From Aurantiacibacter aquimixticola (GTDB lineage: Bacteria > Pseudomonadota > Alphaproteobacteria > Sphingomonadales > Sphingomonadaceae): DNA of 64,000 nt. The translations under genes were made by a program, and so were the position numbers. This document shows, one piece after another, positions 1-64,000 of this stretch (within the stretch, counting starts at the first letter, position 1; each line of letters opens with the position of its first letter). Where the stretch lies: contig NZ_RAHX01000001.1 of assembly GCF_003605475.1 (NCBI RefSeq), positions 1,116,001-1,180,000 of the forward strand, given 5' to 3'. The notes beneath the pieces are model-generated. The model had not been told where the DNA came from, did not search any database, and worked only from the letters and a program-made list of their open reading frames with translations.

Positions 1-1549
1 CGCCCAGCCGCAGCGAGTCGAGCGTAAAGACGCCCGCTTCCACCTCGACGCCAAGCGCGCGGGTGCGGGCGATATTGTCATAGGTGCCGAAGGGCCGGTC
101 CTCGCAGATGGTATCCTCCACGCCGAAGCAGCCGACAAAGGCGATCTGGTCGTCCGTTTCGCGGTGGAACAGCGTGACGCCGCCATAAACCGCCTGCGCC
201 CGGTCGCCATAGGCGATGCCGAGATCGAGGCTGGTGCTTTCCTCCGGCTCCAGCGCGGCATTGCCGAAATCGGATAGTAGCTGGAACAGGCTGGGAGCCT
301 TGAAGCCCTCGCCGATACTGGCCCGCACGCGCCAATTGCTGGCGATTGCGTAGCTCGCATCCGCGCCGAAGCTCACTTCGCTGCCGAAATCGTCGTGATC
401 GGTGAAACGCGCGCCCAGATGGCCGGAAATGCCGCGCCATTCGACGCCAGCCTGGGCATAGGTGCCGAAGATGCGGGTGGAGGCGCGCTCGGCAAACAGC
501 GTTTCGTACGCGGTCCACTCGTTCTCCGCCCCGAAATTAAGCAGCAGCGGGCCGATGGGCCGCCACTCGCCATTCACCGCGATCCGGCCCGACCGGCCGT
601 CGCTGGTAAATGTCGGATCGTCTCCGAAATCGCGATTGAAATTGTCGCGGCTGGTGTCGGCAAAGCTGTAGCTGCCCTGCACGAAAAGCGGTCCGCTGTC
701 GTAGACCATGCCCGCCGAGCCGAAGGTCTGGCTGGTGTCCTGCACTTCGTCCGTATCGGCGAGCGAGAAATCGGGCGCGGGGAAACCGTCGAATTCGAGT
801 TCCCCCTCCGCCTGACGCAGCCGCGCGAACACTTCCAGACGGTCGGAGAAATAGTATCGCGCATGGCCATCCAGCGCCCATTGCTCGAACCCGTCCGCCT
901 CGGTGCCGGTTTCGGCAGCGGAGAAACCGTCGGTATTGGCGAAGCTGCCGGACAGGCCGAGAAAGCCGGTATCGGGGTCGGACAGGCCACCCGACGCCGT
1001 CGCCAGCACGCTGTCATTGGCGCCGTATTCCGCGCTCGCCAGCAAACCGCTTTCCGCGCGGGTGGATGCGACAAGCACGCCGCCGATCGCATCCGATCCC
1101 CAGATCGTGGAATTGGACCCGCGCAATATGTCGAGCTTGCCGAGATTGGCGGAAAGCAGATTGCCGAAATCGAAGCCGCCCGATGGCGATGCCGGATCGG
1201 CCACGCGCACGCCGTCTACGATCACGAGCAGCTGCTCCGCCTCCGCCCCACGAACGCGCACGCCGGTGAATGCACCCAGCCCGCCATTGCGGGAGAGCGA
1301 GAGCCCGGGAACGCGCTGGAGCACGCGGGTCAGGTCCGACCCCTGTACGTCCAGAATTTCGTTCTCGGTAATGACCGTTACGGCCTGGCCGGTGTCTTCG
1401 ACTTCGGTCCGCGTGCCGGTGGCGGTGACGGTGATGAACTCCTCACCGGTTCGCACGTCGGTAAGGATAATCGATGGCTCTTCGTCCTGCGCCGCGGCAG
1501 GCACGGCCAGCGCCGCGAGGGACACACCACAAATCAGATATTTAAGCAC
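1..1549 (-). CDS. btuB: TonB-dependent vitamin B12 outer-membrane receptor, N-terminal part
   Basis: This gene encodes the outer-membrane receptor that takes up cobalamin using TonB energy. It runs off the left edge, so about 516 codons are present and the last barrel strands are missing. The product begins with a short signal peptide ending PAAAQD, then a TonB-box-like stretch (ITVTATGTR) and a plug domain with VITENEI, LQRVPGLSLS, VRIRG-type (VRVRGAE) and LRGSNSTIWGSDAIGG. I chose the GTG at 1549 because a full AGGAGG lies at 1554-1559, although the 4-base spacing is short; an in-frame ATG at 1564 is an alternative. The B12 assignment rests mainly on the cobalamin riboswitch directly upstream; receptor sequence alone would only say siderophore/vitamin class. 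Confidence 0.85.
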   Translation of the reverse strand, partial: MLKYLICGVSLAALAVPAAAQDEEPSIILTDVRTGEEFITVTATGTRTEVEDTGQAVTVITENEILDVQGSDLTRVLQRVPGLSLSRNGGLGAFTGVRVRGAEAEQLLVIVDGVRVADPASPSGGFDFGNLLSANLGKLDILRGSNSTIWGSDAIGGVLVASTRAESGLLASAEYGANDSVLATASGGLSDPDTGFLGLSGSFANTDGFSAAETGTEADGFEQWALDGHARYYFSDRLEVFARLRQAEGELEFDGFPAPDFSLADTDEVQDTSQTFGSAGMVYDSGPLFVQGSYSFADTSRDNFNRDFGDDPTFTSDGRSGRIAVNGEWRPIGPLLLNFGAENEWTAYETLFAERASTRIFGTYAQAGVEWRGISGHLGARFTDHDDFGSEVSFGADASYAIASNWRVRASIGEGFKAPSLFQLLSDFGNAALEPEESTSLDLGIAYGDRAQAVYGGVTLFHRETDDQIAFVGCFGVEDTICEDRPFGTYDNIARTRALGVEVEAGVFTLDSLRLG

Positions 1550-1652
1550 AAAACCTCCTATCATAAACGAACATGCCGCTTATGACGGAGGGAGCGCGGG
1601 CATGCGCTCTCCCGCTCGCTATCGGTGCACCCCGCCCGGCAGCAAAAGCGAC

Positions 1653-1821
1653 CGTCACCCGGCAGGTCTCCTGGCTCCCGGATCGTCGGTCCGCTTCCGC
1701 CTTCCCGCCCCGAAGGGCAGTGGCATGAAGGAAGCATCCCTCCCCGGTCACAGTTGCGGGGGCAGCGGAGGTCTTGCACCCCCTTCCCTCTCAGCTTCGC
1801 CTTCGCGAAGAACCCGTGACG
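1653..1821 (-). promoter_or_regulatory. Cobalamin (B12) riboswitch upstream of btuB
   Basis: Read on the minus strand the segment carries the landmarks of the adenosylcobalamin aptamer: GAAGCTGAGAGGGAA, GGGTGCAAGaCCTC, GCTGCCCCCGCAACTGTGA, GCCACTG, GGGAAGGCGG and the B12 box GAGCCAGGAGACCTGCC. The ends pair as a closing P1 helix (CGTCAC at 1653-1658 with GTGACG at 1816-1821). The element is about 100 bases ahead of the btuB start, so binding of the cofactor should lower receptor expression. The fold was recognised by eye and not computed. Confidence 0.95.
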
Positions 1822-1947
1822 ATGGCCGCGCTCTAGTCCCGGTGGTGAAATGGTGCAAGGTTAAGGCGCGCGCATTTTGCGTCCCGCAGTGGCACGCAGC
1901 GCGCGGCGAAGGTGCCTGTTAGTCTTTCGCCCTTATGATGCACGTCC

Positions 1948-3003
1948 GTGCATCAGCCGCCGATCATCCCCGCCGCACCCGCGCGCGATTTCCGCACGAA
2001 GCGCCTGCCGTTTCGAGAACGCGCGCGTCCCGTGCTGAAGCGTCTGGCAGTGATCGGCCTCGCCATCGGTGTGCCGACACTCGCCGCGCCCACGGCCATC
2101 GCCGCCTTGCAGAGCGAAAATGCCGCACCCGCAATCCAGCCCATGCCGTTCGAGGTACCGGGGGAAAGCTTTCCGGGATCGGCCTTCTACTATCTGGAGG
2201 AAACACCGCTGCTGGTGGATGTCGCGGGATGGGATGCACCCGTCGGTGTGATCGGGGTGGCCGCCCGCGCGTCTGCCACGGAGGATGCCGAACCCCCGCT
2301 TGCCGCTCCGCCGCTGCGCATTTCGGGATCGGACCGCGATCACGCCCGCGCACAGCAATGCATGGCGCAGGCGATTTATTACGAGGCGGCGAGCGAAAGC
2401 GATGCCGGCCAGCGCGCGGTGGCGCAAATAGTGCTCAACCGCGTGGCGCATCCCTCCTATCCGCGCACGGTGTGCGGCGTGGTCTATCAGGGCAGCGAGC
2501 GGAGCACCGGGTGCCAGTTCACCTTCACATGCGACGGTGCGCTCGCCCGCACGCCATCGCGCAGCGGGTGGGCACGCGCCAGCCGCCATGCGCGAGAGGC
2601 GCTGTCGGGCCTTGTCTATGCCCCCGTGGGCACGGCGACGCATTACCATACGCTGGCGGTCAATCCCTACTGGGCGAGCAGCCTGCAATCGGTCGGTGTG
2701 ATCGGGGCGCACATCTTCTATCGCTGGCCCGGTGCTGCCGGACGGCCCGCCGCGTTCAGCGCAGGCTATGCCGGTGGCGAACCGAGCGCGGCGCGCGCGC
2801 GCAGTTCCGTGCCCGCAGCGCCATTGCCGAACGATATCCCCGTGGTCGCCCCTCTGCCGGACCTGCCGGATGGCCGCACGCCTGCCGCACCATCTCCCCC
2901 CGCGGCCGGGACACAAGCTGCGCCAGCCGCCGAAATCATGCCGCAGAGCGGCGATGTGCGGGAAGAATATGCGAATAGCGGGCGCTGGATCACCCGCCCC
3001 TGA
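1948..3003 (+). CDS. Cell-wall hydrolase, SleB/CwlJ type
   Basis: The 351-residue product is a predicted peptidoglycan hydrolase of the SleB/CwlJ (Hydrolase_2) family acting in the periplasm. Residues 1-30 are basic, 31-52 form a signal anchor, and the catalytic domain spans about 132-240, with the family motif AQAIYYEAASE (Glu146 the likely catalytic acid), an ALIVLNRV-like IVLNRVAHPSYP, VVYQG and a Cys pair around CQFTFTC. The C-terminal 90 residues are Pro/Ala-rich and probably disordered. The start is GTG at 1948; no strong Shine-Dalgarno is visible. In vegetative alphaproteobacteria these proteins are lysozyme-like housekeeping hydrolases and not spore-germination enzymes. Confidence 0.85.
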   Translation: MHQPPIIPAAPARDFRTKRLPFRERARPVLKRLAVIGLAIGVPTLAAPTAIAALQSENAAPAIQPMPFEVPGESFPGSAFYYLEETPLLVDVAGWDAPVGVIGVAARASATEDAEPPLAAPPLRISGSDRDHARAQQCMAQAIYYEAASESDAGQRAVAQIVLNRVAHPSYPRTVCGVVYQGSERSTGCQFTFTCDGALARTPSRSGWARASRHAREALSGLVYAPVGTATHYHTLAVNPYWASSLQSVGVIGAHIFYRWPGAAGRPAAFSAGYAGGEPSAARARSSVPAAPLPNDIPVVAPLPDLPDGRTPAAPSPPAAGTQAAPAAEIMPQSGDVREEYANSGRWITRP

Positions 3004-3145
3004 GGGACGCGAGAAAGCCTCGCAACGGCGCTAACACGTCGGAAACCATTTCGCCGAACCTTCGCTTAGCGTGGTCATCCTACAAGACGTCCTGCCCGCT
3101 CGAAAGGAGCGGACCCGCGTTACTTTTGCAGGACAAGTTCGCACC

Positions 3146-3454
3146 ATGTCTATTCGCTTTGCCGCCCCCATCGCCCGCTGCCAGAACAGAATGCGGCCCG
3201 GCGCCGTGCAGGCGCGCACGCTGTTGGCGGCCAACGACAATCCCAGCGGCGTGACCCCGCTGCACGTCAACGCAGCGCTGCGTCACTTCGCGCAATACGG
3301 AATTTCCGCGGCAGAGCATGCGCGCGCGCAAGCGACGAAGGCAGCGCGTTCCGGCGATCGGCAGGGCTTCGAGTGGTGGCTCGGCATCTGCCGCGCGCTC
3401 GACCGACGCATGCCCCGCGCGGTGGAGCTTCCCGATTGCGGCAGCGCCGTCTGA
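3146..3454 (+). CDS. Small conserved-looking protein of unknown function
   Basis: The ORF gives 102 residues starting MSIRFAAPIARCQNRM. It has no signal peptide, no membrane segment and no domain that I recognise. The C-terminal half (HVNAALRHFAQYGISAAEHA, then GFEWWLGICRALDRRMP) looks like two or three amphipathic helices. I prefer the ATG at 3146; an in-frame GTG at 3071 would add 25 residues of unconvincing sequence. It stands alone between the SleB hydrolase and the GGDEF/EAL gene, all on the plus strand. Codon usage is like its neighbours, which supports a real gene. Confidence 0.6.
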   Translation: MSIRFAAPIARCQNRMRPGAVQARTLLAANDNPSGVTPLHVNAALRHFAQYGISAAEHARAQATKAARSGDRQGFEWWLGICRALDRRMPRAVELPDCGSAV

Positions 3455-3541
3455 TTACCAAAAGCTTGCGCCGCAATAAGTGCAAACAGCCTAGGGGCGC
3501 ACTTAACCAAAGCGTGAGCCGGGCGGGCCTATCGAAGGGCC

Positions 3542-5488
3542 ATGCAGTGGCCGCGTAACCTCTTCGGATTGCCCGCGAAACGCGATGGTGAGCTTGCCAG
3601 GGCGCAAGTGCGCGCGCATCTCGACGCAGCCGTCCACACCAAGCCGTGGAGCGCGCTGGTCGGCAGCGTGTGCGCGGGTGCCGGGGCGTGGACATGCGCA
3701 CTCGCAACGGGCGAGTCCCCTTTAGTCATCCTCGCCGCAATAGTGAGCGTGGTGGCCGTCCTTCGGGTCGCTCACGCCGTCGGACACGATCTCTCACCGG
3801 AAAATCCCTCAGTGCGATTGCTGGATGCGGCCTTCCCGCTGACAGCTTGCCTGTTCGCCCTTTCGCTCGGCTTGATCGGTTCGCTCACCATCATGCGGGA
3901 CGCGGCGGCGGGGGTGCAGTTGCTTGGCGTGGGAAGCGCGATTGCGTTCGGACTGGCTCTTTCCGTCCGCAGTGCGGGGCGTCCCGCTATCGCGATCGCG
4001 CAGCTATCCTGCGCCTATTCGCCGATAATCTACGCCAGCTTGCAAAGCGGAAGCTACCCGCTGCTCGTGCTGGCGGTGGTCCTTCCGAACATCGCCATCG
4101 GCATGGGGACGATGACGCTGACCATTTTCGCGCAGCTCGAAGAGCGCATCGAGACCGCCCTCGCCAGCCGCGCGCATGCCGAGACCATTCGCGCGCAGAC
4201 GCGGCTCGATCCCGTCACTGGGCTGCTCAACCGCCACGGCTTCGATGAAGAGTTCGCCAGGCTGGCCAACGGGCTTGGCGCAGACGAGCGGCTGGCCCTG
4301 ATGTGGATCGATCTCGATCGCTTCAAGGACGTGAACGAGACGCTGGGTCATGAAGCGGGCGACGAGACGCTGCGCATCATCGCCAGCCGATTGCGGACGA
4401 AATTGCCGGAAGAGGCCGTCCTCGCGCGCTTTGCCAGCGACGAATTCGTCTTCGCCGCGCGGGTGGCCTTGCGCGCGGAAGCGGAAATCCTGGCGAGCGA
4501 CATGGGCGAAGAAGCGGCGCGCCCCTTCCGGATCGACGGTCACCGGCTTTCCGGCGGTGCATCGCTCGGCGCGGCGCTGATGCCGGACGACGCGTCCTCC
4601 ACGGACAAGCTGATGCAGGCCGCCGATCTTGCGCTTTACCATGCGAAGGCTTCCCGCAGAAACGAGATCCGTTTCTTCGACCGCGCGATGACCCGCGAGC
4701 TGGCGAGGCGCAAGGAAGTGGAATCCGAATTGCGTTCGGCCCTGCAGAAGGATGAGTTGAAGGTCTTCTTCCAGCCGATCGTGGATCTGCAGACCGGCCA
4801 CATCCGCACGTTCGAAGCGCTGGTGCGCTGGTTCCATCCGGAAAAAGGCGAATTGCTGCCCGATGAGTTCATCCCCGTGGCGGAGGATACCGGCCTGATT
4901 ATCACGCTGGGCAATTGGGTCACGGCGCAAGCCGCCAAAGCGGCAAGCAGCTGGCCCGAGCACGTGACGCTCGCGGTCAACCTATCCCCGGTGCAGATCA
5001 AGGCGCCCGGTGCCGCGCTCGGGATCCTGTCCGCGCTCGCCGAAGCACAGCTCGATCCGGCAAGGCTGGAACTCGAAGTCACCGAGAGCCTGTTCCTCGA
5101 AGACGACGAGCACACCGCCACCTTCATGAACGAGCTGGCGCAGCGCGGCGTCCGCTTCGCGCTCGACGATTTCGGCACGGGCTACTCCTCGATGCGCTAC
5201 ATCCACGACTACCCTTTTCGCACGATCAAGGTCGATCGCAGCTTCGTTTCCGGCGCGAATATCGGCGCGCGCAGCGACGCCATCGTGCGCGCTGTCGCGG
5301 AAATGGGAACGACGCTGGGATTGGATGTGGTGGCGGAAGGCATCGAGACGATCGGCCAGCTGCGCACGATCAGAAGTTCCGGCTGCACATTGGGGCAGGG
5401 CTTCTACTTCAGCCGCGCCGTCCCGGATTATCAGGCCGCGCTCCTGCTGGCGGAAGAGGATCGCCCGCTTGCCAGCAATGCTGGATAA
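3542..5488 (+). CDS. Membrane-bound GGDEF-EAL protein, probable c-di-GMP phosphodiesterase
   Basis: The 648-residue protein joins a hydrophobic N-terminus (about residues 36-200, roughly six membrane segments) to a GGDEF domain (about 220-375) and an EAL domain (about 392-640). The GGDEF signature is degenerate: ASDEF at 298-302, and no RxxD inhibitory site precedes it, so cyclase activity is doubtful. The EAL half keeps every catalytic landmark: EALVRW (Glu425), NLSPVQI, LEVTES, DDFGTGYSS, IKVDRSF, AEGIET and LGQGFYFS. The likely role is hydrolysis of c-di-GMP to pGpG, with the GGDEF part sensing GTP or acting structurally. It is a single gene; the sensory membrane region has no named domain that I recognise. 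Confidence 0.88.
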   Translation: MQWPRNLFGLPAKRDGELARAQVRAHLDAAVHTKPWSALVGSVCAGAGAWTCALATGESPLVILAAIVSVVAVLRVAHAVGHDLSPENPSVRLLDAAFPLTACLFALSLGLIGSLTIMRDAAAGVQLLGVGSAIAFGLALSVRSAGRPAIAIAQLSCAYSPIIYASLQSGSYPLLVLAVVLPNIAIGMGTMTLTIFAQLEERIETALASRAHAETIRAQTRLDPVTGLLNRHGFDEEFARLANGLGADERLALMWIDLDRFKDVNETLGHEAGDETLRIIASRLRTKLPEEAVLARFASDEFVFAARVALRAEAEILASDMGEEAARPFRIDGHRLSGGASLGAALMPDDASSTDKLMQAADLALYHAKASRRNEIRFFDRAMTRELARRKEVESELRSALQKDELKVFFQPIVDLQTGHIRTFEALVRWFHPEKGELLPDEFIPVAEDTGLIITLGNWVTAQAAKAASSWPEHVTLAVNLSPVQIKAPGAALGILSALAEAQLDPARLELEVTESLFLEDDEHTATFMNELAQRGVRFALDDFGTGYSSMRYIHDYPFRTIKVDRSFVSGANIGARSDAIVRAVAEMGTTLGLDVVAEGIETIGQLRTIRSSGCTLGQGFYFSRAVPDYQAALLLAEEDRPLASNAG

Positions 5489-5575
5489 AGGCGGGAACCG
5501 GGGCGCGTCCGAAACGTCTTGCACGCAGCGGAGAAATGCCTGCCTGCGCACTTTATCGCTATTGCGAACTGTTAG

Positions 5576-7017
<1,442 letters not shown>

Positions 7018-7908
7018 ATGTCCATCCTCGTAAACAAAGACACCAAGGTCATCACCCAGGGGATGACCGGCAACACCGGCACCTTCCACACGCAGCAGGC
7101 GCTCGATTACGGGACGCAGATGGTCGCGGGCGTGACGCCGGGCAAAGGCGGCTCCGAGCATCTCGGCCTGCCGCAGTTCAACACCGTGCGCGAGGCCAAG
7201 GACGCGACTGGCGCGACCGCGAGCTGTATCTACGTGCCGCCGCCCTTCGCCGCCGATGCCATGCTCGAGGCGATCGAGGCGGAAGTCGAACTGATCGTCG
7301 CGATTACCGAAGGTGTTCCGGTGATGGACATGATTACCGTCAAGCGCGCGCTTTCCGGCTCCAAGTCCCGCCTGATCGGCCCCAACTGCCCAGGCGTGCT
7401 GACGCCGGAAGAATGCAAGATCGGCATCATGCCAGGCAAGATCTTCAAGAAGGGCAGCGTCGGCGTGGTCAGCCGCTCCGGCACGCTGACTTATGAAGCC
7501 GTGCACCAGACGACCGAAGTCGGCCTTGGCCAGACCACCGCGGTCGGCATTGGCGGCGATCCCGTCAACGGCACCAATTTCATCGACGTGCTCGACCTGT
7601 TCCTGTCGGACGATGCCACCAAGTCGATCATCATGATCGGCGAAATCGGCGGCAGCGCGGAAGAGGAAGCGGCCGAATTCATCAAGCAGGAAGCCGCCAA
7701 GGGCCGCCGCAAGCCGATGGTCGGCTTCATTGCCGGCCGCACCGCACCTCCGGGCCGCCGCATGGGCCATGCCGGCGCCATCGTTTCGGGCGGCAAAGGC
7801 GGAGCGGACGACAAGATCGCGGCGATGGAAGATGCGGGCATCCGTGTCTCCCCCTCCCCCAGCGAATTGGGCACAACGCTCGACGCCCTTCTCAAGGAAC
7901 TCGCGTAG
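7018..7908 (+). CDS. sucD: Succinyl-CoA synthetase alpha subunit
   Basis: The 296-residue protein binds CoA and carries the phosphohistidine in the reversible conversion of succinyl-CoA to succinate with ATP/GTP formation. Landmarks are [20 protein letters not shown], the CoA-binding [16 protein letters not shown], and the active-site [14 protein letters not shown], whose His is phosphorylated. A Shine-Dalgarno AGGAG at 7006-7010 lies inside the preceding small ORF, 7 bases from the ATG. The beta subunit gene sucC, usually directly upstream, is absent from the whole window, so this subunit must pair with a beta subunit encoded elsewhere. Confidence 0.97.
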
Positions 7909-7944
7909 CTCCTACGCACTACCTCCAAGGAGAGGTGACGCATC

Positions 7945-10785
7945 ATGGGTAAAGAACCGCAGGATTTTCTTCCCGAACTGCCGGGTCAGGACGGCCCGCA
8001 GCAGGGGCCGAGCTGGGCCAATCCGCGCTGGCCGCTGACCGGCGACGCGCCCGATCTCGACGCGGCGATGGACCCAACGGAGATGGCCGCGCTCGTGAAA
8101 GAGGCCTCGGCGAAGGCGGGCAAGCCGACCGATACCAAGAGCGTGGAGGCCGCGTGCCGCGATTCCATCCAGGCAATGCTGCTCATCCGGCTTTACCGCG
8201 TGCGCGGGCACCTCGCGGCCGACCTAGACCCGCTCGGCCTCGCCAATCGCGAAGTGCCCGAAGATCTGACGCTGGAATGGCACGGCCTTGCCGGGCAGGA
8301 AGACAAGGAAGTCTTCGTCGGCGGCGTCTTCGGTTTTGAATGGGTCAAGGTGGGCGAGCTGCTGGACGTGCTGCGCAACACCTATTGCGGGCATGTCGGC
8401 CTCGAATACATGCACATCGCCGACACCGAAGAGCGGCGGTTCTTGCAGGACCAGTTCGAAAGCCCGGAAGAGACGATCCAGTTTACCCCGGAAGGCAAGC
8501 AGGCGATCCTGCAGGCGGTGATCCGCGGCGAGGAATACGAGAAGTATCTCGCCAAGAAATATGTCGGCACCAAGCGTTTCGGCCTCGATGGCGGCGAAGC
8601 GATGATCCCGGCGCTGGAAGCGGTCATCAAATATGGCGGCAGCTCCGGCGTGCGGGAAATCATCTATGGCATGGCCCATCGCGGCCGGTTGAACGTGCTC
8701 GCCAATGTGATGGCAAAGCCATATCGCGTGATCTTCCACGAATTCTCCGGCGGCAGCGCCAATCCGGACGATGTCGGCGGATCGGGCGATGTGAAATATC
8801 ACCTCGGCACCAGCACGGACCGCGAATTCGACGGGATCAAGGTTCACATGAGCCTGGTGCCAAACCCCTCGCACCTTGAGGCCGTGAACCCGGTCGTGCT
8901 CGGCAAGACCCGCGCGCAGCAGGCCATGCATGACGACCTTTCCGCGCATGAAAAGGTGCTGCCCGTCCTCATCCACGGGGATGCCGCCTTCGCCGGACAG
9001 GGCGTGGTGTGGGAATGCTTCGGCCTTTCCGGCGTGCGCGGCTATTCGACCGGCGGCTGCATTCACTTCGTCATCAACAATCAGATCGGCTTCACCACCA
9101 GCCCGCAATTCGCGCGCTCCTCACCCTATCCGTCCGACGTGGCGAAGGGCGTGCAGGCGCCGATCCTGCATGTGAATGGCGACAATCCCGAAGCCGTCAC
9201 CTTCGCCTGCAAGCTGGCGGTCGAGTACCGCCAGACCTTCAAGCGCGACATCGTGATCGACATGTGGTGCTATCGCCGCTTCGGCCACAATGAAGGCGAC
9301 GAACCCAGCTTCACCCAGCCGCTGATGTACAAGGAAATCCGCCAGCACCCGCGCGTGTCGGAGCTGTATTCGGATCGCCTGCGCGATGAGGGCGTGATCG
9401 AGGAGGGCACCACGCCGCAAATGCGGCAGGATTTCATCAGCCATCTCGACGAAGAGTTCGAAAAGGCGAAGGGCTACAAGCCGAACGAGGTCGACTGGTT
9501 CGCCGGTCGCTGGAGCGGGTTGCACAAGCCTGCCGATCCGGAGACCGCCCGCCGCAACACCGAAACCGCGATCGGCAAGAAGCTGTTCGACAGCCTCGGC
9601 CGGACGCTTACCACCGTTCCGGACGATCTCACGATCCACAAGACGCTGGGCCGCGTGCTCGATGCCAAGCGCGAAATGTTCAAGACCGGCACCGGCTTTG
9701 ATTGGGCGACGGCGGAAGCGCTGGCATTCGGCAGCCTCGTCACCGAAGGCTTCGGCGTGCGCCTTTCGGGTCAGGATTCGGGCCGCGGCACGTTCAGCCA
9801 GCGCCACGCCATCTGGGTCGACCAGACGGATGAGGGCAAGTATATCCCCCTCGCCACGCTGCCGCATGGCAAGTTCGAGGTGTATGACAGCACGCTCAGC
9901 GAATTCGGCGTGCTCGGCTTCGAATACGGTTTCGCCCTCGCCGATCCGAAAACGCTGGTGATGTGGGAAGCGCAGTTCGGCGATTTCGCCAATGGCGCGC
10001 AAATCATGATCGACCAGTTCATCGCGTCCGGCGAAGTGAAGTGGATGCGCGCCAACGGGCTCGTGATGCTGTTGCCGCACGGCTATGAAGGCCAAGGGCC
10101 CGAGCATTCGTCCGCCCGGCTCGAGCGGTTCCTGCAGCTTTGCGCGAACGACAATATCCAGGTGCTCAACATCACCAGCCCGGCGAATTACTTCCACGTG
10201 CTTCGCCGCCAGATGCTGCGCCCCTTCCGCAAGCCGATGGTCATCATGACGCCCAAGAGCCTGCTGCGGCATCCGTCTGCCAAGTCCGATGCCGAGCTGT
10301 TCATGGGTGACAGCCACTTCATGCGCATCCTGTCCGACAAGGCGGAGATTGCCGACAAGAAGGTGCGCCGGCTCGTGCTGTGCAGCGGAAAGGTCGCCTA
10401 CGACCTGATGGAGAAGCGCGACGAGGAAAAGATCGACGATGTTTCCATTGTCCGGATCGAGCAGCTTTATCCCTTCCCGGGGGAGCCGCTGGCCGTGCGC
10501 CTGAAGCGGATGACCAATCTCGAAGAAGTCGTCTGGTGCCAGGAAGAACCGCACAATAACGGCGCATGGTTCTTCGTTCAGAATCGCATCGAGGACGCGC
10601 TGACCGCTGCCGGGCATGAGGGCATGCGCCCCTGCTATGCCGGGCGAGAGGAAGCGGCCTCCCCCGCCACGGGCTTCGCGGCGCGTCACAAGGCGCAGCA
10701 GGACGCTCTCGTCTCCGTTGCGCTCGGCCTGTCCGAACGCGGCGCAACCAATGCCAAGCGCAAATCGCGCGCCAACAAGTCATAA
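7945..10785 (+). CDS. sucA: 2-oxoglutarate dehydrogenase E1 component
   Basis: The 946-residue thiamine diphosphate enzyme decarboxylates 2-oxoglutarate and passes the succinyl group to the lipoyl arm of SucB. It has the E1 N-terminal helix typical of the family (QAMLLIRLYRVRGHLAADLDPLG), the core motif GMAHRGRLNVLANV, the ThDP site with GDAAFAGQGVVWE and VINNQIGFTT, and the transketolase-like C-terminal half with LPHGYEGQGPEHSSARLER. The start ATG follows GGAGAGGTGA. It is 36 bases after sucD and 18 before sucB, so the three are almost certainly cotranscribed. Confidence 0.97.
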   Translation: MGKEPQDFLPELPGQDGPQQGPSWANPRWPLTGDAPDLDAAMDPTEMAALVKEASAKAGKPTDTKSVEAACRDSIQAMLLIRLYRVRGHLAADLDPLGLANREVPEDLTLEWHGLAGQEDKEVFVGGVFGFEWVKVGELLDVLRNTYCGHVGLEYMHIADTEERRFLQDQFESPEETIQFTPEGKQAILQAVIRGEEYEKYLAKKYVGTKRFGLDGGEAMIPALEAVIKYGGSSGVREIIYGMAHRGRLNVLANVMAKPYRVIFHEFSGGSANPDDVGGSGDVKYHLGTSTDREFDGIKVHMSLVPNPSHLEAVNPVVLGKTRAQQAMHDDLSAHEKVLPVLIHGDAAFAGQGVVWECFGLSGVRGYSTGGCIHFVINNQIGFTTSPQFARSSPYPSDVAKGVQAPILHVNGDNPEAVTFACKLAVEYRQTFKRDIVIDMWCYRRFGHNEGDEPSFTQPLMYKEIRQHPRVSELYSDRLRDEGVIEEGTTPQMRQDFISHLDEEFEKAKGYKPNEVDWFAGRWSGLHKPADPETARRNTETAIGKKLFDSLGRTLTTVPDDLTIHKTLGRVLDAKREMFKTGTGFDWATAEALAFGSLVTEGFGVRLSGQDSGRGTFSQRHAIWVDQTDEGKYIPLATLPHGKFEVYDSTLSEFGVLGFEYGFALADPKTLVMWEAQFGDFANGAQIMIDQFIASGEVKWMRANGLVMLLPHGYEGQGPEHSSARLERFLQLCANDNIQVLNITSPANYFHVLRRQMLRPFRKPMVIMTPKSLLRHPSAKSDAELFMGDSHFMRILSDKAEIADKKVRRLVLCSGKVAYDLMEKRDEEKIDDVSIVRIEQLYPFPGEPLAVRLKRMTNLEEVVWCQEEPHNNGAWFFVQNRIEDALTAAGHEGMRPCYAGREEAASPATGFAARHKAQQDALVSVALGLSERGATNAKRKSRANKS

Positions 10786-10803
10786 GCCAGGGAAAGCAAG
10801 CAC

Positions 10804-12099
10804 ATGGCAACCGAAGTTAGCGTCCCCACACTCGGGGAATCGGTCACCGAAGCGACCGTCGGCGAATGGCTGAAAAAGCCCGGCGATGCGGTGGCGGCGG
10901 ACGAGCCGATCGCCAGTCTCGAAACCGACAAGGTCGCGGTCGAAGTCCCCTCCCCCGTGGCAGGCGTGATCGGTGAGCTGAAAGTGGAAGTCGGCGACAC
11001 GGTCGAAGTCGGCGCGGTGATCGCCACGGTCGAAGAAGGCGCTGCTCCTGCCGGCAAGGGAGAGGAAGCGGGCCGTGCTTCGCAGCAGCGCGAAGAGGGT
11101 CAGGAGAAAAGGGAAAGCGCTGGCGATGCGGGCAAGGCTGCGGCCAAGGCCAGTGCATCCGAAGTGGAATCGCTGCCCGATGGCGGCCACGATTCCGGCA
11201 GCGTCACCATGTCGCCAGCCGTACGGCGCGCAGTGCTCGAACACGGCCTCGATCCGACCAACATCAAGGGGACGGGCAAGGACGGCCGGCTGACCAAGGA
11301 AGACGTGCTCGCCGCGGCAAAGTCCAAGCAGGCCGCGCCTCAGGACGCCAGCACCGAGGCTGCTCCGGCCCCCTCCGTCCCCGCCAGTTCTAAGGGCGAG
11401 CGGCGCGAGGAGCGCGTGAAGATGACGCGCATGCGCCAGACCATCGCCAAACGGCTGAAGGCGGCGCAGGACAATGCCGCCCTGCTCACCACTTTCAACG
11501 ATTGCGATATGACCGCCGTGATCGAGGCGCGTGAGGCCTACAAGGAAACCTTCGCCAAGAAGCACGGCATCAAGCTCGGCTTCATGTCCTTCTTCGCCAA
11601 GGCCGCGGCGCTGGCGCTGAAGGATGTGCCCGCCGTCAACGCCTATATCGACGGGGACGAGATCGTATATCACGACTATGTCGACCTGTCGGTAGCGGTC
11701 AGCGCGCCAAACGGCCTCGTCGTCCCGGTCGTGCGCAGCATCGACGCGATGAGCTTCGCAGAGATCGAACTCGCCATCGCCGACTATGGCAAGCGCGCCA
11801 AGGAAGGCACGCTGACCATGGAGGACATGCAGGGCGGCACCTTCACCATCTCCAACGGAGGCGTGTTCGGATCGCTGATGTCGACCCCGATCATCAATCC
11901 GCCGCAGAGCGCCGTACTCGGCCTCCACCGCATCGAGGATCGCCCCGTGGTGCGCGATGGCGAAGTCGTGGTGCGCCCGATGATGTATCTCGCGCTAAGC
12001 TACGATCACCGCATCATCGACGGCCGCGAAGCCGTGACCGCACTCAAGATCATGAAGGAAGCGATCGAGGATCCCATGCGGATGCTGATCGATTTGTGA
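10804..12099 (+). CDS. sucB: Dihydrolipoyllysine succinyltransferase, E2 of 2-oxoglutarate dehydrogenase
   Basis: The 431-residue E2 core protein transfers the succinyl group to CoA. Domain order is a lipoyl domain (residues 1-77, lipoyl-Lys43 in ETDKVAVEV), a Glu/Ala/Lys-rich hinge, an E3-binding domain (about 133-170, [14 protein letters not shown]...[10 protein letters not shown]), a second Ala/Pro hinge, and the catalytic domain (about 195-431) with TTFNDCDM and [12 protein letters not shown] near residue 400, containing the His and Asp of the HxxxDG site. It follows sucA by 18 bases. lpdA, the E3 gene, comes after the GIY-YIG insertion. Confidence 0.97.
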
Positions 12100-12110
12100 C
12101 GTTTTACTGA

Positions 12111-12443
12111 TTGCGCTCCTGCGAGTGCAGGAGTCCAGAATGGAGAAGTTCATCGCGGCCAGGCTGGGTCTACATGCTTGCAAACAAGCGTAACGGAACG
12201 ATCTATCTCGGTGTTACAAGCGATTTGGCATATCGCCTGCACCAGCATCGCAATGGCGCGATGCCGGGCTTCGCCAGAGAGCACGGATGTCGCGCTCTCG
12301 TCTGGTCGGAGCGGCATGACAATATTCAGGATGCGCGCCTGCGTGAGCATCGGATGAAGAAATGGAAAAGGGCTTGGAAGCTCAAATTGATGGAAGAGGC
12401 GAATCCGCAGTGGCACGATTTGTCTTCACGGATCGAACACTGA
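12111..12443 (+). CDS. Short GIY-YIG endonuclease-domain protein
   Basis: The ORF encodes a single GIY-YIG nuclease domain of the small UPF0213/YhbQ-like type. The signature is present as WVYML...GTIYLGVTSDLAYRLHQH, followed by REHGCRALVWSERHD, an Arg/Glu-containing ARLREHRMKKWKRAWK and EEANPQWHDL. The 5' end is odd: the only in-frame initiator before the GIY motif is TTG at 12111, inside a hairpin, and the obvious ATG at 12140 is out of frame. Matching CTCCTGC/GCAGGAG hairpins flank the gene. It interrupts the otherwise tight sucB-lpdA junction, so it is probably an insertion unrelated to the TCA cycle. It could be a functional nuclease or a decaying copy. Confidence 0.7.
   Translation: MRSCECRSPEWRSSSRPGWVYMLANKRNGTIYLGVTSDLAYRLHQHRNGAMPGFAREHGCRALVWSERHDNIQDARLREHRMKKWKRAWKLKLMEEANPQWHDLSSRIEH
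12115..12134. repeat. Left palindrome flanking the GIY-YIG gene
   Basis: CTCCTGC and GCAGGAG pair around the loop GAGT (12116-12133), extendable by a G-T pair. The same arm sequences recur at 12452-12471 on the other side of the GIY-YIG gene. The hairpin overlaps the proposed TTG start of that gene. Confidence 0.7.
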
Positions 12444-12451
12444 CGCCCTCG

Positions 12452-12471
12452 GCTCCTGCCTTCGCAGGAGC
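12452..12471. repeat. Right palindrome flanking the GIY-YIG gene
   Basis: GCTCCTGC and GCAGGAGC pair perfectly around CTTC. The arms match those of the hairpin at 12115-12134. No T-run follows, so a terminator role is unlikely; the pair looks like a REP-like boundary of an inserted unit. Confidence 0.7.
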
Positions 12472-12491
12472 GCGACTGTTCGGAGTTAAGA

Positions 12492-13904
12492 ATGGCTGAA
12501 TACGATTACGACATCCTTGTTATCGGCGCTGGCCCGGGCGGCTATGTCGCCGCCATCCGCGCGGCGCAGCTGGGTCTGAAAACCGCCTGCGCGGAAAGCC
12601 GGGAGACGCTGGGCGGCACCTGCCTCAATGTCGGTTGCATCCCGTCCAAGGCGATGCTGCATGCGAGCGAGTTCTACGACGCCGCCGCCAATGGCGCGAT
12701 GGCGGAAATGGGTATCGATGTGACGCCCAAGCTCAACCTGCCCAAGATGCACGATCAGCGGCTCGATGCCGTAAATGGCCTCACCAAGGGCATCGAATTT
12801 CTGTTCAAGAAGAACAAGGTCGACTGGAAGAAGGGCCTCGCCACCTTCCAGGATGCGCACACGGTGAAGGTCGGCGAAGAGACGGTGACGGCCAGGGAAG
12901 TGGTGATCGCGACCGGTTCTTCCGTCACGCAGCTGCCGGGCGTCGAGGTCGATAACGAAAACGGCGTGGTGGTCGATTCCACCGGCGCGCTCGAGCTGCC
13001 CAAGGTGCCGAAGAAGATGGTCGTCATCGGCGGCGGCGTGATCGGGCTGGAGCTCGGCAGCGTATGGCGTCGGCTGGGCGCGGAAGTTACCTGCGTCGAA
13101 TTCCTCGACCAGATCCTGCCCGGCATGGATGCCGATGTCCGCAAGGAATCGAACAAGATCTTCAAGAAACAGGGGATCGAGTTCAAGCTTTCGACCAAGG
13201 TCACCGGCGTCGAAGTCAAAGGCAAGAAGGCGATCGTGACCGTCGAACCTGCCAAGGGCGGCGATGCAGAAACGATGGAAGTGGACTGCGTGCTAGTGTC
13301 GATCGGTCGCCGTCCGAACACCGAAGGCCTCGGCCTCGAGAATATCGGGCTGACGCCGAACGAGCGCGGCCAGATCGAAGTCGATCACGAATTCAAGACG
13401 AGCGTCGAGGGCGTGCGTGCCATCGGCGATTGCGTGCCTGGCCCGATGCTCGCCCACAAGGCCGAGGATGAGGGCATCGCCGTTGCCGAATGGATCGCGG
13501 GGGAAACAGGCATCGTGAACCACGATGTGATCCCCAATGTAGTCTACACCCTCCCCGAAATCGCCGGTGTCGGCCTGACCGAAGAGCAGGCGCTGGAGAA
13601 GATGGGCGGCGACAAGAAAGCGATCAAGACCAGCAAGTTCCCCATGATGGCGAACAGCCGCGCGAAGACCAATCACGAGCCGGACGGCTTCGTGAAAGTC
13701 ATCGCCGAGGCGGAAAGTGACCGTGTGCTGGGCATTTGGGCAATCGCCAGCGTTGCAGGCACGATGATTGCCGAAGCGGCAATAGCCATGGAATTCGGCG
13801 CGACGAGCGAAGACATCGCCTACACCTGCCACGCGCACCCGACCCATGCCGAGGCCATCAAGGAAGCGGCGATGGGCGTGCAGGGCAAGCCGATCCATAT
13901 CTGA
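12492..13904 (+). CDS. lpdA: Dihydrolipoamide dehydrogenase (E3)
   Basis: The 470-residue flavoprotein reoxidises the dihydrolipoyl arms of 2-oxo acid dehydrogenase complexes with NAD. It shows the FAD-binding GAGPGGYVAA, the redox disulfide GGTCLNVGCIPSK (Cys44 and Cys49), the NAD-binding GGGVIGLELGSV, the second FAD motif AIGDCVPGPMLAHKAEDEG, and the dimer-interface catalytic HAHPTHAE. It is downstream of sucA-sucB on the same strand, separated only by the GIY-YIG insertion, and presumably serves the SucAB complex. Confidence 0.96.
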   Translation: MAEYDYDILVIGAGPGGYVAAIRAAQLGLKTACAESRETLGGTCLNVGCIPSKAMLHASEFYDAAANGAMAEMGIDVTPKLNLPKMHDQRLDAVNGLTKGIEFLFKKNKVDWKKGLATFQDAHTVKVGEETVTAREVVIATGSSVTQLPGVEVDNENGVVVDSTGALELPKVPKKMVVIGGGVIGLELGSVWRRLGAEVTCVEFLDQILPGMDADVRKESNKIFKKQGIEFKLSTKVTGVEVKGKKAIVTVEPAKGGDAETMEVDCVLVSIGRRPNTEGLGLENIGLTPNERGQIEVDHEFKTSVEGVRAIGDCVPGPMLAHKAEDEGIAVAEWIAGETGIVNHDVIPNVVYTLPEIAGVGLTEEQALEKMGGDKKAIKTSKFPMMANSRAKTNHEPDGFVKVIAEAESDRVLGIWAIASVAGTMIAEAAIAMEFGATSEDIAYTCHAHPTHAEAIKEAAMGVQGKPIHI

Positions 13905-13919
13905 TGCGCGTCGCCTGAA

Positions 13920-14738
13920 GTGAACATCAGGGATCGCCTCCCAGCCCTTGCGGCTATCGCGATCCCGGTGGTGGCGGGTGCCGTCTGGATGTGGCTGGCA
14001 GGAGCGCCGCCGCATTACGCCCTCGTCAATCTCGGCGCGCTTGTTCTTGTTTCGCCTTGGGTGCTCTTCGGACGCGGACCGCACACCTCGCTCAGCCGCC
14101 ATCTGCTCGCCGCCGCAATGCTGCTGGTGATGCTGAGCCCGATTTGGATCGGGCAGGAGCTACGCTCCATCACCGGCCATACCGTGACCCGCTGGTTCCC
14201 TCTTGGCCCGCTCAGCCTGCACACCGGCATGATCGCCGCGCCCGCACTCGTGGTGCTCGCAGCCCGCAACCGCAAATTCACGGCGCCGATCCTGCTGGCG
14301 GCCCTGCTCGCGGCATGGCTGCAACCCGATGCGGCCACCGGCTTTGCGCTGACAATCGCCGCTGTCGGCATTCATCATGTCACGAAGGACTGGCGCGTGG
14401 GTGTGACCGCGATCATCGGTTTCCTCGCATCGATTGAGATGGCGATGCGCGGCGAAATTCCGCCGCAGCCTTTCGTCGAGCGGGTGCTGGTGGATGCGAT
14501 GATGCCGAACGTGGCCGCTGGCATGGCCTTGCTGCTGGCTCTCGCCGCCAGCTTCGCCCTCCTCCTCTACGCCATCCCGTTCGACCGGACCAAGCGCTTC
14601 GCCCTCGCCGCCTTGTTGCTGGGCTTCACGGTCATGTCAGTGATGACAAGCTATCCCACACCGTTGATCGGCTATGGCGCCGCGCCCATACTGGGCTTCG
14701 GCATCGCCCTTGGATTGCACAGCATACCGCAGAGATGA
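13920..14738 (+). CDS. Polytopic inner-membrane protein of unknown function
   Basis: The 272-residue product is mostly hydrophobic, with about eight predicted membrane helices separated by short loops such as [23 protein letters not shown] and [15 protein letters not shown] do not recognise a family, and no catalytic motif stands out. The start is GTG at 13920, 15 bases after lpdA. Its stop overlaps the ATG of the following VOC gene (ATGA), so the two are translationally coupled and read out from the lpdA transcript or a promoter within it. Confidence 0.75.
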
Positions 14739-15166
14739 GCCAGCTTTCGCCCTTCCACCTCGCCTTCCCGGTCGACAATCTGGAAGCTGCACGCGAGTTC
14801 TGGGGCGGCGTGATGGGATGCCCGGAAGGGCGCTCCTGCGATGACTGGATCGACTTCGATTTCTACGGCCACCAGATCGTCGCCCATCAGGCGCCCGCCA
14901 TCGTCGCCAAGGGCGGCCATGGCAGCAATCCGGTGGACGGACACGATGTGCCTGTCCCGCATTTCGGCATCGTGCTCGATCTGGCGGACTGGAAAGCGCT
15001 GGCCGAGCGGCTAAGCGTCGCCGGTGTCGAATTCGAGATCGCGCCGCATATCCGCTTCGAAGGCGAGCCGGGCGAACAGGCGACGATGTTCTTTCGCGAT
15101 CCCGCGGGCAATGCGATCGAGATGAAGGCGTTCGCCGACCGGTCGAAACTCTTCGCCAGGGACTAG
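14735..15166 (+). CDS. VOC (glyoxalase/dioxygenase) family protein
   Basis: The 143-residue protein has the paired beta-alpha-beta fold of the vicinal oxygen chelate superfamily. It opens with [20 protein letters not shown], contains [19 protein letters not shown] and ends [15 protein letters not shown]. His8, the His of HFGIVLD and the Glu of AIEMKAF are the likely metal ligands. The substrate cannot be told; relatives include glyoxalases, extradiol dioxygenases and resistance proteins. It overlaps the membrane-protein gene by 4 bases. Confidence 0.85.
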
Positions 15167-15198
15167 GCGCACCGCAAAGCCCGCATTATGGGGCGCGC

Positions 15199-15909
15199 AT
15201 GGCACGGCAGAAATTCATGCGCCGCTTCGCACGCTGGCATATCTGGCTCGGCTGGCTGGTCGGCCTGCCGATCCTGATGTGGACCGTTACCGGTCTCATC
15301 ATGGTCTGGCATCCAATCGAAGAAGTGCGCGGCAATCACCTTCGCAGCGATGCAAGCCAGATCGATATCAGCCTGCCGCCGTCCATCGCGCTCTCGCCGG
15401 AGTTGGATCTGGCAGCTGGAAATGTCGAGCGGATCGAGATCGCTGCCCCGCTCGGCACGCCTGTCCTGCTTGCCACCTCTCGCGACGGCAGCGTTGCGCG
15501 GTTCGATGCCGTGAGCGGAGAGCGACTGCCCAGGCTCGATGAGGCGGCGGCAAAGCGCGTTGCCTTGCTGGGCCTCGCCGACTCCCGACAGCCAGTCACC
15601 GCGCAATTCTTCGAGGCCGATCATGTGCCCTTCGACTTCCGCAGACCGATGCCTGTGTGGCAGATCACGACCGAGGACGGCACGCATGTCTATGTCGGTG
15701 CCGACACGGGCCGCGTAGAGGCGGTGCGGACGCGCTTCTGGCGCATCTTCGACTTTGCCTGGGGGCTGCACATCATGGATCTCGAAACGCGGGAGGACAC
15801 CAGTCATCCGCTATTGATCGGCTTCGCGTTTCTCGGCGTGATCGGATCGCTGCTCGGCTGCGTACTGATGTTCAGGCGGCGTCGCGCGCGGACGAGAGTC
15901 GCGCCATGA
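15199..15909 (+). CDS. PepSY-domain inner-membrane protein
   Basis: The 236-residue protein has an N-terminal membrane helix (about residues 16-38, WHIWLGWLVGLPILMWTVTG), a periplasmic part of about 165 residues with PepSY-type repeats (VWQITTEDGTHVYVGADTG), and a C-terminal helix (about 205-226) followed by an Arg-rich cytoplasmic tail. Proteins of this build are often found with iron or peptidase systems, but nothing here fixes a function. The stop overlaps the next gene's ATG, so it is coupled to the TRIC-like gene. Confidence 0.8.
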   Translation: MARQKFMRRFARWHIWLGWLVGLPILMWTVTGLIMVWHPIEEVRGNHLRSDASQIDISLPPSIALSPELDLAAGNVERIEIAAPLGTPVLLATSRDGSVARFDAVSGERLPRLDEAAAKRVALLGLADSRQPVTAQFFEADHVPFDFRRPMPVWQITTEDGTHVYVGADTGRVEAVRTRFWRIFDFAWGLHIMDLETREDTSHPLLIGFAFLGVIGSLLGCVLMFRRRRARTRVAP

Positions 15910-16529
15910 ACGTAGAGATCCTGACACCGCTGCTCGACGTGCTCGATATTCTCGGCGTCGCGGTGTTCGCGCTTTCGGGTGCGCTGCTCGCCGCGAAGGA
16001 TCGGCAGACTTTCGTAACGATGGTGTTCTTTGCCCTGATGACCGGCGTTGGCGGCGGGACCGTGCGCGATTTGCTGATTGGTGCGCCGGTCTTCTGGATC
16101 AGCGACCCGTGGATCGCCTTCGCCTGCTTCGCCGTGGCGCTGCTCACCTGGATGACGCCGACGCGCTGGTGGGAAGGCAAGCTGCTGGAATTCGCCGATG
16201 GCGCGGGGCTCACCGGCTATGCCGTCCTCGGTGCGGCCAAGGCGCTGTCCTACGGCGTGCCGCCGGTCCCGGCGGTGCTGATGGGCGTGGTGACTGGATG
16301 CGTGGGCGGGATCATCCGCGACGTCGTGGCCGGCAGGCCGTCCATCATCGTCGGGCCGGAGCTCTACATCACGGCAGCAACGCTATCCGCCGCCCTATGC
16401 GTGCTCGGCGAAGTGATCGGCCTGCCGCGCATACCAGTATGGATTGCCGCCGGGACGGCAGGATTTCTCCTGCGCTCGGCCGCCATTCACTGGAAACTCG
16501 CCCTGCCCGCCTATTCGCGGGAGGCCTGA
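15906..16529 (+). CDS. Trimeric intracellular cation (TRIC) channel family protein, UPF0126 type
   Basis: The 207-residue protein is a seven-helix membrane protein made of two inverted repeats. The family hallmarks are ALSGALLAAKDR, GVGGGTVRDLLIGAPVFW in repeat one and GCVGGIIRDVVAGRPSII in repeat two; the Gly-rich GGG(T/I)xRD motifs line the pore. Homologues YadS/YicG are annotated as TRIC-like or glycine-transport proteins. The start ATG at 15906 overlaps the PepSY stop (ATGA). It ends the plus-strand run and converges on the minus-strand gene ending at 16536. Confidence 0.9.
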   Translation: MNVEILTPLLDVLDILGVAVFALSGALLAAKDRQTFVTMVFFALMTGVGGGTVRDLLIGAPVFWISDPWIAFACFAVALLTWMTPTRWWEGKLLEFADGAGLTGYAVLGAAKALSYGVPPVPAVLMGVVTGCVGGIIRDVVAGRPSIIVGPELYITAATLSAALCVLGEVIGLPRIPVWIAAGTAGFLLRSAAIHWKLALPAYSREA

Positions 16530-16535
16530 GCGCGC

Positions 16536-17324
16536 TCAGCCCGTCGGCTCGCCGTAGTCGGTCGTACCGCTCATGTCGTAACGGCCATCGGTTCGGGCGT
16601 CGTCATAGCCCTCCTCACCCGGCAACGGTCCACCGGGATATGCCGGCTGCGGGCCATCGCCACGCGAGGTCACCGCGGGCTCGTCGCGGTAGGAATACGC
16701 CTCGTCCGCAGGGGTGCGCGTTGCCGCGCGTGCGCGGGCATAATCCGATGCGCTCCATTGCGACCCCGTGTCGGCGCGGTTCCGGCTGACCGCTGCGCTG
16801 ACGCCGTACTCGATATGACGAACGCGGCCGTCATTGCCGATCGTGCAGGTCCAGCCTTCGCCATTCTCCAGCACGCCGGAGACATACCAGCCATTGGCAG
16901 CTCGGCGGGCTTGTGTGATCTCGTCCACACGCGCGCCATCGCGCTCCACGGCGTCGGCGCACATGTCCGCCGCCCGCTCCAGCCCGCTTTCGCGGTAATC
17001 GCGATCGGAGCGACGGTCGTCGCGGTCGGGATAGCGGCGCTCGGCCCGTGCATCGCCACGCGAGCGATTGGCGATGGTCGCGATGGTGCCCAGGATAATC
17101 GCCCCGGTGATCACATCGCCGATACCGATGCCGCGATGGCGATTGCGATGGCGGTAGCGGCGATAGCGGTGGTGATGCGACTGCTCTGCCGCCGCGCCCG
17201 TTTCCACGAAGTCCGGAGCGGAGCCGATTGCGGGAAGCTCCACCGCACCTGCCGGCGTGGCGGCGAGAGAAAGCGCGGCCATCATGCCTGCGCAGGACGC
17301 GATCTTCGATTGTAAACGGGCCAT
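16536..17324 (-). CDS. Exported Arg/Asp-rich protein, paralogue of the next gene
   Basis: The product has 262 residues with a signal peptide (MARLQSKIASCAGMMAALSL...AGA). A His/Arg-rich stretch is followed by a hydrophobic segment (GIGDVITGAIILGTIATIA), an Arg/Asp-rich linker, and a C-terminal domain with a Cys pair (MCADAVERDGA and GWTCTIGNDGRVRHIEY), then a Gly/Asp/Pro tail. The order of parts matches the upstream gene at 17416-18033, including the Cys-containing end. The ATG at 17324 has AAGGGGG six bases upstream and is preferred to the GTG at 17330. Function is unknown; the shared layout suggests a cell-envelope role. Confidence 0.75.
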   Translation of the reverse strand: MARLQSKIASCAGMMAALSLAATPAGAVELPAIGSAPDFVETGAAAEQSHHHRYRRYRHRNRHRGIGIGDVITGAIILGTIATIANRSRGDARAERRYPDRDDRRSDRDYRESGLERAADMCADAVERDGARVDEITQARRAANGWYVSGVLENGEGWTCTIGNDGRVRHIEYGVSAAVSRNRADTGSQWSASDYARARAATRTPADEAYSYRDEPAVTSRGDGPQPAYPGGPLPGEEGYDDARTDGRYDMSGTTDYGEPTG

Positions 17325-17415
17325 GCCCACCCCCTTGGATATGAATGACGAACGGCTAGGCGGCCCAGGCTGACATCAGCCTGAACCGCCCGGCGGTCTG
17401 CGGGATTGCGGAGCT

Positions 17416-18033
17416 CTAGAGGCCGCGAATTCCGCTGAAGTCGATATCTACGACACGGCCGTTGCGATAATCGCACTCGAAGCGGCCTTCGTCCCAGCCA
17501 TTGTTGCGGTAGCCGCGACGGTAATCCCGGCGATCCCGGCGGTCGCGATAACGACGGTCGCGATACCCGTAGTCTTCGCGAACGGCGATGCGACCCTCGA
17601 TCTCGTAACCGCGACGCTCACGGTCGATATCGCGAATTTCGTAGACTTCGGCGCGCGATCCGGTCCAGCGCTGGGCGGCACGTTCGGCGGCGCGGACGCA
17701 TTGCTCGACGGCGCGGCGGCTGGAATTGCGGCCATAGCCGTCATATCCGTTGCGATAATATCCGCGATCGCGATGGCGATAATTGCCGCGATAATCGCGG
17801 CGGTCGCGATAGCGGTAATCATCATAACGATCGTTGTTGCGCGAGCCGAGAATGGCGGCGAGACCGCCCAGGATCACTGCGCCGGCAATGATTTCGCCAG
17901 CGCCGATGCCGTCATCGTCACGATCGCGATAGCGATCTTGCGCGGCTGCGGGAGACGCCGCGGACAATGCCATCGCGCCAGCCGCAACGGTGGCGAACGA
18001 AGCTTTGGCCAGGGCTTTGGTCTTGTTGGTCAT
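17416..18033 (-). CDS. Exported Arg/Tyr/Asp-rich protein with RBS hidden in a hairpin
   Basis: The 205-residue product has a clear signal peptide (ending ASPAAAQD), a hydrophobic glycine-rich segment (GIGAGEIIAGAVILGGLAAI), a long Arg/Tyr/Asp low-complexity linker with many DRR/YR repeats, and a C-terminal domain with Cys in EQCVRAAERAAQR and FECDYRNGRVVDIDF. It resembles the downstream gene part for part, so the two are diverged duplicates. The Shine-Dalgarno AGGAG at 18041-18045 is 7 bases from the ATG but lies in the arm of a long inverted repeat. Domain databases may list the C-terminal part as DUF-type; I cannot name a function. Confidence 0.78.
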   Translation of the reverse strand: MTNKTKALAKASFATVAAGAMALSAASPAAAQDRYRDRDDDGIGAGEIIAGAVILGGLAAILGSRNNDRYDDYRYRDRRDYRGNYRHRDRGYYRNGYDGYGRNSSRRAVEQCVRAAERAAQRWTGSRAEVYEIRDIDRERRGYEIEGRIAVREDYGYRDRRYRDRRDRRDYRRGYRNNGWDEGRFECDYRNGRVVDIDFSGIRGL

Positions 18034-18097
18034 GGGGCTTCTCCTAACGGTGACACCGACAACGCGCCGATGATGTGACCGTTCTAGGAGAAGCCCC
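18034..18097 (-). promoter_or_regulatory. Leader hairpin sequestering the ribosome binding site
   Basis: The 13-base arm GGGGCTTCTCCTA at 18034-18046 is matched by TAGGAGAAGCCCC ending at 18097. Pairing continues inward through ACGGT/ACCGT and ACA/TGT, with a 2-base bulge and one mismatch, leaving a loop of about 18 bases. On the mRNA the closing arm contains the AGGAG Shine-Dalgarno and ends at the base before the ATG at 18033. Such a stem would block initiation until melted or displaced, as in RNA thermometers or other leader switches. The same DNA could alternatively be a dimeric-regulator operator. Energies were not computed. Confidence 0.7.
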
Positions 18098-18127
18098 TTG
18101 AGATGACGCTGAACTTTGCCGTTAGGA

Positions 18128-18153
18128 AACGTTCAGGAAAGAACCGACTTTCC
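18128..18153 (-). promoter_or_regulatory. Weak EcfG-like promoter candidate for the Arg/Tyr-rich protein gene
   Basis: On the minus strand GGAAA, 17 bases, then CGTT resembles the alphaproteobacterial EcfG general-stress consensus GGAAC-N16/17-CGTT with one mismatch. Transcription from here would place the whole hairpin at 18034-18097 in the leader. The site overlaps a short palindrome (TTCAGGAAA/TTTCCTGAA) just after the peptidase gene, which may be only a 3' hairpin. Confidence 0.3.
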
Positions 18154-18161
18154 TGAACCCC

Positions 18162-20306
<2,145 letters not shown>

Positions 20307-20389
20307 GAAACCTCATCCAAAAGCGATCCGAACTGGCAGTATAGTTGGCGATGAAACCGCCTCGTGACAAGCGCTCTTGCGCATAAGTG

Positions 20390-21766
20390 TCAGAGATCGT
20401 TGAGCTCGAAGATGACGTCGCGCGTCAGCTGCACGATATCGAAGCCGCTTCCGCCCGCCGGGTCTTCCCCGCGGCGCACGATGACGAGATCTTCGCTCGG
20501 CACGACGACGATATACTGGCCCCGATTGCCGCGCGCGGCGAAAGCATCGGCGGGGATGCCCTCGAAGGCGCCCATCGTCCACCAGCCGGCGCCGTATCCC
20601 CACTGCGTTTCGTCGGGTTGCGGCCCGGTGGGCGAGGAAACATAGGCCGTCCACTCCTCCGGCAGCACCTGCGTGCCGTCGGGAAGCTGGCCGTTATTGA
20701 GATGGAGCTGGCCGAGCCGGGCGAGATCGCGCGCCGTCGCCCAGACCTGGCTGGAAAGGACGTAATCGCCCGCCCAGTCCGTTTCCGGCATGGTGTGGTT
20801 CATGCCCATTTCGCGCAACACGCGGCCCGGCGGCTTGCTGTCGAACGTGTCAGAAATACCCGTGATCGCCGCCAGCGTGTCGTTATTGGCATAGCGCCAT
20901 ACGGTACGGGGACGATGCAGCAAGGGCCAGTTCGCGGCCCGCTCGCGGACGGTCGTGCCACCGTAATAGAGCGGATCGGTGCGGTTGCCGGGCGTATCGG
21001 AATAGCGACCGCTGGCCATGCGCAGCGCCTGATCGACGGTGATGGCGCGGCGGGGATCCACGTCCGACACGCCAAGCCCGGCAGACTGCTCGACGCGCGC
21101 TTCCCCACGCTGCACGGCCGCGCCGACGATGGTGGCGGCAATGCTCTTGGCAACTGACCAGGTTCGCTGGGGCACGCGTGGTCCGAAACCGGAAGCGTAG
21201 GCTTCGCTAAGAAGTTCTCCGTCATTCACGATCACAACCGCCGTGGTGCGGGCATCGGCGCCGTATTTTGCGTCGAAACCAACATCGGCAAGCGGATCGC
21301 GGAGGAAATTCTCGCCTTCGAGATCGAAATAATCGGCGTCGCGCCGGAGCCGTTCGAAGAGGTCGACATCCTCGACCGGGACCGGAGAGCCCGTCGGCAG
21401 GATGGCGCAGCCGCGCGCCGGTCTTTGTACCGCGACGCGGGGCGGCATATCGTCCGCCCATTCGACAGCGACATAATCGATGTCCTCGTCATTACCGCGC
21501 GCGATGCGGGCCGGCATGTCGCCGATCAGCGAGGCAAGCGGTTCCTGGATGCCCGCCAGCTCCCACTCCTCGACGCTCTCGGCCGTGCGTGACGTGCCAT
21601 TGCGTTCCGCATTGGCGATCGCTCCGCACATGAAGAGCGCCTTGTATCCGGCAGCCAGTGCGCGGTCGTAGCGTTCGTCCAGTTCGGACTGCGGTATCGA
21701 TTGAGCGGCTGTAGGGGCGGAGGCGAAGGCAAGCGCGGCGGCTGCCAGAACGGGCATGCGAAACAT
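20390..21766 (-). CDS. Exported serine hydrolase, class C beta-lactamase-like
   Basis: The 458-residue protein has a signal peptide (ASAPTAAQS), a N-terminal region of about 160 residues without a named domain, and then a beta-lactamase/DD-peptidase fold. The active site is SVAK (Ser204, Lys207) with YAN at 292-294; GNRGQYIVVVPSEDLVIVRRG near the end corresponds to the KTG-region strand of this family. Relatives are esterases, peptidases or 6-aminohexanoate-dimer-hydrolase-like enzymes, so antibiotic resistance should not be assumed. It converges with nothing; the ribosomal terminator lies just beyond its start. Confidence 0.85.
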   Translation of the reverse strand: MFRMPVLAAAALAFASAPTAAQSIPQSELDERYDRALAAGYKALFMCGAIANAERNGTSRTAESVEEWELAGIQEPLASLIGDMPARIARGNDEDIDYVAVEWADDMPPRVAVQRPARGCAILPTGSPVPVEDVDLFERLRRDADYFDLEGENFLRDPLADVGFDAKYGADARTTAVVIVNDGELLSEAYASGFGPRVPQRTWSVAKSIAATIVGAAVQRGEARVEQSAGLGVSDVDPRRAITVDQALRMASGRYSDTPGNRTDPLYYGGTTVRERAANWPLLHRPRTVWRYANNDTLAAITGISDTFDSKPPGRVLREMGMNHTMPETDWAGDYVLSSQVWATARDLARLGQLHLNNGQLPDGTQVLPEEWTAYVSSPTGPQPDETQWGYGAGWWTMGAFEGIPADAFAARGNRGQYIVVVPSEDLVIVRRGEDPAGGSGFDIVQLTRDVIFELNDL

Positions 21767-21794
21767 GCCGCCCCTTTTGGCAGCATCCGCGCAA

Positions 21795-21828
21795 AAGAAA
21801 AGGGCCGGTGGGATCTCTCCACCGGCCC
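21795..21828 (-). terminator. Terminator of the ribosomal/rpoA operon
   Basis: Downstream of rplQ, GGGCCGGTGG pairs perfectly with CCACCGGCCC (21802-21811 and 21819-21828) around a 7-base loop, and on the minus strand the stem is followed by TTTTCTTTT. This is a textbook Rho-independent terminator closing the rpsM-rpsK-rpoA-rplQ transcript. Confidence 0.9.
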
Positions 21829-21850
21829 TTTCGCGAATTCGATGAGAGAC

Positions 21851-22270
21851 TTAGGCCTCTTCGAAATCTTCCGACGTCATCATCGGGCCGCTGTCCTGGC
21901 CCTTCGCGTCCTCGTCGCGGTCGACGAGTTCGATATAGGCGATGGCCGCGGCATCGCTCGAGCGATAGCCGGCCTTGATCACGCGGGTGTAGCCGCCGTC
22001 ACGATCCTTGTAGCGCTCCGCCAGCACGTCGAACAGCTTGGTCAGCTGGGCGTCGTCGAGCAGGCGGCTATGCGCCAGGCGACGATTGGAAAGGCCGCCA
22101 CGCTTCGCCAGCGTGATCAGCTTTTCGACATAGGGGCGCAGTTCCTTCGCCTTGGCGGTGGTGGTGAGGATCTGCTCGTGCTTGATAAGCGCGGCTGCCA
22201 TGTTGCGGAACAGCGCCGTGCGGTGCTGCGACTTGCGGGAAAGCTTACGGCCGGAAATTCCGTGACGCAT
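21851..22270 (-). CDS. rplQ: Ribosomal protein L17
   Basis: The 139-residue large-subunit protein starts [17 protein letters not shown] and contains the family segment [15 protein letters not shown] and [14 protein letters not shown]. The last 25 residues (from RDEDAKGQ) form an acidic tail beyond the usual core. It is the last gene of the alpha-operon part, 82 bases after rpoA. Confidence 0.97.
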
Positions 22271-22352
22271 ATTCTGTACTCCGTTCGAAAAGGGCCCGTC
22301 TTACGGAAGCCCAGTGCTGGCGGCGCTTCAGGGTGCGCCGCCATTACCCTGA

Positions 22353-23408
22353 TCAGCCCAGCAGTTCCTGTTCGAGCTTCTTGGCCATTTCTTCGATGTT
22401 CTCCGGCGGCCAGCCGGGAATGTCCATGCCAAGGCGCAGACCCATGCTGGACAGCACTTCCTTGATCTCGTTGAGCGACTTGCGGCCGAAATTCGGCGTG
22501 CGCAGCATCTCGGCTTCGGTCTTCTGGACCAGGTCACCAATATAGATGATGTTGTCGTTCTTGAGGCAGTTGGCAGAACGCACCGACAGTTCCAGCTCGT
22601 CGACCTTCTTGAGAAGGTAGCGGTTGAGCTGGTTGGTATCGCTTTCCTGCGGCTCTGCAGCGACGCCGATCATGGCGGCCTGCGGCTGCGGAATGCCGTC
22701 TTCGAAGTGGACGAACAGCGTCAGCTGATCCTGCAGGATGCGCGCGGCATATGCGATTGCATCCTCGGGCGTGACGGTGCCGTCGGTTTCGATCGTGAGG
22801 CTGAGCTTGTCGAAGTCGAGCTCCTGCCCGACGCGGGCGTTCTCGACCTTGTAGCTGACCTGCTTGATCGGCGAATAGAGGCTGTCGACCGGGATCAGGC
22901 CGATCGGCGCATCGGCCGGACGGTTGGCCACGGCAGGCGAATAGCCCTTACCGGAATCGGCGGTGAGCTCCATATTGAGGTTCGCGCCCTCGTCCAGGTG
23001 GCACAGCACGAGGTCCTTGTTGAGGACTTCGATATCGCCGGAAACGGCGATGTCACCGGCCTTCACTTCACCCGGGCCGGTTGCGGAAAGCTGCAGGCGC
23101 TTGGGGCCTTCGCCTTCCATCTTCAGCGCGATCTGCTTCACGTTGAGGACGATATCGGTGACATCCTCGCGCACGCCGGCGAGCGAGGAGAATTCGTGCA
23201 GCACGTTCTCGATCTTGATCGAGGTGATGGCGGCACCCTGAAGGCTGGACAGGAGCACGCGGCGCAGCGCGTTGCCGAGCGTCAGGCCGTAGCCACGCTC
23301 GAGCGGTTCGGCGACGAAGGTGGCCTTGCGCTTCTTGTCGCTGCCTTCCTTGACGTCGAGAGTGTTGGGCTTCTTCAGTTCCTGCCAGTTCTTCGTATTG
23401 ACGGACAT
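22353..23408 (-). CDS. rpoA: RNA polymerase alpha subunit
   Basis: The 351-residue subunit dimerises to assemble RNA polymerase and contacts activators and UP elements. The N-terminal domain carries [18 protein letters not shown]; the C-terminal domain has [21 protein letters not shown] and [13 protein letters not shown]. Its place between rpsK and rplQ is the standard alpha-operon order (rpsD is not here, as usual in alphaproteobacteria). Confidence 0.98.
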
Positions 23409-23523
23409 GGACTTCCCCTAAGGTATCGTGGTGGCGCAAAAGCCGCGTCGGTCTGGAACCGCCGCGGCCGATGCGAATGACTGTTGGTGCGCCCGGCCGG
23501 ATGCCGAGCGCGGCAGGCTTCGA

Positions 23524-23913
23524 TCAGACGCGGCGACGCTTGGACGGCCGCACGCCGTTATGCGGAATGGGCGTCACGTCGCGGATGCTGGTGATGGTGA
23601 AACCCACCGCCTGCAGCGCCCGCAGCGCGCTTTCACGGCCCGAACCCGGACCCTTGATCTCCACTTCCAGCGTGCGCACGCCATGTTCGGCGGCTTTCTT
23701 GCCGGCGTCGTCGGCGGCAACCTGGGCGGCATAGGGCGTCGACTTGCGGCTGCCCTTGAAGCCCATCATGCCGGCGCTGGACCAGCTGATCGCATTGCCC
23801 TGCGCATCGGTGATGGTGATCATCGTGTTGTTGAAGCTTGCATTGACGTGCGCGACGCCGCTGCTGATATTCTTCTTGTCGCGGCGCCGTACCCGGCCTG
23901 GTTCGCGTGCCAT
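23524..23913 (-). CDS. rpsK: Ribosomal protein S11
   Basis: The 129-residue small-subunit platform protein has the typical [39 protein letters not shown] and the C-terminal [13 protein letters not shown] followed by a basic RPSKRRRV end. It lies 51 bases after rpsM. Confidence 0.98.
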
Positions 23914-23964
23914 GTTTCGAATTCCTCGTATTTCGTCAGAAGGAAAAGCGGGGCTGAGCCCTGC

Positions 23965-24333
23965 CTACTTCTTCTTACCGGCGATCGGCTTGGCCTTGCC
24001 CTTGCGGGTGCGGGCGTTGGTGTGCGTGCGCTGGCCGCGGACCGGAAGGCCCTTGCGGTGACGCAGGCCGCGATAGCAGGCGAGGTCCATCAGACGCTTA
24101 ATGTTCATCGCGGTGTCACGGCGAAGATCGCCTTCCACCGTGTAATCGGCGTCGATGGTTTCACGGATCTGCAGGACTTCGCCGTCCGACAGGTCCTGAA
24201 CGCGGGTCGCATGATCGATGCCGAGCTTGTCGACGATCTTGCGGGCCGTGGTCGGACCGATACCGTGAATATAGGTGAGCGCGACGATAACGCGCTTGTT
24301 GGTGGGGATGTTTACCCCGGCAATACGAGCCAC
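23965..24333 (-). CDS. rpsM: Ribosomal protein S13
   Basis: The 122-residue head protein begins [15 protein letters not shown] and has [13 protein letters not shown], the basic [18 protein letters not shown] and a Lys-rich end. It is first in the distal alpha-operon segment and is preceded by a 289-base gap containing a promoter. Confidence 0.98.
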
Positions 24334-24587
24334 TTACTTCTCCATGCTCCACAGGGAAACGGGATGGCCATTTGAGGCGCCCGCCCTATCTCATCGCTGT
24401 TACGATCAGCCGCCCGTCGCCAAACACGAAAAGAAGGCGCGCTTGAAGCTGCCTTCGGGAATCTCAAAAATCTGGGCAAGTGGCCGATCAGGACGCGCAG
24501 ATAGGGTGATTCCCCCACCACGTCAACAGGCGAAGGCGAGCATGCGGCAAGCCGCAGCCCGTTTCGGTCCTCCCGAGTTGTCCGTTG

Positions 24588-24616
24588 CTTATAGCGCGCC
24601 GCGGCTGGCTAGTCAA
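24588..24616 (-). promoter_or_regulatory. Sigma-70-type promoter for rpsM-rpsK-rpoA-rplQ
   Basis: On the minus strand TTGACT, a 17-base spacer and TATAAG give five of six matches in each hexamer. The site overlaps the 3' edge of the SRPBCC gene and lies about 245 bases ahead of rpsM. A second, weaker candidate (TTGACG, 17 bases, TATCTG) is at 24498-24526. Either would let rpoA and three ribosomal genes be transcribed apart from the secY-adk transcript. The rest of the 24334-24622 gap shows no gene. Confidence 0.65.
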
Positions 24617-24622
24617 AATGGC

Positions 24623-25168
24623 CTATCCGGGGTCGTCCACAGCATCGCCGACTTCGGCGACCAGGTCAGCGAGAAATTCGCCCTGTACGCTGTCGACCAC
24701 CGGTGCGATCTGGGCGAGATCGAAACGCGTCTCGCCGCCGGTGACGTACTCCCAAGTGATACGGGTGCCCGCTTCTTCGTCCTCGAGCGTGACGGTCAGC
24801 GTTCCGGCCAACCCCTCGCTCTGCAGCGGCCCAAGCGAGCCCGACATCCGTAGAGTGCTGCCCGGCTGGACGAATACGACGCGCATGTGCTCCACGGAAC
24901 CGGCGGCCCAGCCATCTGCGGCGGGCAGCGTTTCGCAGAAACACCCACCTGCGCGCGCTTCGAGTCGAAGATTTCCGCTATCGTTCGACCAGGTGTGCGA
25001 CCACCAGTTTTCGGGCTGCAGCAATGCGTTCCAAACCGCGCGCCGGTCGGCTGTGACCACCGCGCTGTGACGCGTGGCGAACCCGCCCACGCTGCTTTCG
25101 ATGATTTCTGCGTGAGCTGGCGTGACGACGGCTACAGCGAGCGTCGCGGCGGTAATAACAGTTTTCAT
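24623..25168 (-). CDS. Exported SRPBCC-domain protein
   Basis: The 181-residue protein carries a signal peptide (MKTVITAATLAVAVVTPAHA) and then a START/AHSA1-like SRPBCC fold: VVTADRRAVWNALLQPENWW, SHTWSNDSGNL, a middle with MRVVFVQPGSTLRMSG and a C-terminal helix VQGEFLADLVAEVGD. Such folds bind hydrophobic ligands; the ligand here is unknown. The gene is unexpected where it is, 39 bases after adk and before rpsM, inside the ribosomal super-operon. Confidence 0.82.
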   Translation of the reverse strand: MKTVITAATLAVAVVTPAHAEIIESSVGGFATRHSAVVTADRRAVWNALLQPENWWSHTWSNDSGNLRLEARAGGCFCETLPAADGWAAGSVEHMRVVFVQPGSTLRMSGSLGPLQSEGLAGTLTVTLEDEEAGTRITWEYVTGGETRFDLAQIAPVVDSVQGEFLADLVAEVGDAVDDPG

Positions 25169-25207
25169 GCAGCCTCCCCTACTCTGCTAAGAGAGATAGC
25201 CGCCAGG

Positions 25208-25858
25208 TCAGGCGGAGGCCAAGACCTTCTCGATCGCGGTCGTCACTTCATCGATGCTGGCCATGCCATCCACCCGGCGCACGGTGCCACGCTCCTCGTA
25301 GATCGGCAGGATGGGCGCCGTCTTGTTGCGGTATTCCTGCATGCGCGTACGCACCGTCTCCTCGGTGTCGTCGGGCCGCCGCTTGAATTCGCTCGCGCCG
25401 CATTTGTCGCACACGCCTTCGGTTTCCGGCGGCTTGTGGCGATCGTGATAGCCCGCGCCGCAATTCGCGCAGGTGAAGCGACCGGTGATGCGATCGACCA
25501 GCGCGTCTTCATCGACACCCAGCTCGATCACGAAGTCGAGCGAACGGCCATGCTTGTCGAGGATATCGTCTAGCGCGTGCGCCTGTGCCGCAGTGCGCGG
25601 ATAGCCATCGAAAATCGCGCCGACATCGTCGCCCATATCGGAAAGCTTGGCGTCGATCATGGCAGAGACGATGTCGTCGGAGACGAGTTCGCCCGCATCC
25701 ATGACGGCAGCCACCCGGTGGCCCAGCGCCGTATCCGCCTTGCGCGTTTCGCGCAGCATATCGCCGGTAGATAGCTGCACCATGCCATGATGCTCGACGA
25801 GAAGGTTGGCCTGCGTGCCCTTGCCTGCGCCCGGAGGGCCGAGAAGGATGATGTTCAT
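25208..25858 (-). CDS. adk: Adenylate kinase, zinc-lid long form
   Basis: The 216-residue enzyme interconverts 2 ADP with ATP and AMP. It shows the P-loop GPPGAGKGTQ, the AMP-binding STGDMLR and FDGYPRT, and a long LID with four zinc ligands Cys130, Cys133, Cys150 and Cys153 (FTCANCG and GVCDKCG). The Cys4 LID is the zinc-binding variant rather than the His/Ser/Asp/Thr type of enterobacteria. It follows secY by 43 bases in the spc-type order. Confidence 0.97.
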   Translation of the reverse strand: MNIILLGPPGAGKGTQANLLVEHHGMVQLSTGDMLRETRKADTALGHRVAAVMDAGELVSDDIVSAMIDAKLSDMGDDVGAIFDGYPRTAAQAHALDDILDKHGRSLDFVIELGVDEDALVDRITGRFTCANCGAGYHDRHKPPETEGVCDKCGASEFKRRPDDTEETVRTRMQEYRNKTAPILPIYEERGTVRRVDGMASIDEVTTAIEKVLASA

Positions 25859-25901
25859 GGCTTGAAGCGAATCCCCATTGCTTGTCCCTGCAAGGGCTAG
25901 A

Positions 25902-27266
25902 CTAGCGCATCCGGCCCTTCAACTTCGCCTTCTTGATTAGATCGCCATACTGGTGGGCAAGCAGGTGAGACTGGATCTGGCTGATCGTGTCGACTGTCAC
26001 GTTCACGACGATCAGCAGGCTCGTGCCGCCGAGGAACAGCGGCAGGCCCGTCTGCGAAATGCCCCATTCGGGGATGACGCAGACCAGCGTCAGGTAGATC
26101 GCGCCGACCACGGTGATGCGGGTGAGGACGTAATCCAGATACTCCGCGGTGCGCTTGCCCGGACGGATGCCGGGAATGAAGCCGCCCTGCTTCTTCAGAT
26201 TTTCCGCCGTGTCTTCGGGATTGAAGACGACCGCAGTGTAGAAGAAGGCGAAGAACATGATGCCCGCGGCATACAACAGCATGTAGAGCGGCTGCCCGTG
26301 CTGCAGATACTGGTTCAGGGTCTGCACGATACCGCCGCCGGTGCTGGTCGTATCGATGCTGTTGCCGGCGAACTGCGTGATCGTCAGCGGCAGGAGCAGG
26401 AGCGAGCTGGCGAAGATCGGCGGAATGACGCCTGCAGTGTTGAGCTTGAGCGGCAGGTGCGAGCGATCCGCCTGCATGCCGCCGCGCTGCTGGGCGCGCT
26501 TGGGATACTGGATCAGCAGCCGTCGCTGGGCGCGCTCGAAGAAGCAGATCACCAGGATCAGGATCACGATCATGACCAGCAGTCCGCCGATCAGGACGCC
26601 GCTGATGGAGCCGGAACGGCCGCCTTCGAACAGGTTCACCGCGAAGGTAGGGAACTGGGCGACGATGCCCGCCATGATGATAAGCGAAACGCCATTGCCG
26701 ATACCGCGCGAGGTGATCTGCTCACCCAGCCACAGCAGGAACATGGTGCCGCCGACGAGATTGATGACCGTCGTGACGCGAAACATGATCCCGCCTTCGA
26801 CGACCGCCTGCAAACCGCTCTGCGCCCCGTATGCCTCGAGGCCGCTGGCGAGAAACCAGCCTTGGATCGCGCACAGGAAAACCGTGCCGTATCGCGTATA
26901 CTGGTTCAGCTTCTTGCGCCCGGCCTCGCCCTCTTTCTTGAGAGCGATAAGCGCCGGATGCAGCGCCGCTGCCATCTGGATGACGATCGAGGCGGTGATG
27001 TATGGCATTACGCCGAGCGCGATCAGGCTCATGCGCTCCAGCGAACCGCCGGAAAACATGTTGAACATGTCGAGAATGCCGCCGCGCGTCTGGTCGTAGA
27101 GCGATTCCAGGATCAGGGGATTCACGCCGGGCAGCGGCACGAAGCTGAGGAAACGGAAGACGATCAGCGCACCGATGGTGAACCAGATGCGCTGCTTGAG
27201 CTCGGTCGCCTTGGAGAAATTCGCAAGGCTCAGCGATGAAGCGATATTGTCGGCGCGAGATGCCAT
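25902..27266 (-). CDS. secY: Preprotein translocase subunit SecY
   Basis: The 454-residue channel subunit has ten membrane helices. Recognisable parts are ELKQRIWFTIGALIVFRF at the start, the plug-region PGVNPLILESL, LGVMPYITASIVIQM, the QRGGMQADRSHLPLKLNTAGVIPPIFA loop (split here) and PGIRPGKRTAEYLDYVLTRI. It follows rplO across a 103-base gap holding a strong hairpin. Confidence 0.98.
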   Translation of the reverse strand: MASRADNIASSLSLANFSKATELKQRIWFTIGALIVFRFLSFVPLPGVNPLILESLYDQTRGGILDMFNMFSGGSLERMSLIALGVMPYITASIVIQMAAALHPALIALKKEGEAGRKKLNQYTRYGTVFLCAIQGWFLASGLEAYGAQSGLQAVVEGGIMFRVTTVINLVGGTMFLLWLGEQITSRGIGNGVSLIIMAGIVAQFPTFAVNLFEGGRSGSISGVLIGGLLVMIVILILVICFFERAQRRLLIQYPKRAQQRGGMQADRSHLPLKLNTAGVIPPIFASSLLLLPLTITQFAGNSIDTTSTGGGIVQTLNQYLQHGQPLYMLLYAAGIMFFAFFYTAVVFNPEDTAENLKKQGGFIPGIRPGKRTAEYLDYVLTRITVVGAIYLTLVCVIPEWGISQTGLPLFLGGTSLLIVVNVTVDTISQIQSHLLAHQYGDLIKKAKLKGRMR

Positions 27267-27327
27267 GGAATGTCTTTCATATCCTGGTCAGGACGCCGGT
27301 CCCTCCCGGCACAGGAAGGCTAAATAG

Positions 27328-27361
27328 GGAGACGCGGGTCCGATGTCGAACCCGCGTCTCC
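27328..27361 (-). promoter_or_regulatory. Strong hairpin between rplO and secY
   Basis: GGAGACGCGGGT at 27328-27339 pairs without mismatch with ACCCGCGTCTCC at 27350-27361, leaving a 10-base loop. On the minus strand it begins 9 bases after the rplO stop and is followed by CTATTTAG, not a proper T-run. It may be an mRNA processing or stability element, or a partial attenuator that lowers expression of secY and adk relative to the ribosomal genes. Confidence 0.6.
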
Positions 27362-27369
27362 GAATATCG

Positions 27370-27888
27370 TCAGGCCTTGGCCTTGTTGGCTTCGGCGCGA
27401 GCAGCCTTCTTCTCGTGCTCGGGCTTGCCCTTGTCGATGATGTCGACCTTGCCGCCGGCCTTTTCGACGGCAGCCGTTGCACCCTTGGAGGCGCCAGCGA
27501 CCTTGAAGGTCAGCTTGGTCTTAAGCTCGCCCTTGCCGAGCAGGCGGACACCGTCCTTGCCGCCGCGGGCGACACCGGCCACCTTGAGCGCTTCGTGATC
27601 GACGGTCTTCTTCGCGTCGAGTTTCTTGGCATCGACCAGCTTCTGGATCATGCCGATATTCACTTCGGCATAATCCTTGCCGAAAGGATTGTTGAAGCCG
27701 CGCTTGGGAAGGCGCATGTGGAGCGGCATCTGGCCGCCTTCGAAGCCGTTGATCGAAACGCCCGAACGGCTCTTTTGGCCCTTCTGGCCGCGACCGCCGG
27801 TCTTGCCTTTGCCCGAGCCGATACCGCGCCCGACGCGGATCCGGCCCTTGCGGGCGCCTTCATTGTCTTTGATTTCATTTAGTTTCAT
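27370..27888 (-). CDS. rplO: Ribosomal protein L15
   Basis: With the ATG at 27888 the protein has 172 residues and the usual start [14 protein letters not shown], followed by [19 protein letters not shown] and [22 protein letters not shown] nine bases upstream (27897) is possible. An Ala/Lys-rich tail of about 25 residues extends beyond the common core. Confidence 0.97.
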
Positions 27889-27938
27889 GTCTTGCACTCG
27901 CTTTCGCTGTTTTCGCGCTGGGGAGATTTGTTTCGGGC

Positions 27939-28127
27939 TCAGCCCTCAACGATCTCCACCATGTGCGGCACCTTGCGGATGGCGCCGCGCACTTCGGGGG
28001 TGTCCTGCAGTTCGACGACCTTGTGCATCTTGTTGAGGCCAAGGCCGATGAGAATCTTGCGCTGATCCTTCGGACGACGGATCGGCGAACCGATCTGCTT
28101 GATCTTGATGGTCTTCTTGCCAGCCAT
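27939..28127 (-). CDS. rpmD: Ribosomal protein L30
   Basis: The 62-residue protein has the compact L30 sequence with [28 protein letters not shown] and [10 protein letters not shown]. It lies 5 bases after rpsE in the standard order rpsE-rpmD-rplO. Confidence 0.97.
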
Positions 28128-28132
28128 CTGTC

Positions 28133-29023
28133 TTACTCCGTAACCGCGGCGGCGTCGGCAGCAGCCTCGGCCTCGCTTGCACCGGCGCGACCGAGCAGGT
28201 CGGCAACCTTTTTGCCACGGCGCTGAGCGACAGCCTTCGGAGAAGACTGGTTGTTCAGGCCATCGAAGGTGGCGCGGATCATGTTGTAGGGGTTGGACGT
28301 GCCGACCGACTTGGTCACGACGTCCGAGACACCCAAAGCTTCGAAGACGGCACGCATCGGACCACCGGCGATGATGCCCGTACCGGCCGGAGCCGAACGA
28401 ACGACAACCTTGCCGGCACCGAAGTGCCCGCGGCCATCATGGTGCAGCGTGCGACCTTCCTTGAGCGGAACGCGGATCATCTTCTTCTTGGCAGCAGCGG
28501 TCGCCTTGTTGATGGCTTCCGGCACTTCGCGAGCCTTGCCGTGGCCGAAGCCGACGCGGCCCTTGCCGTCACCGACAACCACGAGCGCGGCAAAGCCGAA
28601 GCGCTTACCGCCCTTCACGACCTTGGCGACGCGGTTGATGTGGACGAGCTTTTCGATGAGCTCCTCGCCATCGTCGTCCCCGCCACGACCGCCACGGCGG
28701 TCGTCCCGGCCACGACCGCGACCACGGCCACCGCCGCGATTGTCGTTGCGGCCACCGCGGCCACCGCCGCCGCCGCCACGACCACCACGAGCATTCGCTT
28801 CGGGGGCAGGGGCGGTCTTGGGCTTGCCTTCGTCGCCCTGGGCGGCCGACTGGTTGGCATGCGCCTCGGTTTCGGCAGTCGTCGGCGTCGGGGTCGAGCC
28901 TTCGATGTTCTGCTCGGCCGTCGCTTCCGCCTTGGTAGGCGCAGCTTCGGGCGTTTCCGCCGCTGCGTCTACCTTGGTTTCTTCGGCCTTGGTTTCGTCC
29001 GTCTTCTTGTCGTCAGCCATCAT
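28133..29023 (-). CDS. rpsE: Ribosomal protein S5 with long N-terminal RGG extension
   Basis: The 296-residue protein is far longer than the usual 160-200. The S5 core runs from about residue 119, with [47 protein letters not shown] and [12 protein letters not shown]. Ahead of it lie about 78 acidic, Ala/Thr-rich residues and then an Arg/Gly block (about 79-116) made of RGG and GRGRGR runs. The latter resembles RNA-binding RGG boxes. The ATG at 29023 overlaps the rplR stop (TGATG); the second ATG at 29020 is equally possible. Shorter RGG extensions are familiar from sphingomonad S5; this one looks long. Confidence 0.97.
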
Positions 29024-29367
29024 CAGAACTCCAGCCCGCCTTCGCGGGCGGCATCGGCCAGCGCTTTCACGCGGCCATGAAACAGGAACCCGCCGCGATC
29101 GAACACGACAGTCTTGACGCCGGCCTTCTTCGCAGCGGCGGCGATATCGGTGCCAACCTTCTTGGCAGCTTCGACATTCGCGCCGGAGCCCTTGCCGCCA
29201 AGCGTGTTGGCGGCGGCCACGGTGCGGCCATCGGCGTCGTCGATGATCTGCGCATAGATATGCTGCCCGGTGCGATGCACGGACAGGCGGGGCTTGGTGC
29301 CCGAACGCTTGCGGAGCGCGGTGCGCACGCGGCGGCGGCGACGCTCAAAGAGAGAAAGCTTTGCCAT
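29023..29367 (-). CDS. rplR: Ribosomal protein L18
   Basis: The 114-residue 5S-rRNA-binding protein has the basic start [31 protein letters not shown] region, IYAQIIDD and the C-terminal [23 protein letters not shown]. It is 1 base after rplF and overlaps rpsE by one base. Confidence 0.97.
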
Positions 29368-29368
29368 C

Positions 29369-29902
29369 TTACTTCTTCTTCCCTTCCTTGCGGAAGATGT
29401 ACTCGCCGCGATACTTCACACCCTTGCCCTTATAAGGTTCGGGTTTGCGCCATTCGCGGATCTCGGCAGCAAACTGCCCGACCTTCTGCTTGTCGATGCC
29501 CGAAATCTCGACCGTGGTCTGATCGGGCGTCTTGACCTCGATGCCTTCCGGCACGTCGAGATCGACGTCATGGCTGAAACCCAGCTGAAGCTTCAGCTTC
29601 TTGCCCTGGGCCTGCGCACGATAACCGACCCCGGTGATCTCCAGGACCTTGGTGAAGCCTTCGGTCACGCCGTCGACCAGGTTCTGCACGAGCGTGCGCT
29701 GCATGCCCCAGAATTGCCGGGCCTGCGTGGTCTTGTTGACGGGATTGACCTGGATTTCGCCATCTTCGATCTTGTAATCGATCAGGTCGAACATGCTCAT
29801 CGTGAGTTCGCCCTTGGGGCCCTTCACGCTCAGCACGCCGTTCTCGGTCTTGGCGGTCACTCCGCTGGGAAGCGCCACCGGCTTTTTACCGATGCGGCTC
29901 AT
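29369..29902 (-). CDS. rplF: Ribosomal protein L6
   Basis: The 177-residue protein starts [15 protein letters not shown] and carries VKGPKGEL, the [17 protein letters not shown] centre and the C-terminal [19 protein letters not shown] typical of L6. Its ATG overlaps the rpsH stop by one base. Confidence 0.98.
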
Positions 29903-30297
29903 CAGAACACCTCCGCAAGCACTTCGCCGCCGACATTCTCGTTGCGCGCTTCGTTGTCCGAAAGCACGCCCTTCGGCGTCGAGACGATGGTGATGCCGAG
30001 GCCGTTGCGAACCGTCGGAAGCTCCTGGCTTCCCGAGTAGACGCGGCGGCCCGGCTTGGAGACGCGGGAAACGTGCTTTATCGCAGGTTCGCCCTCGAAA
30101 TACTTCAGTTCGATCCGCAGCGCCTTGTGCTTGCCGCTCTCGTCTTCGCTGTAGCCACGGATGTAGCCTTCGCGCTGGAGAACCTCGAGCACATTCGCGC
30201 GCAGCTTCGACGCGGGCGAAAGGACGGAGTCCTTCTTCGCCTGCTGGCCATTGCGGATGCGGGTGAGCATATCACCCAGGGGATCGGTCATAGGCAT
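29902..30297 (-). CDS. rpsH: Ribosomal protein S8
   Basis: The 131-residue rRNA-binding protein begins [18 protein letters not shown] and ends with the diagnostic [21 protein letters not shown]. It is 11 bases after rpsN. Confidence 0.98.
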
Positions 30298-30308
30298 GGT
30301 CTAATTCC

Positions 30309-30614
30309 TCACCAGCTCGACTTGGTCACACCGGGGATCAGGCCCTTATTGGCAAGATCGCGCAGTTCAATGCGGTTGAGCCCGAACTTCCGGTAATAGC
30401 CGCGCGGGCGGCCGGTGGTGTTGCAGCGGTTGCGAACCCGGGTCGGGTTCGCGTTGCGCGGGATTTCGGCCATCTTCAGGCGGGCCATGAGGCGCTCGGT
30501 CTCGTCGAGCGACTCATCGTCGGCCACAGCCTTCAGCTTCGCGTACTTGTCCGCGTATTTCTTGACGAGCTGCTTGCGCCGCTCGTTCTTGTTGATGGAA
30601 CTCAGTTTCGCCAT
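30309..30614 (-). CDS. rpsN: Ribosomal protein S14, zinc-free type
   Basis: The 101-residue protein has [36 protein letters not shown] and [20 protein letters not shown]. It lacks the CxxC zinc ribbon of short S14 forms and so is the zinc-independent long type. Confidence 0.97.
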
Positions 30615-30638
30615 TGGACTTAAGCTCTCCTGCGCCGC

Positions 30639-31220
30639 TTACGCGGCCTCTTTCTCTTCGGCGGCCTGTTCGGCCGGGAACGGGAATCCGAACAGGCGCA
30701 GCAATTCGTGTGCCTCTTCGTCGGTTTTCGCGGTGGTGGTCACGATGATGTCCATGCCGCGGACCTGGTCGATACGGTCGTAGCTGATCTCCGGAAAGAT
30801 GATCTGCTCCTTGATGCCCATGGCGTAATTGCCATTGCCGTCGAACGACTTGGGATTCACGCCGCGGAAGTCGCGAATGCGGGGCATCGCGATGGTGACC
30901 AGGCGATCCAGGAATTCATACATGCGATCGCGGCGCAGATTGACCTTGCAGCCGATCGGCATGCCGTCGCGCAGCTTGAACTGGGCGATCGATTTCTTGG
31001 CCTTGGTGATCACCGGCTTCTGGCCGGCAATCGCCTGCATCTCGTCGGCAGCGGTCTGGACTTTCTTCTTGTCCTGGCTCGCTTCGCCCACGCCCATATT
31101 GAGCGTGATCTTCTCGAGCTTCGGGACTTCCATCCGGTTCTTGTAACCGAACTTGTCCGTCATCGCCTTGACGATCTCGTCGTTATACTTTGCCTTCAGG
31201 CGGGGTGTATAATCAGCCAT
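30639..31220 (-). CDS. rplE: Ribosomal protein L5
   Basis: The 193-residue 5S-rRNA-binding protein starts [17 protein letters not shown] at 31220 and has [33 protein letters not shown] and [17 protein letters not shown]. The start overlaps the last 8 bases of rplX. A short Ala/Glu tail follows the core. Confidence 0.98.
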
Positions 31221-31533
31221 CGATGGTCTCCCCAGACTTGACTGCGACGCGCACCTTCTTGCCGTTCTTTTCTTCAAAACGGACGCGGGTGGGCTTGCCA
31301 TCCTTGGGATCGGCGACGGCGACCTTGGCGATCGCCATCGGAGCGGGAATGCGGTCGATACCACCTTGCGGGTTCGTCTGGCTCGGCTTGCGGTGACGCG
31401 TCATCACATTGACGCCTTCCACGAGCACGAGGCCGGCCTTCGGCATGACCTGCTGGACGGTGCCTGTCTGGCCCTTATCCTTGCCGGACAGCACCACGAC
31501 GGTATCGCCCTTCTTGATCTTAGCGGACGCCAT
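31213..31533 (-). CDS. rplX: Ribosomal protein L24
   Basis: The 106-residue protein opens [20 protein letters not shown] with the KOW motif and has [20 protein letters not shown]. It overlaps rplN by one base (TGATG) and rplE by 8 bases, showing tight coupling. Confidence 0.97.
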
Positions 31534-31901
31534 CACAACACCTCCGGAGCGAGCGAGATGATCTTCATGAAGCCCTTGCCGCGAAGTTCGCGCACGACCG
31601 GGCCGAAGATACGGGTGCCGATCGGCTCTTCCTGCTTGTTTACCAGCACCGCGGCGTTGCCGTCGAAACGGATCACGCTGCCGTCGGGACGACGGACGTC
31701 CTTGCGGGTGCGCACGATCACGGCACGGTGAACGTCGCCCTTCTTCACGCGGGCGCGTGGCTGGGCTTCCTTCACGGAAACCACGATCACGTCCCCGACA
31801 CTCGCGGTGCGGCGCTTGGAGCCGCCCAGTACCTTGATGCACTGGACGCGCTTCGCGCCGCTATTGTCCGCGACGTCGAGATTGGATTGCATCTGGATCA
31901 T
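31533..31901 (-). CDS. rplN: Ribosomal protein L14
   Basis: The 122-residue protein is highly typical: [45 protein letters not shown] and [11 protein letters not shown] at the end. It follows the 121-base gap with an inverted repeat after rpsQ. Confidence 0.98.
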
Positions 31902-31932
31902 AGATCCGGTTCCTTCACTCTAGTCTGGTCGC

Positions 31933-31972
31933 TTCGCAGGCGGGAAAAACGGTTCCCACTTTTCCCTGCGAA
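31933..31972. repeat. Palindromic repeat between rpsQ and rplN
   Basis: TTCGCA...GGGAAAA pairs with TTTTCCC...TGCGAA across a 3-base bulge, with GGTTCCCAC in the loop. The motif pattern (GGGAAAAACGGTTCCCACTTTTCCC in outline) looks like a dispersed sphingomonad intergenic element rather than a terminator. It sits in the only sizeable gap of the rplB-rplE stretch. Confidence 0.55.
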
Positions 31973-32022
31973 ACTCCCGGTTTGGCTTGCCGGGACAATC
32001 GCCCGGTAGTTCCTAATACGTC

Positions 32023-32409
32023 TTACTCGGCGTCGGCCTCGGCCTTGTCGGCCTTGGCGTCGTCCGATTTCTTGGCGGCAGCCTGCTTGGACGCCTGCTT
32101 CTTCTCTTCGGGAGCACCGGTGGGCTGGGCTTCCTTGACGTCGAGTTCCGCTTCGACAGCCTTGCCCTTGCTCGCCACGAGACGATCGATCACCTGCCAC
32201 GTCTTCGTCTTGGAGATCGGCTTCGTCTCCTCGATGCGGACAGTGTCACCCACCGTGTATTCGTTGCTCTCATCGTGCGCGTGATAGTTCTTCGAACGCT
32301 TGATGATCTTTCCGTAAAGCGGGTGCTTCACGCGGCGTTCGACCTTCACGGTCACGGTCTTGTCGGTCTTGTCGGAGGTGACAGTACCGGTAAGGATACG
32401 CTTCGGCAT
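32023..32409 (-). CDS. rpsQ: Ribosomal protein S17 with charged C-terminal tail
   Basis: The core (residues 1-82) has [21 protein letters not shown], the [20 protein letters not shown] centre (as separate recognisable parts) and [13 protein letters not shown]. From about residue 85 an extra Ala/Lys/Asp/Glu-rich tail of some 44 residues makes the 128-residue protein unusually long for S17 (commonly 80-90). It is 10 bases after rpmC. Confidence 0.96.
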
Positions 32410-32419
32410 CGTCTGCTCC

Positions 32420-32647
32420 TTAAGCCTTCGCAGCTTCAGTCTTGGCGCTCTTGGCGCGTTCGTTCTGAAGCGTTTTGACCTGCGCGATCTCGCGGCGAAC
32501 TTCCTTCACGCGGGCAGCGCCCTCGAGCTGGTTCGTCGCGGCCTGGAAGCGCAGATTGAACTGTTCCTTCTTGAGCTGGACGAGCTGCTCGGCAAGCTGA
32601 TCGTCCGTCTTCGTGCGAAGGTCTTCCACTTTGCTCTTGCTAGCCAT
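32420..32647 (-). CDS. rpmC: Ribosomal protein L29
   Basis: The 75-residue helical protein has the typical [20 protein letters not shown] and [13 protein letters not shown]. Its ATG overlaps the rplP stop (TAATG). The protein forms part of the tunnel-exit region in the ribosome. Confidence 0.96.
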
Positions 32648-33084
32648 TACTTGATTCCACCCAGGTGCGAGGTATCGCCCATGCGCGCGATGACCTTGGT
32701 CTTGATCGGCAGCTTCATGGCCGCACGGCTGAATGCTTCGGCAGCCAGCGGGCCGGGAACGCCATCGAGTTCGAACAGGACACGGCCCGGCTTGACGCGA
32801 GCGGCCCAGAATTCGACGGAACCCTTGCCCTTACCCTGACGGACTTCGGCAGGCTTCTTCGATACCGGCACATCGGGAAACACCCGGATCCACAGACGGC
32901 CCTGACGGCGAATGTGGCGCGTGATCGCACGACGTGCGGCCTCGATCTGGCGCGCAGTAATACGCTCCGGCTCGAGAGCCTTCAGCCCGTAAGAGCCGAA
33001 ATTCAGATCCGTACCGCCCTTGGCCTTGCCATGGATCTTGCCCTTGAAGGCTTTCCGGTACTTGGTTTTTTTCGGTTGCAGCAT
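32647..33084 (-). CDS. rplP: Ribosomal protein L16
   Basis: The 145-residue protein starts [20 protein letters not shown] and contains [40 protein letters not shown] and [20 protein letters not shown]. It lies 11 bases after rpsC. Confidence 0.98.
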
Positions 33085-33095
33085 GGTTCTCTACC

Positions 33096-33791
33096 TTAGC
33101 GTGCCGGGCGGACGCCGGACGTCTGCGATTCCATCATCAAGCGATCCTGCGAGGTCGGGTCGTGACCCAGGATCTCGCCCTTGAAGACCCACACCTTGAT
33201 GCCGATGATGCCATAGGCGGTCAGCGCCTCGGCTTCGGCATAATCGATGTTGGCGCGCAGCGTGTGAAGCGGCACGCGGCCTTCACGATACTGCTCGACA
33301 CGGGCGATTTCCGCTCCGCCGAGACGGCCGCCGCACATGATTTTGATACCCTCGGCACCCAGGCGCATCGCGGACTGCATCGCTCGTTTCATCGCGCGGC
33401 GGAAAGCCACACGGCGGACCAGCTGATCGGCGATGCCCTGCGCGACGAGCTTGGCGTCGATTTCCGGCTTGCGGATCTCGACGATGTTCAGCTTCACTTC
33501 GCTGTCCGTCATCGTCGCAAGCTTGGTGCGCAGCTTTTCGATGTCCGCGCCCTTCTTGCCGATGATGACACCGGGACGCGCGGCGTAGATCGAGATGCGG
33601 CACAGCTTGGCCGGGCGCTCGATCACCACCTTCGAGATCGCTGCCTGGGGCAGGCTCTCGACGATGTGCTTGCGGATCATGATGTCTTCCTTGAGCAGCT
33701 TGGCATATTCGCCGCCTTCGGCGTACCACCGGCTGTCCCAGGTGCGGTTGATCTGCAGGCGCAGACCGATCGGATTGCTCTTGTGACCCAT
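33096..33791 (-). CDS. rpsC: Ribosomal protein S3
   Basis: The 231-residue protein starts [20 protein letters not shown] at 33791, has the KH-domain motif [16 protein letters not shown] and the C-terminal [18 protein letters not shown]. It lies one base after rplV. Confidence 0.98.
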
Positions 33792-33792
33792 C

Positions 33793-34170
33793 TTAAGCCT
33801 CTTCCTGCTCGCGAACGACGATCCGCAGCCGGCTGAACGGCTTGAGGATGCGCGTGGACTTGCCACGGCCGCGCGTCGCGAACCGCTTCATCGTGATCGA
33901 TTTGCCGACCGACGCCTCGGCGACGACGAGCGCGTCGACATCGAGATCGTGGTTGTTTTCCGCATTGGCGATCGCGGAGGCGAGCACCTTGCTGGCGTCG
34001 CGCGCCATCGCCCGCTTGCTGAAAGCGAGGATGTTCAGCGCCTCTTCGGCCTTCTTGCCGCGGATCAGCTGAGCAACGAGGTTGAGCTTCTGCGCCGAAC
34101 CACGGATCGTGGTGCCGACGGCCAGCGCCTCGTTCTCACCGACACGGCGGGGAGATTTCGCCTTGCCCAT
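33793..34170 (-). CDS. rplV: Ribosomal protein L22
   Basis: The 125-residue protein shows [56 protein letters not shown] and the loop/extension [15 protein letters not shown] that lines the exit tunnel. It overlaps rpsS by one base. Confidence 0.98.
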
Positions 34171-34445
34171 TATCGCTTGCCCTTCTTGTCGGCGGCGTGG
34201 CCGGGGAAGCTGCGCGTAGGCGCAAATTCGCCAAGCTTGTGGCCGACCATTTCCTCGTTGACCGACACGGGCACGAATTTGTGACCGTTATAGACGCTGA
34301 AGGTCAGGCCGACGAAATCCGGGAGGATCGTCGAACGACGCGACCAGGTCTTGATCGGCTTGGAATTGTTCGCTTCCTGCGCTTCCTGCGCCTTCTTCAG
34401 CAGGTGAAGATCGACGAACGGACCTTTCCAGACGGAACGTGCCAT
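34170..34445 (-). CDS. rpsS: Ribosomal protein S19
   Basis: The 91-residue protein starts [18 protein letters not shown], contains [19 protein letters not shown] and [19 protein letters not shown]. It is 6 bases after rplB. Confidence 0.98.
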
Positions 34446-34451
34446 TGTCTC

Positions 34452-35288
34452 TTACCTCTTTTTCTTCGCGTGACGCGACCGGATGATCATCTTGTCGGTC
34501 TGCTTGTTCTTGCGGGTACGGGCGCCCTTGGTCGGCTTGCCCCACGGAGTGACCGGATGACGACCGCCACTGGTGCGGCCTTCACCGCCACCATGCGGGT
34601 GATCGACGGGGTTCTTGGCGACACCGCGCGTCAGCGGCTTGATGCCCATGTGACGACGACGGCCGGCCTTGCCCAGGTTCTGGTTCTGGTTGTCGGGGTT
34701 CGACACCGCGCCCACCGTGCCCATGCAATCGGAGCGCAGGTAACGCTGCTCGCCGCTGTTGAGGCGCACGATCACCATGCCGCGATCGCGACCGACCAGC
34801 TGCACGTAGGTGCCTGCCGAACGGGCGATCTGCCCGCCCTTGCCCGGCTTCATCTCCACATTGTGGATGATGGTGCCGACCGGCATCTGGCCCAGCAGCA
34901 TGGCATTGCCCGGCTTCGTGTCGGTCTTCTCGCCGGCGACGATCTTGTCACCGGGCGCGAGGCGATTGGGCGCGATGATGTAGGACAGCTCACCGTCCTC
35001 ATACTTGATCAGCGCGATGAAAGCGGTGCGGTTGGGATCGTATTCGATCCGCTCCACGGTCGCTTCCATGTCCCACTTGCGACGCTTGAAGTCGATGAAG
35101 CGGTACTTCTGCTTGTTACCGCCGCCCTTGCCGCGCGAGGTAATGTGGCCCTTATTGTTGCGGCCGCCGGTCTTCGTGATGCCCTTGGACAGCGACTTGA
35201 CCGGGCCACCCTTGTGGAGGCCGGTCTTGTCGACGAGGACCAGGCCGCGACGGGCCGGGCTTGTCGGTTTGTAATTCTTCAGTGCCAT
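34452..35288 (-). CDS. rplB: Ribosomal protein L2
   Basis: The 278-residue peptidyl-transferase-centre protein has [49 protein letters not shown] [17 protein letters not shown], and the near-invariant [20 protein letters not shown]. It is 4 bases after rplW. Confidence 0.98.
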
Positions 35289-35292
35289 CGGA

Positions 35293-35604
35293 TCAGCCCA
35301 GTTGCTCGGTGACGTCGACGGACTGGCCTTCGGCCAGCGTCACGATCGCCTTCTTCACGTCGTTGCGCTTGTAGGGCTTGCCGCGCCAACGCTTGGACTT
35401 GCCCTTAACGACCATGGTGTTCACGCCGGTCACCTTCACGTCGAAAAGCCCTTCGACCGCGGCCTTGATTTGCGGCTTGGTGGCATCGTTCGCGACCTTG
35501 AAGACCACGGCGTTGTTTTCGCTCAGCAGAGTCGATTTCTCGGTGATGTGCGGAGCGAGGATCACGTCGTAATGACGTGCGTCGGTTGCCTGCTTCTTAG
35601 CCAT
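35293..35604 (-). CDS. rplW: Ribosomal protein L23
   Basis: The 103-residue protein begins [20 protein letters not shown] and contains [20 protein letters not shown] and [14 protein letters not shown]. The ATG at 35604 overlaps the last 8 bases of rplD. It supplies the docking site for trigger factor and SRP at the tunnel exit. Confidence 0.97.
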
Positions 35605-36220
35605 TGAACCGCGCCTCCAGCTTTTCGACCGCGTCCTTGGTGAGGACCAGCGTGTCGTGGTTGAGGATGTCGTAGACATTGGCGCCCATCGCCGGGAGCA
35701 CGTTGACGCCCGGCAGATTGCCGGCAGCCTTCTGGAAGCTATCGGTCACACCTTCGCCGTCGATCACAAGCACCTTGCCGTTCCAGCCATTCTTGTCGAA
35801 ATGACCCTTGAGCGCCTTGGTCTTGGCGTCCTTCATTTCCAGGCTGTCGACGACGACGAGGCCGTCCTTCGCCTTGGAGCTGAGGGCCATCTTCAGGCCG
35901 AGCGCGCGGATCTTCTTGTTCAGCGACTGCTCGAAATCACGCTTGCGTGCGCCGTGCGCCTTGCCGCCGCCGATAAAGATCGGAGCGCCGCGATCGCCGT
36001 GGCGAGCGTTGCCCGAACCCTTCTGACGGCCCCACTTCTTGCCGGTGCGGTTGACGTCGGAACGCTCGCGCGTCGGACGCGCGGTGCCGCGGCGGTTTTC
36101 AAGCTGCCACGTCACGACGCGATGCAGGATGTCGGCACGCGGCTCGACACCGAACACGGCATCGTCGAGCTCCACGTCGCCAGCAGCCTTGCCGTCGATT
36201 TTCTGGACCTTCACCTTCAT
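35597..36220 (-). CDS. rplD: Ribosomal protein L4
   Basis: The 207-residue protein has [40 protein letters not shown] and a C-terminal half with [20 protein letters not shown]. In E. coli L4 also represses the S10 operon through its leader; a candidate leader structure exists here ahead of rpsJ, but no L4 link can be shown from sequence. Confidence 0.97.
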
Positions 36221-36225
36221 GGCGA

Positions 36226-37089
36226 TCAGCCTTCCTCGTTCTTGGTGTTGGCGTCGTCAGCCGGCGGAGTGCCGCTTTCGGTGCCAGCACCCGCATCTTG
36301 CTGATTGGCCAACTTCTTCTGCGTGGCCACATCAACTTCGGGGTTCACTTCATGCTCCGCCGCGCTCTCGACCAGGCCGGGCGCAGCATCTTCGGAAGCG
36401 GTTTCGTCGGCGTTGCGACGCATCGCGCCGGGGAACGGTACGCCTTCGGGAAGCGGCAGCTTCACGGCATCCTTCACCAGCAGCCAGCCATTCTTCGAAC
36501 CCGGGACGGAGCCCTTCACGAAGATCAGGCCACGGCCCGCATCGGTGCGCACGACTTCCAGATTCTGCTGGGTGCGCTGACGGTCGCCCATATGGCCGGC
36601 CATCTTCTTGTTCTTGAACACCTTGCCCGGATCCTGACGGTTACCCGTCGAACCGTGCGAACGGTGCGAGATCGAAACGCCGTGCGTTGCGCGCAGACCG
36701 CCGAAGCCCCAGCGCTTCATCGCGCCGGCAAAACCCTTACCGACCGTGTGGCCGGTGATGTCGACCTTTTGGCCGGCGATGAAGTGGTCGGCGGTGATCG
36801 TCGCGCCGACGGGGAGAAGGCCTTCCTCGTCCGCGACGCGGAATTCGGCGACCTTCTGCTTCAGCCCGACTTCGGCCTTGGCGAAGGCTTCGCGCTGCGG
36901 CTTGTTAACGTTCTTGTGCTTGGCATCGCCGGCACCCAGCTGAACGGAAAAGTAGCCGTCGCGATCGGCCGTGCAATTTCCGGTGACCTGACACCCTTCC
37001 AGCGACAGAACGGTCACGGGAACGTGACGTCCATCCTCCTGGAACAGGCGGGTCATCCCGACTTTCTTCGCGATCACGCCAGTGCGCAT
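36226..37089 (-). CDS. rplC: Ribosomal protein L3 with acidic C-terminal tail
   Basis: The core (residues 1-225) starts [20 protein letters not shown] and has [38 protein letters not shown] and [18 protein letters not shown]. From about residue 226 a 62-residue Asp/Glu/Ala-rich tail ([12 protein letters not shown] onward) extends the protein to 287. Tails also occur on S5, S17, L17 and L15 in this cluster. Confidence 0.97.
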
Positions 37090-37256
37090 GATCCAAACTC
37101 CTTACAGAGGCACAAGGAGACCATTCCCCAGATGCTTGTCAGCCCGAATTTTCGAAACGTCGCCCCGTCCGGGCTGAATGCTCGCACAACCGGAGTTGCT
37201 GGAGCGAGACGGGAGACGCGGCCCGGACCGAAGCCCGGCGGTATCTCTATGTCTGC

Positions 37257-37307
37257 GGCCCTTTCGGGCCTCGCCGGTTTCCCAGCGACCCCGGATCACG
37301 TCCGGGG
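37257..37307. repeat. Two hairpins between rpsJ and rplC
   Basis: Within the 234-base rpsJ-rplC gap, GGCCC/GGGCC pair around TTTC (37257-37270) and CCCCGGA/TCCGGGG pair around TCACG (37289-37307). The second resembles the CCCCGGA...TCCGGGG palindromes at 48642-48717 and is probably a REP-like repeat. Neither is followed by a T-run on the minus strand. Nothing else is seen in this gap. Confidence 0.6.
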
Positions 37308-37323
37308 CTAAAGGCAAACTGGC

Positions 37324-37635
37324 TTAGGCCAGCTTGATCTCAACATTCACACCCGCGGCAAGATCGAGCTTCATCAGCGCGTCGACCGTCTGGGCGTTCG
37401 GCTGCACGATATCGAGCAACCGCTTGTACGTGCGCACCTCGAACTGCTCGCGCGACTTCTTGTCGATATGCGGGCCGCGGTTCACGGTGAACTTCTCGAT
37501 CCGCGTCGGAAGAGGAATCGGACCACGGATCAGCGCGCCGGTGCGGCGAGCCGTATCTGCAATTTCACCTGTCGCCTGGTCGAGCACGCGGTGATCGAAG
37601 GCCTTGAGGCGAATGCGGATATTCTGAGCGTCCAT
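37324..37635 (-). CDS. rpsJ: Ribosomal protein S10
   Basis: The 103-residue protein (also the transcription factor NusE) starts [20 protein letters not shown] and contains [38 protein letters not shown] and [13 protein letters not shown]. The ATG at 37635 is preferred; a longer upstream frame is leader sequence. It heads the S10 operon part behind its own promoter and attenuator-like leader. Confidence 0.98.
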
Positions 37636-37684
37636 AATTCCAACTACCGATGCGAAAGAGCCAAGGGCCGAAACCCCAAAACAA

Positions 37685-37730
37685 AAAGGCCCGCCCCGCT
37701 GTATCCGGTGACCCGGAACGGGCGGCCTTT
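37685..37730 (-). promoter_or_regulatory. Attenuator-like terminator hairpin in the rpsJ (S10 operon) leader
   Basis: On the minus strand AAAGGCC/GGCCTTT, then after a 1-base bulge GCCC/GGGC, and an inner TCCGG/CCGGA helix form a long stem, directly followed by TTTTGTTTT. It looks like an intrinsic terminator but lies between the promoter at 37775-37803 and the rpsJ start at 37635, so it would act on the leader transcript. Alternatively it is a second terminator for tuf. Confidence 0.6.
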
Positions 37731-37774
37731 CGTAAATTCGTTTCGGAAGAGACGAATCCCTTCCGGTTGCGCCG

Positions 37775-37803
37775 CGTATACGGAGAGGCGTCCTGTCTGG
37801 CAA
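37775..37803 (-). promoter_or_regulatory. Promoter of the S10 operon
   Basis: On the minus strand TTGCCA, 17 bases, TATACG match sigma-70 hexamers in five and four of six positions. It lies after the tuf terminator and about 140 bases ahead of rpsJ, giving a long leader that contains the attenuator-like hairpin. Confidence 0.6.
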
Positions 37804-37882
37804 CCCCCGAATTTCGCCAATTTCGAAGCACCGCCTGATGCCGCGGCGAAGCGTTCACGATGCACGATGCTTCTATAAAAAG

Positions 37883-37912
37883 GGCCCGGCACTCGCGAAC
37901 GAGAACCGGGCC
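37883..37912 (-). terminator. Terminator after tuf
   Basis: GGCCCGG and CCGGGCC (37883-37889, 37906-37912) pair perfectly around a 16-base loop. On the minus strand the stem is followed by a C and then TTTTTATAG, and the plus strand also has a T-run, so it is bidirectional. It separates the str operon from the S10 operon. Confidence 0.85.
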
Positions 37913-37947
37913 TTTTTTTATCGTAAGCGCCGGAAGGCGCCCGCGAA

Positions 37948-39123
37948 TTACTTGGTGATCTTGGAGACCACGCCCGAGCCGACGGTGCGGCCGCCTTCGC
38001 GGATGGCGAAGCGCAGGCCTTCATCCATGGCGATCGGCGCGATCAGCTTGACGCCGATCGAGACGTTGTCGCCCGGCATAACCATCTCGGTGCCTTCCGG
38101 AAGAACCACTTCGCCCGTCACGTCGGTCGTGCGGAAGTAGAACTGCGGACGGTAGTTGGCGAAGAACGGCGTGTGACGGCCGCCTTCATCCTTCGAGAGG
38201 ACGTAGACCTCGGCTTCGAAGTCGGTGTGCGGCGTAACCGAACCCGGCTTGGCGAGAACCTGGCCACGCTCGACCTCTTCACGGCCGACACCGCGGATCA
38301 GGGCACCGATATTGTCGCCGGCCTGACCGGAGTCGAGCAGCTTGCGGAACATTTCGACGCCGGTGACGGTCGTCTTGGTGGTGTCCTTGATGCCGACGAT
38401 TTCGACTTCGTCACCAACATTCACGACGCCGGTTTCGACACGACCGGTCACAACCGTACCGCGACCGGAGATCGAGAACACGTCTTCGATCGGCATCAGG
38501 AAGGCCTGGTCGACCGGACGGTCGGGCTGCGGGATGTGCTCGTCGACGGCCGCCATCAGTTCCTTGATGGAGTTTTCGCCGATTTCCGGATCGCGATCTT
38601 CCAGCGCGGCGAGGGCAGAGCCCTTCACGATCGGAATGTTGTCGCCATCGAAATCGTAGCTGGAGAGCAGCTCGCGCACTTCCAGTTCGACCAGTTCGAG
38701 GATTTCCTCGTCATCGACCTGATCGACCTTGTTCATGTACACGACCAGCGCCGGCACGCCGACCTGACGGGCGAGCAGGATGTGCTCGCGGGTCTGCGGC
38801 ATGGGGCCGTCGGCGGCGTTCACGACCAGGATCGCGCCGTCCATCTGGGCGGCACCGGTGATCATGTTCTTCACGTAGTCGGCGTGACCCGGGCAATCGA
38901 CGTGCGCGTAGTGGCGGTTGTCGGTTTCGTACTCGACGTGCGCGGTCGAAATGGTGATGCCGCGCTCGCGCTCTTCGGGAGCCTTGTCGATGTTCGCGAA
39001 ATCAACGGCCGAACCCAGAACCTTGGTGATCGCCGCAGTCAGCGTGGTTTTGCCGTGGTCGACGTGACCGATGGTGCCGATGTTGCAATGCGGCTTGTTC
39101 CGCTCGAATTTTTCCTTCGCCAT
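37948..39123 (-). CDS. tuf: Elongation factor Tu
   Basis: The 391-residue GTPase delivers aminoacyl-tRNA to the ribosome. It has [10 protein letters not shown], the effector-region [29 protein letters not shown] and NKVD guanine-specificity motif ([11 protein letters not shown]), and the C-terminal [13 protein letters not shown] and [12 protein letters not shown]. The ATG at 39123 fits the family start [16 protein letters not shown]. It follows fusA by 93 bases. Confidence 0.99.
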
Positions 39124-39216
39124 TTTCTCTCTTAACCTCTGTCTAAAATGAAAGTTCTGCGGGGAAAGAGTCGGCACCCGCTCAAACAGGCGCCGCCCCT
39201 AGCTGTATCGCTCGCC

Positions 39217-41310
<2,094 letters not shown>

Positions 41311-41416
41311 GTGTAATTCCTCGGGTTGGGGGGCGGTTCGTGTCGCGCCCCATATAGTCAGTGATGTGACAGCTTGAAGGCCGGAGCATCGCGCCCCGGC
41401 CCGCAAGCGAAACGCC

Positions 41417-41887
41417 CTACCAGCGGTAGTGCGAGAAGGCGCGGTTCGCGTCCGCCATGCGGTGCGTGTCTTCGCGCTTCTTCACGGCATTGCCGCGATT
41501 GTTGGCCGCATCCATCAACTCAGACGAGAGACGGGCGGACATGGTGGTTTCGGCCCGGCCGCGCGCGGCCGAGATCAGCCAGCGAATGGCCAGCGCCTGG
41601 GCACGCTCGGGGCGAACCTCGACCGGCACCTGGTAGGTGGCACCACCGACGCGGCGCGAACGCACCTCGACCTGCGGCTTGATGTTGTTCAGCGCTTCAT
41701 GGAACAGCTCGATCGGATTGGCCTTGGCCTTGGCTTCGACCGTATCCAGAGCGGAATAGACGATGCCCTCGGCAACGGCCTTCTTTCCGTCCAGCATGAG
41801 ATTGTTCATGAATTTCGACAGCACCTGATCACCAAACTTGGGATCGGGCAGGATTTCCCGCTTCTCGGGACGACGACGACGACTCAT
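41417..41887 (-). CDS. rpsG: Ribosomal protein S7
   Basis: The 156-residue head protein starts [20 protein letters not shown] and has [40 protein letters not shown] and the C-terminal [19 protein letters not shown]. It follows rpsL after a 180-base gap with two hairpins. Confidence 0.98.
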
Positions 41888-41922
41888 CGGATATTCTCCT
41901 GTCGGCCCTTCCCTCCACCGTC

Positions 41923-42048
41923 ACCCTGAACTCGTTTCAGGGTCCATCGATCGGCTGGGAACGGACCTTTCAAATCAAATTGCTAATGCAAGACCAGGTG
42001 GAGACATGGATCCTGAACTGCGCTCGCTTAGGGCGAGCTTTTCAGGAT
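41923..42048. repeat. Two palindromes in the rpsL-rpsG gap
   Basis: ACCCTGAA/TTCAGGGT pair around CTCGT at 41923-41943. At 42010-42048 ATCCTGAA/TTCAGGAT enclose a second stem CGCTCGC/GCGAGC. Both share the CCTGAA...TTCAGG arms, so they look like copies of one REP-like family. No T-run follows on the minus strand. Confidence 0.6.
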
Positions 42049-42067
42049 GACCTGTCCCCCGGACAGG

Positions 42068-42439
42068 TCACTTCGGACGCTTGGCACCATACTTGGAGCG
42101 CGACTGGCGACGGTCCTTCACGCCCTGCGTGTCGAGCACGCCGCGCAGCACGTGGTAACGCACGCCGGGAAGGTCGCGCACACGGCCGCCGCGGATCAGC
42201 ACCACGGAGTGTTCCTGAAGGTTGTGACCCTCGCCCGGAATGTAGGCGATGATCTCGCGCTGATTGGTCAGGCGGATCTTGGCCACCTTGCGCAGCGCCG
42301 AGTTCGGCTTCTTCGGGGTCGTCGTGTAGACGCGCGTGCAAACGCCGCGCTTCTGCGGGCTGGACTGCATGGCTGCAGACTTGCTCTTCTTCACGATCGG
42401 CTGGCGCGGCTTGCGCACGAGCTGGTTGATAGTAGGCAT
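42068..42439 (-). CDS. rpsL: Ribosomal protein S12
   Basis: The 123-residue decoding-site protein starts [20 protein letters not shown] at 42439 and has [20 protein letters not shown] and [20 protein letters not shown]. The Lys residues of TPKKPNS and the second streptomycin-site segment GVRYH look wild type. It is first in the str operon; no convincing promoter could be picked in the 429-base region upstream. Confidence 0.98.
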
Positions 42440-42868
42440 TGTAATCCTTTGGTCTTCACCGTGTTGGGTTGGGAGCGATCCTCGCCCGCGCCCCAAGGGG
42501 AGCGATTGCGAAATCCACGCCTTCACCCGTGTGTGGCGCTACCAGCGCCGGATGGAATGTATCGGGTTCGTGCAGGATATGCGCCGCCACTTTTGCGAGG
42601 GGGCCGGAGATCCGCACGAGCCTGAAACGCTCCACCCGGCAGCTTCGAGCACCGGGTTACTCTGACGACCGCCCCGAGCCTTCCTTGCGTCATTCCCGCG
42701 AAGGCGGGAACCCAGACCAAAGAAAGCCCCAATAGAAAAGAGCCCTTGCTGTGGAGAGCGAGGGCCCGGGAACAAGCCGGCAATGTTCAGCTCTATCTGA
42801 CCGAAGCAAGCCAAAGCCCGCCTCGGATGAGCGCGCCCTTAGTTGGATTTGGGTGGGGGGTCAAGGGA
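42440..42868. other. Intergenic region between the AIPR gene and rpsL
   Basis: No gene is seen here. It should contain the str-operon promoter, but no clear sigma-70 pair was found by eye. A REP-like hairpin TTCCCGC-GAAG-GCGGGAA lies at 42693-42710, and a probable terminator for the AIPR gene at 42740-42763. Confidence 0.6.
42740..42763 (-). terminator. Probable terminator of the AIPR gene
   Basis: GCCCTTGC and GCGAGGGC pair with one mismatch around an 8-base loop, and on the minus strand the stem is followed by TCTTTTCTA. It lies about 105 bases after the AIPR stop and would insulate rpsL from that gene. Confidence 0.5.
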
Positions 42869-44512
42869 CTACGCGACCGCCCGAGTGACAAGATCCTTAG
42901 TGCGAGCCTCCTTAAAAAATCTGTTTGAAGAAAAGTTTTCATCTCGTTGGACCGCCTCTTTATAGAGCGTCTCGACAGCCGAGATCGCATCATCGACTAG
43001 CTGATTTGCTGCTTCAAAATCCCAAAGATCAATTTTGCGCTCGATCCCAAGTTGGCGAATAGCGAAAAGCGCATGGAAGGCCCCATCGACGAGGGCCATT
43101 CTGCCCGGCTCAAGCTGCTCTTCTTCTCGAATTTTCCGGCGTACCTCAGTTTTTCGCTGATTGACGGCAGCGATCAACTGATGGGAAACTAGGAGCTTCT
43201 GCGCCGAGACTTCATCAGAAAATACCGTTTCATATAAGTCGCCGAAGACTCGCCCACGATCTTTTTTTGCTACTTCCGGAAGGCCGACCCCGTAGGCAAG
43301 AAACGCTTGCCCGGCGTCAAGTGCATCAATGCGCATAGCGCGATCTTCGTTTGCAAACTGACCTTTCTTTCGCTCATAAAAGTAGCCCATATCTGCAAAC
43401 GTCAGCTCTAATTGGCGCTGCAAACGATCATTCGCTTTCAAGTCGCGCACATTAATTGGAGTTTGACTATTCGTCGACTCGGCGATCGCCAGTTTGATGT
43501 CTTCCGATGTCGTCTCGATGATCCGTACCAACAACAAGACATCTGCGACCCTTTCGGAGTTCTCTTGCCAAGCTTCAAATAGACAGTTTGAGGTTTGCCC
43601 TCCATTCACAATTTGCACGTTCTGCATCGAAATCTTTGGGTTCCTTCGGGAAGGCCCCATTTCCATCTTGTCACAAGTCATCGTGATACCGTTGTTGCGA
43701 TACCAAAACATGTGGTTCTCTTCGTCGAGCGCCGACGAAATGATGATCTTATTGATCCGGTTTCGACGCTTCAAATACACTCTAACATTTTGATCAAAAA
43801 TGGACGGTTCGACTTCGGAAGGGTTCTCTTTAGACCGTATCATTTCAACGATGTCTGTCGCTAAAACTGTGCACACAATGCCGCGGAGGTTTTGATCGGT
43901 ACGATCGAAAAAATTGTTATCGATGGCCGAGATTTCTCGGGACAGATTCGGCGCCTGTTTTTCTAGAAAATAGTCAGAAAGTGAGTCAAGATTATGCATC
44001 TCAAATGAGATTGCGCGATAGCGAGAGAACGCGTTCTCGAGCCTGTCGCGTTCGTCTTGAACAAGACCTTTGCAATTACCTACAAAATGAACGGTTATGG
44101 TGGCCTTGGCTTGCTTCAGAATTTCGAAGGCATCAGCAATTCGAGTTTTGATCAATTCGTTCGCATTCTGAAAGGAGCTTTCGTCCTGCGCAGAGAGATC
44201 ATTGATGAACGATATTATCTTATCGACCTCATTTCCAGGAAAGTTGCGCTTCGATCTATCGAAAGTCTCCACGCACTTCGCTTGCATGAGATGAATGTCG
44301 TTTCTGCCGTCTCGGTCATCGATGAAGAAAAGATCGACGCCGCGATCATTCGCCCCATCAGTGATCGCATCGACCGCCTCTTCGGAATCGATATCGAAGA
44401 GTTCACATGCGGCAACAACGGAGAGCGCTTTCGTCCTACTGAGCTCTGGGTATTCGTCGAGAACAGCGGTTATACGCTCTTCGAGCGCGTTCCAATCGAA
44501 ACGATTTGCCAT
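42869..44512 (-). CDS. AIPR-family abortive infection/phage resistance protein
   Basis: The 547-residue protein matches the AIPR family by eye. The N-terminal part has the layout of a PD-(D/E)xK/Mrr-like nuclease: DGANDRGVDLFFID (Asp60) followed by IHLMQAK (Gln77, Lys79). The central AIPR domain shows FWYRNNGITMTC, QIVNGGQTSNCLF, ESTNSQTPINVRDLKANDRL and an Arg/Glu-rich C-terminal region. Family members are known from phage-defence loci, often near restriction-modification genes; none is present here. The gene is visibly AT-richer (about half G+C in a sampled line) than its flanks, which suggests horizontal gain. It stands directly upstream of rpsL on the same strand and divergent from the HTH gene at 44619. 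Confidence 0.8.
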   Translation of the reverse strand: MANRFDWNALEERITAVLDEYPELSRTKALSVVAACELFDIDSEEAVDAITDGANDRGVDLFFIDDRDGRNDIHLMQAKCVETFDRSKRNFPGNEVDKIISFINDLSAQDESSFQNANELIKTRIADAFEILKQAKATITVHFVGNCKGLVQDERDRLENAFSRYRAISFEMHNLDSLSDYFLEKQAPNLSREISAIDNNFFDRTDQNLRGIVCTVLATDIVEMIRSKENPSEVEPSIFDQNVRVYLKRRNRINKIIISSALDEENHMFWYRNNGITMTCDKMEMGPSRRNPKISMQNVQIVNGGQTSNCLFEAWQENSERVADVLLLVRIIETTSEDIKLAIAESTNSQTPINVRDLKANDRLQRQLELTFADMGYFYERKKGQFANEDRAMRIDALDAGQAFLAYGVGLPEVAKKDRGRVFGDLYETVFSDEVSAQKLLVSHQLIAAVNQRKTEVRRKIREEEQLEPGRMALVDGAFHALFAIRQLGIERKIDLWDFEAANQLVDDAISAVETLYKEAVQRDENFSSNRFFKEARTKDLVTRAVA

Positions 44513-44618
44513 GTGTCTTCCGTTGGTGATGGTTATCGACCCTCTACGGACTCACTGTTCATGAGGACAACACTTTTTACCTTTCCTACACCCCCGTCCC
44601 TATGCTCCCTCCGGCGGC

Positions 44619-45440
44619 ATGAGTCGCTACACACCCATCCCGCATCGCTCCCGCTCCGCTCGCAATACGCGCAAGAGGCCGTCGCAGGGCACGTCTCACG
44701 TTACCGCGCCCGCTGCCGCGCCGCTGCCGGACAATGACGCGCTGCTCGATTTCGAGCCTGTTCCGCATGTCGCTCCGCGCAAGAATTCGATCACGCCGGA
44801 CAGGCAGCGCAAATTCATCGCGCATCTTGCGGCCACCGGCATCGTCCGCCAAGCGGCGCTGCATATCGGGGCTTCGCTCGAGGCGCTCTACAGGCTGCGC
44901 GCCAAGCCCGGCGGGGAGGAATTCGCGGCGGCGTGGGAAGCAGCGGTGGATCGCGGCGTTGCCCGGCTGGAAGATTGCGCCCTCGCCCGTGCGATCGAGG
45001 GGGAGGAGCGGATGGTCGTTTCCGGCGGGCAGGTGCTCGGCACGGAGCGGCGGCACAACGATGCGCTCGTCATGTTCTTCCTGCGCCAGCGGCGGGGCCA
45101 GCGCTATGCCGCCAACGCCTATGCCGCGCTAAGGCCCGGCCATCCGGTGTATGAAGCGATCCGCGAGGAAGTCATCGCCGAGCATGAGCGCGGATACGAC
45201 AAGGACGCGGTGGTGGACCGGCTGAACGCCAAGCTCGACCGGATTTACGAACGGCAGATGGCGCGCAAAGCCAAGGCCGAGCGGGATGCCGAGGCGGCGA
45301 AGACGGACGAGGACCGGCGGCGCGAAGCCATATTGGCGGAATGCGCCACGCTGCCCGTCGCGAAGCTGGAGGCGATGGCCGCGCAGTTCGGCCTCGCCTG
45401 CGCGGCTCCTGCCCTGCCCGCAGGCCCGCGGGTCCGCTAG
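44619..45440 (+). CDS. HTH protein resembling a terminase small subunit
   Basis: The 273-residue protein has a basic disordered start, then a helix-turn-helix region about residues 60-115 (ITPDRQRKFIAHLAATGIVR, ASLEALYRLRAK, FAAAWEAAVDRGVARLEDCA) like that in phage terminase small subunits and related DNA-binding proteins. The C-terminal third is a long charged helix, possibly coiled coil (ERQMARKAKAERDAEAAKTD). Base composition is like the host, and no other phage gene is near, so I regard it as a domesticated chromosomal gene. It is divergent from the AIPR gene, 106 bases away. Confidence 0.6.
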   Translation: MSRYTPIPHRSRSARNTRKRPSQGTSHVTAPAAAPLPDNDALLDFEPVPHVAPRKNSITPDRQRKFIAHLAATGIVRQAALHIGASLEALYRLRAKPGGEEFAAAWEAAVDRGVARLEDCALARAIEGEERMVVSGGQVLGTERRHNDALVMFFLRQRRGQRYAANAYAALRPGHPVYEAIREEVIAEHERGYDKDAVVDRLNAKLDRIYERQMARKAKAERDAEAAKTDEDRRREAILAECATLPVAKLEAMAAQFGLACAAPALPAGPRVR

Positions 45441-45448
45441 CCGAGGCG

Positions 45449-46309
45449 TTACCCGGCTGGCGCGGGGTTGGCGGGGGCTTGCGGCTCTGCAATCGCGCCA
45501 TCGGCCACGGGCCAGGTCACGTCGCCGGTCGTCACCGCCAGCCCGAAAGGCAGCAGGGTGGAGAGGAAGACATGCACCGGCGTGGGCGCGGCGCCGTCAT
45601 GCGCGGTGGCATAGGTGGTGGCGGGGTTTGGCTCGGCACCGCTCCAGGAGATCACTTCGCAGGTGTCGGTGACGAGCTCTGGCTCTCCGTCGAGGCCGAA
45701 CTGGTCGAACCCGACGCGGTAATGGCGGCCGAGCGGGATGGCGTTCGCCTCGATCGGGCCGTTCAGGACATAGGCGTCGAACGTGCCGTCCGGGCGCGGA
45801 GGCAGGACGATGGTGGCGAAGGTGACGGACGGGCTCTCGCTCTCCTCCTCGCCGGTGCAGAAGGTGCCGCCCGCCGCGATCACGGCGCGGGGCGCGAAGC
45901 CGCGGGCCTGCGCCAGGGCGGATTCGCTGCCGGAAAGCGGCGGCGTGTCGCCGGGCAGGTGGATGGTTTCGGAGCGGATTGCGCCGTCCGCAATCTCGTA
46001 TTCGGCGAGCGCGTACTGGACCGCCTCCGCACCCTCGCCCGACTGGCCGACGATCACCGCGCGCCACACGCCCTCTTCGCCGGACGGCAGCGCGATCGCG
46101 CCTTGAAAACTCTCGCCCGGAGCGCCGCCGACCATGCCGAAATACTGCCTCTGGGCGAGCGCGGTCGCGCCCTGCACATCGGCCATCAGCGTGGCGATTT
46201 CCTGCGCCTGGCGCGCGGCATCGCGCGCTTCGGGCGGAACGTCCTGCGCGGCGGCGGGGGCGGAGAGGGTGAGTGCGGCGGCGAGCGCGAAAGTGCGGAT
46301 CATGCCCAC
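45449..46309 (-). CDS. Exported protein of unknown function
   Basis: The 286-residue product has a signal peptide (MGMIRTFALAAALTLSAPAAAQ) and no domain that I recognise. It includes a helical segment with QAQEIATLMADVQGATALAQ, two Cys (TFCTGEEE and TDTCEVIS) that could form a disulfide, and a Pro/Ala tail. It is the last gene of the minus-strand run that starts with leuC, 37 bases after grxD, and converges with the HTH gene 8 bases away. Confidence 0.7.
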   Translation of the reverse strand: MGMIRTFALAAALTLSAPAAAQDVPPEARDAARQAQEIATLMADVQGATALAQRQYFGMVGGAPGESFQGAIALPSGEEGVWRAVIVGQSGEGAEAVQYALAEYEIADGAIRSETIHLPGDTPPLSGSESALAQARGFAPRAVIAAGGTFCTGEEESESPSVTFATIVLPPRPDGTFDAYVLNGPIEANAIPLGRHYRVGFDQFGLDGEPELVTDTCEVISWSGAEPNPATTYATAHDGAAPTPVHVFLSTLLPFGLAVTTGDVTWPVADGAIAEPQAPANPAPAG

Positions 46310-46346
46310 GCTCTCACACCCATGCGCATTTACGCAGGATGAAAGC

Positions 46347-46691
46347 TCAGCCTTCGGCCTTGGCGACCTGCTTTTCCTGCATCAACTGCTGGAGCTCGCC
46401 GGCCTCGTACATTTCCATCATGATGTCGCTTCCGCCGACGAATTCGCCCTTCACGTAAAGCTGAGGGATGGTCGGCCAGTCGGAATAGCCCTTGATGCCC
46501 TGGCGGATTTCCATGTCCTGCAGCACGTCCACGCTGTCGAAAGCGATATTGCAGTGGTCGAGAATGGCGCAGGCGCGGTTGGAAAAGCCGCATTGCGGGA
46601 AAAGCGGCGTGCCTTTCATGAAGAGCACCACGTCTGCGTCGTTCACGATCTTGGAAATGCGGTCTTTGGTTTCAGCGTTCAGTTCGCTCAT
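46347..46691 (-). CDS. grxD: Monothiol CGFS glutaredoxin (Grx4/GrxD type)
   Basis: The 114-residue protein carries the CGFS active site (Cys34) in GTPLFPQCGFSNRACAIL, plus WPTIPQLYVKGEFVGGSDIM, the glutathione-binding part. Such proteins hold or transfer [2Fe-2S] clusters together with BolA, whose gene lies 34 bases upstream. The ATG at 46691 is the family start. LeuC and LeuD in the same run form a [4Fe-4S] enzyme, which fits an iron-sulfur theme. Confidence 0.95.
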   Translation of the reverse strand: MSELNAETKDRISKIVNDADVVLFMKGTPLFPQCGFSNRACAILDHCNIAFDSVDVLQDMEIRQGIKGYSDWPTIPQLYVKGEFVGGSDIMMEMYEAGELQQLMQEKQVAKAEG

Positions 46692-46725
46692 CGGGCCCAC
46701 CTGGAAATTGCTGTTCGTATGTGGG

Positions 46726-46959
46726 TCAGTTGGGGGCGCTGGTATGCAGTTGCAAGGCGTGGAGCTCCCCGCCCATGCGGCCGCCCAGCGCGGCGAACAC
46801 CATCTTGTGCTGCTGCACCCGGCTCTTGCCCGCGAACTCGGCAGAGGTGACGCGCGCCAGCCAGTGATCGTTATCGTCGGCGAGCGCTTCCATCTCCACC
46901 GTCGCATCGGGGATGGCGGCCTTGATCAGCGCCGCGATCTGCTCTGCGGGCATGGGCAT
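46726..46959 (-). CDS. bolA: BolA-family protein
   Basis: The 77-residue protein has the class II KH-like BolA fold: PAEQIAALIKAAIPDATVEM, DDNDHWLARVTSAEF, and KSRVQQHKMVFAALGGRMGG with the conserved His. BolA proteins bind monothiol glutaredoxins and share a [2Fe-2S] cluster; the grxD gene follows. It lies 4 bases after the zeta-inhibitor gene. Confidence 0.94.
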   Translation of the reverse strand: MPMPAEQIAALIKAAIPDATVEMEALADDNDHWLARVTSAEFAGKSRVQQHKMVFAALGGRMGGELHALQLHTSAPN

Positions 46960-46963
46960 GGCG

Positions 46964-47287
46964 TCAGCTGTCGCTCATCAGCTGGCGGCGGGCCTCGATA
47001 TTCATTTCGGCGAGCTTTGCGCGCACCTGCGCTTCGTCCACGTCGCATTCGGCCTGGGTCAGGTCGCCGAGCAGCTTGCGGATGACGTCCTCGTCGCCCG
47101 CTTCCTCGAAATCGGCCTGCACGACGGCTTTCTTGTAAGCCTCGGTCTCTTCGGGCGTGAGGTCCATCAGGCCCGCAGCCCACTCGCCCAGCAGGCGGTT
47201 GCGGCGCGCCGCGACGCGGAAGGCGGTTTCCTCGTCCATCGCATATTTGGCTTCTTCGCCGCGTTCGCGGTCTTTGAAATCGGTCAT
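46964..47287 (-). CDS. F1-ATPase inhibitor zeta subunit family protein (DUF1476)
   Basis: The 107-residue helical protein begins MTDFKDRERGEEAKYAMDEE and has FRVAARRNRLLGEWAAGLM, marks of the alphaproteobacterial zeta subunit family (ATPaseInh_sub_z, formerly DUF1476). In Paracoccus the N-terminus inserts into F1 and blocks ATP hydrolysis; the strength of inhibition varies among species. The ATG at 47287 was chosen by family start. It sits with bolA and grxD and far from any atp genes. Confidence 0.9.
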   Translation of the reverse strand: MTDFKDRERGEEAKYAMDEETAFRVAARRNRLLGEWAAGLMDLTPEETEAYKKAVVQADFEEAGDEDVIRKLLGDLTQAECDVDEAQVRAKLAEMNIEARRQLMSDS

Positions 47288-47342
47288 CGTTCGGGTCGCT
47301 TTCGCTGAAGTGTGTGCAATTTCCGGGATAGGCGGTCGCGGC

Positions 47343-47948
47343 CTAGCCCGCAACACCCGTTCCGCGCGCCAGCCAGGGGCGATGCTTGGCAATGCGCGCC
47401 TCAAAGGCGGAAATGGCCTCACCGCGCTCCAAGGTCAGACCCACTTCGTCGAGACCCTCCATCAGGCAACGCTTGCGGAAGGGATCGATATCGAAGGAGA
47501 AGCGGTCCTGGAACGGCGTCGTGACGCTCTGCGCCTCGAGGTCGACCGTGATCGGATCGGTTTCGGCCACTTCGAGGAGCCGCTCCACAGCCTCCTGCGG
47601 CAGTGCGACGGTAAGGATACCGTTCTTGAAAGCGTTGCCGGCGAAAATGTCCGAAAAGCTCGGCGCGATAACGGCGCGCACGCCCATGTCGAGCAAGGCC
47701 CATGCGGCATGTTCGCGGCTGGAGCCGCAGCCGAAATTGTCGCCCGCGATCAGGATCGGTGCATCGACGAATGTCGGATCGTCGAAGACATTGTCGGCAT
47801 CGTCCGCCCGCACCGCTTCGAATGCGCCCTCGCCCAACCCTTCGCGACTGATGGTCTTCAGCCAGCGCGCGGGGATGATGAGGTCGGTGTCGACATTCTT
47901 GCGACCGAACGGGATGGCTCGCCCCTCGACCGCGCGCACGGCGTCCAT
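47343..47948 (-). CDS. leuD: 3-isopropylmalate dehydratase small subunit
   Basis: The 201-residue subunit completes isopropylmalate isomerase in leucine synthesis. Typical parts are [39 protein letters not shown] and [20 protein letters not shown]. It overlaps the upstream 52-residue ORF by one base (TAATG), and leuC lies 0.8 kb further upstream on the same strand. Confidence 0.97.
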
Positions 47949-48106
47949 TAATCGGTTTCCGGCTTCTCGCCGCTCGGGATCGGGCCGGGCTGCGTCGGCG
48001 TGTTCTTCTTGCGGCGCTTGTTCGCGTAGAGCAACGCAGCCGCAATTGCTGCCGAGCCGATGGCACCCGCCGCAATCGCGGCCTTACCTTTGAGGTCTTT
48101 GGTCAT
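47948..48106 (-). CDS. 52-residue single-span membrane peptide coupled to leuD
   Basis: The peptide starts [20 protein letters not shown], has one hydrophobic Ala/Gly-rich helix (residues 8-29, ending LLYAN), then a KRRKK positive cluster and a short Pro-rich hydrophilic tail ending EKPETD. The positive charges after the helix predict a cytoplasmic C-terminus. Its TAA overlaps the leuD ATG, and it starts 6 bases after the DNA glycosylase gene. No family recognised. Confidence 0.65.
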
Positions 48107-48112
48107 GGCCTC

Positions 48113-48628
48113 TCAATGGACCTCGCGCGGCGGTGATTCAAGCAAATCACGCAAGGCCAGCCAGTGCTTTTCTTTCTCGGCCAGCGTCATTGCGGCATAG
48201 GCGGGACTGGACGATGGCAGGGCGACGGTGGCGATGCGGACACCCTGCAATTGCAGCATGCCGATTTTCGCGCTTTTCGCACCATTGAAAGCCACGGCGC
48301 GCAGGTTCGGAAGATCGGCGACCAATTCGGCAAGCGGATTGTGCTTGGCATCGCGGATAGCGGTATCGAGCGAGCCGTCTCGCCGCGCGCTGGCGATCAC
48401 GTCCCACAGGCCGATGCCATGCTGACGCAGCGCCTCCAGCCGCACGTCGTAGTCGAGACTGCTCAGATCGGTGCGGAGCGCGTTGCCGACGAGATGCCAG
48501 AAGCGATTGCGCGGATGGGCGTAATACTGCCCGGCGGCGAGCGACTCTTCTCCCGGCAGGCTGCCGAGGATGAGCACGCGGGTGCGCGCATCGACGACTG
48601 GCGGGAAGGAGGATTTGCGAGGGGACAT
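48113..48628 (-). CDS. DNA-deoxyinosine (hypoxanthine) glycosylase, UDG superfamily
   Basis: The 171-residue protein belongs to the small uracil-DNA-glycosylase-like family 6 type that removes deaminated bases. It has RVLILGSLPGEESLAAGQYY, AHPRNRFWHLVGNAL, GLWDVIASARRDGSLDTAIR, AVAFNGAKSAKI and VALPSSSPAYA, the last being the DNA-interacting loop. It lies between leuC and leuD but has no evident link with leucine synthesis. Confidence 0.85.
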   Translation of the reverse strand: MSPRKSSFPPVVDARTRVLILGSLPGEESLAAGQYYAHPRNRFWHLVGNALRTDLSSLDYDVRLEALRQHGIGLWDVIASARRDGSLDTAIRDAKHNPLAELVADLPNLRAVAFNGAKSAKIGMLQLQGVRIATVALPSSSPAYAAMTLAEKEKHWLALRDLLESPPREVH

Positions 48629-48641
48629 CGATCAATCGGTC

Positions 48642-48717
48642 ATCCCGGACTTGTTCTGGGATAGTGCTTTAATTTTTGGCTAGCAAGAAAGCCCCGACCC
48701 CGGAACAAGTCCGGGGT
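48642..48717. repeat. Inverted pair of REP-like palindromes (REPIN-like) between leuC and the glycosylase gene
   Basis: ATCCCGGA/TCTGGGAT at 48642-48662 and ACCCCGGA/TCCGGGGT at 48697-48717 are two hairpins 34 bases apart. The unit CCCGGACTTGTTC appears in one and its reverse complement in the other, so the pair is an inverted doublet. Confidence 0.75.
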
Positions 48718-48731
48718 GACATCTACGGGTT

Positions 48732-50177
48732 TCAAGCCTGCAACTCACCCTCCAGCTCGCGGACATCGGTTAGGCGGCCCGTTACTGCCGCCGCGGCGGC
48801 CATGGCGGGACTGACGAGATGCGTGCGGCTGCCCGGCCCCTGCCTGCCGACAAAGTTGCGGTTGGAAGTGGAGGCGCAGCGTTCGCCCATGGGCACCTTG
48901 TCGGGGTTCATGCCGAGGCAGGCCGAGCAGCCCGGCTCGCGCCATTCCAGACCTGCGTCGGTGAACACCTTGTCGAGCCCTTCGGCCTCCGCCTGCAATT
49001 TCACGAGGCCGGAACCCGGCACAACGATTGCCCAGCGAATGCCGTTGGCGATCTTGCGCCCGCGCAGCACCTTGGCAGCGGCGCGCAGATCCTCGATCCG
49101 GCTGTTGGTGCAGCTGCCGATGAAGATATTCTCGACCGCGATATCGCGCATGGACGTGCCGGGCGTCAGGCCCATATAGTCGAGGCTCTTGCGGGCAGCG
49201 TCCTGCTTGGACGGGTCGGCGAAATCGGCGGGGTCGGGGACCGTGCCGCCGATCGGCACCACGTCTTCGGGGCTGGTGCCCCATGTGACGGTCGGCTCGA
49301 CATCGCGGGCAAGGATCGTGATCGACTTGTCGAACTCCGCCCCCTCATCGGTCCGCAGCGTCCGCCAATAGTCAACGGCCGCATCCAAATCCTCGCCCTG
49401 CGGCGCGAGCGGTCGACCTTTCAGATAGTCGAACACGCTGTCGTCCGGCGCGATCAGCCCGGCGCGCGCGCCCGCTTCGATGCTCATATTGGAAACGGTG
49501 AGCCGCCCCTCGACGCTCATCTCCTCGAAGACGCGGCCGCGATATTCGATGACGTGGCCGGTGCCGCCAGCCGTTCCGATCACGCCGATGATATGCAGGA
49601 TCAGATCCTTGGGCGTCACGCCGGGGCCAAGCTCGCCCTCGACGCGCACTTCCATCGTCCGGCTCGGCGTCAGCAGCAGAGTCTGCGTCGCCAGAACATG
49701 CTCGACCTCGCTCGTGCCGATGCCGAAGGCGAGTGCGCCGATGCCGCCATGGCAGGCGGTGTGACTATCGCCGCAAACGATGGTCGCGCCGGGCAGGGAG
49801 AAGCCCTGTTCCGGCCCGACGACATGGACGATGCCCTGCTCTTTCGCCGTCGCGCCGAAATAGCGGATGCCGAATTGCTCGACATTTCTCTCCAGCGCGG
49901 CGAGTTGCTGCGCGCTTTGCGGATCGTCGATGGGAATGCGCGTGCCGTCTGCGGCCATGCGCGGCGTGGTGGGCACATTGTGATCGGGCACGGCGAGCGT
50001 CAGGTCCGGGCGGCGCACCTCGCGCCCCGCAAGCCGTAGCGCCTCGAATGCCTGCGGGCTGGTGACCTCGTGGACGAGGTGCCGGTCGATGAAGACGAGG
50101 CAGGTACCATCGTCCCGCCGCTCCACCACGTGGGCGTCCCAGATCTTTTGGTATAAAGTGCGCGGTTTGCTGGCCAT
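48732..50177 (-). CDS. leuC: 3-isopropylmalate dehydratase large subunit
   Basis: The 481-residue aconitase-family subunit binds a [4Fe-4S] cluster and isomerises 2- to 3-isopropylmalate. Landmarks are [50 protein letters not shown] with the first cluster Cys region, [17 protein letters not shown] and [17 protein letters not shown] with the other cluster cysteines. The ATG at 50177 gives the usual [10 protein letters not shown] start; an upstream in-frame ATG at 50201 is less likely. Confidence 0.97.
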
Positions 50178-50278
50178 GACCCGAGCGAATAGCGCAGCCA
50201 TGTCACACCGCCAAGAAAATGCGCGAGTGAGCTTGCAAGTGTCTTGGAAGTTTAACCTTCTCCGCCTAACTCACAGCC

Positions 50279-50707
50279 ATGTCAGCAAAAAGCTTTGCCA
50301 TCCCGATCCGCATCCTGCCCGACGATATCGATTTCATGGGCCATGTGAACAATGCGCGTTACCTGAACTGGGTGCAGGACGTGGTGCTGCAGCACTGGCA
50401 GAAGCTCGCGCCCGCAGAGGAAGTGGCGAGCAAGGCGTGGGTCGCGCTCAAGCACGAGATTACCTATCGCAAGCCCGCTTTCCTGGACGACGATGTGATC
50501 GCGGAAACCGTGCTGGAAAAGATCAAGGGCGCTCGCAGCTTCTACAACACGGTCATAAAGCGCGGCGAGGACGTGCTGGCCGAAGTGCAGAGCATGTGGT
50601 GCTGTATCGATTCGACCACGCTGCGGCCTGCGCGGATCGATCAGGACGTCGCGGAAACGCATTTCGGCCTGCCCCGCAAGGCCGCCGCCGCCTCCACGGG
50701 CGAATAG
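50279..50707 (+). CDS. Acyl-CoA thioesterase, hotdog fold (4-hydroxybenzoyl-CoA thioesterase type)
   Basis: The 142-residue protein shows the 4HBT pattern ILPDDIDFMGHVNNARYLNW with Asp/His residues of the active site, then HEITYRKPAFLDDDVIAETV. It should hydrolyse acyl-CoA thioesters; the chain specificity is not visible. It is divergent from leuC and directly upstream of crtW, 32 bases away, but a functional tie to carotenoids is not evident. Confidence 0.88.
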   Translation: MSAKSFAIPIRILPDDIDFMGHVNNARYLNWVQDVVLQHWQKLAPAEEVASKAWVALKHEITYRKPAFLDDDVIAETVLEKIKGARSFYNTVIKRGEDVLAEVQSMWCCIDSTTLRPARIDQDVAETHFGLPRKAAAASTGE

Positions 50708-50739
50708 CCACCTTTGCGCCGGGATTTTCCAGCGCCTAT

Positions 50740-51528
50740 ATGGCGTCACACATGCTCGACGACGCAATCACCAGCCCCGCCGCCGCAAGCGGCGCGCGAA
50801 CGCAGCAGGCCGCCATTGGCCTGGCGCTGGCTGCGGCCATCTTCGGCAGCTGGGTCGCCATCCATGTCTATGCGATTTTCATCTTCGAACTGAGCTGGGC
50901 GACCTTGCCGATCGCGCTCGGCATCGCGCTGGTCCAGTGCTGGCTGTCGGTCGGCCTGTTCATCGTCAGCCATGACGCCATGCACGGCTCTCTCGCGCCC
51001 GGCGCGCCGCGGGTGAACGCGGTGATCGGGGCTGCGCTCCTGTTTCTCTATGCCGGTTTCGGCTGGCGCAAGATGCGCGATGCGCATTTCGATCATCACA
51101 AGCACACGGGCGCGGACGGCGATCCCGATTTCGATACCGCCAACCCGACCGATGGCCTGCGCTGGTATCGCACTTTCCTGACCCGTTATTTCGGCTGGCG
51201 CAGCGCGCTATACGTGTCGCTGGTGGTGACGGTCTACTGGCTGGTGGTCGGCGTGCCGATGGCGCAGATCGTGCTGGTCTACGGGCTGCCCGCCATCGCA
51301 TCGTCGGTGCAGCTCTTCTATTTCGGCACTTACCGCCCACACCACCATGACGAGCACGCCTTCGAGGATCGGCACAATGCCCGCTCCAACGATTATCCAG
51401 CGTGGTTGAGCCTCGCCACCTGCTTCCATTTCGGCTATCATCTCGAACATCACCGCCATCCCGGCGTGCCCTGGTGGGCGCTGCCGGCACGGCGCAGGCA
51501 AGACATGCAAAGCGCGACCCAATCATGA
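50740..51528 (+). CDS. crtW: Beta-carotene ketolase CrtW
   Basis: The 262-residue membrane di-iron oxygenase adds 4-keto groups to beta-ionone rings. The His clusters are present: VSHDAMHGSL, DAHFDHHKHTG, GTYRPHHHDEHAF and HFGYHLEHHRHPGVPWWALP, along with four or so membrane helices. The ATG at 50740 or the one at 50752 may be used; neither has a good Shine-Dalgarno. Its stop overlaps the crtZ start, so the two enzymes are made together. Confidence 0.93.
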   Translation: MASHMLDDAITSPAAASGARTQQAAIGLALAAAIFGSWVAIHVYAIFIFELSWATLPIALGIALVQCWLSVGLFIVSHDAMHGSLAPGAPRVNAVIGAALLFLYAGFGWRKMRDAHFDHHKHTGADGDPDFDTANPTDGLRWYRTFLTRYFGWRSALYVSLVVTVYWLVVGVPMAQIVLVYGLPAIASSVQLFYFGTYRPHHHDEHAFEDRHNARSNDYPAWLSLATCFHFGYHLEHHRHPGVPWWALPARRRQDMQSATQS

Positions 51529-52025
51529 GCATTCCCGCCATCCTTCTGATCCTTGCGGGCGCAGTCGTCTTCATGGAATTCTTCGCCTGGTGGGCGCACA
51601 AATACGTCATGCATGGCTGGGGCTGGAACTGGCACCGCGACCATCATGAACCGCATGACAATGTGCTGGAAAAAAACGACCTGTTCGCCGTCGTTTTCGG
51701 CTCCATCGTCATCGCCATGTTCACGATCGGCTATTTCGTATCGGACTTCCTATGGTGGCTGGCGGCAGGGATCACGCTTTACGGCCTGATCTACACCTTC
51801 ATCCACGATGGCCTCGTCCATCAGCGCTATTTCCGCTGGGTGCCGAAGCGCGGCTACGCCAAGCGGCTGGTGCAGGCGCATAAGCTGCATCATGCAACGG
51901 TGGGCAAGGAAGGCGGGGTGAGTTTCGGCTTCCTCTTTGCCCGCGAGCCGAGTGCGCTCAAGGCCGAGCTGCGCCGCCAGCGGGAAAGCGGAGAAGCCGT
52001 GGTGCGGGACAGCGCTGGCGCCTGA
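51525..52025 (+). CDS. crtZ: Beta-carotene 3-hydroxylase CrtZ
   Basis: The 166-residue membrane hydroxylase adds 3-hydroxyl groups to carotene rings. The His motifs are FAWWAHKYVMHGWGWNWHRD, HHEPHD, FIHDGLVHQRY and AHKLHHATVGKEGG. The first 4 bases overlap crtW. Together with CrtW the expected products are canthaxanthin, adonixanthin or astaxanthin, provided beta-carotene is made by genes outside the window. Confidence 0.95.
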   Translation: MSIPAILLILAGAVVFMEFFAWWAHKYVMHGWGWNWHRDHHEPHDNVLEKNDLFAVVFGSIVIAMFTIGYFVSDFLWWLAAGITLYGLIYTFIHDGLVHQRYFRWVPKRGYAKRLVQAHKLHHATVGKEGGVSFGFLFAREPSALKAELRRQRESGEAVVRDSAGA

Positions 52026-52032
52026 CCGGGTT

Positions 52033-52428
52033 TTGCGAAGCACGACCGACCTTTCCGGGGAATGGGACGGGGTCTTCACCTATCCCGGAGGTTCGGGGCC
52101 GGACACGCCCTTCCTCGCGACGCTCCGCCAGCGCGGTAACAGTATCACCGGCACAATCGTTGAGCCCGATATATACGGCTTCGGTTCCGCAGAGGCGACG
52201 CTGGTCGGCATTGTCGGCGGTTCAGGCGTGGATTTCACCAAGACCTATCGCCGCGCCCGGATGGGCTACGAAAACCCCGTCGATTACGTCGGACAATTGC
52301 AGGATGACGGACAGCGCGTCGTCGGCATGTGGAGCCTGCTCGACTGGAACGGCAGTTTCGAGATGACCCGCCGCAGCGGCACGACCGCTACCGAAACGCG
52401 CCAGGCGAAGGTCGAGGAACCGGCCTGA
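52033..52428 (+). CDS. Small beta-rich protein of unknown function, TTG start
   Basis: The open frame after crtZ encodes about 131 residues beginning RSTTDLSGEWDGVFTYPGGS. It consists of short beta-like stretches (ATLRQRGNSITGTIV, VDYVGQLQDDGQRVVGMWSL, NGSFEMTRRSG) in an up-and-down pattern suggestive of a small barrel. The only plausible initiator is TTG at 52033, 8 bases after the crtZ stop. No signal peptide and no family recognised. It is likely cotranscribed with crtWZ. Confidence 0.55.
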   Translation: MRSTTDLSGEWDGVFTYPGGSGPDTPFLATLRQRGNSITGTIVEPDIYGFGSAEATLVGIVGGSGVDFTKTYRRARMGYENPVDYVGQLQDDGQRVVGMWSLLDWNGSFEMTRRSGTTATETRQAKVEEPA

Positions 52429-52436
52429 CACGAAAA

Positions 52437-52462
52437 AGGGCCCGCACCGAAGTGCAGGCCCT
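52437..52462 (-). terminator. Terminator of the Pmp3-like gene
   Basis: On the minus strand AGGGCC, a mismatch, GCAC, the tetraloop TTCG, GTGC and GGCCCT form a compact stem followed by TTTTTCGTG. It ends the YqaE/Pmp3-like transcript and may act on the plus strand for the crt side too. Confidence 0.85.
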
Positions 52463-52486
52463 CCCCCGCTTTCGCCGATCCGCGGA

Positions 52487-52663
52487 TCAGCGGGCGTAAT
52501 TCACATACAGACCGTGGATCAGGCCGGGAATGTAGAACAGCAACGTCAGCACAAGGTTGATGAGCGTGGTCGCGCCGAGCCCATGCTTCATCGCCACGCC
52601 CAGCGGCGGGATCAGAACGGTAAGAATAAGAACGAGAATGCCCATGATGCGAATGTCCTTCAT
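52487..52663 (-). CDS. YqaE/Pmp3-family stress membrane peptide
   Basis: The 58-residue protein has two membrane helices with the family sequence ILTVLIPPLGVAMKHG and LTLLFYIPGLIHGLYV. Members in plants and yeast (Pmp3, RCI2) are small hydrophobic proteins tied to salt and cold stress and membrane potential; bacterial ones are stress-linked but poorly characterised. The ATG at 52663 is preceded by an EcfG-type promoter. It stands alone with its own terminator. Confidence 0.9.
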   Translation of the reverse strand: MKDIRIMGILVLILTVLIPPLGVAMKHGLGATTLINLVLTLLFYIPGLIHGLYVNYAR

Positions 52664-52690
52664 GCCAGCCCACCCGCCATGTGAATAACA

Positions 52691-52715
52691 AACGGACGCA
52701 CGCTGTCGCGGTTCC
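52691..52715 (-). promoter_or_regulatory. EcfG (general stress sigma factor) promoter for the Pmp3-like gene
   Basis: On the minus strand GGAAC, 16 bases, CGTTTG is an exact match to the EcfG consensus of alphaproteobacteria (GGAAC-N16/17-CGTT). The predicted start is about 20 bases ahead of the ATG at 52663. The remainder of the 52664-53021 divergent gap shows no convincing gene. Confidence 0.65.
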
Positions 52716-53021
52716 GCGAGGACGGTTGCGATGGAATCTGAAGGGGAAACGGTGAAAGCTTCGGGGAGGCGGGACCGGGAGACCTGGTTGGGGACCAATG
52801 GAACGGCCCCGCCTCTTTAGAAGACTTTGGGTACGCCGCATTCTTTGCAGGGGCCGTGCCAGTTCCGGCCGAACCAGCTTTTCGGCCCGACACGATGGTT
52901 TCCGAAATCCTAACGCGCGGCCCCTGTGTAAGAAAGTCCGACAGATCGCCTGTCCTCAGCTTGGACCCGCAACGTCGCTTTGATCGTTCCCCAAGCAAAC
53001 ACCACTTGAAGGACATTGCTC

Positions 53022-54401
53022 ATGGGCACGATCACCACCGTCAATCCCGCCACCGGCGAAGACATCGAAACGTATGAGGAGATGGACAAGGACGCCGCCA
53101 TCGCCAAGCTGGAGGCGTGCCACGCCGCCTTTCTCGACTGGCGGCTGACCTCCCTTGAAGAACGCGCCGATATCATTCGCGGCATTGGCCAGGCGCTGCG
53201 CGACAACAAGGAAGAGCTGGCCCAGCTGATGACGCGCGAAGTCGGCAAGCTGATCGGCGACAGCCGCGACGAGGTCGATCTGTGCGCCGGCATTTGCGAC
53301 TACACCGCCGATACCGGGCCGAAGGAACTGGCCGACGAACAGCGCGATCCAGGCAATGCCGGGCGCGGCATCATCACCTACTCCCCCATCGGCGTGGTTT
53401 ACGGCATCCAGCCGTGGAATTTCCCCGCCTACCAGGTCGTGCGCTATTCGATCGCCAATTTGATGGCGGGCAACGGCGTGCTGCTGAAACATGCCAGCAA
53501 TTGCACCGGCAGCGGGCTGAAACTTGCCGAGCTCTATAAGGAAGGCGGACTGCCCAAGGATCTGTTCAGCGTGCTGGTGGTGGATCACGACACCTCGGAT
53601 GCCATTATCGAGCACGACAAGGTGCGCGGCGTCACCCTCACCGGGTCGGACAAGGCGGGCAAGCATGTCGCCGAAAAGGCAGGCAAGCTGCTGAAGCCCA
53701 CCGTGCTGGAGCTAGGTTCGAACGACGCTTACCTTGTGCTGGAAGATGCCGATCTCGACATGGCGGCAAAGGTGTGCGCCGAAGCGCGGCTCTACAATAA
53801 CGGCCAGACCTGCATCAACGGCAAGCGCTTCATCGTGACCGAGAAGGTCTATGACGATTTTCTGTCCAGATTCGTCGAGCGCTTCGAGGCGATCAAGGTC
53901 GGCGACCCGACCGCGGACGATAGCGACATGGGCCCGATGGCGCGCGCCGACCTGCGCGAGACGTTGCAGGAACAGGTGGACGAATCGGTGAAGAAGGGCG
54001 CGAAGATCGCCTGCGGCGGATCGATCCCGGATGGCGACGGCGCATACTACCCCGCCACCGTGCTCACCGATGTCGAAAGCGGGCAGCCCGCCTATGACGA
54101 CGAGCTGTTCGGCCCCGTCGCCTCCGTCATCCGCGCCAAGGACGACGAGGACGCGATGCGCCTCGCCAATGACAGCCGATACGGCCTGGGTGGCGGTATC
54201 CTCTCGAGCGACACCGATCGCGCGGTGGAACTGGCGAAGAAGCATTTCGACACGGGCATGGTGTTCGTGAATGTCTACGGCGTGGCCGATCCCTCCATGC
54301 CCTTCGGCGGCGTGAAGGACAGCGGTTACGGCCGCGAACACGGCGGATTCGGCGTGAAGGAATTCGTCAACGCGAAGAGCATCTTTGTGGGGAGCGCCTA
54401 G
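53022..54401 (+). CDS. NAD-dependent succinate-semialdehyde dehydrogenase family protein
   Basis: The 459-residue aldehyde dehydrogenase has TTVNPATGEDIETYEEMDKD at the start, GIQPWNFPAYQVVR for cofactor binding, LTGSDKAGKHVAEKAGK, the general base in LELGSN and the nucleophile Cys in YNNGQTCINGKRF, ending with PFGGVKDSGYGREHGGFGV. Family members oxidise succinate semialdehyde to succinate, feeding the TCA cycle; related aldehydes are possible. AAGGA lies 8 bases before the ATG at 53022. Confidence 0.9.
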   Translation: MGTITTVNPATGEDIETYEEMDKDAAIAKLEACHAAFLDWRLTSLEERADIIRGIGQALRDNKEELAQLMTREVGKLIGDSRDEVDLCAGICDYTADTGPKELADEQRDPGNAGRGIITYSPIGVVYGIQPWNFPAYQVVRYSIANLMAGNGVLLKHASNCTGSGLKLAELYKEGGLPKDLFSVLVVDHDTSDAIIEHDKVRGVTLTGSDKAGKHVAEKAGKLLKPTVLELGSNDAYLVLEDADLDMAAKVCAEARLYNNGQTCINGKRFIVTEKVYDDFLSRFVERFEAIKVGDPTADDSDMGPMARADLRETLQEQVDESVKKGAKIACGGSIPDGDGAYYPATVLTDVESGQPAYDDELFGPVASVIRAKDDEDAMRLANDSRYGLGGGILSSDTDRAVELAKKHFDTGMVFVNVYGVADPSMPFGGVKDSGYGREHGGFGVKEFVNAKSIFVGSA

Positions 54402-54701
54402 TTTTCTTTGGCTTCGCGCATCGGCGTCCCCTTGTTTGAGTCCGCGCATCCGCGCGGACATCCTCGCTGCTATTCCCTCCGCCGGGACTTCGTTCCGGCT
54501 GCGGGGCATCTGCGGGCGCGCAATTCGCGCGCTGTCGTCGCAGAAGCGACGATACTTGCGCTACATCGATGAGCCAGCTGCGGAGCTCCGAAGGAAGTGA
54601 GGCAAGGCCGACCGGCCGCCCGCAGGCGCCGCGCAGCGAAGCGGAGCGAATAGCGCCGAGGACGCTCGCGCGGAGGCGCGAGCGAAAAACAGAATGACAA
54701 A
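54402..54701. other. Hairpin-dense intergenic region before tRNA-Arg
   Basis: About 300 bases without a supportable gene. At least five stems are visible: 54440-54459 (GTCCGCGC), 54481-54499 (GCCGG..CCGGC), 54516-54532 (GCGCGC), 54535-54552 (TCGTCGC/GCGACGA) and 54663-54684 (CGCTCGCG/CGCGAGCG). A 351-base open frame exists on the minus strand but reads as low-complexity Arg/Ser. It may be a dispersed repeat or a structured RNA. Confidence 0.5.
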
Positions 54702-54742
54702 CCAAAGGGAAGGACATGCCGGTGGCATATCCTTCCCTTTGG
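54702..54742 (-). terminator. Very strong terminator fused to the tRNA-Arg 3' end
   Basis: On the minus strand a 19-base-pair stem with a 3-base loop is formed by CCAAAGGGAAGGATATGCC and GGCATGTCCTTCCCTTTGG (one T-G pair), followed by TTTGTCATTCTGTTTTT. The first three bases of the stem are the CCA end of the tRNA itself. Confidence 0.85.
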
Positions 54743-54816
54743 CGCGCCCAGGAGGATTCGAACCTCCGGCCTCAGGTTTAGAAGACCCGTGCTCTATCCA
54801 GCTGAGCTATGGGCGC
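54740..54816 (-). tRNA. tRNA-Arg (anticodon TCT)
   Basis: The minus strand folds as a full cloverleaf: acceptor GCGCCCA/TGGGCGC, D arm GCTC-AGCTGGATA-GAGC, anticodon arm CGGGT-CTTCTAA-ACCTG, T arm GGAGG-TTCGAAT-CCTCC, discriminator G and encoded CCA. The anticodon TCT reads AGA and, by wobble, AGG arginine codons, which are rare in this GC-rich genome. Confidence 0.97.
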
Positions 54817-54873
54817 GTGATGGCGGCAGATAGCGATCTTTGCGTTTCGCGCAAATGCCGATAGGCATCGGTA

Positions 54874-55608
54874 ATGGACGGCGAGACACGCAAGATCGCA
54901 GGCAGCGAAGCCGCAGGGGCGGGATTTCGCTATTTTCCCTACATCATGGCCGCCTTCGTCGCGATCCTGTTGCTGAGCAATGTGATCGGCGCGGCGAAGC
55001 CGAGCTATGTCCGCCTGCCTGACGGCAGCGAGTGGGCGTTCGGCGCGGGCGTGCTGTTCTTCCCCATCAGCTACATCATCGGCGACGTGCTGACCGAGGT
55101 CTACGGCTACGCCAATGCGCGCCGGGTGATCTGGACGGGCTTCGCCGCGCTCATCTTCATGGCGCTGATGGCCTGGGTGGTCGTCGCACTACCGCCTGCG
55201 GAGGGCTGGCCGGGACAGGAAGCCTATGAATTCGTGTTCGGAAACAGCTGGCGCATCGTGCTCGCCAGCATCGTCGCTTTCTGGGCGGGAGAATTCGCCA
55301 ATTCGATCGTCATGGCGAAGATGAAGGTGTGGACGGACGGAAGGATGCTGTGGAGCCGGACCATCGGTTCGACCGTGGTCGGCCAGGGGATCGACAGCCT
55401 GATCTTCTATCCACTCGCCTTCTATGGCCTAGCCGGATGGCCGATCGAGCAATTGTGGCAGGTCGTGCTGTCGCAATGGCTCATCAAGACGGGGTGGGAA
55501 GCGCTCCTCACCCCGGTTACGTATCAGGTGGTCGGTTTCCTCAAGCGGCGCGAGGGGGTCGAGGTGTTCGACACCGACACCGACTTCTCGCCCTTCGGCG
55601 GAAAGTGA
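54874..55608 (+). CDS. Queuosine precursor transporter (YhhQ/VUT family)
   Basis: The 244-residue membrane protein has six or seven helices and the family marks FPYIMAAFVAILLLSNVIGA, FPISYIIGDVLTEVYGYANA, FWAGEFANSIVMAKMKV and SRTIGSTVVGQGIDSLIFYP. YhhQ imports preQ0/preQ1, precursors for the queuosine modification of tRNA. It is next to a tRNA gene, though queuosine is not placed in tRNA-Arg, so the neighbourhood is probably chance. Confidence 0.92.
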   Translation: MDGETRKIAGSEAAGAGFRYFPYIMAAFVAILLLSNVIGAAKPSYVRLPDGSEWAFGAGVLFFPISYIIGDVLTEVYGYANARRVIWTGFAALIFMALMAWVVVALPPAEGWPGQEAYEFVFGNSWRIVLASIVAFWAGEFANSIVMAKMKVWTDGRMLWSRTIGSTVVGQGIDSLIFYPLAFYGLAGWPIEQLWQVVLSQWLIKTGWEALLTPVTYQVVGFLKRREGVEVFDTDTDFSPFGGK

Positions 55609-55621
55609 AGCTGGTCTGCGA

Positions 55622-55828
55622 TCATTTCGCGACCAGCCACACGATCAAATAAAGCAGGATGAAGCTGCCGAAGCCAGCAATCGCGCCGACGGCGAAGATC
55701 AGCCTGACAATGAGCGGGTCGATACCGAAATAGTTGGCGATCCCGCCGCACACTCCGGCCAGCTTGGCGTCATGCGTCGCCAGGCGAAATTCGGCCGGAG
55801 ATTTGTTGGGGCCTTTCAGGTCGTTCAT
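55622..55828 (-). CDS. PspC-domain membrane protein
   Basis: The 68-residue protein is a bare PspC domain: FRLATHDAKLAGVCGGIANY, FGIDPLIVRLIFAVGAI and a second hydrophobic part ending LLYLIVWLVAK. PspC partners in the phage-shock envelope-stress response and acts at the inner membrane. It is third in an operon of three, its ATG overlapping the stop of the second 42-residue peptide (ATGA). The operon starts at a sigma-54-type promoter, the class that PspF activates in E. coli. No pspA or pspB is present. Confidence 0.88.
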   Translation of the reverse strand: MNDLKGPNKSPAEFRLATHDAKLAGVCGGIANYFGIDPLIVRLIFAVGAIAGFGSFILLYLIVWLVAK

Positions 55829-55953
55829 GCCAGCACTCCGGCGATCGTCGTCGCGGTCGGATTGGAGAAGCTGCTGATGAGCAGCGTGGCGGTCATGGCC
55901 ACGGCGCCGAAAGCGGCAAAGAGGCGGCCGAAAAGCGGGGAATTGGTATTCAT
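55825..55953 (-). CDS. 42-residue membrane peptide, second of a tandem pair
   Basis: The peptide is MNTNSPLFGRLFAAFGAVAM followed by TATLLISSFSNPTATTIAGV and LA (42 residues in all). It has one hydrophobic segment (about residues 11-28) and the motif SSFxNPxATTxxGVLA at the end. It is identical to the first copy in 23 of 42 positions and has the same length. CAGGAGAC precedes the ATG. Its stop overlaps the pspC start, so they are coupled. No known family recognised. Confidence 0.75.
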   Translation of the reverse strand: MNTNSPLFGRLFAAFGAVAMTATLLISSFSNPTATTIAGVLA

Positions 55954-55984
55954 GTCAGTCTCCTGTCGGTTTGGCGCGTCGGGG

Positions 55985-56113
55985 TCAGGCGAGCACGCCG
56001 AGAACGGTGGTGGCATTGGGGTTCGCAAAGCTGCTCACGAAGAGCGTGGCGGTGATGGTCATGGCACCGATTGCGGCGAACATCTTGCTGGCGAAATCAC
56101 TGGTCTTGGTCAT
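55985..56113 (-). CDS. 42-residue membrane peptide, first of a tandem pair
   Basis: The peptide is MTKTSDFASKMFAAIGAMTI, TATLFVSSFANPNATTVLGV, LA. It has a short charged start, one hydrophobic segment (about residues 11-28) and the shared SSFxNPxATTxxGVLA end. GAGGAG sits 7 bases before the ATG at 56113. It lies about 46 bases after the expected start of a sigma-54 promoter and 31 bases before the second copy. Unknown function; conserved length and sequence between the copies support real genes. Confidence 0.75.
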   Translation of the reverse strand: MTKTSDFASKMFAAIGAMTITATLFVSSFANPNATTVLGVLA

Positions 56114-56169
56114 GTCTAATCTCCTCATTGGTGGGTTTTACGAATTGTTTTGTCCCACACCCCGACTGA

Positions 56170-56185
56170 TGCAGGGGGTGTGCCA
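56170..56185 (-). promoter_or_regulatory. Sigma-54 promoter for the small-peptide/pspC operon
   Basis: On the minus strand TGGCACACCCCCTGCA fits the sigma-54 -24/-12 consensus TGGCACG-N4-TTGCA, with GG and GC in the exact spacing and only two mismatches. The predicted start is near 56159. About 80-90 bases upstream of that, TTGGC/GGCAA at 56236-56251 forms a partial dyad where an activator might bind. The rest of the 56114-56339 gap shows no gene. Confidence 0.65.
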
Positions 56186-56339
56186 ATTGCGAAAAACGGG
56201 AGATTTCTGCCATTCTCGTTCAGGCGACAGACAGATTGGCGATGATGGCAAACCAAGGGTTGGGAAATTTTACTAACTGTTGGATCGGTGAAATTCCGGT
56301 GGCGCCGCAATTGCCGCTCGCTTAGGCATCGGCCCGGCC

Positions 56340-57425
56340 ATGGCGCTCGACCGGATCACCCTTTCCAGCTTTCGCAACCACGTCGAAACCCGGCTCGACG
56401 GGGCGCGTGCGCTCAATCTGCTGGTGGGCGAAAACGGCGCGGGGAAGACCAATGTGCTCGAAGCGCTGTCGCTCTTCGCTCCGGGCCGCGGACTGCGCCG
56501 CGCGGCGCTTGCCGATATGGCCGGGCAGAGCGGAGAAGGCGGCTTCGGCGTCAACGCAATGCTCCAGCCCGATGACGGGGGTGAGCCGGTCAAGCTTGGC
56601 ACCGGCATGCACGCGCAGCGTCCCGGTCGGCGCGTGGTGCAGGTGAATGGGGCGGAAGCGAGCGCGGTCGGCCTTGGCGAATGGCTGGCCATCGGCTGGC
56701 TTACCCCGGCGATGGACCGCCTGTTCGCCGAGAGCGCAGGCACGAGGCGACGCTACATGGACAGGCTGGCGGTGGCCATCGACCCCGCCCATGCCCGTCA
56801 TGCCAGCCGCTACGAAACGGCGCTGCGCGAGCGCAACAAGCTGTTGTCGGACGAGCAATCGCCCGATCCCGCCTGGCTCGATTCCATAGAGATGCAAATG
56901 GCCGCGGCGGGTGCGGCGCTGGCGCAGGGCCGCGCGCGGCTGGTCGGCGCGCTTTCGCAGGAACTCGCCGCGCTGCCGACGGAGCCTTTTGCGCGCCCCG
57001 CCCTTTCCTACCGGCCCGGCGGCGCGCTTGGCGAGGACGACTTCGCCGCCCAGCTGGCAGAGCAGCGCCCCCGCGACCGCGCGGCCCAGCGCACGCTCAC
57101 CGGCCCGCATCGCGATGAGCTGGACGTGAAGATGGACAGCAAGGACATGCCCGCCGCCGAATGTTCGACCGGCGAACAGAAAGCGATGCTGATCGCCATC
57201 ACCCTCGCCCATGCGGCCCTTGCCGCGCGCGGCCGGGCCAGCCTGTTGCTGCTGGACGAAGTCGCCGCGCATCTCGATCCGGTGCGGCGCGAGGCGCTGT
57301 TAGAACGACTGCGTGATAGCGGGACGCAGGTCTGGCTCACGGGCACCGAGGCGGCCCCGTTCGACGATATCCTGCAGGAAGCCGCCGTCTGGCATGTTGC
57401 CGATGGCGCGGCGGTGCGGATGTGA
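56340..57425 (+). CDS. recF: DNA repair/replication protein RecF
   Basis: The 361-residue SMC-like ATPase helps load RecA at gaps. It has SFRNHVETRLDGARALNLLV, the Walker A GENGAGKTNVLEAL, SLFAPGRGLR, the signature STGEQKAMLIAITLAHA and Walker B-type LLLLDEVAAHLD. It is divergent from the sigma-54 operon and is not next to dnaA-dnaN here. Confidence 0.96.
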   Translation: MALDRITLSSFRNHVETRLDGARALNLLVGENGAGKTNVLEALSLFAPGRGLRRAALADMAGQSGEGGFGVNAMLQPDDGGEPVKLGTGMHAQRPGRRVVQVNGAEASAVGLGEWLAIGWLTPAMDRLFAESAGTRRRYMDRLAVAIDPAHARHASRYETALRERNKLLSDEQSPDPAWLDSIEMQMAAAGAALAQGRARLVGALSQELAALPTEPFARPALSYRPGGALGEDDFAAQLAEQRPRDRAAQRTLTGPHRDELDVKMDSKDMPAAECSTGEQKAMLIAITLAHAALAARGRASLLLLDEVAAHLDPVRREALLERLRDSGTQVWLTGTEAAPFDDILQEAAVWHVADGAAVRM

Positions 57426-57459
57426 CTCACCCCTCCTCCGGAGAGGAGCGGTTTTCGAC

Positions 57460-58176
57460 CTACTCCTCCTCGGGCAAGGCCTCCGCCACCTGGTCCACCG
57501 TCGCTGCGACCATTTCGCGCACGCCTTCGGCTGTCGGGTGGACGCGGTCGTCCATCAGCAGGCTGGGATCGGTGACGAGCGGGGCCATGAAGAACGGCAC
57601 CAGCGCGGTGTCGTATTCCTTTGCCAGATCGCGATAGAGCCCGTCGAAGCCGCTCTGGAATTCCGGCCCGTAATTTGGCGGTGCACGCATGCCCATTAGC
57701 AGGACGGGGATATCACGGCTTTTCAGCGCGGCGATGATCTTGCCGAGATTGGATCGAGTCTCATCGGGCGATAGGCCGCGCAGCAGGTCGTTTCCGCCAA
57801 GCTCGACGATCGCGAGATCGGGCGTCTCCTCCAGATTGTCGAGCACATATTCGATACGCTGCAGCCCAGCCGCCGTCGTGTCGCCGGAAACGCCTGCATC
57901 CACCACGCGCGCATTCACGCCGCGCGCCCGCAGCACATCCTCCAGCACTTCGGGATAGCCTTCGTCCTCGCCCAGCTGATAGCCTGCCATCAGGCTGTCG
58001 CCGAAGCCGAGGATCACCCGCTCCGGCCCCATGATCGGCAATTCTTCCGATACCGGCGCATCGGCCTCTGCCGGGGCGGCGGGCGGCGGCGCTTCGGCAC
58101 CGCAGGCGGCCAGCGCCAGGGCTATCGACGAAGCGGCGATGCGCGCCGCCCACGGGCTTTGGTTTGGCTTGTTCAT
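57460..58176 (-). CDS. tesA: SGNH arylesterase/lysophospholipase TesA-like, lipoprotein
   Basis: The 238-residue esterase has a lipoprotein signal (SIALALAACG), an Ala/Pro linker and an SGNH hydrolase domain with block I ILGFGDSLMAGYQLG (Ser), VVDAGVSGDTTAAGL, VELGGNDLLRGL, and the DRVHPTAEG Asp-His pair. It lies divergent from ybbA-ybbP with 27 bases between starts, as in E. coli, which supports the TesA call. Confidence 0.92.
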   Translation of the reverse strand: MNKPNQSPWAARIAASSIALALAACGAEAPPPAAPAEADAPVSEELPIMGPERVILGFGDSLMAGYQLGEDEGYPEVLEDVLRARGVNARVVDAGVSGDTTAAGLQRIEYVLDNLEETPDLAIVELGGNDLLRGLSPDETRSNLGKIIAALKSRDIPVLLMGMRAPPNYGPEFQSGFDGLYRDLAKEYDTALVPFFMAPLVTDPSLLMDDRVHPTAEGVREMVAATVDQVAEALPEEE

Positions 58177-58203
58177 GCCCCCTAGCTATGCCATCGGGCG
58201 CGG

Positions 58204-58926
58204 GTGACAAGCCTTTCCCCTATCCAGCCCGCATCCTCCGACACTGCAGAGCCCGTCATCCGGGCACGCGACCTGCGCCTGACGCTTGGCGAGGGCGAGG
58301 CGGCGGTGGAAATCCTTCGCGGGATCGATCTCGACGTCATGCACGGCGAGACGCTGGCTCTGCTCGGCCCGTCGGGCAGCGGCAAGAGCTCGCTCATGTC
58401 GGTGCTGTCCGGCCTCGAACGCGCGACATCGGGCAGCCTGACCGTCGCCGGCGAAGATTTCACGGCACTGAGCGAGGATGACCTGGCGCGCGCCCGGCGC
58501 GGCCGCATCGGCATCGTGTTGCAGGCGTTCCATCTGCTGCCGACCATGACCGCGACCGAGAACGTCGCCACCCCGCTGGAACTGGCGGCAATTGACGATC
58601 CCTGGCCGCGCGCCGCAGCCGAGCTGGAAGCGGTCGGGCTAGGCCATCGCCTGACGCACTATCCGGCGCAGCTTTCGGGCGGAGAGCAGCAGCGCGTCGC
58701 CATCGCCCGCGCCATCGCCTCTCGCCCGCCGCTGATCTTCGCCGACGAGCCGACCGGCAATCTCGATGCCAGCACCGGCGAAAGCGTGATCGAAGTGCTG
58801 TTCCGCCGCCGCGAGGAAACCGGCGCGACGCTGATCATCATCACCCATGACCCCGCGCTCGCCGAACGATGCGACCGGGTCGTCACTATGGGTGACGGCG
58901 TCATCGCAAGCGACACCGGTGCCTGA
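58204..58926 (+). CDS. ybbA: ABC transporter ATP-binding protein, YbbA/LolD type
   Basis: The 240-residue ATPase shows Walker A GPSGSGKSSLMSVL, the Q-loop VLQAFHLLPTMT, signature QLSGGEQQRVAIARAI, Walker B LIFADEPTGNLD and the switch His in IIITHDPALAERC. It should energise the YbbP permease. The start is GTG at 58204. Transport substrate is unknown; the related LolCDE and MacB systems act on lipoproteins or envelope substrates. Confidence 0.93.
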   Translation: MTSLSPIQPASSDTAEPVIRARDLRLTLGEGEAAVEILRGIDLDVMHGETLALLGPSGSGKSSLMSVLSGLERATSGSLTVAGEDFTALSEDDLARARRGRIGIVLQAFHLLPTMTATENVATPLELAAIDDPWPRAAAELEAVGLGHRLTHYPAQLSGGEQQRVAIARAIASRPPLIFADEPTGNLDASTGESVIEVLFRRREETGATLIIITHDPALAERCDRVVTMGDGVIASDTGA

Positions 58927-59079
58927 TCCTGTATCCCATCCCCTCGCACCCGCGGGAGGGGCAGCGAGACTTGGTGCCGCGAAGCGGTGCCTAGTCGCAG
59001 CGGGGTGGGCCAGTCCGCCGGCGCGCCATCCAGAAACACGCCCACCCCCGGCCCCTCCCGCAAGCGGAAGGGGAGAGCG
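58927..59079. repeat. Palindromic spacer between ybbA and ybbP
   Basis: The 153-base spacer has a shared element: CCTCGCACCCGCGGGAGGGG near 58942 and CCCCTCCCGCAAGCGGAAGG near 59052 read as inverted copies with CTCCCGC/GCGGGAG-like arms, plus GGTGCCGCGAAGCGGTGCC. These look like REP-like DNA in an otherwise tight operon. No gene is seen. Confidence 0.5.
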
Positions 59080-61587
59080 ATGAACTGGGCGCGCGCCTGG
59101 GGCATTGCACGGCGCGACCTGTCCAGCGGGTTTCGCGGCCTGAGACTGCTGCTGGTCTGCCTGTTTCTCGGCGTGGGCGCGCTTGCCGCGATCGGCTCGC
59201 TGACCTCGGCCATTCAGGGCGAACTGGATTCGCAGGGCCAGGCGCTGCTTGGCGGCGATCTGGAAGTCGAGTTGTGGCAGCGCGCGCTGTCCGAGGAAGA
59301 GCAGGCGTTTCTTTCGCGATATGGCACGCTTTCGCCCGGCTACCGCCTGCAGGCGATGGCGACGACGGAAGAGGTGGCCGTCCCGGTGGAGCTGAAGGCC
59401 GTTTCCGACAATTACCCGATGTATGGCACGCTGCTGCTGCGCGATGCCGGGGAAAGCGGCGCGCCATCCGGCAATGACGCTTACCTCGCGCCCGGCGCGG
59501 CGGAGCGGCTGGACGTCGCCGTCGGCGATACGATCACGATCGGCACGGCGGATGTGAGCGTCGCCGGGATCATCGAGGAGGAGCCCGACCGCCTCAGCGA
59601 AGGCTTCGCACTCGGCCAGACGATCATCGTCGCCTACGATCTGCCCGAAACGGCTGGACTGACCGCGCCCGGCGCCATGTATGAAAGCAAGACGCGCCTT
59701 GCCTTCGATGGCGCTTACAATGCCGAAGAGGTGGAGGAAGCGCTGGCAGAGGCGTTTCCGGGCACGCCATTCGACACTCGCACTGCCGACCGCGCGTCGC
59801 CCGGCGCGGAGCGGTTCGTCAGCCGGATGGGCGAATTTCTCACGCTGGTGGGCCTTGCCGCGCTGGTGATCGCCGGGATCGGGATTGGCGGCGGCGTCAA
59901 TTCCTATCTCGAGGCGCGGCGCAATTCGATCGCTACGCTCAAGATCCTCGGCGCGACATCGCGCGACATCGCCCGCATCTACGCGCTGGAAGTCGGTGCC
60001 GCCGCATTGGTCGGCTCGCTGGCCGGATTGCTGGCGGGCGTGCTGGTGACGCCACTGCTCGCGAGCGCGCTCGGCTCGCTGCTTCCGGTCACCAGCGATT
60101 TCGTCTTCGATCCGTGGGCTTTGATGCGCGCGCTGCTTTTCGGCCTGCTGGTCGCGCTCGTCTTTGCCGCACCGCCGCTCGCGCGCGCCAAGACCTTTCC
60201 GGCGATGGCGCTTATGCGGGCGCGGGTCTCGCCGCTCGCCCGGCAATGGCGCGAAGCCGCCCTGCCGGTGGGCATCGGCCTTGCCGGTATCGCCGTGCTT
60301 TCCATCGCCTTTTCGCCGCAGCCGCTGCTTTCGGCAGGCTTTCTTGTCGGAGCGGCGCTCGTGCTGGGCCTGCTTGCCCTGCTCGGCCGCGCGATCCGCG
60401 CCGGAGCCGCTTGCGCGCCGCGCCCGTCCAATCCGATTACCCGCGCCGCACTCGCCAATCTGCACCGGCCGGGCGCCGCAACGGGATCGCTTGTCACCGC
60501 GCTCGGCTTCGGGCTGGCGGCATTCGTGCTGCTGGCCGCCGTGCAGTCCTCGCTCGACGGCAATATCCAGCGTTCCGTTCCGGAGCGCGCGCCCGACTAT
60601 TTCGTGCTCGATATCCCGAAGGACGGGCTGGAGCAGTTCTACGCCACGGTCGCCGATGTCTCGGACGATGCGGCGGTGGAGGCGGTGCCGACCATGCGTG
60701 GCTCGGTCGTCTCATACGGCGCGCCAGGCGACCAGATCGTGGTCGCGGACCTGGAAGAGACGCCCGATGGCGCATGGGGCCTTCGCGGCGAACGCGGGCT
60801 GACCTACGCCGCGGACTTGCCGGACGGCAATGTGGTGGTCGACGGCGAATGGTGGGACGATGGCGAGAGCGAGAACCTCGTCTCCATCGATCAGGACCTT
60901 GCCATGGCGGCGGGCATAGAGGTGGGCAACGAGATGACGTTCTCGATCCTCGGCGTGCAGCGCACCGCGCGCGTCGCCAGCCTGCGGCGGATCGACTGGG
61001 AAAGCCTCGGCTTCAACAACGTCTACATCTTCTCACCCGCCACGCTGGAGGACACGCCGCACAATCTCGCCGCGACGATCTCCCTGCCCGACGGCACGCA
61101 GGCAGGCGGGCTGTTGCGCGACCTTGTGCGCGCCTTCCCGGCATCGAGCGTGATCGAGGTCGGACCGTTGCTGACCGAAGCGCGGGCGATCCTCGACCAG
61201 GTCTCGCTCGCCATTCTCGCCGCCGCATCGGTTGCAGTGCTGGCGGGCATTGCCGTGCTGCTGGGTGCAATCGCGGCGGCGCGCGCCGCGCGCATTTACG
61301 ACACGGTGATCCTGCGCGTGCTGGGCGCTAGCCGCCGCCAGCTTCTCGCGCTGCAATTTGCGGAATTCGGCCTGCTTGCCGCATCGCTGGCGGGCGTTGC
61401 GCTGGCGCTGGGATCGGGGCTCGCCTGGCTGATCGTCACCCAGCTTTTCGAATTCGACTGGCTGCCCGACTGGGGCGAGATCCTCGCCGTTCTCGGCGGC
61501 GGTCTGGTGCTGGTGCTCGCATTCGCGCTCGGCGCATCGCTACCGCTGCTACGCGCCCGGCCCGCGCAGACATTGCGCTCGCTCTAG
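59080..61587 (+). CDS. ybbP: ABC transporter permease, YbbP type (FtsX-like)
   Basis: The 835-residue permease has the MacB/FtsX layout: an N-terminal helix (about 20-40), a large periplasmic domain (about 45-260), three helices with LGATSRDIARIYALEVGAAA, a long segment with further helices, a second periplasmic domain and a final three-helix FtsX domain with LRVLGASRRQLLALQFAEFG. The ATG at 59080 has GGGGAG upstream. With YbbA and TesA it forms the conserved ybbAP-tesA group; the substrate is unknown. Confidence 0.92.
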   Translation: MNWARAWGIARRDLSSGFRGLRLLLVCLFLGVGALAAIGSLTSAIQGELDSQGQALLGGDLEVELWQRALSEEEQAFLSRYGTLSPGYRLQAMATTEEVAVPVELKAVSDNYPMYGTLLLRDAGESGAPSGNDAYLAPGAAERLDVAVGDTITIGTADVSVAGIIEEEPDRLSEGFALGQTIIVAYDLPETAGLTAPGAMYESKTRLAFDGAYNAEEVEEALAEAFPGTPFDTRTADRASPGAERFVSRMGEFLTLVGLAALVIAGIGIGGGVNSYLEARRNSIATLKILGATSRDIARIYALEVGAAALVGSLAGLLAGVLVTPLLASALGSLLPVTSDFVFDPWALMRALLFGLLVALVFAAPPLARAKTFPAMALMRARVSPLARQWREAALPVGIGLAGIAVLSIAFSPQPLLSAGFLVGAALVLGLLALLGRAIRAGAACAPRPSNPITRAALANLHRPGAATGSLVTALGFGLAAFVLLAAVQSSLDGNIQRSVPERAPDYFVLDIPKDGLEQFYATVADVSDDAAVEAVPTMRGSVVSYGAPGDQIVVADLEETPDGAWGLRGERGLTYAADLPDGNVVVDGEWWDDGESENLVSIDQDLAMAAGIEVGNEMTFSILGVQRTARVASLRRIDWESLGFNNVYIFSPATLEDTPHNLAATISLPDGTQAGGLLRDLVRAFPASSVIEVGPLLTEARAILDQVSLAILAAASVAVLAGIAVLLGAIAAARAARIYDTVILRVLGASRRQLLALQFAEFGLLAASLAGVALALGSGLAWLIVTQLFEFDWLPDWGEILAVLGGGLVLVLAFALGASLPLLRARPAQTLRSL

Positions 61588-61595
61588 CGGCTCCG

Positions 61596-62066
61596 TCAGG
61601 CGAAAACCTCGGCATGGTGGGGATCCTTGGGATCCTCTCCCCAGCGATTCGGCTTCTCTTCGCCGGGCAGGATAAGAACGACGAGCAGTATGAGGTAGCC
61701 GGGCAGGACGAGCAGATTGATGAGCGGCACGAAGCCCGCGATTAGCAGCCCCGCATACCACCAGCCAGACAGCCCGCGATCGTGCAGGCGGCGTACCGTC
61801 ACCGCGAGCTGCGGGATGAATGTGCCGAGATACCACAGACCGAGCAATGTCGCGCCGACGATGAACGTGAAGCCGAAATCCGGGGACGAGCCCTGGCCGC
61901 CGTCATAATCATCTCCGAAGGTCTCCCATGGGAGCCCGGCGAACATGATTGCCAGCAGCGCGATGACGACGATCCAGTAGAACAGCTGGAACATCCAGAA
62001 TTCCTTGCGCCGCGAGCGGCCCTTGAAATCGGCATAGCGTTTGAATGGCAGCAGCATCCATTCCAT
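61596..62066 (-). CDS. DUF805 membrane protein
   Basis: The 156-residue protein starts MEWMLLPFKRYADFKGRSRR and has the family elements RKEFWMFQLFYW, LAVTVRRLHDRGLSGWWYAG and four or so membrane helices. Members are of unknown function and often have phage or envelope contexts; nothing here adds a role. It converges with ybbP, 8 bases away. Confidence 0.9.
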   Translation of the reverse strand: MEWMLLPFKRYADFKGRSRRKEFWMFQLFYWIVVIALLAIMFAGLPWETFGDDYDGGQGSSPDFGFTFIVGATLLGLWYLGTFIPQLAVTVRRLHDRGLSGWWYAGLLIAGFVPLINLLVLPGYLILLVVLILPGEEKPNRWGEDPKDPHHAEVFA

Positions 62067-62102
62067 CGTCCGTCCCCCCTGCTCACCCTTTCCCAGTCGC
62101 TC

Positions 62103-62130
62103 AAAAGAGAGGGACCGCGCGGCCCCTCTC
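62103..62130 (-). terminator. Terminator after the RDD gene
   Basis: GAGAGGG/CCCTCTC with an A-C mismatch and CC/GG close around GCGC (62107-62130). On the minus strand the stem is followed by TTTTGA. It lies 24 bases after the RDD stop. Confidence 0.7.
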
Positions 62131-62153
62131 CTTCCGTCATCGCAAAGCGATTG

Positions 62154-62627
62154 TCAGTCGAACACGCCTTCGGTGCCGTGGGTGCCGGGCTGCCCCTTCA
62201 CCACCAGCGTGGAGCAGATGAGGTCGTGCAGACCCTGCTTCTTGTCGGTGAAGGCGACCATGATGAAGCCGATCAGCAAAATCAGCGCAGAAAGAATCTT
62301 GGCGAAATAGCGGCCAAGTGCGCGCAGCCAGCTGATCCGCTGCCCGTTCGTGTCGGTGACGACGATGCCGACGGCCTTCTTGCCGAGCGTCGCCTGCCAA
62401 TTGCTGCTTTCGAGCACGACGAAATAAACGACGCCGATCAGCGTCATGACCAGCGTGAAGATGCCACCACCGCTCGCCGCCATCGCTTCGGCCGCGATCG
62501 GATCGAGCCCTGTCATCGCGCCCATGCTGAAACCGAAGATCGAACCGATCAGCACCTGCAGAATGAGCAGCAGGATGCCATCGATCAGATACGCTGCGAC
62601 GCGTATCCAGAAACCAGCGTAGTTCAT
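62154..62627 (-). CDS. RDD-family membrane protein
   Basis: The 157-residue protein has three membrane helices and the RDD-family marks GFWIRVAAYLIDGILLL (Arg, Asp), WQATLGKKAVGIVVTD and LIGFIMVAFTDKKQGLHDLI. Some RDD proteins act in sodium or osmotic stress; function here is unknown. It stands alone between terminators. Confidence 0.9.
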   Translation of the reverse strand: MNYAGFWIRVAAYLIDGILLLILQVLIGSIFGFSMGAMTGLDPIAAEAMAASGGGIFTLVMTLIGVVYFVVLESSNWQATLGKKAVGIVVTDTNGQRISWLRALGRYFAKILSALILLIGFIMVAFTDKKQGLHDLICSTLVVKGQPGTHGTEGVFD

Positions 62628-62727
62628 GTATTGTCCCCTTCATCCCGAACCCTGTTGGGACAGACAAAGCACCACAAACCCGTGCGCTTCGCAAGCGCCA
62701 TTTCCACAGCCGAAGCGCGCCACGAAA

Positions 62728-62749
62728 AAGGGGGGCCGAAGCCCCCCTT
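62728..62749 (-). terminator. Terminator after the right-hand TonB receptor
   Basis: AAGGGGGGC and GCCCCCCTT pair perfectly around CGAA (TTCG on the minus strand), followed there by TTTCGTGG. It lies 28 bases after the receptor stop. Confidence 0.85.
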
Positions 62750-62776
62750 CCCCTCCCATTATTTCGTGGATCGCGC

Positions 62777-64000
62777 TTACCAGCGGAAGCGAACCGTGCC
62801 GCCATAGGTGCGCGGGGCGTTCGGATAGGCCGAAACGCTGCGCGGCTGGGCCGGGCTGTCGAAGATCGTACCGAAATAGCGATCGTCGAGCAGGTTGCGG
62901 CCCCAGGCCTGCAGGATCAGGCCGTTGTTGAATTCGAGGCTCAGCGACGCGGTCAGATCGTCCACCTGGCGACTGAACGGGGCTGCGGCGGCGAGCGCCG
63001 GTCCACCGTCGACGATCGTGCCATCCGGTCCGCGCACCGCGAAGGCGGGCAGGCCTTCGACCAGCTGCGTGTCGGACGACCAGAGGTAGTTCGCACGCGG
63101 GATCAGCAGGCCGAAACCGAGATCGAATTCGTACTGGCCGCCAACGATCACCGTCCATTCGGGGATGCCCGCCGGACGGGTGCCCGAGATATCGCCCTGC
63201 GCCGACTGCACGAAGCTGTCGTAAAGCGGGTCGAGATAGGTCACCGCGCCGTTCAGCGTCAGCCCGTCGGTCGGGAAGAAAGTGCTTTCGAACTCGACGC
63301 CGAAGGTCGACTGGCTACCGGCATTGGCGAGCACGAAGCCCGAGCCGGTAAAGATGTTGGACTGGAAGCCCTCGATCTCCTGGTCGAACACGGTCAGATT
63401 GGCTGAGAAGAAGTCGAAATTGGCCTTGATGCCACCTTCGATCACAGTCGATTCCTCAGGCCCGGCGAAGCGCGAACCGAAGGTCAGGTTCGGCAGGTCC
63501 AGCCCCGCAGCGATGATCGCATCGCGATCGCCGGGGAACGGACGTGCGTCGCGCGACAGGTTGATCGAGCTCGCCTTGAAGCCGGTGGCGTAGGACGCAT
63601 AGATGTTCACGTCCGGCGTCACGTCATAGGCGAGGCGCGCGGTGTAGCTGAAATTGTCGTCATTGGTCCGGCCGTCTTCCACTTCGTTCGGAACGCCGAG
63701 GAAGGGCGGCAGGAATTGCAGCGCGCGCAGCGGGTTGAGCGGGTTCGCCAGCGGATTGTTCACATTCGCATTGGCGAAAGCGACGGCACCGGCCTGAACC
63801 TGGCCGAAGGCGGTCGGGTTGCCGGCGGCGAAGGCGCCCACCTCGGCTGCGGTCGCCGCGCGGCCGAGCATGAGGATGTCACCCACGGTCTGCGCGATCG
63901 CGCCCTGCGTCAGCACCTGCCCGCGGAACGGGGCGAGCTGCGGCGCATCGAAATCGATCGAGGAGAACACGTCGGTCGACACGGCGTCCTGCGTGAACAC
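62777..64000 (-). CDS. TonB-dependent receptor, C-terminal part
   Basis: The 407 residues present are the barrel of a TonB-dependent receptor; the plug and signal peptide lie beyond the right edge. Barrel marks include FSYTARLAYDVTPDVNIYAS, YATGFKASSINLSRDARPFP, NAGSQSTFGVEFESTF, LTLNGAVTYLDPLYDSFV, QAWGRNLLDDRYFGTIFD and the terminal TVRFRW with aromatic end residue. The substrate cannot be told. No regulatory element is visible because the start is outside the window. Confidence 0.9.
   Translation of the reverse strand: MFTQDAVSTDVFSSIDFDAPQLAPFRGQVLTQGAIAQTVGDILMLGRAATAAEVGAFAAGNPTAFGQVQAGAVAFANANVNNPLANPLNPLRALQFLPPFLGVPNEVEDGRTNDDNFSYTARLAYDVTPDVNIYASYATGFKASSINLSRDARPFPGDRDAIIAAGLDLPNLTFGSRFAGPEESTVIEGGIKANFDFFSANLTVFDQEIEGFQSNIFTGSGFVLANAGSQSTFGVEFESTFFPTDGLTLNGAVTYLDPLYDSFVQSAQGDISGTRPAGIPEWTVIVGGQYEFDLGFGLLIPRANYLWSSDTQLVEGLPAFAVRGPDGTIVDGGPALAAAAPFSRQVDDLTASLSLEFNNGLILQAWGRNLLDDRYFGTIFDSPAQPRSVSAYPNAPRTYGGTVRFRW

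Follow-up and report, generated by a model that had tools for sequence, protein, structure and literature searches.

Organization of the locus

Within the window, by which we mean the whole 64,000-nucleotide stretch of DNA that was analysed, the minus strand carries two ORFs of 42 residues followed by a 68-residue ORF with a PspC domain. We refer to these ORFs and their promoter elements as the module. Its features and neighbours are listed below.

56340..57425, plus strand: recF-like gene, the divergent neighbour (PF02463, 64.5 bits)
56250..56283, minus strand: candidate PspF upstream activating sequence (UAS) CCAACAGTTAGTAAAATTTCCCAACCCTTGGTTT, an imperfect palindrome found as a matrix match, which begins 98 bp before the box
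56192..56221, minus strand: a further conserved element, GAACGAGAATGGCAGAAATCTCCCGTTTTT, located between the UAS and the promoter, from alignments compared by eye
56170..56185, minus strand: sigma-54 -24/-12 box TGGCACACCCCCTGCA, from sequence, its position kept in relatives
56120..56125, minus strand: Shine-Dalgarno sequence AGGAGA of peptide 1, from sequence
55985..56113, minus strand: peptide 1, 42 aa, MTKTSDFASKMFAAIGAMTITATLFVSSFANPNATTVLGVLA, a predicted single-span membrane microprotein (ORF, conservation, codon selection, AF2)
55959..55964, minus strand: Shine-Dalgarno sequence AGGAGA of peptide 2, from sequence
55825..55953, minus strand: peptide 2, 42 aa, MNTNSPLFGRLFAAFGAVAMTATLLISSFSNPTATTIAGVLA, paralogue of peptide 1 (ORF, conservation, codon selection)
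55622..55828, minus strand: mini-PspC, 68 aa, the PspC domain alone, without the C-terminal half of canonical PspC
54874-55608, plus strand: transporter-like ORF on the other side of the module (PF02592)
52487-52663: Pmp3 gene (PF01679, 62.7 bits)

The basic layout given in a preliminary description of this DNA was borne out. The two short ORFs of equal length are identical at 23 of 42 residues, a value reached by none of 10,000 shuffles of peptide 1. The good ribosome binding site claimed for each of them is found as AGGAGA before both starts, and the reported overlap of the second ORF with the pspC start is present in GCATGA, where the stop of peptide 2 shares letters with the start of pspC. 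The recF-like gene serves as a positional marker of the module in many relatives. The candidate activator site at 56250-56283 falls outside the span 55622..56185 covered by that description.

A conserved sigma-54 box precedes the peptides

The sigma-54 consensus lies near TGGCAC-N5-TTGCA, with a GG-N10-GC -24/-12 element. TGGCACACCCCCTGCA reads TGGCAC-N6-TGCA with GG-N10-GC spacing, lies 56 bp before the first ATG and agrees with the consensus at 10 of 11 specified positions. The exact -24/-12 spacing noted earlier upstream of the peptides was thus confirmed, and the box is present in 27 of the 28 loci recovered by a single-sequence search with the peptide. In 26 of the 27 boxed loci its distance to the first peptide is 53-60 bp; for the 27th, L063, the distance is given relative to the second peptide. 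Altered boxes occur within the genus as TGCG in G015 and TAGCAC in G020. The G015 locus (L133) has TGGCACGCCCCCTGCG as its box together with the upstream site and a peptide, and the G020 locus (L066) has TAGCAC where the box is expected and keeps the upstream site.

Taken alone, the box is weak evidence, because a second exact TGGCAC-N6-TGCA occurs in the window, at 52861, and because the loose pattern is not enriched genome-wide (302 instances versus 402 for the reversed control, at most one mismatch). It is its conservation across loci that makes it convincing, and the sequence supports a sigma-54 promoter as the driver of the module.

The second instance is TGGCACGGCCCCTGCA, at window positions 52846-52861 on the minus strand, about 180 bp before the Pmp3 gene. 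No PspF-type site was found upstream of this box by matrix scan, and no box was seen at the Pmp3-like ORF in two relatives, one of which is cut near the end of its stretch.

An upstream site is shared with the pspA promoter

Alignment of 27 module promoters (L066 left out) revealed a second conserved block upstream of the box, which is an imperfect palindrome. In the same genome, the divergent pspF-pspA promoter contains TGGCACACCCGTTGCA. We took 30 pspA loci, of which 29 have a box in range and one, L110, does not; L121 is atypical. In 29/29 of the boxed pspA loci, the best match to the pspA block begins 97-99 bp upstream of the box.

A matrix was then trained on 27 pspA promoters alone, leaving out the genome's own L096 as well as L121 and L110; later matrices keep L096, and some add module sites. 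With the pspA-trained matrix, the best match lies 98-99 bp before the box in 27/27 genus module promoters. The module's own site scores 23.0 bits, a value reached by 0 of 200 shuffles (maximum 0.2), and the other 26 sites range from 28.8 to -7.8. Eighteen of the 27 module sites exceed all 200 mononucleotide shuffles, and the score of the worst site was reached by 8 of 200. On both strands of the 64-kb window, more than 4 bits are attained only at the own site and its reverse complement.

The same geometry recurs in other sets of loci, which overlap in genomes, so that the following counts are not to be summed. Among 31 further module loci, picked for having a box, the best match falls at 97-99 bp in 28 with the pspA-only matrix and in 29 with a matrix that includes module sites. 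Outside the genus, the site lies at 97-99 bp in 20 of 22 further loci with either matrix; in L147 it lies at 117 bp, and in L151 the matrix did not find it. Of 80 named PspC loci, 29 (some from training genomes) have a box and a short PspC, with the site at 98 bp in 29/29, and 36 have a PspC ORF without a box, 35 of these not being labelled sphingomonads and one, L166, being a sphingomonad; the other 15 had no PspC ORF by pattern and were not parsed. Twenty 19-kb stretches from genus-mates each contain one pair of site and box, at the module. In addition, the core pattern AAATTTCCCANNNNTTGG occurs twice in the 2.55 Mb genome, here and at pspA (at most one mismatch; 0 for the reversed control); since the pattern was drawn from those two sites, this shows uniqueness and is not an independent discovery.

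The matrix was also applied to enterobacterial promoters. Its core picks TTAGTGTAATTCGCTAAC before E. coli pspA (score reached by 2/300 shuffles) and GTAGTCAAATTCACCACG before pspG in a Klebsiella-labelled plasmid record (7/300), both of which we take to be footprinted PspF sites. With the full-length matrix the corresponding values are 1/300 for E. coli pspA, with the match on the other strand, and 0/300 for Klebsiella pspG. According to passages of PMC3709507, PspF binds two UASs at the E. coli pspA promoter and a single one at that of pspG. The upstream site held in common with pspA makes it very probable that PspF regulates the module, and the likeness of the motif suggests that PspF would bind at 56250-56283.

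One could still suppose that a chance sigma-54-like box happens to precede unrelated small ORFs, in line with the lack of enrichment of the pattern by itself. However, box and upstream site are conserved at a fixed geometry and the ORFs show codon-position selection, and we give this explanation practically no weight.

Between the upstream site and the -24 element, module promoters also carry a second element of the form GAAC..ATGGCAGAATTC.GC..TTTTT. When the 27 module and 29 pspA promoters were compared by eye, a similar stretch was seen before many pspA boxes. It is possibly a site for an architectural protein.

The canonical Psp system is intact elsewhere in the genome

The preliminary description had stated that pspA and pspB are missing, which holds at this locus. 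Genome-wide it does not, as a canonical divergent pspF-pspABC (L004) lies intact about 1 Mb from the module. Its products exceed the cut-offs of their models: PspF scores 464.3 bits with TIGR02974 (cut-off 443.55), PspA 118.7 bits with PF04012 (cut-off 33.9), PspB 87.6 bits (cut-off 51.7) and full-length PspC 133.7 bits (cut-off 104). The genome also encodes RpoN (223.2 bits) and five strong Sigma54_activat proteins, PspF among them.

These results bear on the earlier proposal that the locus is a reduced Psp module, its peptides standing in for PspA and PspB. The absence of pspA and pspB beside this pspC had spoken for such a replacement. With PspF, PspA, PspB and PspC all encoded in the same genome, the replacement is not supported; moreover, 45 of the 46 genomes searched for PspA have it, and the peptides have no PspA or PspB match. 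We regard it as extremely improbable.

Of the 46 genomes searched with the mini-PspC profile, 41 have a PspF above its cut-off; the five that lack one are G004, G055, G062, G066 and G068. The module is present in G004 (87% complete), which has neither a PspF above the cut-off nor a PspA match. The 23 genus-mates that carry psp and the module on the same contig have about 9-26 kb between the two. PspF also occurs in other families of the order where no module was seen.

Conservation and spread of the module

A single-sequence search recovered the peptide in 28 of 99 genomes (its own included), all among the 40 of the genus. At these loci a PspC ORF of 68-73 aa is present in 28/28, and a profile search of the loci showed tandem peptides in one to three copies. 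Of the remaining 12 genomes of the genus, reached through the profile, 12/12 carry a short PspC at a locus of this kind and 11/12 the box pattern. One of their loci, L132, has box, peptide and mini-PspC, and in L143 (G027) box and mini-PspC are present while the peptide was not picked up by pattern. Across the genus, mini-PspC is thus found in 40/40 genomes, the box by pattern in 38/40, and a peptide was read in 39/40. The refutation proposed earlier, that the peptides are not conserved in relatives, did not materialize, and the suggested co-occurrence with pspC, rpoN and pspF is supported: the peptides are conserved with pspC, and rpoN and pspF are present in the genome.

The peptide profile matches 39 of 396 genomes of the order, many weakly. 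Among 19 loci read from this search (L076-L094), 14 combine a box and a short PspC with one or more peptide-like ORFs, and five (L084, L089, L090, L091 and L094) are without a short PspC. The mini-PspC profile matches 39 of 46 selected genomes. Of these 46, 16 are from the family but outside the genus, and eight of the 16 have the box, peptide, mini-PspC and the site at 97-98 bp (L130, L137, L141, L142, L144, L145, L146 and L148), and partial modules occur at L147 and L151. In G042 and G058 mini-PspC is found solely inside the psp operon. G044, G050 and G057 have only a PspC of canonical length in the locus read, and G055 has no mini-PspC profile match.

Outside the family, four loci were read (L152, L153, L155 and L157), all with a PspC of canonical length; the other mini-PspC profile matches there score at most 47 bits, except G080 with 52.4. 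In a sample of the class, the mini-PspC profile matches 3 of 190 genomes at E 1e-14, all from this family (G000, G099 and G100), with the 59.7 bits of G099 falling in the range of canonical PspC. In the samples searched, the module was seen only in the family Sphingomonadaceae, and not in every genus of it.

The peptides are predicted membrane microproteins under purifying selection

Neither peptide matches any family of Pfam or NCBIfam up to E 10, PspG, PspD and PspB included. We compared codons with single differences in 24 of the 28 loci, leaving out pairs more than 30% different; the pairs are not independent of one another, and loci with a single copy enter both sets. In their own frame, the synonymous to nonsynonymous ratio is 635:362 for the first peptide (66 pairs) and 462:214 for the last (49 pairs). 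The same test in the other two frames gave 115:564, 263:698, 46:616 and 53:900. The peptide codons are under purifying selection, and the peptides are proteins.

We collected 117 distinct peptides from 93 module loci; the genome sets overlap, and some entries are one ORF with an earlier start. Copies per locus number one (39 loci), two (45), three (8) or none (1). The anchor [KRH]xxA fits 94 of the 117, and the other 23 were left out of the positional counts. Counted from the basic residue, small residues stand at +7 in 100% and at +11 in 99% of the 94 anchored peptides, which together with +3, fixed by the anchor, gives a small-x3-small-x3-small face. Of the 117 peptides, 100 end in Ala, 16 in Val and one in Met. 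An AF2 single-chain model of peptide 1, of only moderate confidence (mean pLDDT 76), predicts one helix over residues 3-30 and a low-confidence tail.

Two other roles for the peptides were weighed against these data. First, they could be membrane-active, self-limiting peptides of the YohP or TisB kind that lower the membrane potential or stiffen the membrane, with mini-PspC as the protecting partner. Their size, single span and tandem copies fit this idea, as does the account, in passages of PMC12719787, of the small E. coli membrane protein YohP lowering membrane potential and inducing PspA/PspC. However, the C-tails carry few charges (K/R/D/E in 14 of the 94 anchored peptides). Furthermore, the locus is present in 40/40 searched genus genomes, whereas toxin modules are usually patchy in distribution, and we consider this role unlikely. 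Second, the hydrophobic stretch could be a signal peptide from which a short tail is released. By eye, small residues end the stretch and a conserved proline follows, and Ala or Val is C-terminal in 116/117 peptides. Since the AF2 model shows one helix to residue 30 and the tails are hydrophobic and variable in length, secretion appears less likely still.

Mini-PspC

The 68-aa product matches PF04024 with 67.9 bits, above the cut-off of 25. With TIGR02978 it scores 48.2 bits, below the cut-off of 104, and covers model positions 8-58 of 121; we call it mini-PspC because it falls short of this full-length equivalog model. In G058 (L149) and G042 (L150), mini-PspC stands directly before canonical PspC, beside pspF, and neither a box nor an upstream site was found at the mini-PspC of these two loci. 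As read from gene order, they represent an independent linkage of mini-PspC to Psp, and the arrangement suggests how the satellite unit may have arisen.

A proposed satellite operon of the PspF regulon

We interpret the module, with a probability of about 0.8, as a satellite operon of the PspF regulon that encodes single-span membrane microproteins and a mini-PspC as accessories to the Psp system. Points against this reading are the five Sigma54_activat proteins of the genome, the G004 module without a PspF above the cut-off or a PspA match, the altered boxes of G015 and G020, the displaced site of L147 and the missing one of L151, and the lack of a module in part of the family. In E. coli, stress frees PspF from PspA, according to passages of PMC9239133. 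Similarly, inner-membrane stress would here release PspF, encoded 1 Mb away beside pspABC, which would bind the palindrome at 56250-56283 and drive sigma-54 RNA polymerase at 56170-56185. A single transcript would then yield the two paralogous microproteins and mini-PspC, the latter through translational coupling at the overlapping stop and start. The microproteins would most likely adopt an N-in/C-out orientation, as suggested by the basic residue before the span, and pack through their conserved small-residue face with one another and with mini-PspC. The resulting complex would be an accessory to the Psp response, as its effector or modulator, working alongside, not instead of, PspA/B/C. That the peptides and mini-PspC act jointly is rather probable, and for an effector rather than a regulator we would give about even odds.

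As regulators, the peptides would be sensors of stress that either keep mini-PspC in check or relay the signal to PspA or PspF. In the loci read they are encoded upstream of pspC, often overlapping it, and passages of PMC9239133 and PMC11237479 assign PspB and PspC a part in signal transduction. On the other hand, peptides that stand under the shared site themselves would be made only after the signal. A regulatory role is thus possible but rather doubtful.

The satellite operon is best read as resembling E. coli pspG in its logic while being unrelated in protein. Like the module, pspG is described in passages of PMC9239133 as a distant unit with a PspF UAS, a sigma-54 promoter and a small inner-membrane product. 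PspG is 80 aa long, with two predicted spans according to passages of PMC2763126, unlike the tandem peptides of about 42 aa with one predicted helix and the accompanying mini-PspC. YohP, in turn, resembles the module peptides in being short, in having a single membrane span and in its link with phage shock (passages of PMC12719787). The peptides differ from it in having a PspC encoded alongside them and in standing under an upstream site that pspA also has; we claim no relationship.

According to passages of PMC9239133, PspF has been described as a Psp regulator only in Enterobacteriaceae. We found no published description of the module in the titles and abstract openings of the open-licence literature. 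With the module, a PspF regulon whose enhancer geometry is nearly frozen becomes open to testing in Alphaproteobacteria, together with a microprotein family invisible to the domain models tried (Pfam, NCBIfam). Mini-PspC, in turn, gives a genetic handle on the role of PspC when reduced to the PspC domain.

Small ORFs of the canonical psp operon

Between the sigma-54 box of pspA and pspA itself lies a 51-residue ORF (L004 7021-7176, minus strand; C1:153023-153175 without the stop). An ORF of this kind (45-60 aa, M[FY]...A) is present at 30/30 pspA loci. A profile of the 51-mer matches 29 of 147 genomes of the order, 28 of them in this family and several weakly, and the 51-mer has no match in Pfam or NCBIfam. 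No homology between it and the 42-mers was detected, the hhalign probability being 0.4% over 6 columns.

The module shares with canonical pspFABC (PF04012, PF06667, PF04024, TIGR02974) the geometry of site, 98 bp and box, the PspC domain and the presence of a small ORF immediately following the promoter. It differs in having no pspA or pspB, in a PspC of 68 aa versus 127, and in small ORFs that are not detectably related (the same 0.4%). As a tentative extension, which we hold at somewhat below even odds, sphingomonad Psp would be a two-operon system whose PspF transcripts are each headed by fast-evolving membrane microproteins, 51 residues long before pspA and one to three of 35-46 residues before mini-PspC. 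These would form an undescribed inner-membrane Psp subcomplex through small-residue helix packing, and their hydrophobic-Ala C-terminus, which is nearly invariant, would perhaps serve for clearance.

A separate group of seven tandem small ORFs lies downstream of pspC in the canonical operon (L004 3434-5481, minus strand). By eye, six of the seven share a similar LERI/VERI-TD end, and the seventh and last has a weaker one. Six were scanned, and the first alone gave a PspB match, at 22.9 bits against a cut-off of 25.6. PspB duplicates in psp operons, as well as PspC variants, are reported in passages of a survey of Psp diversity (PMC11237479).
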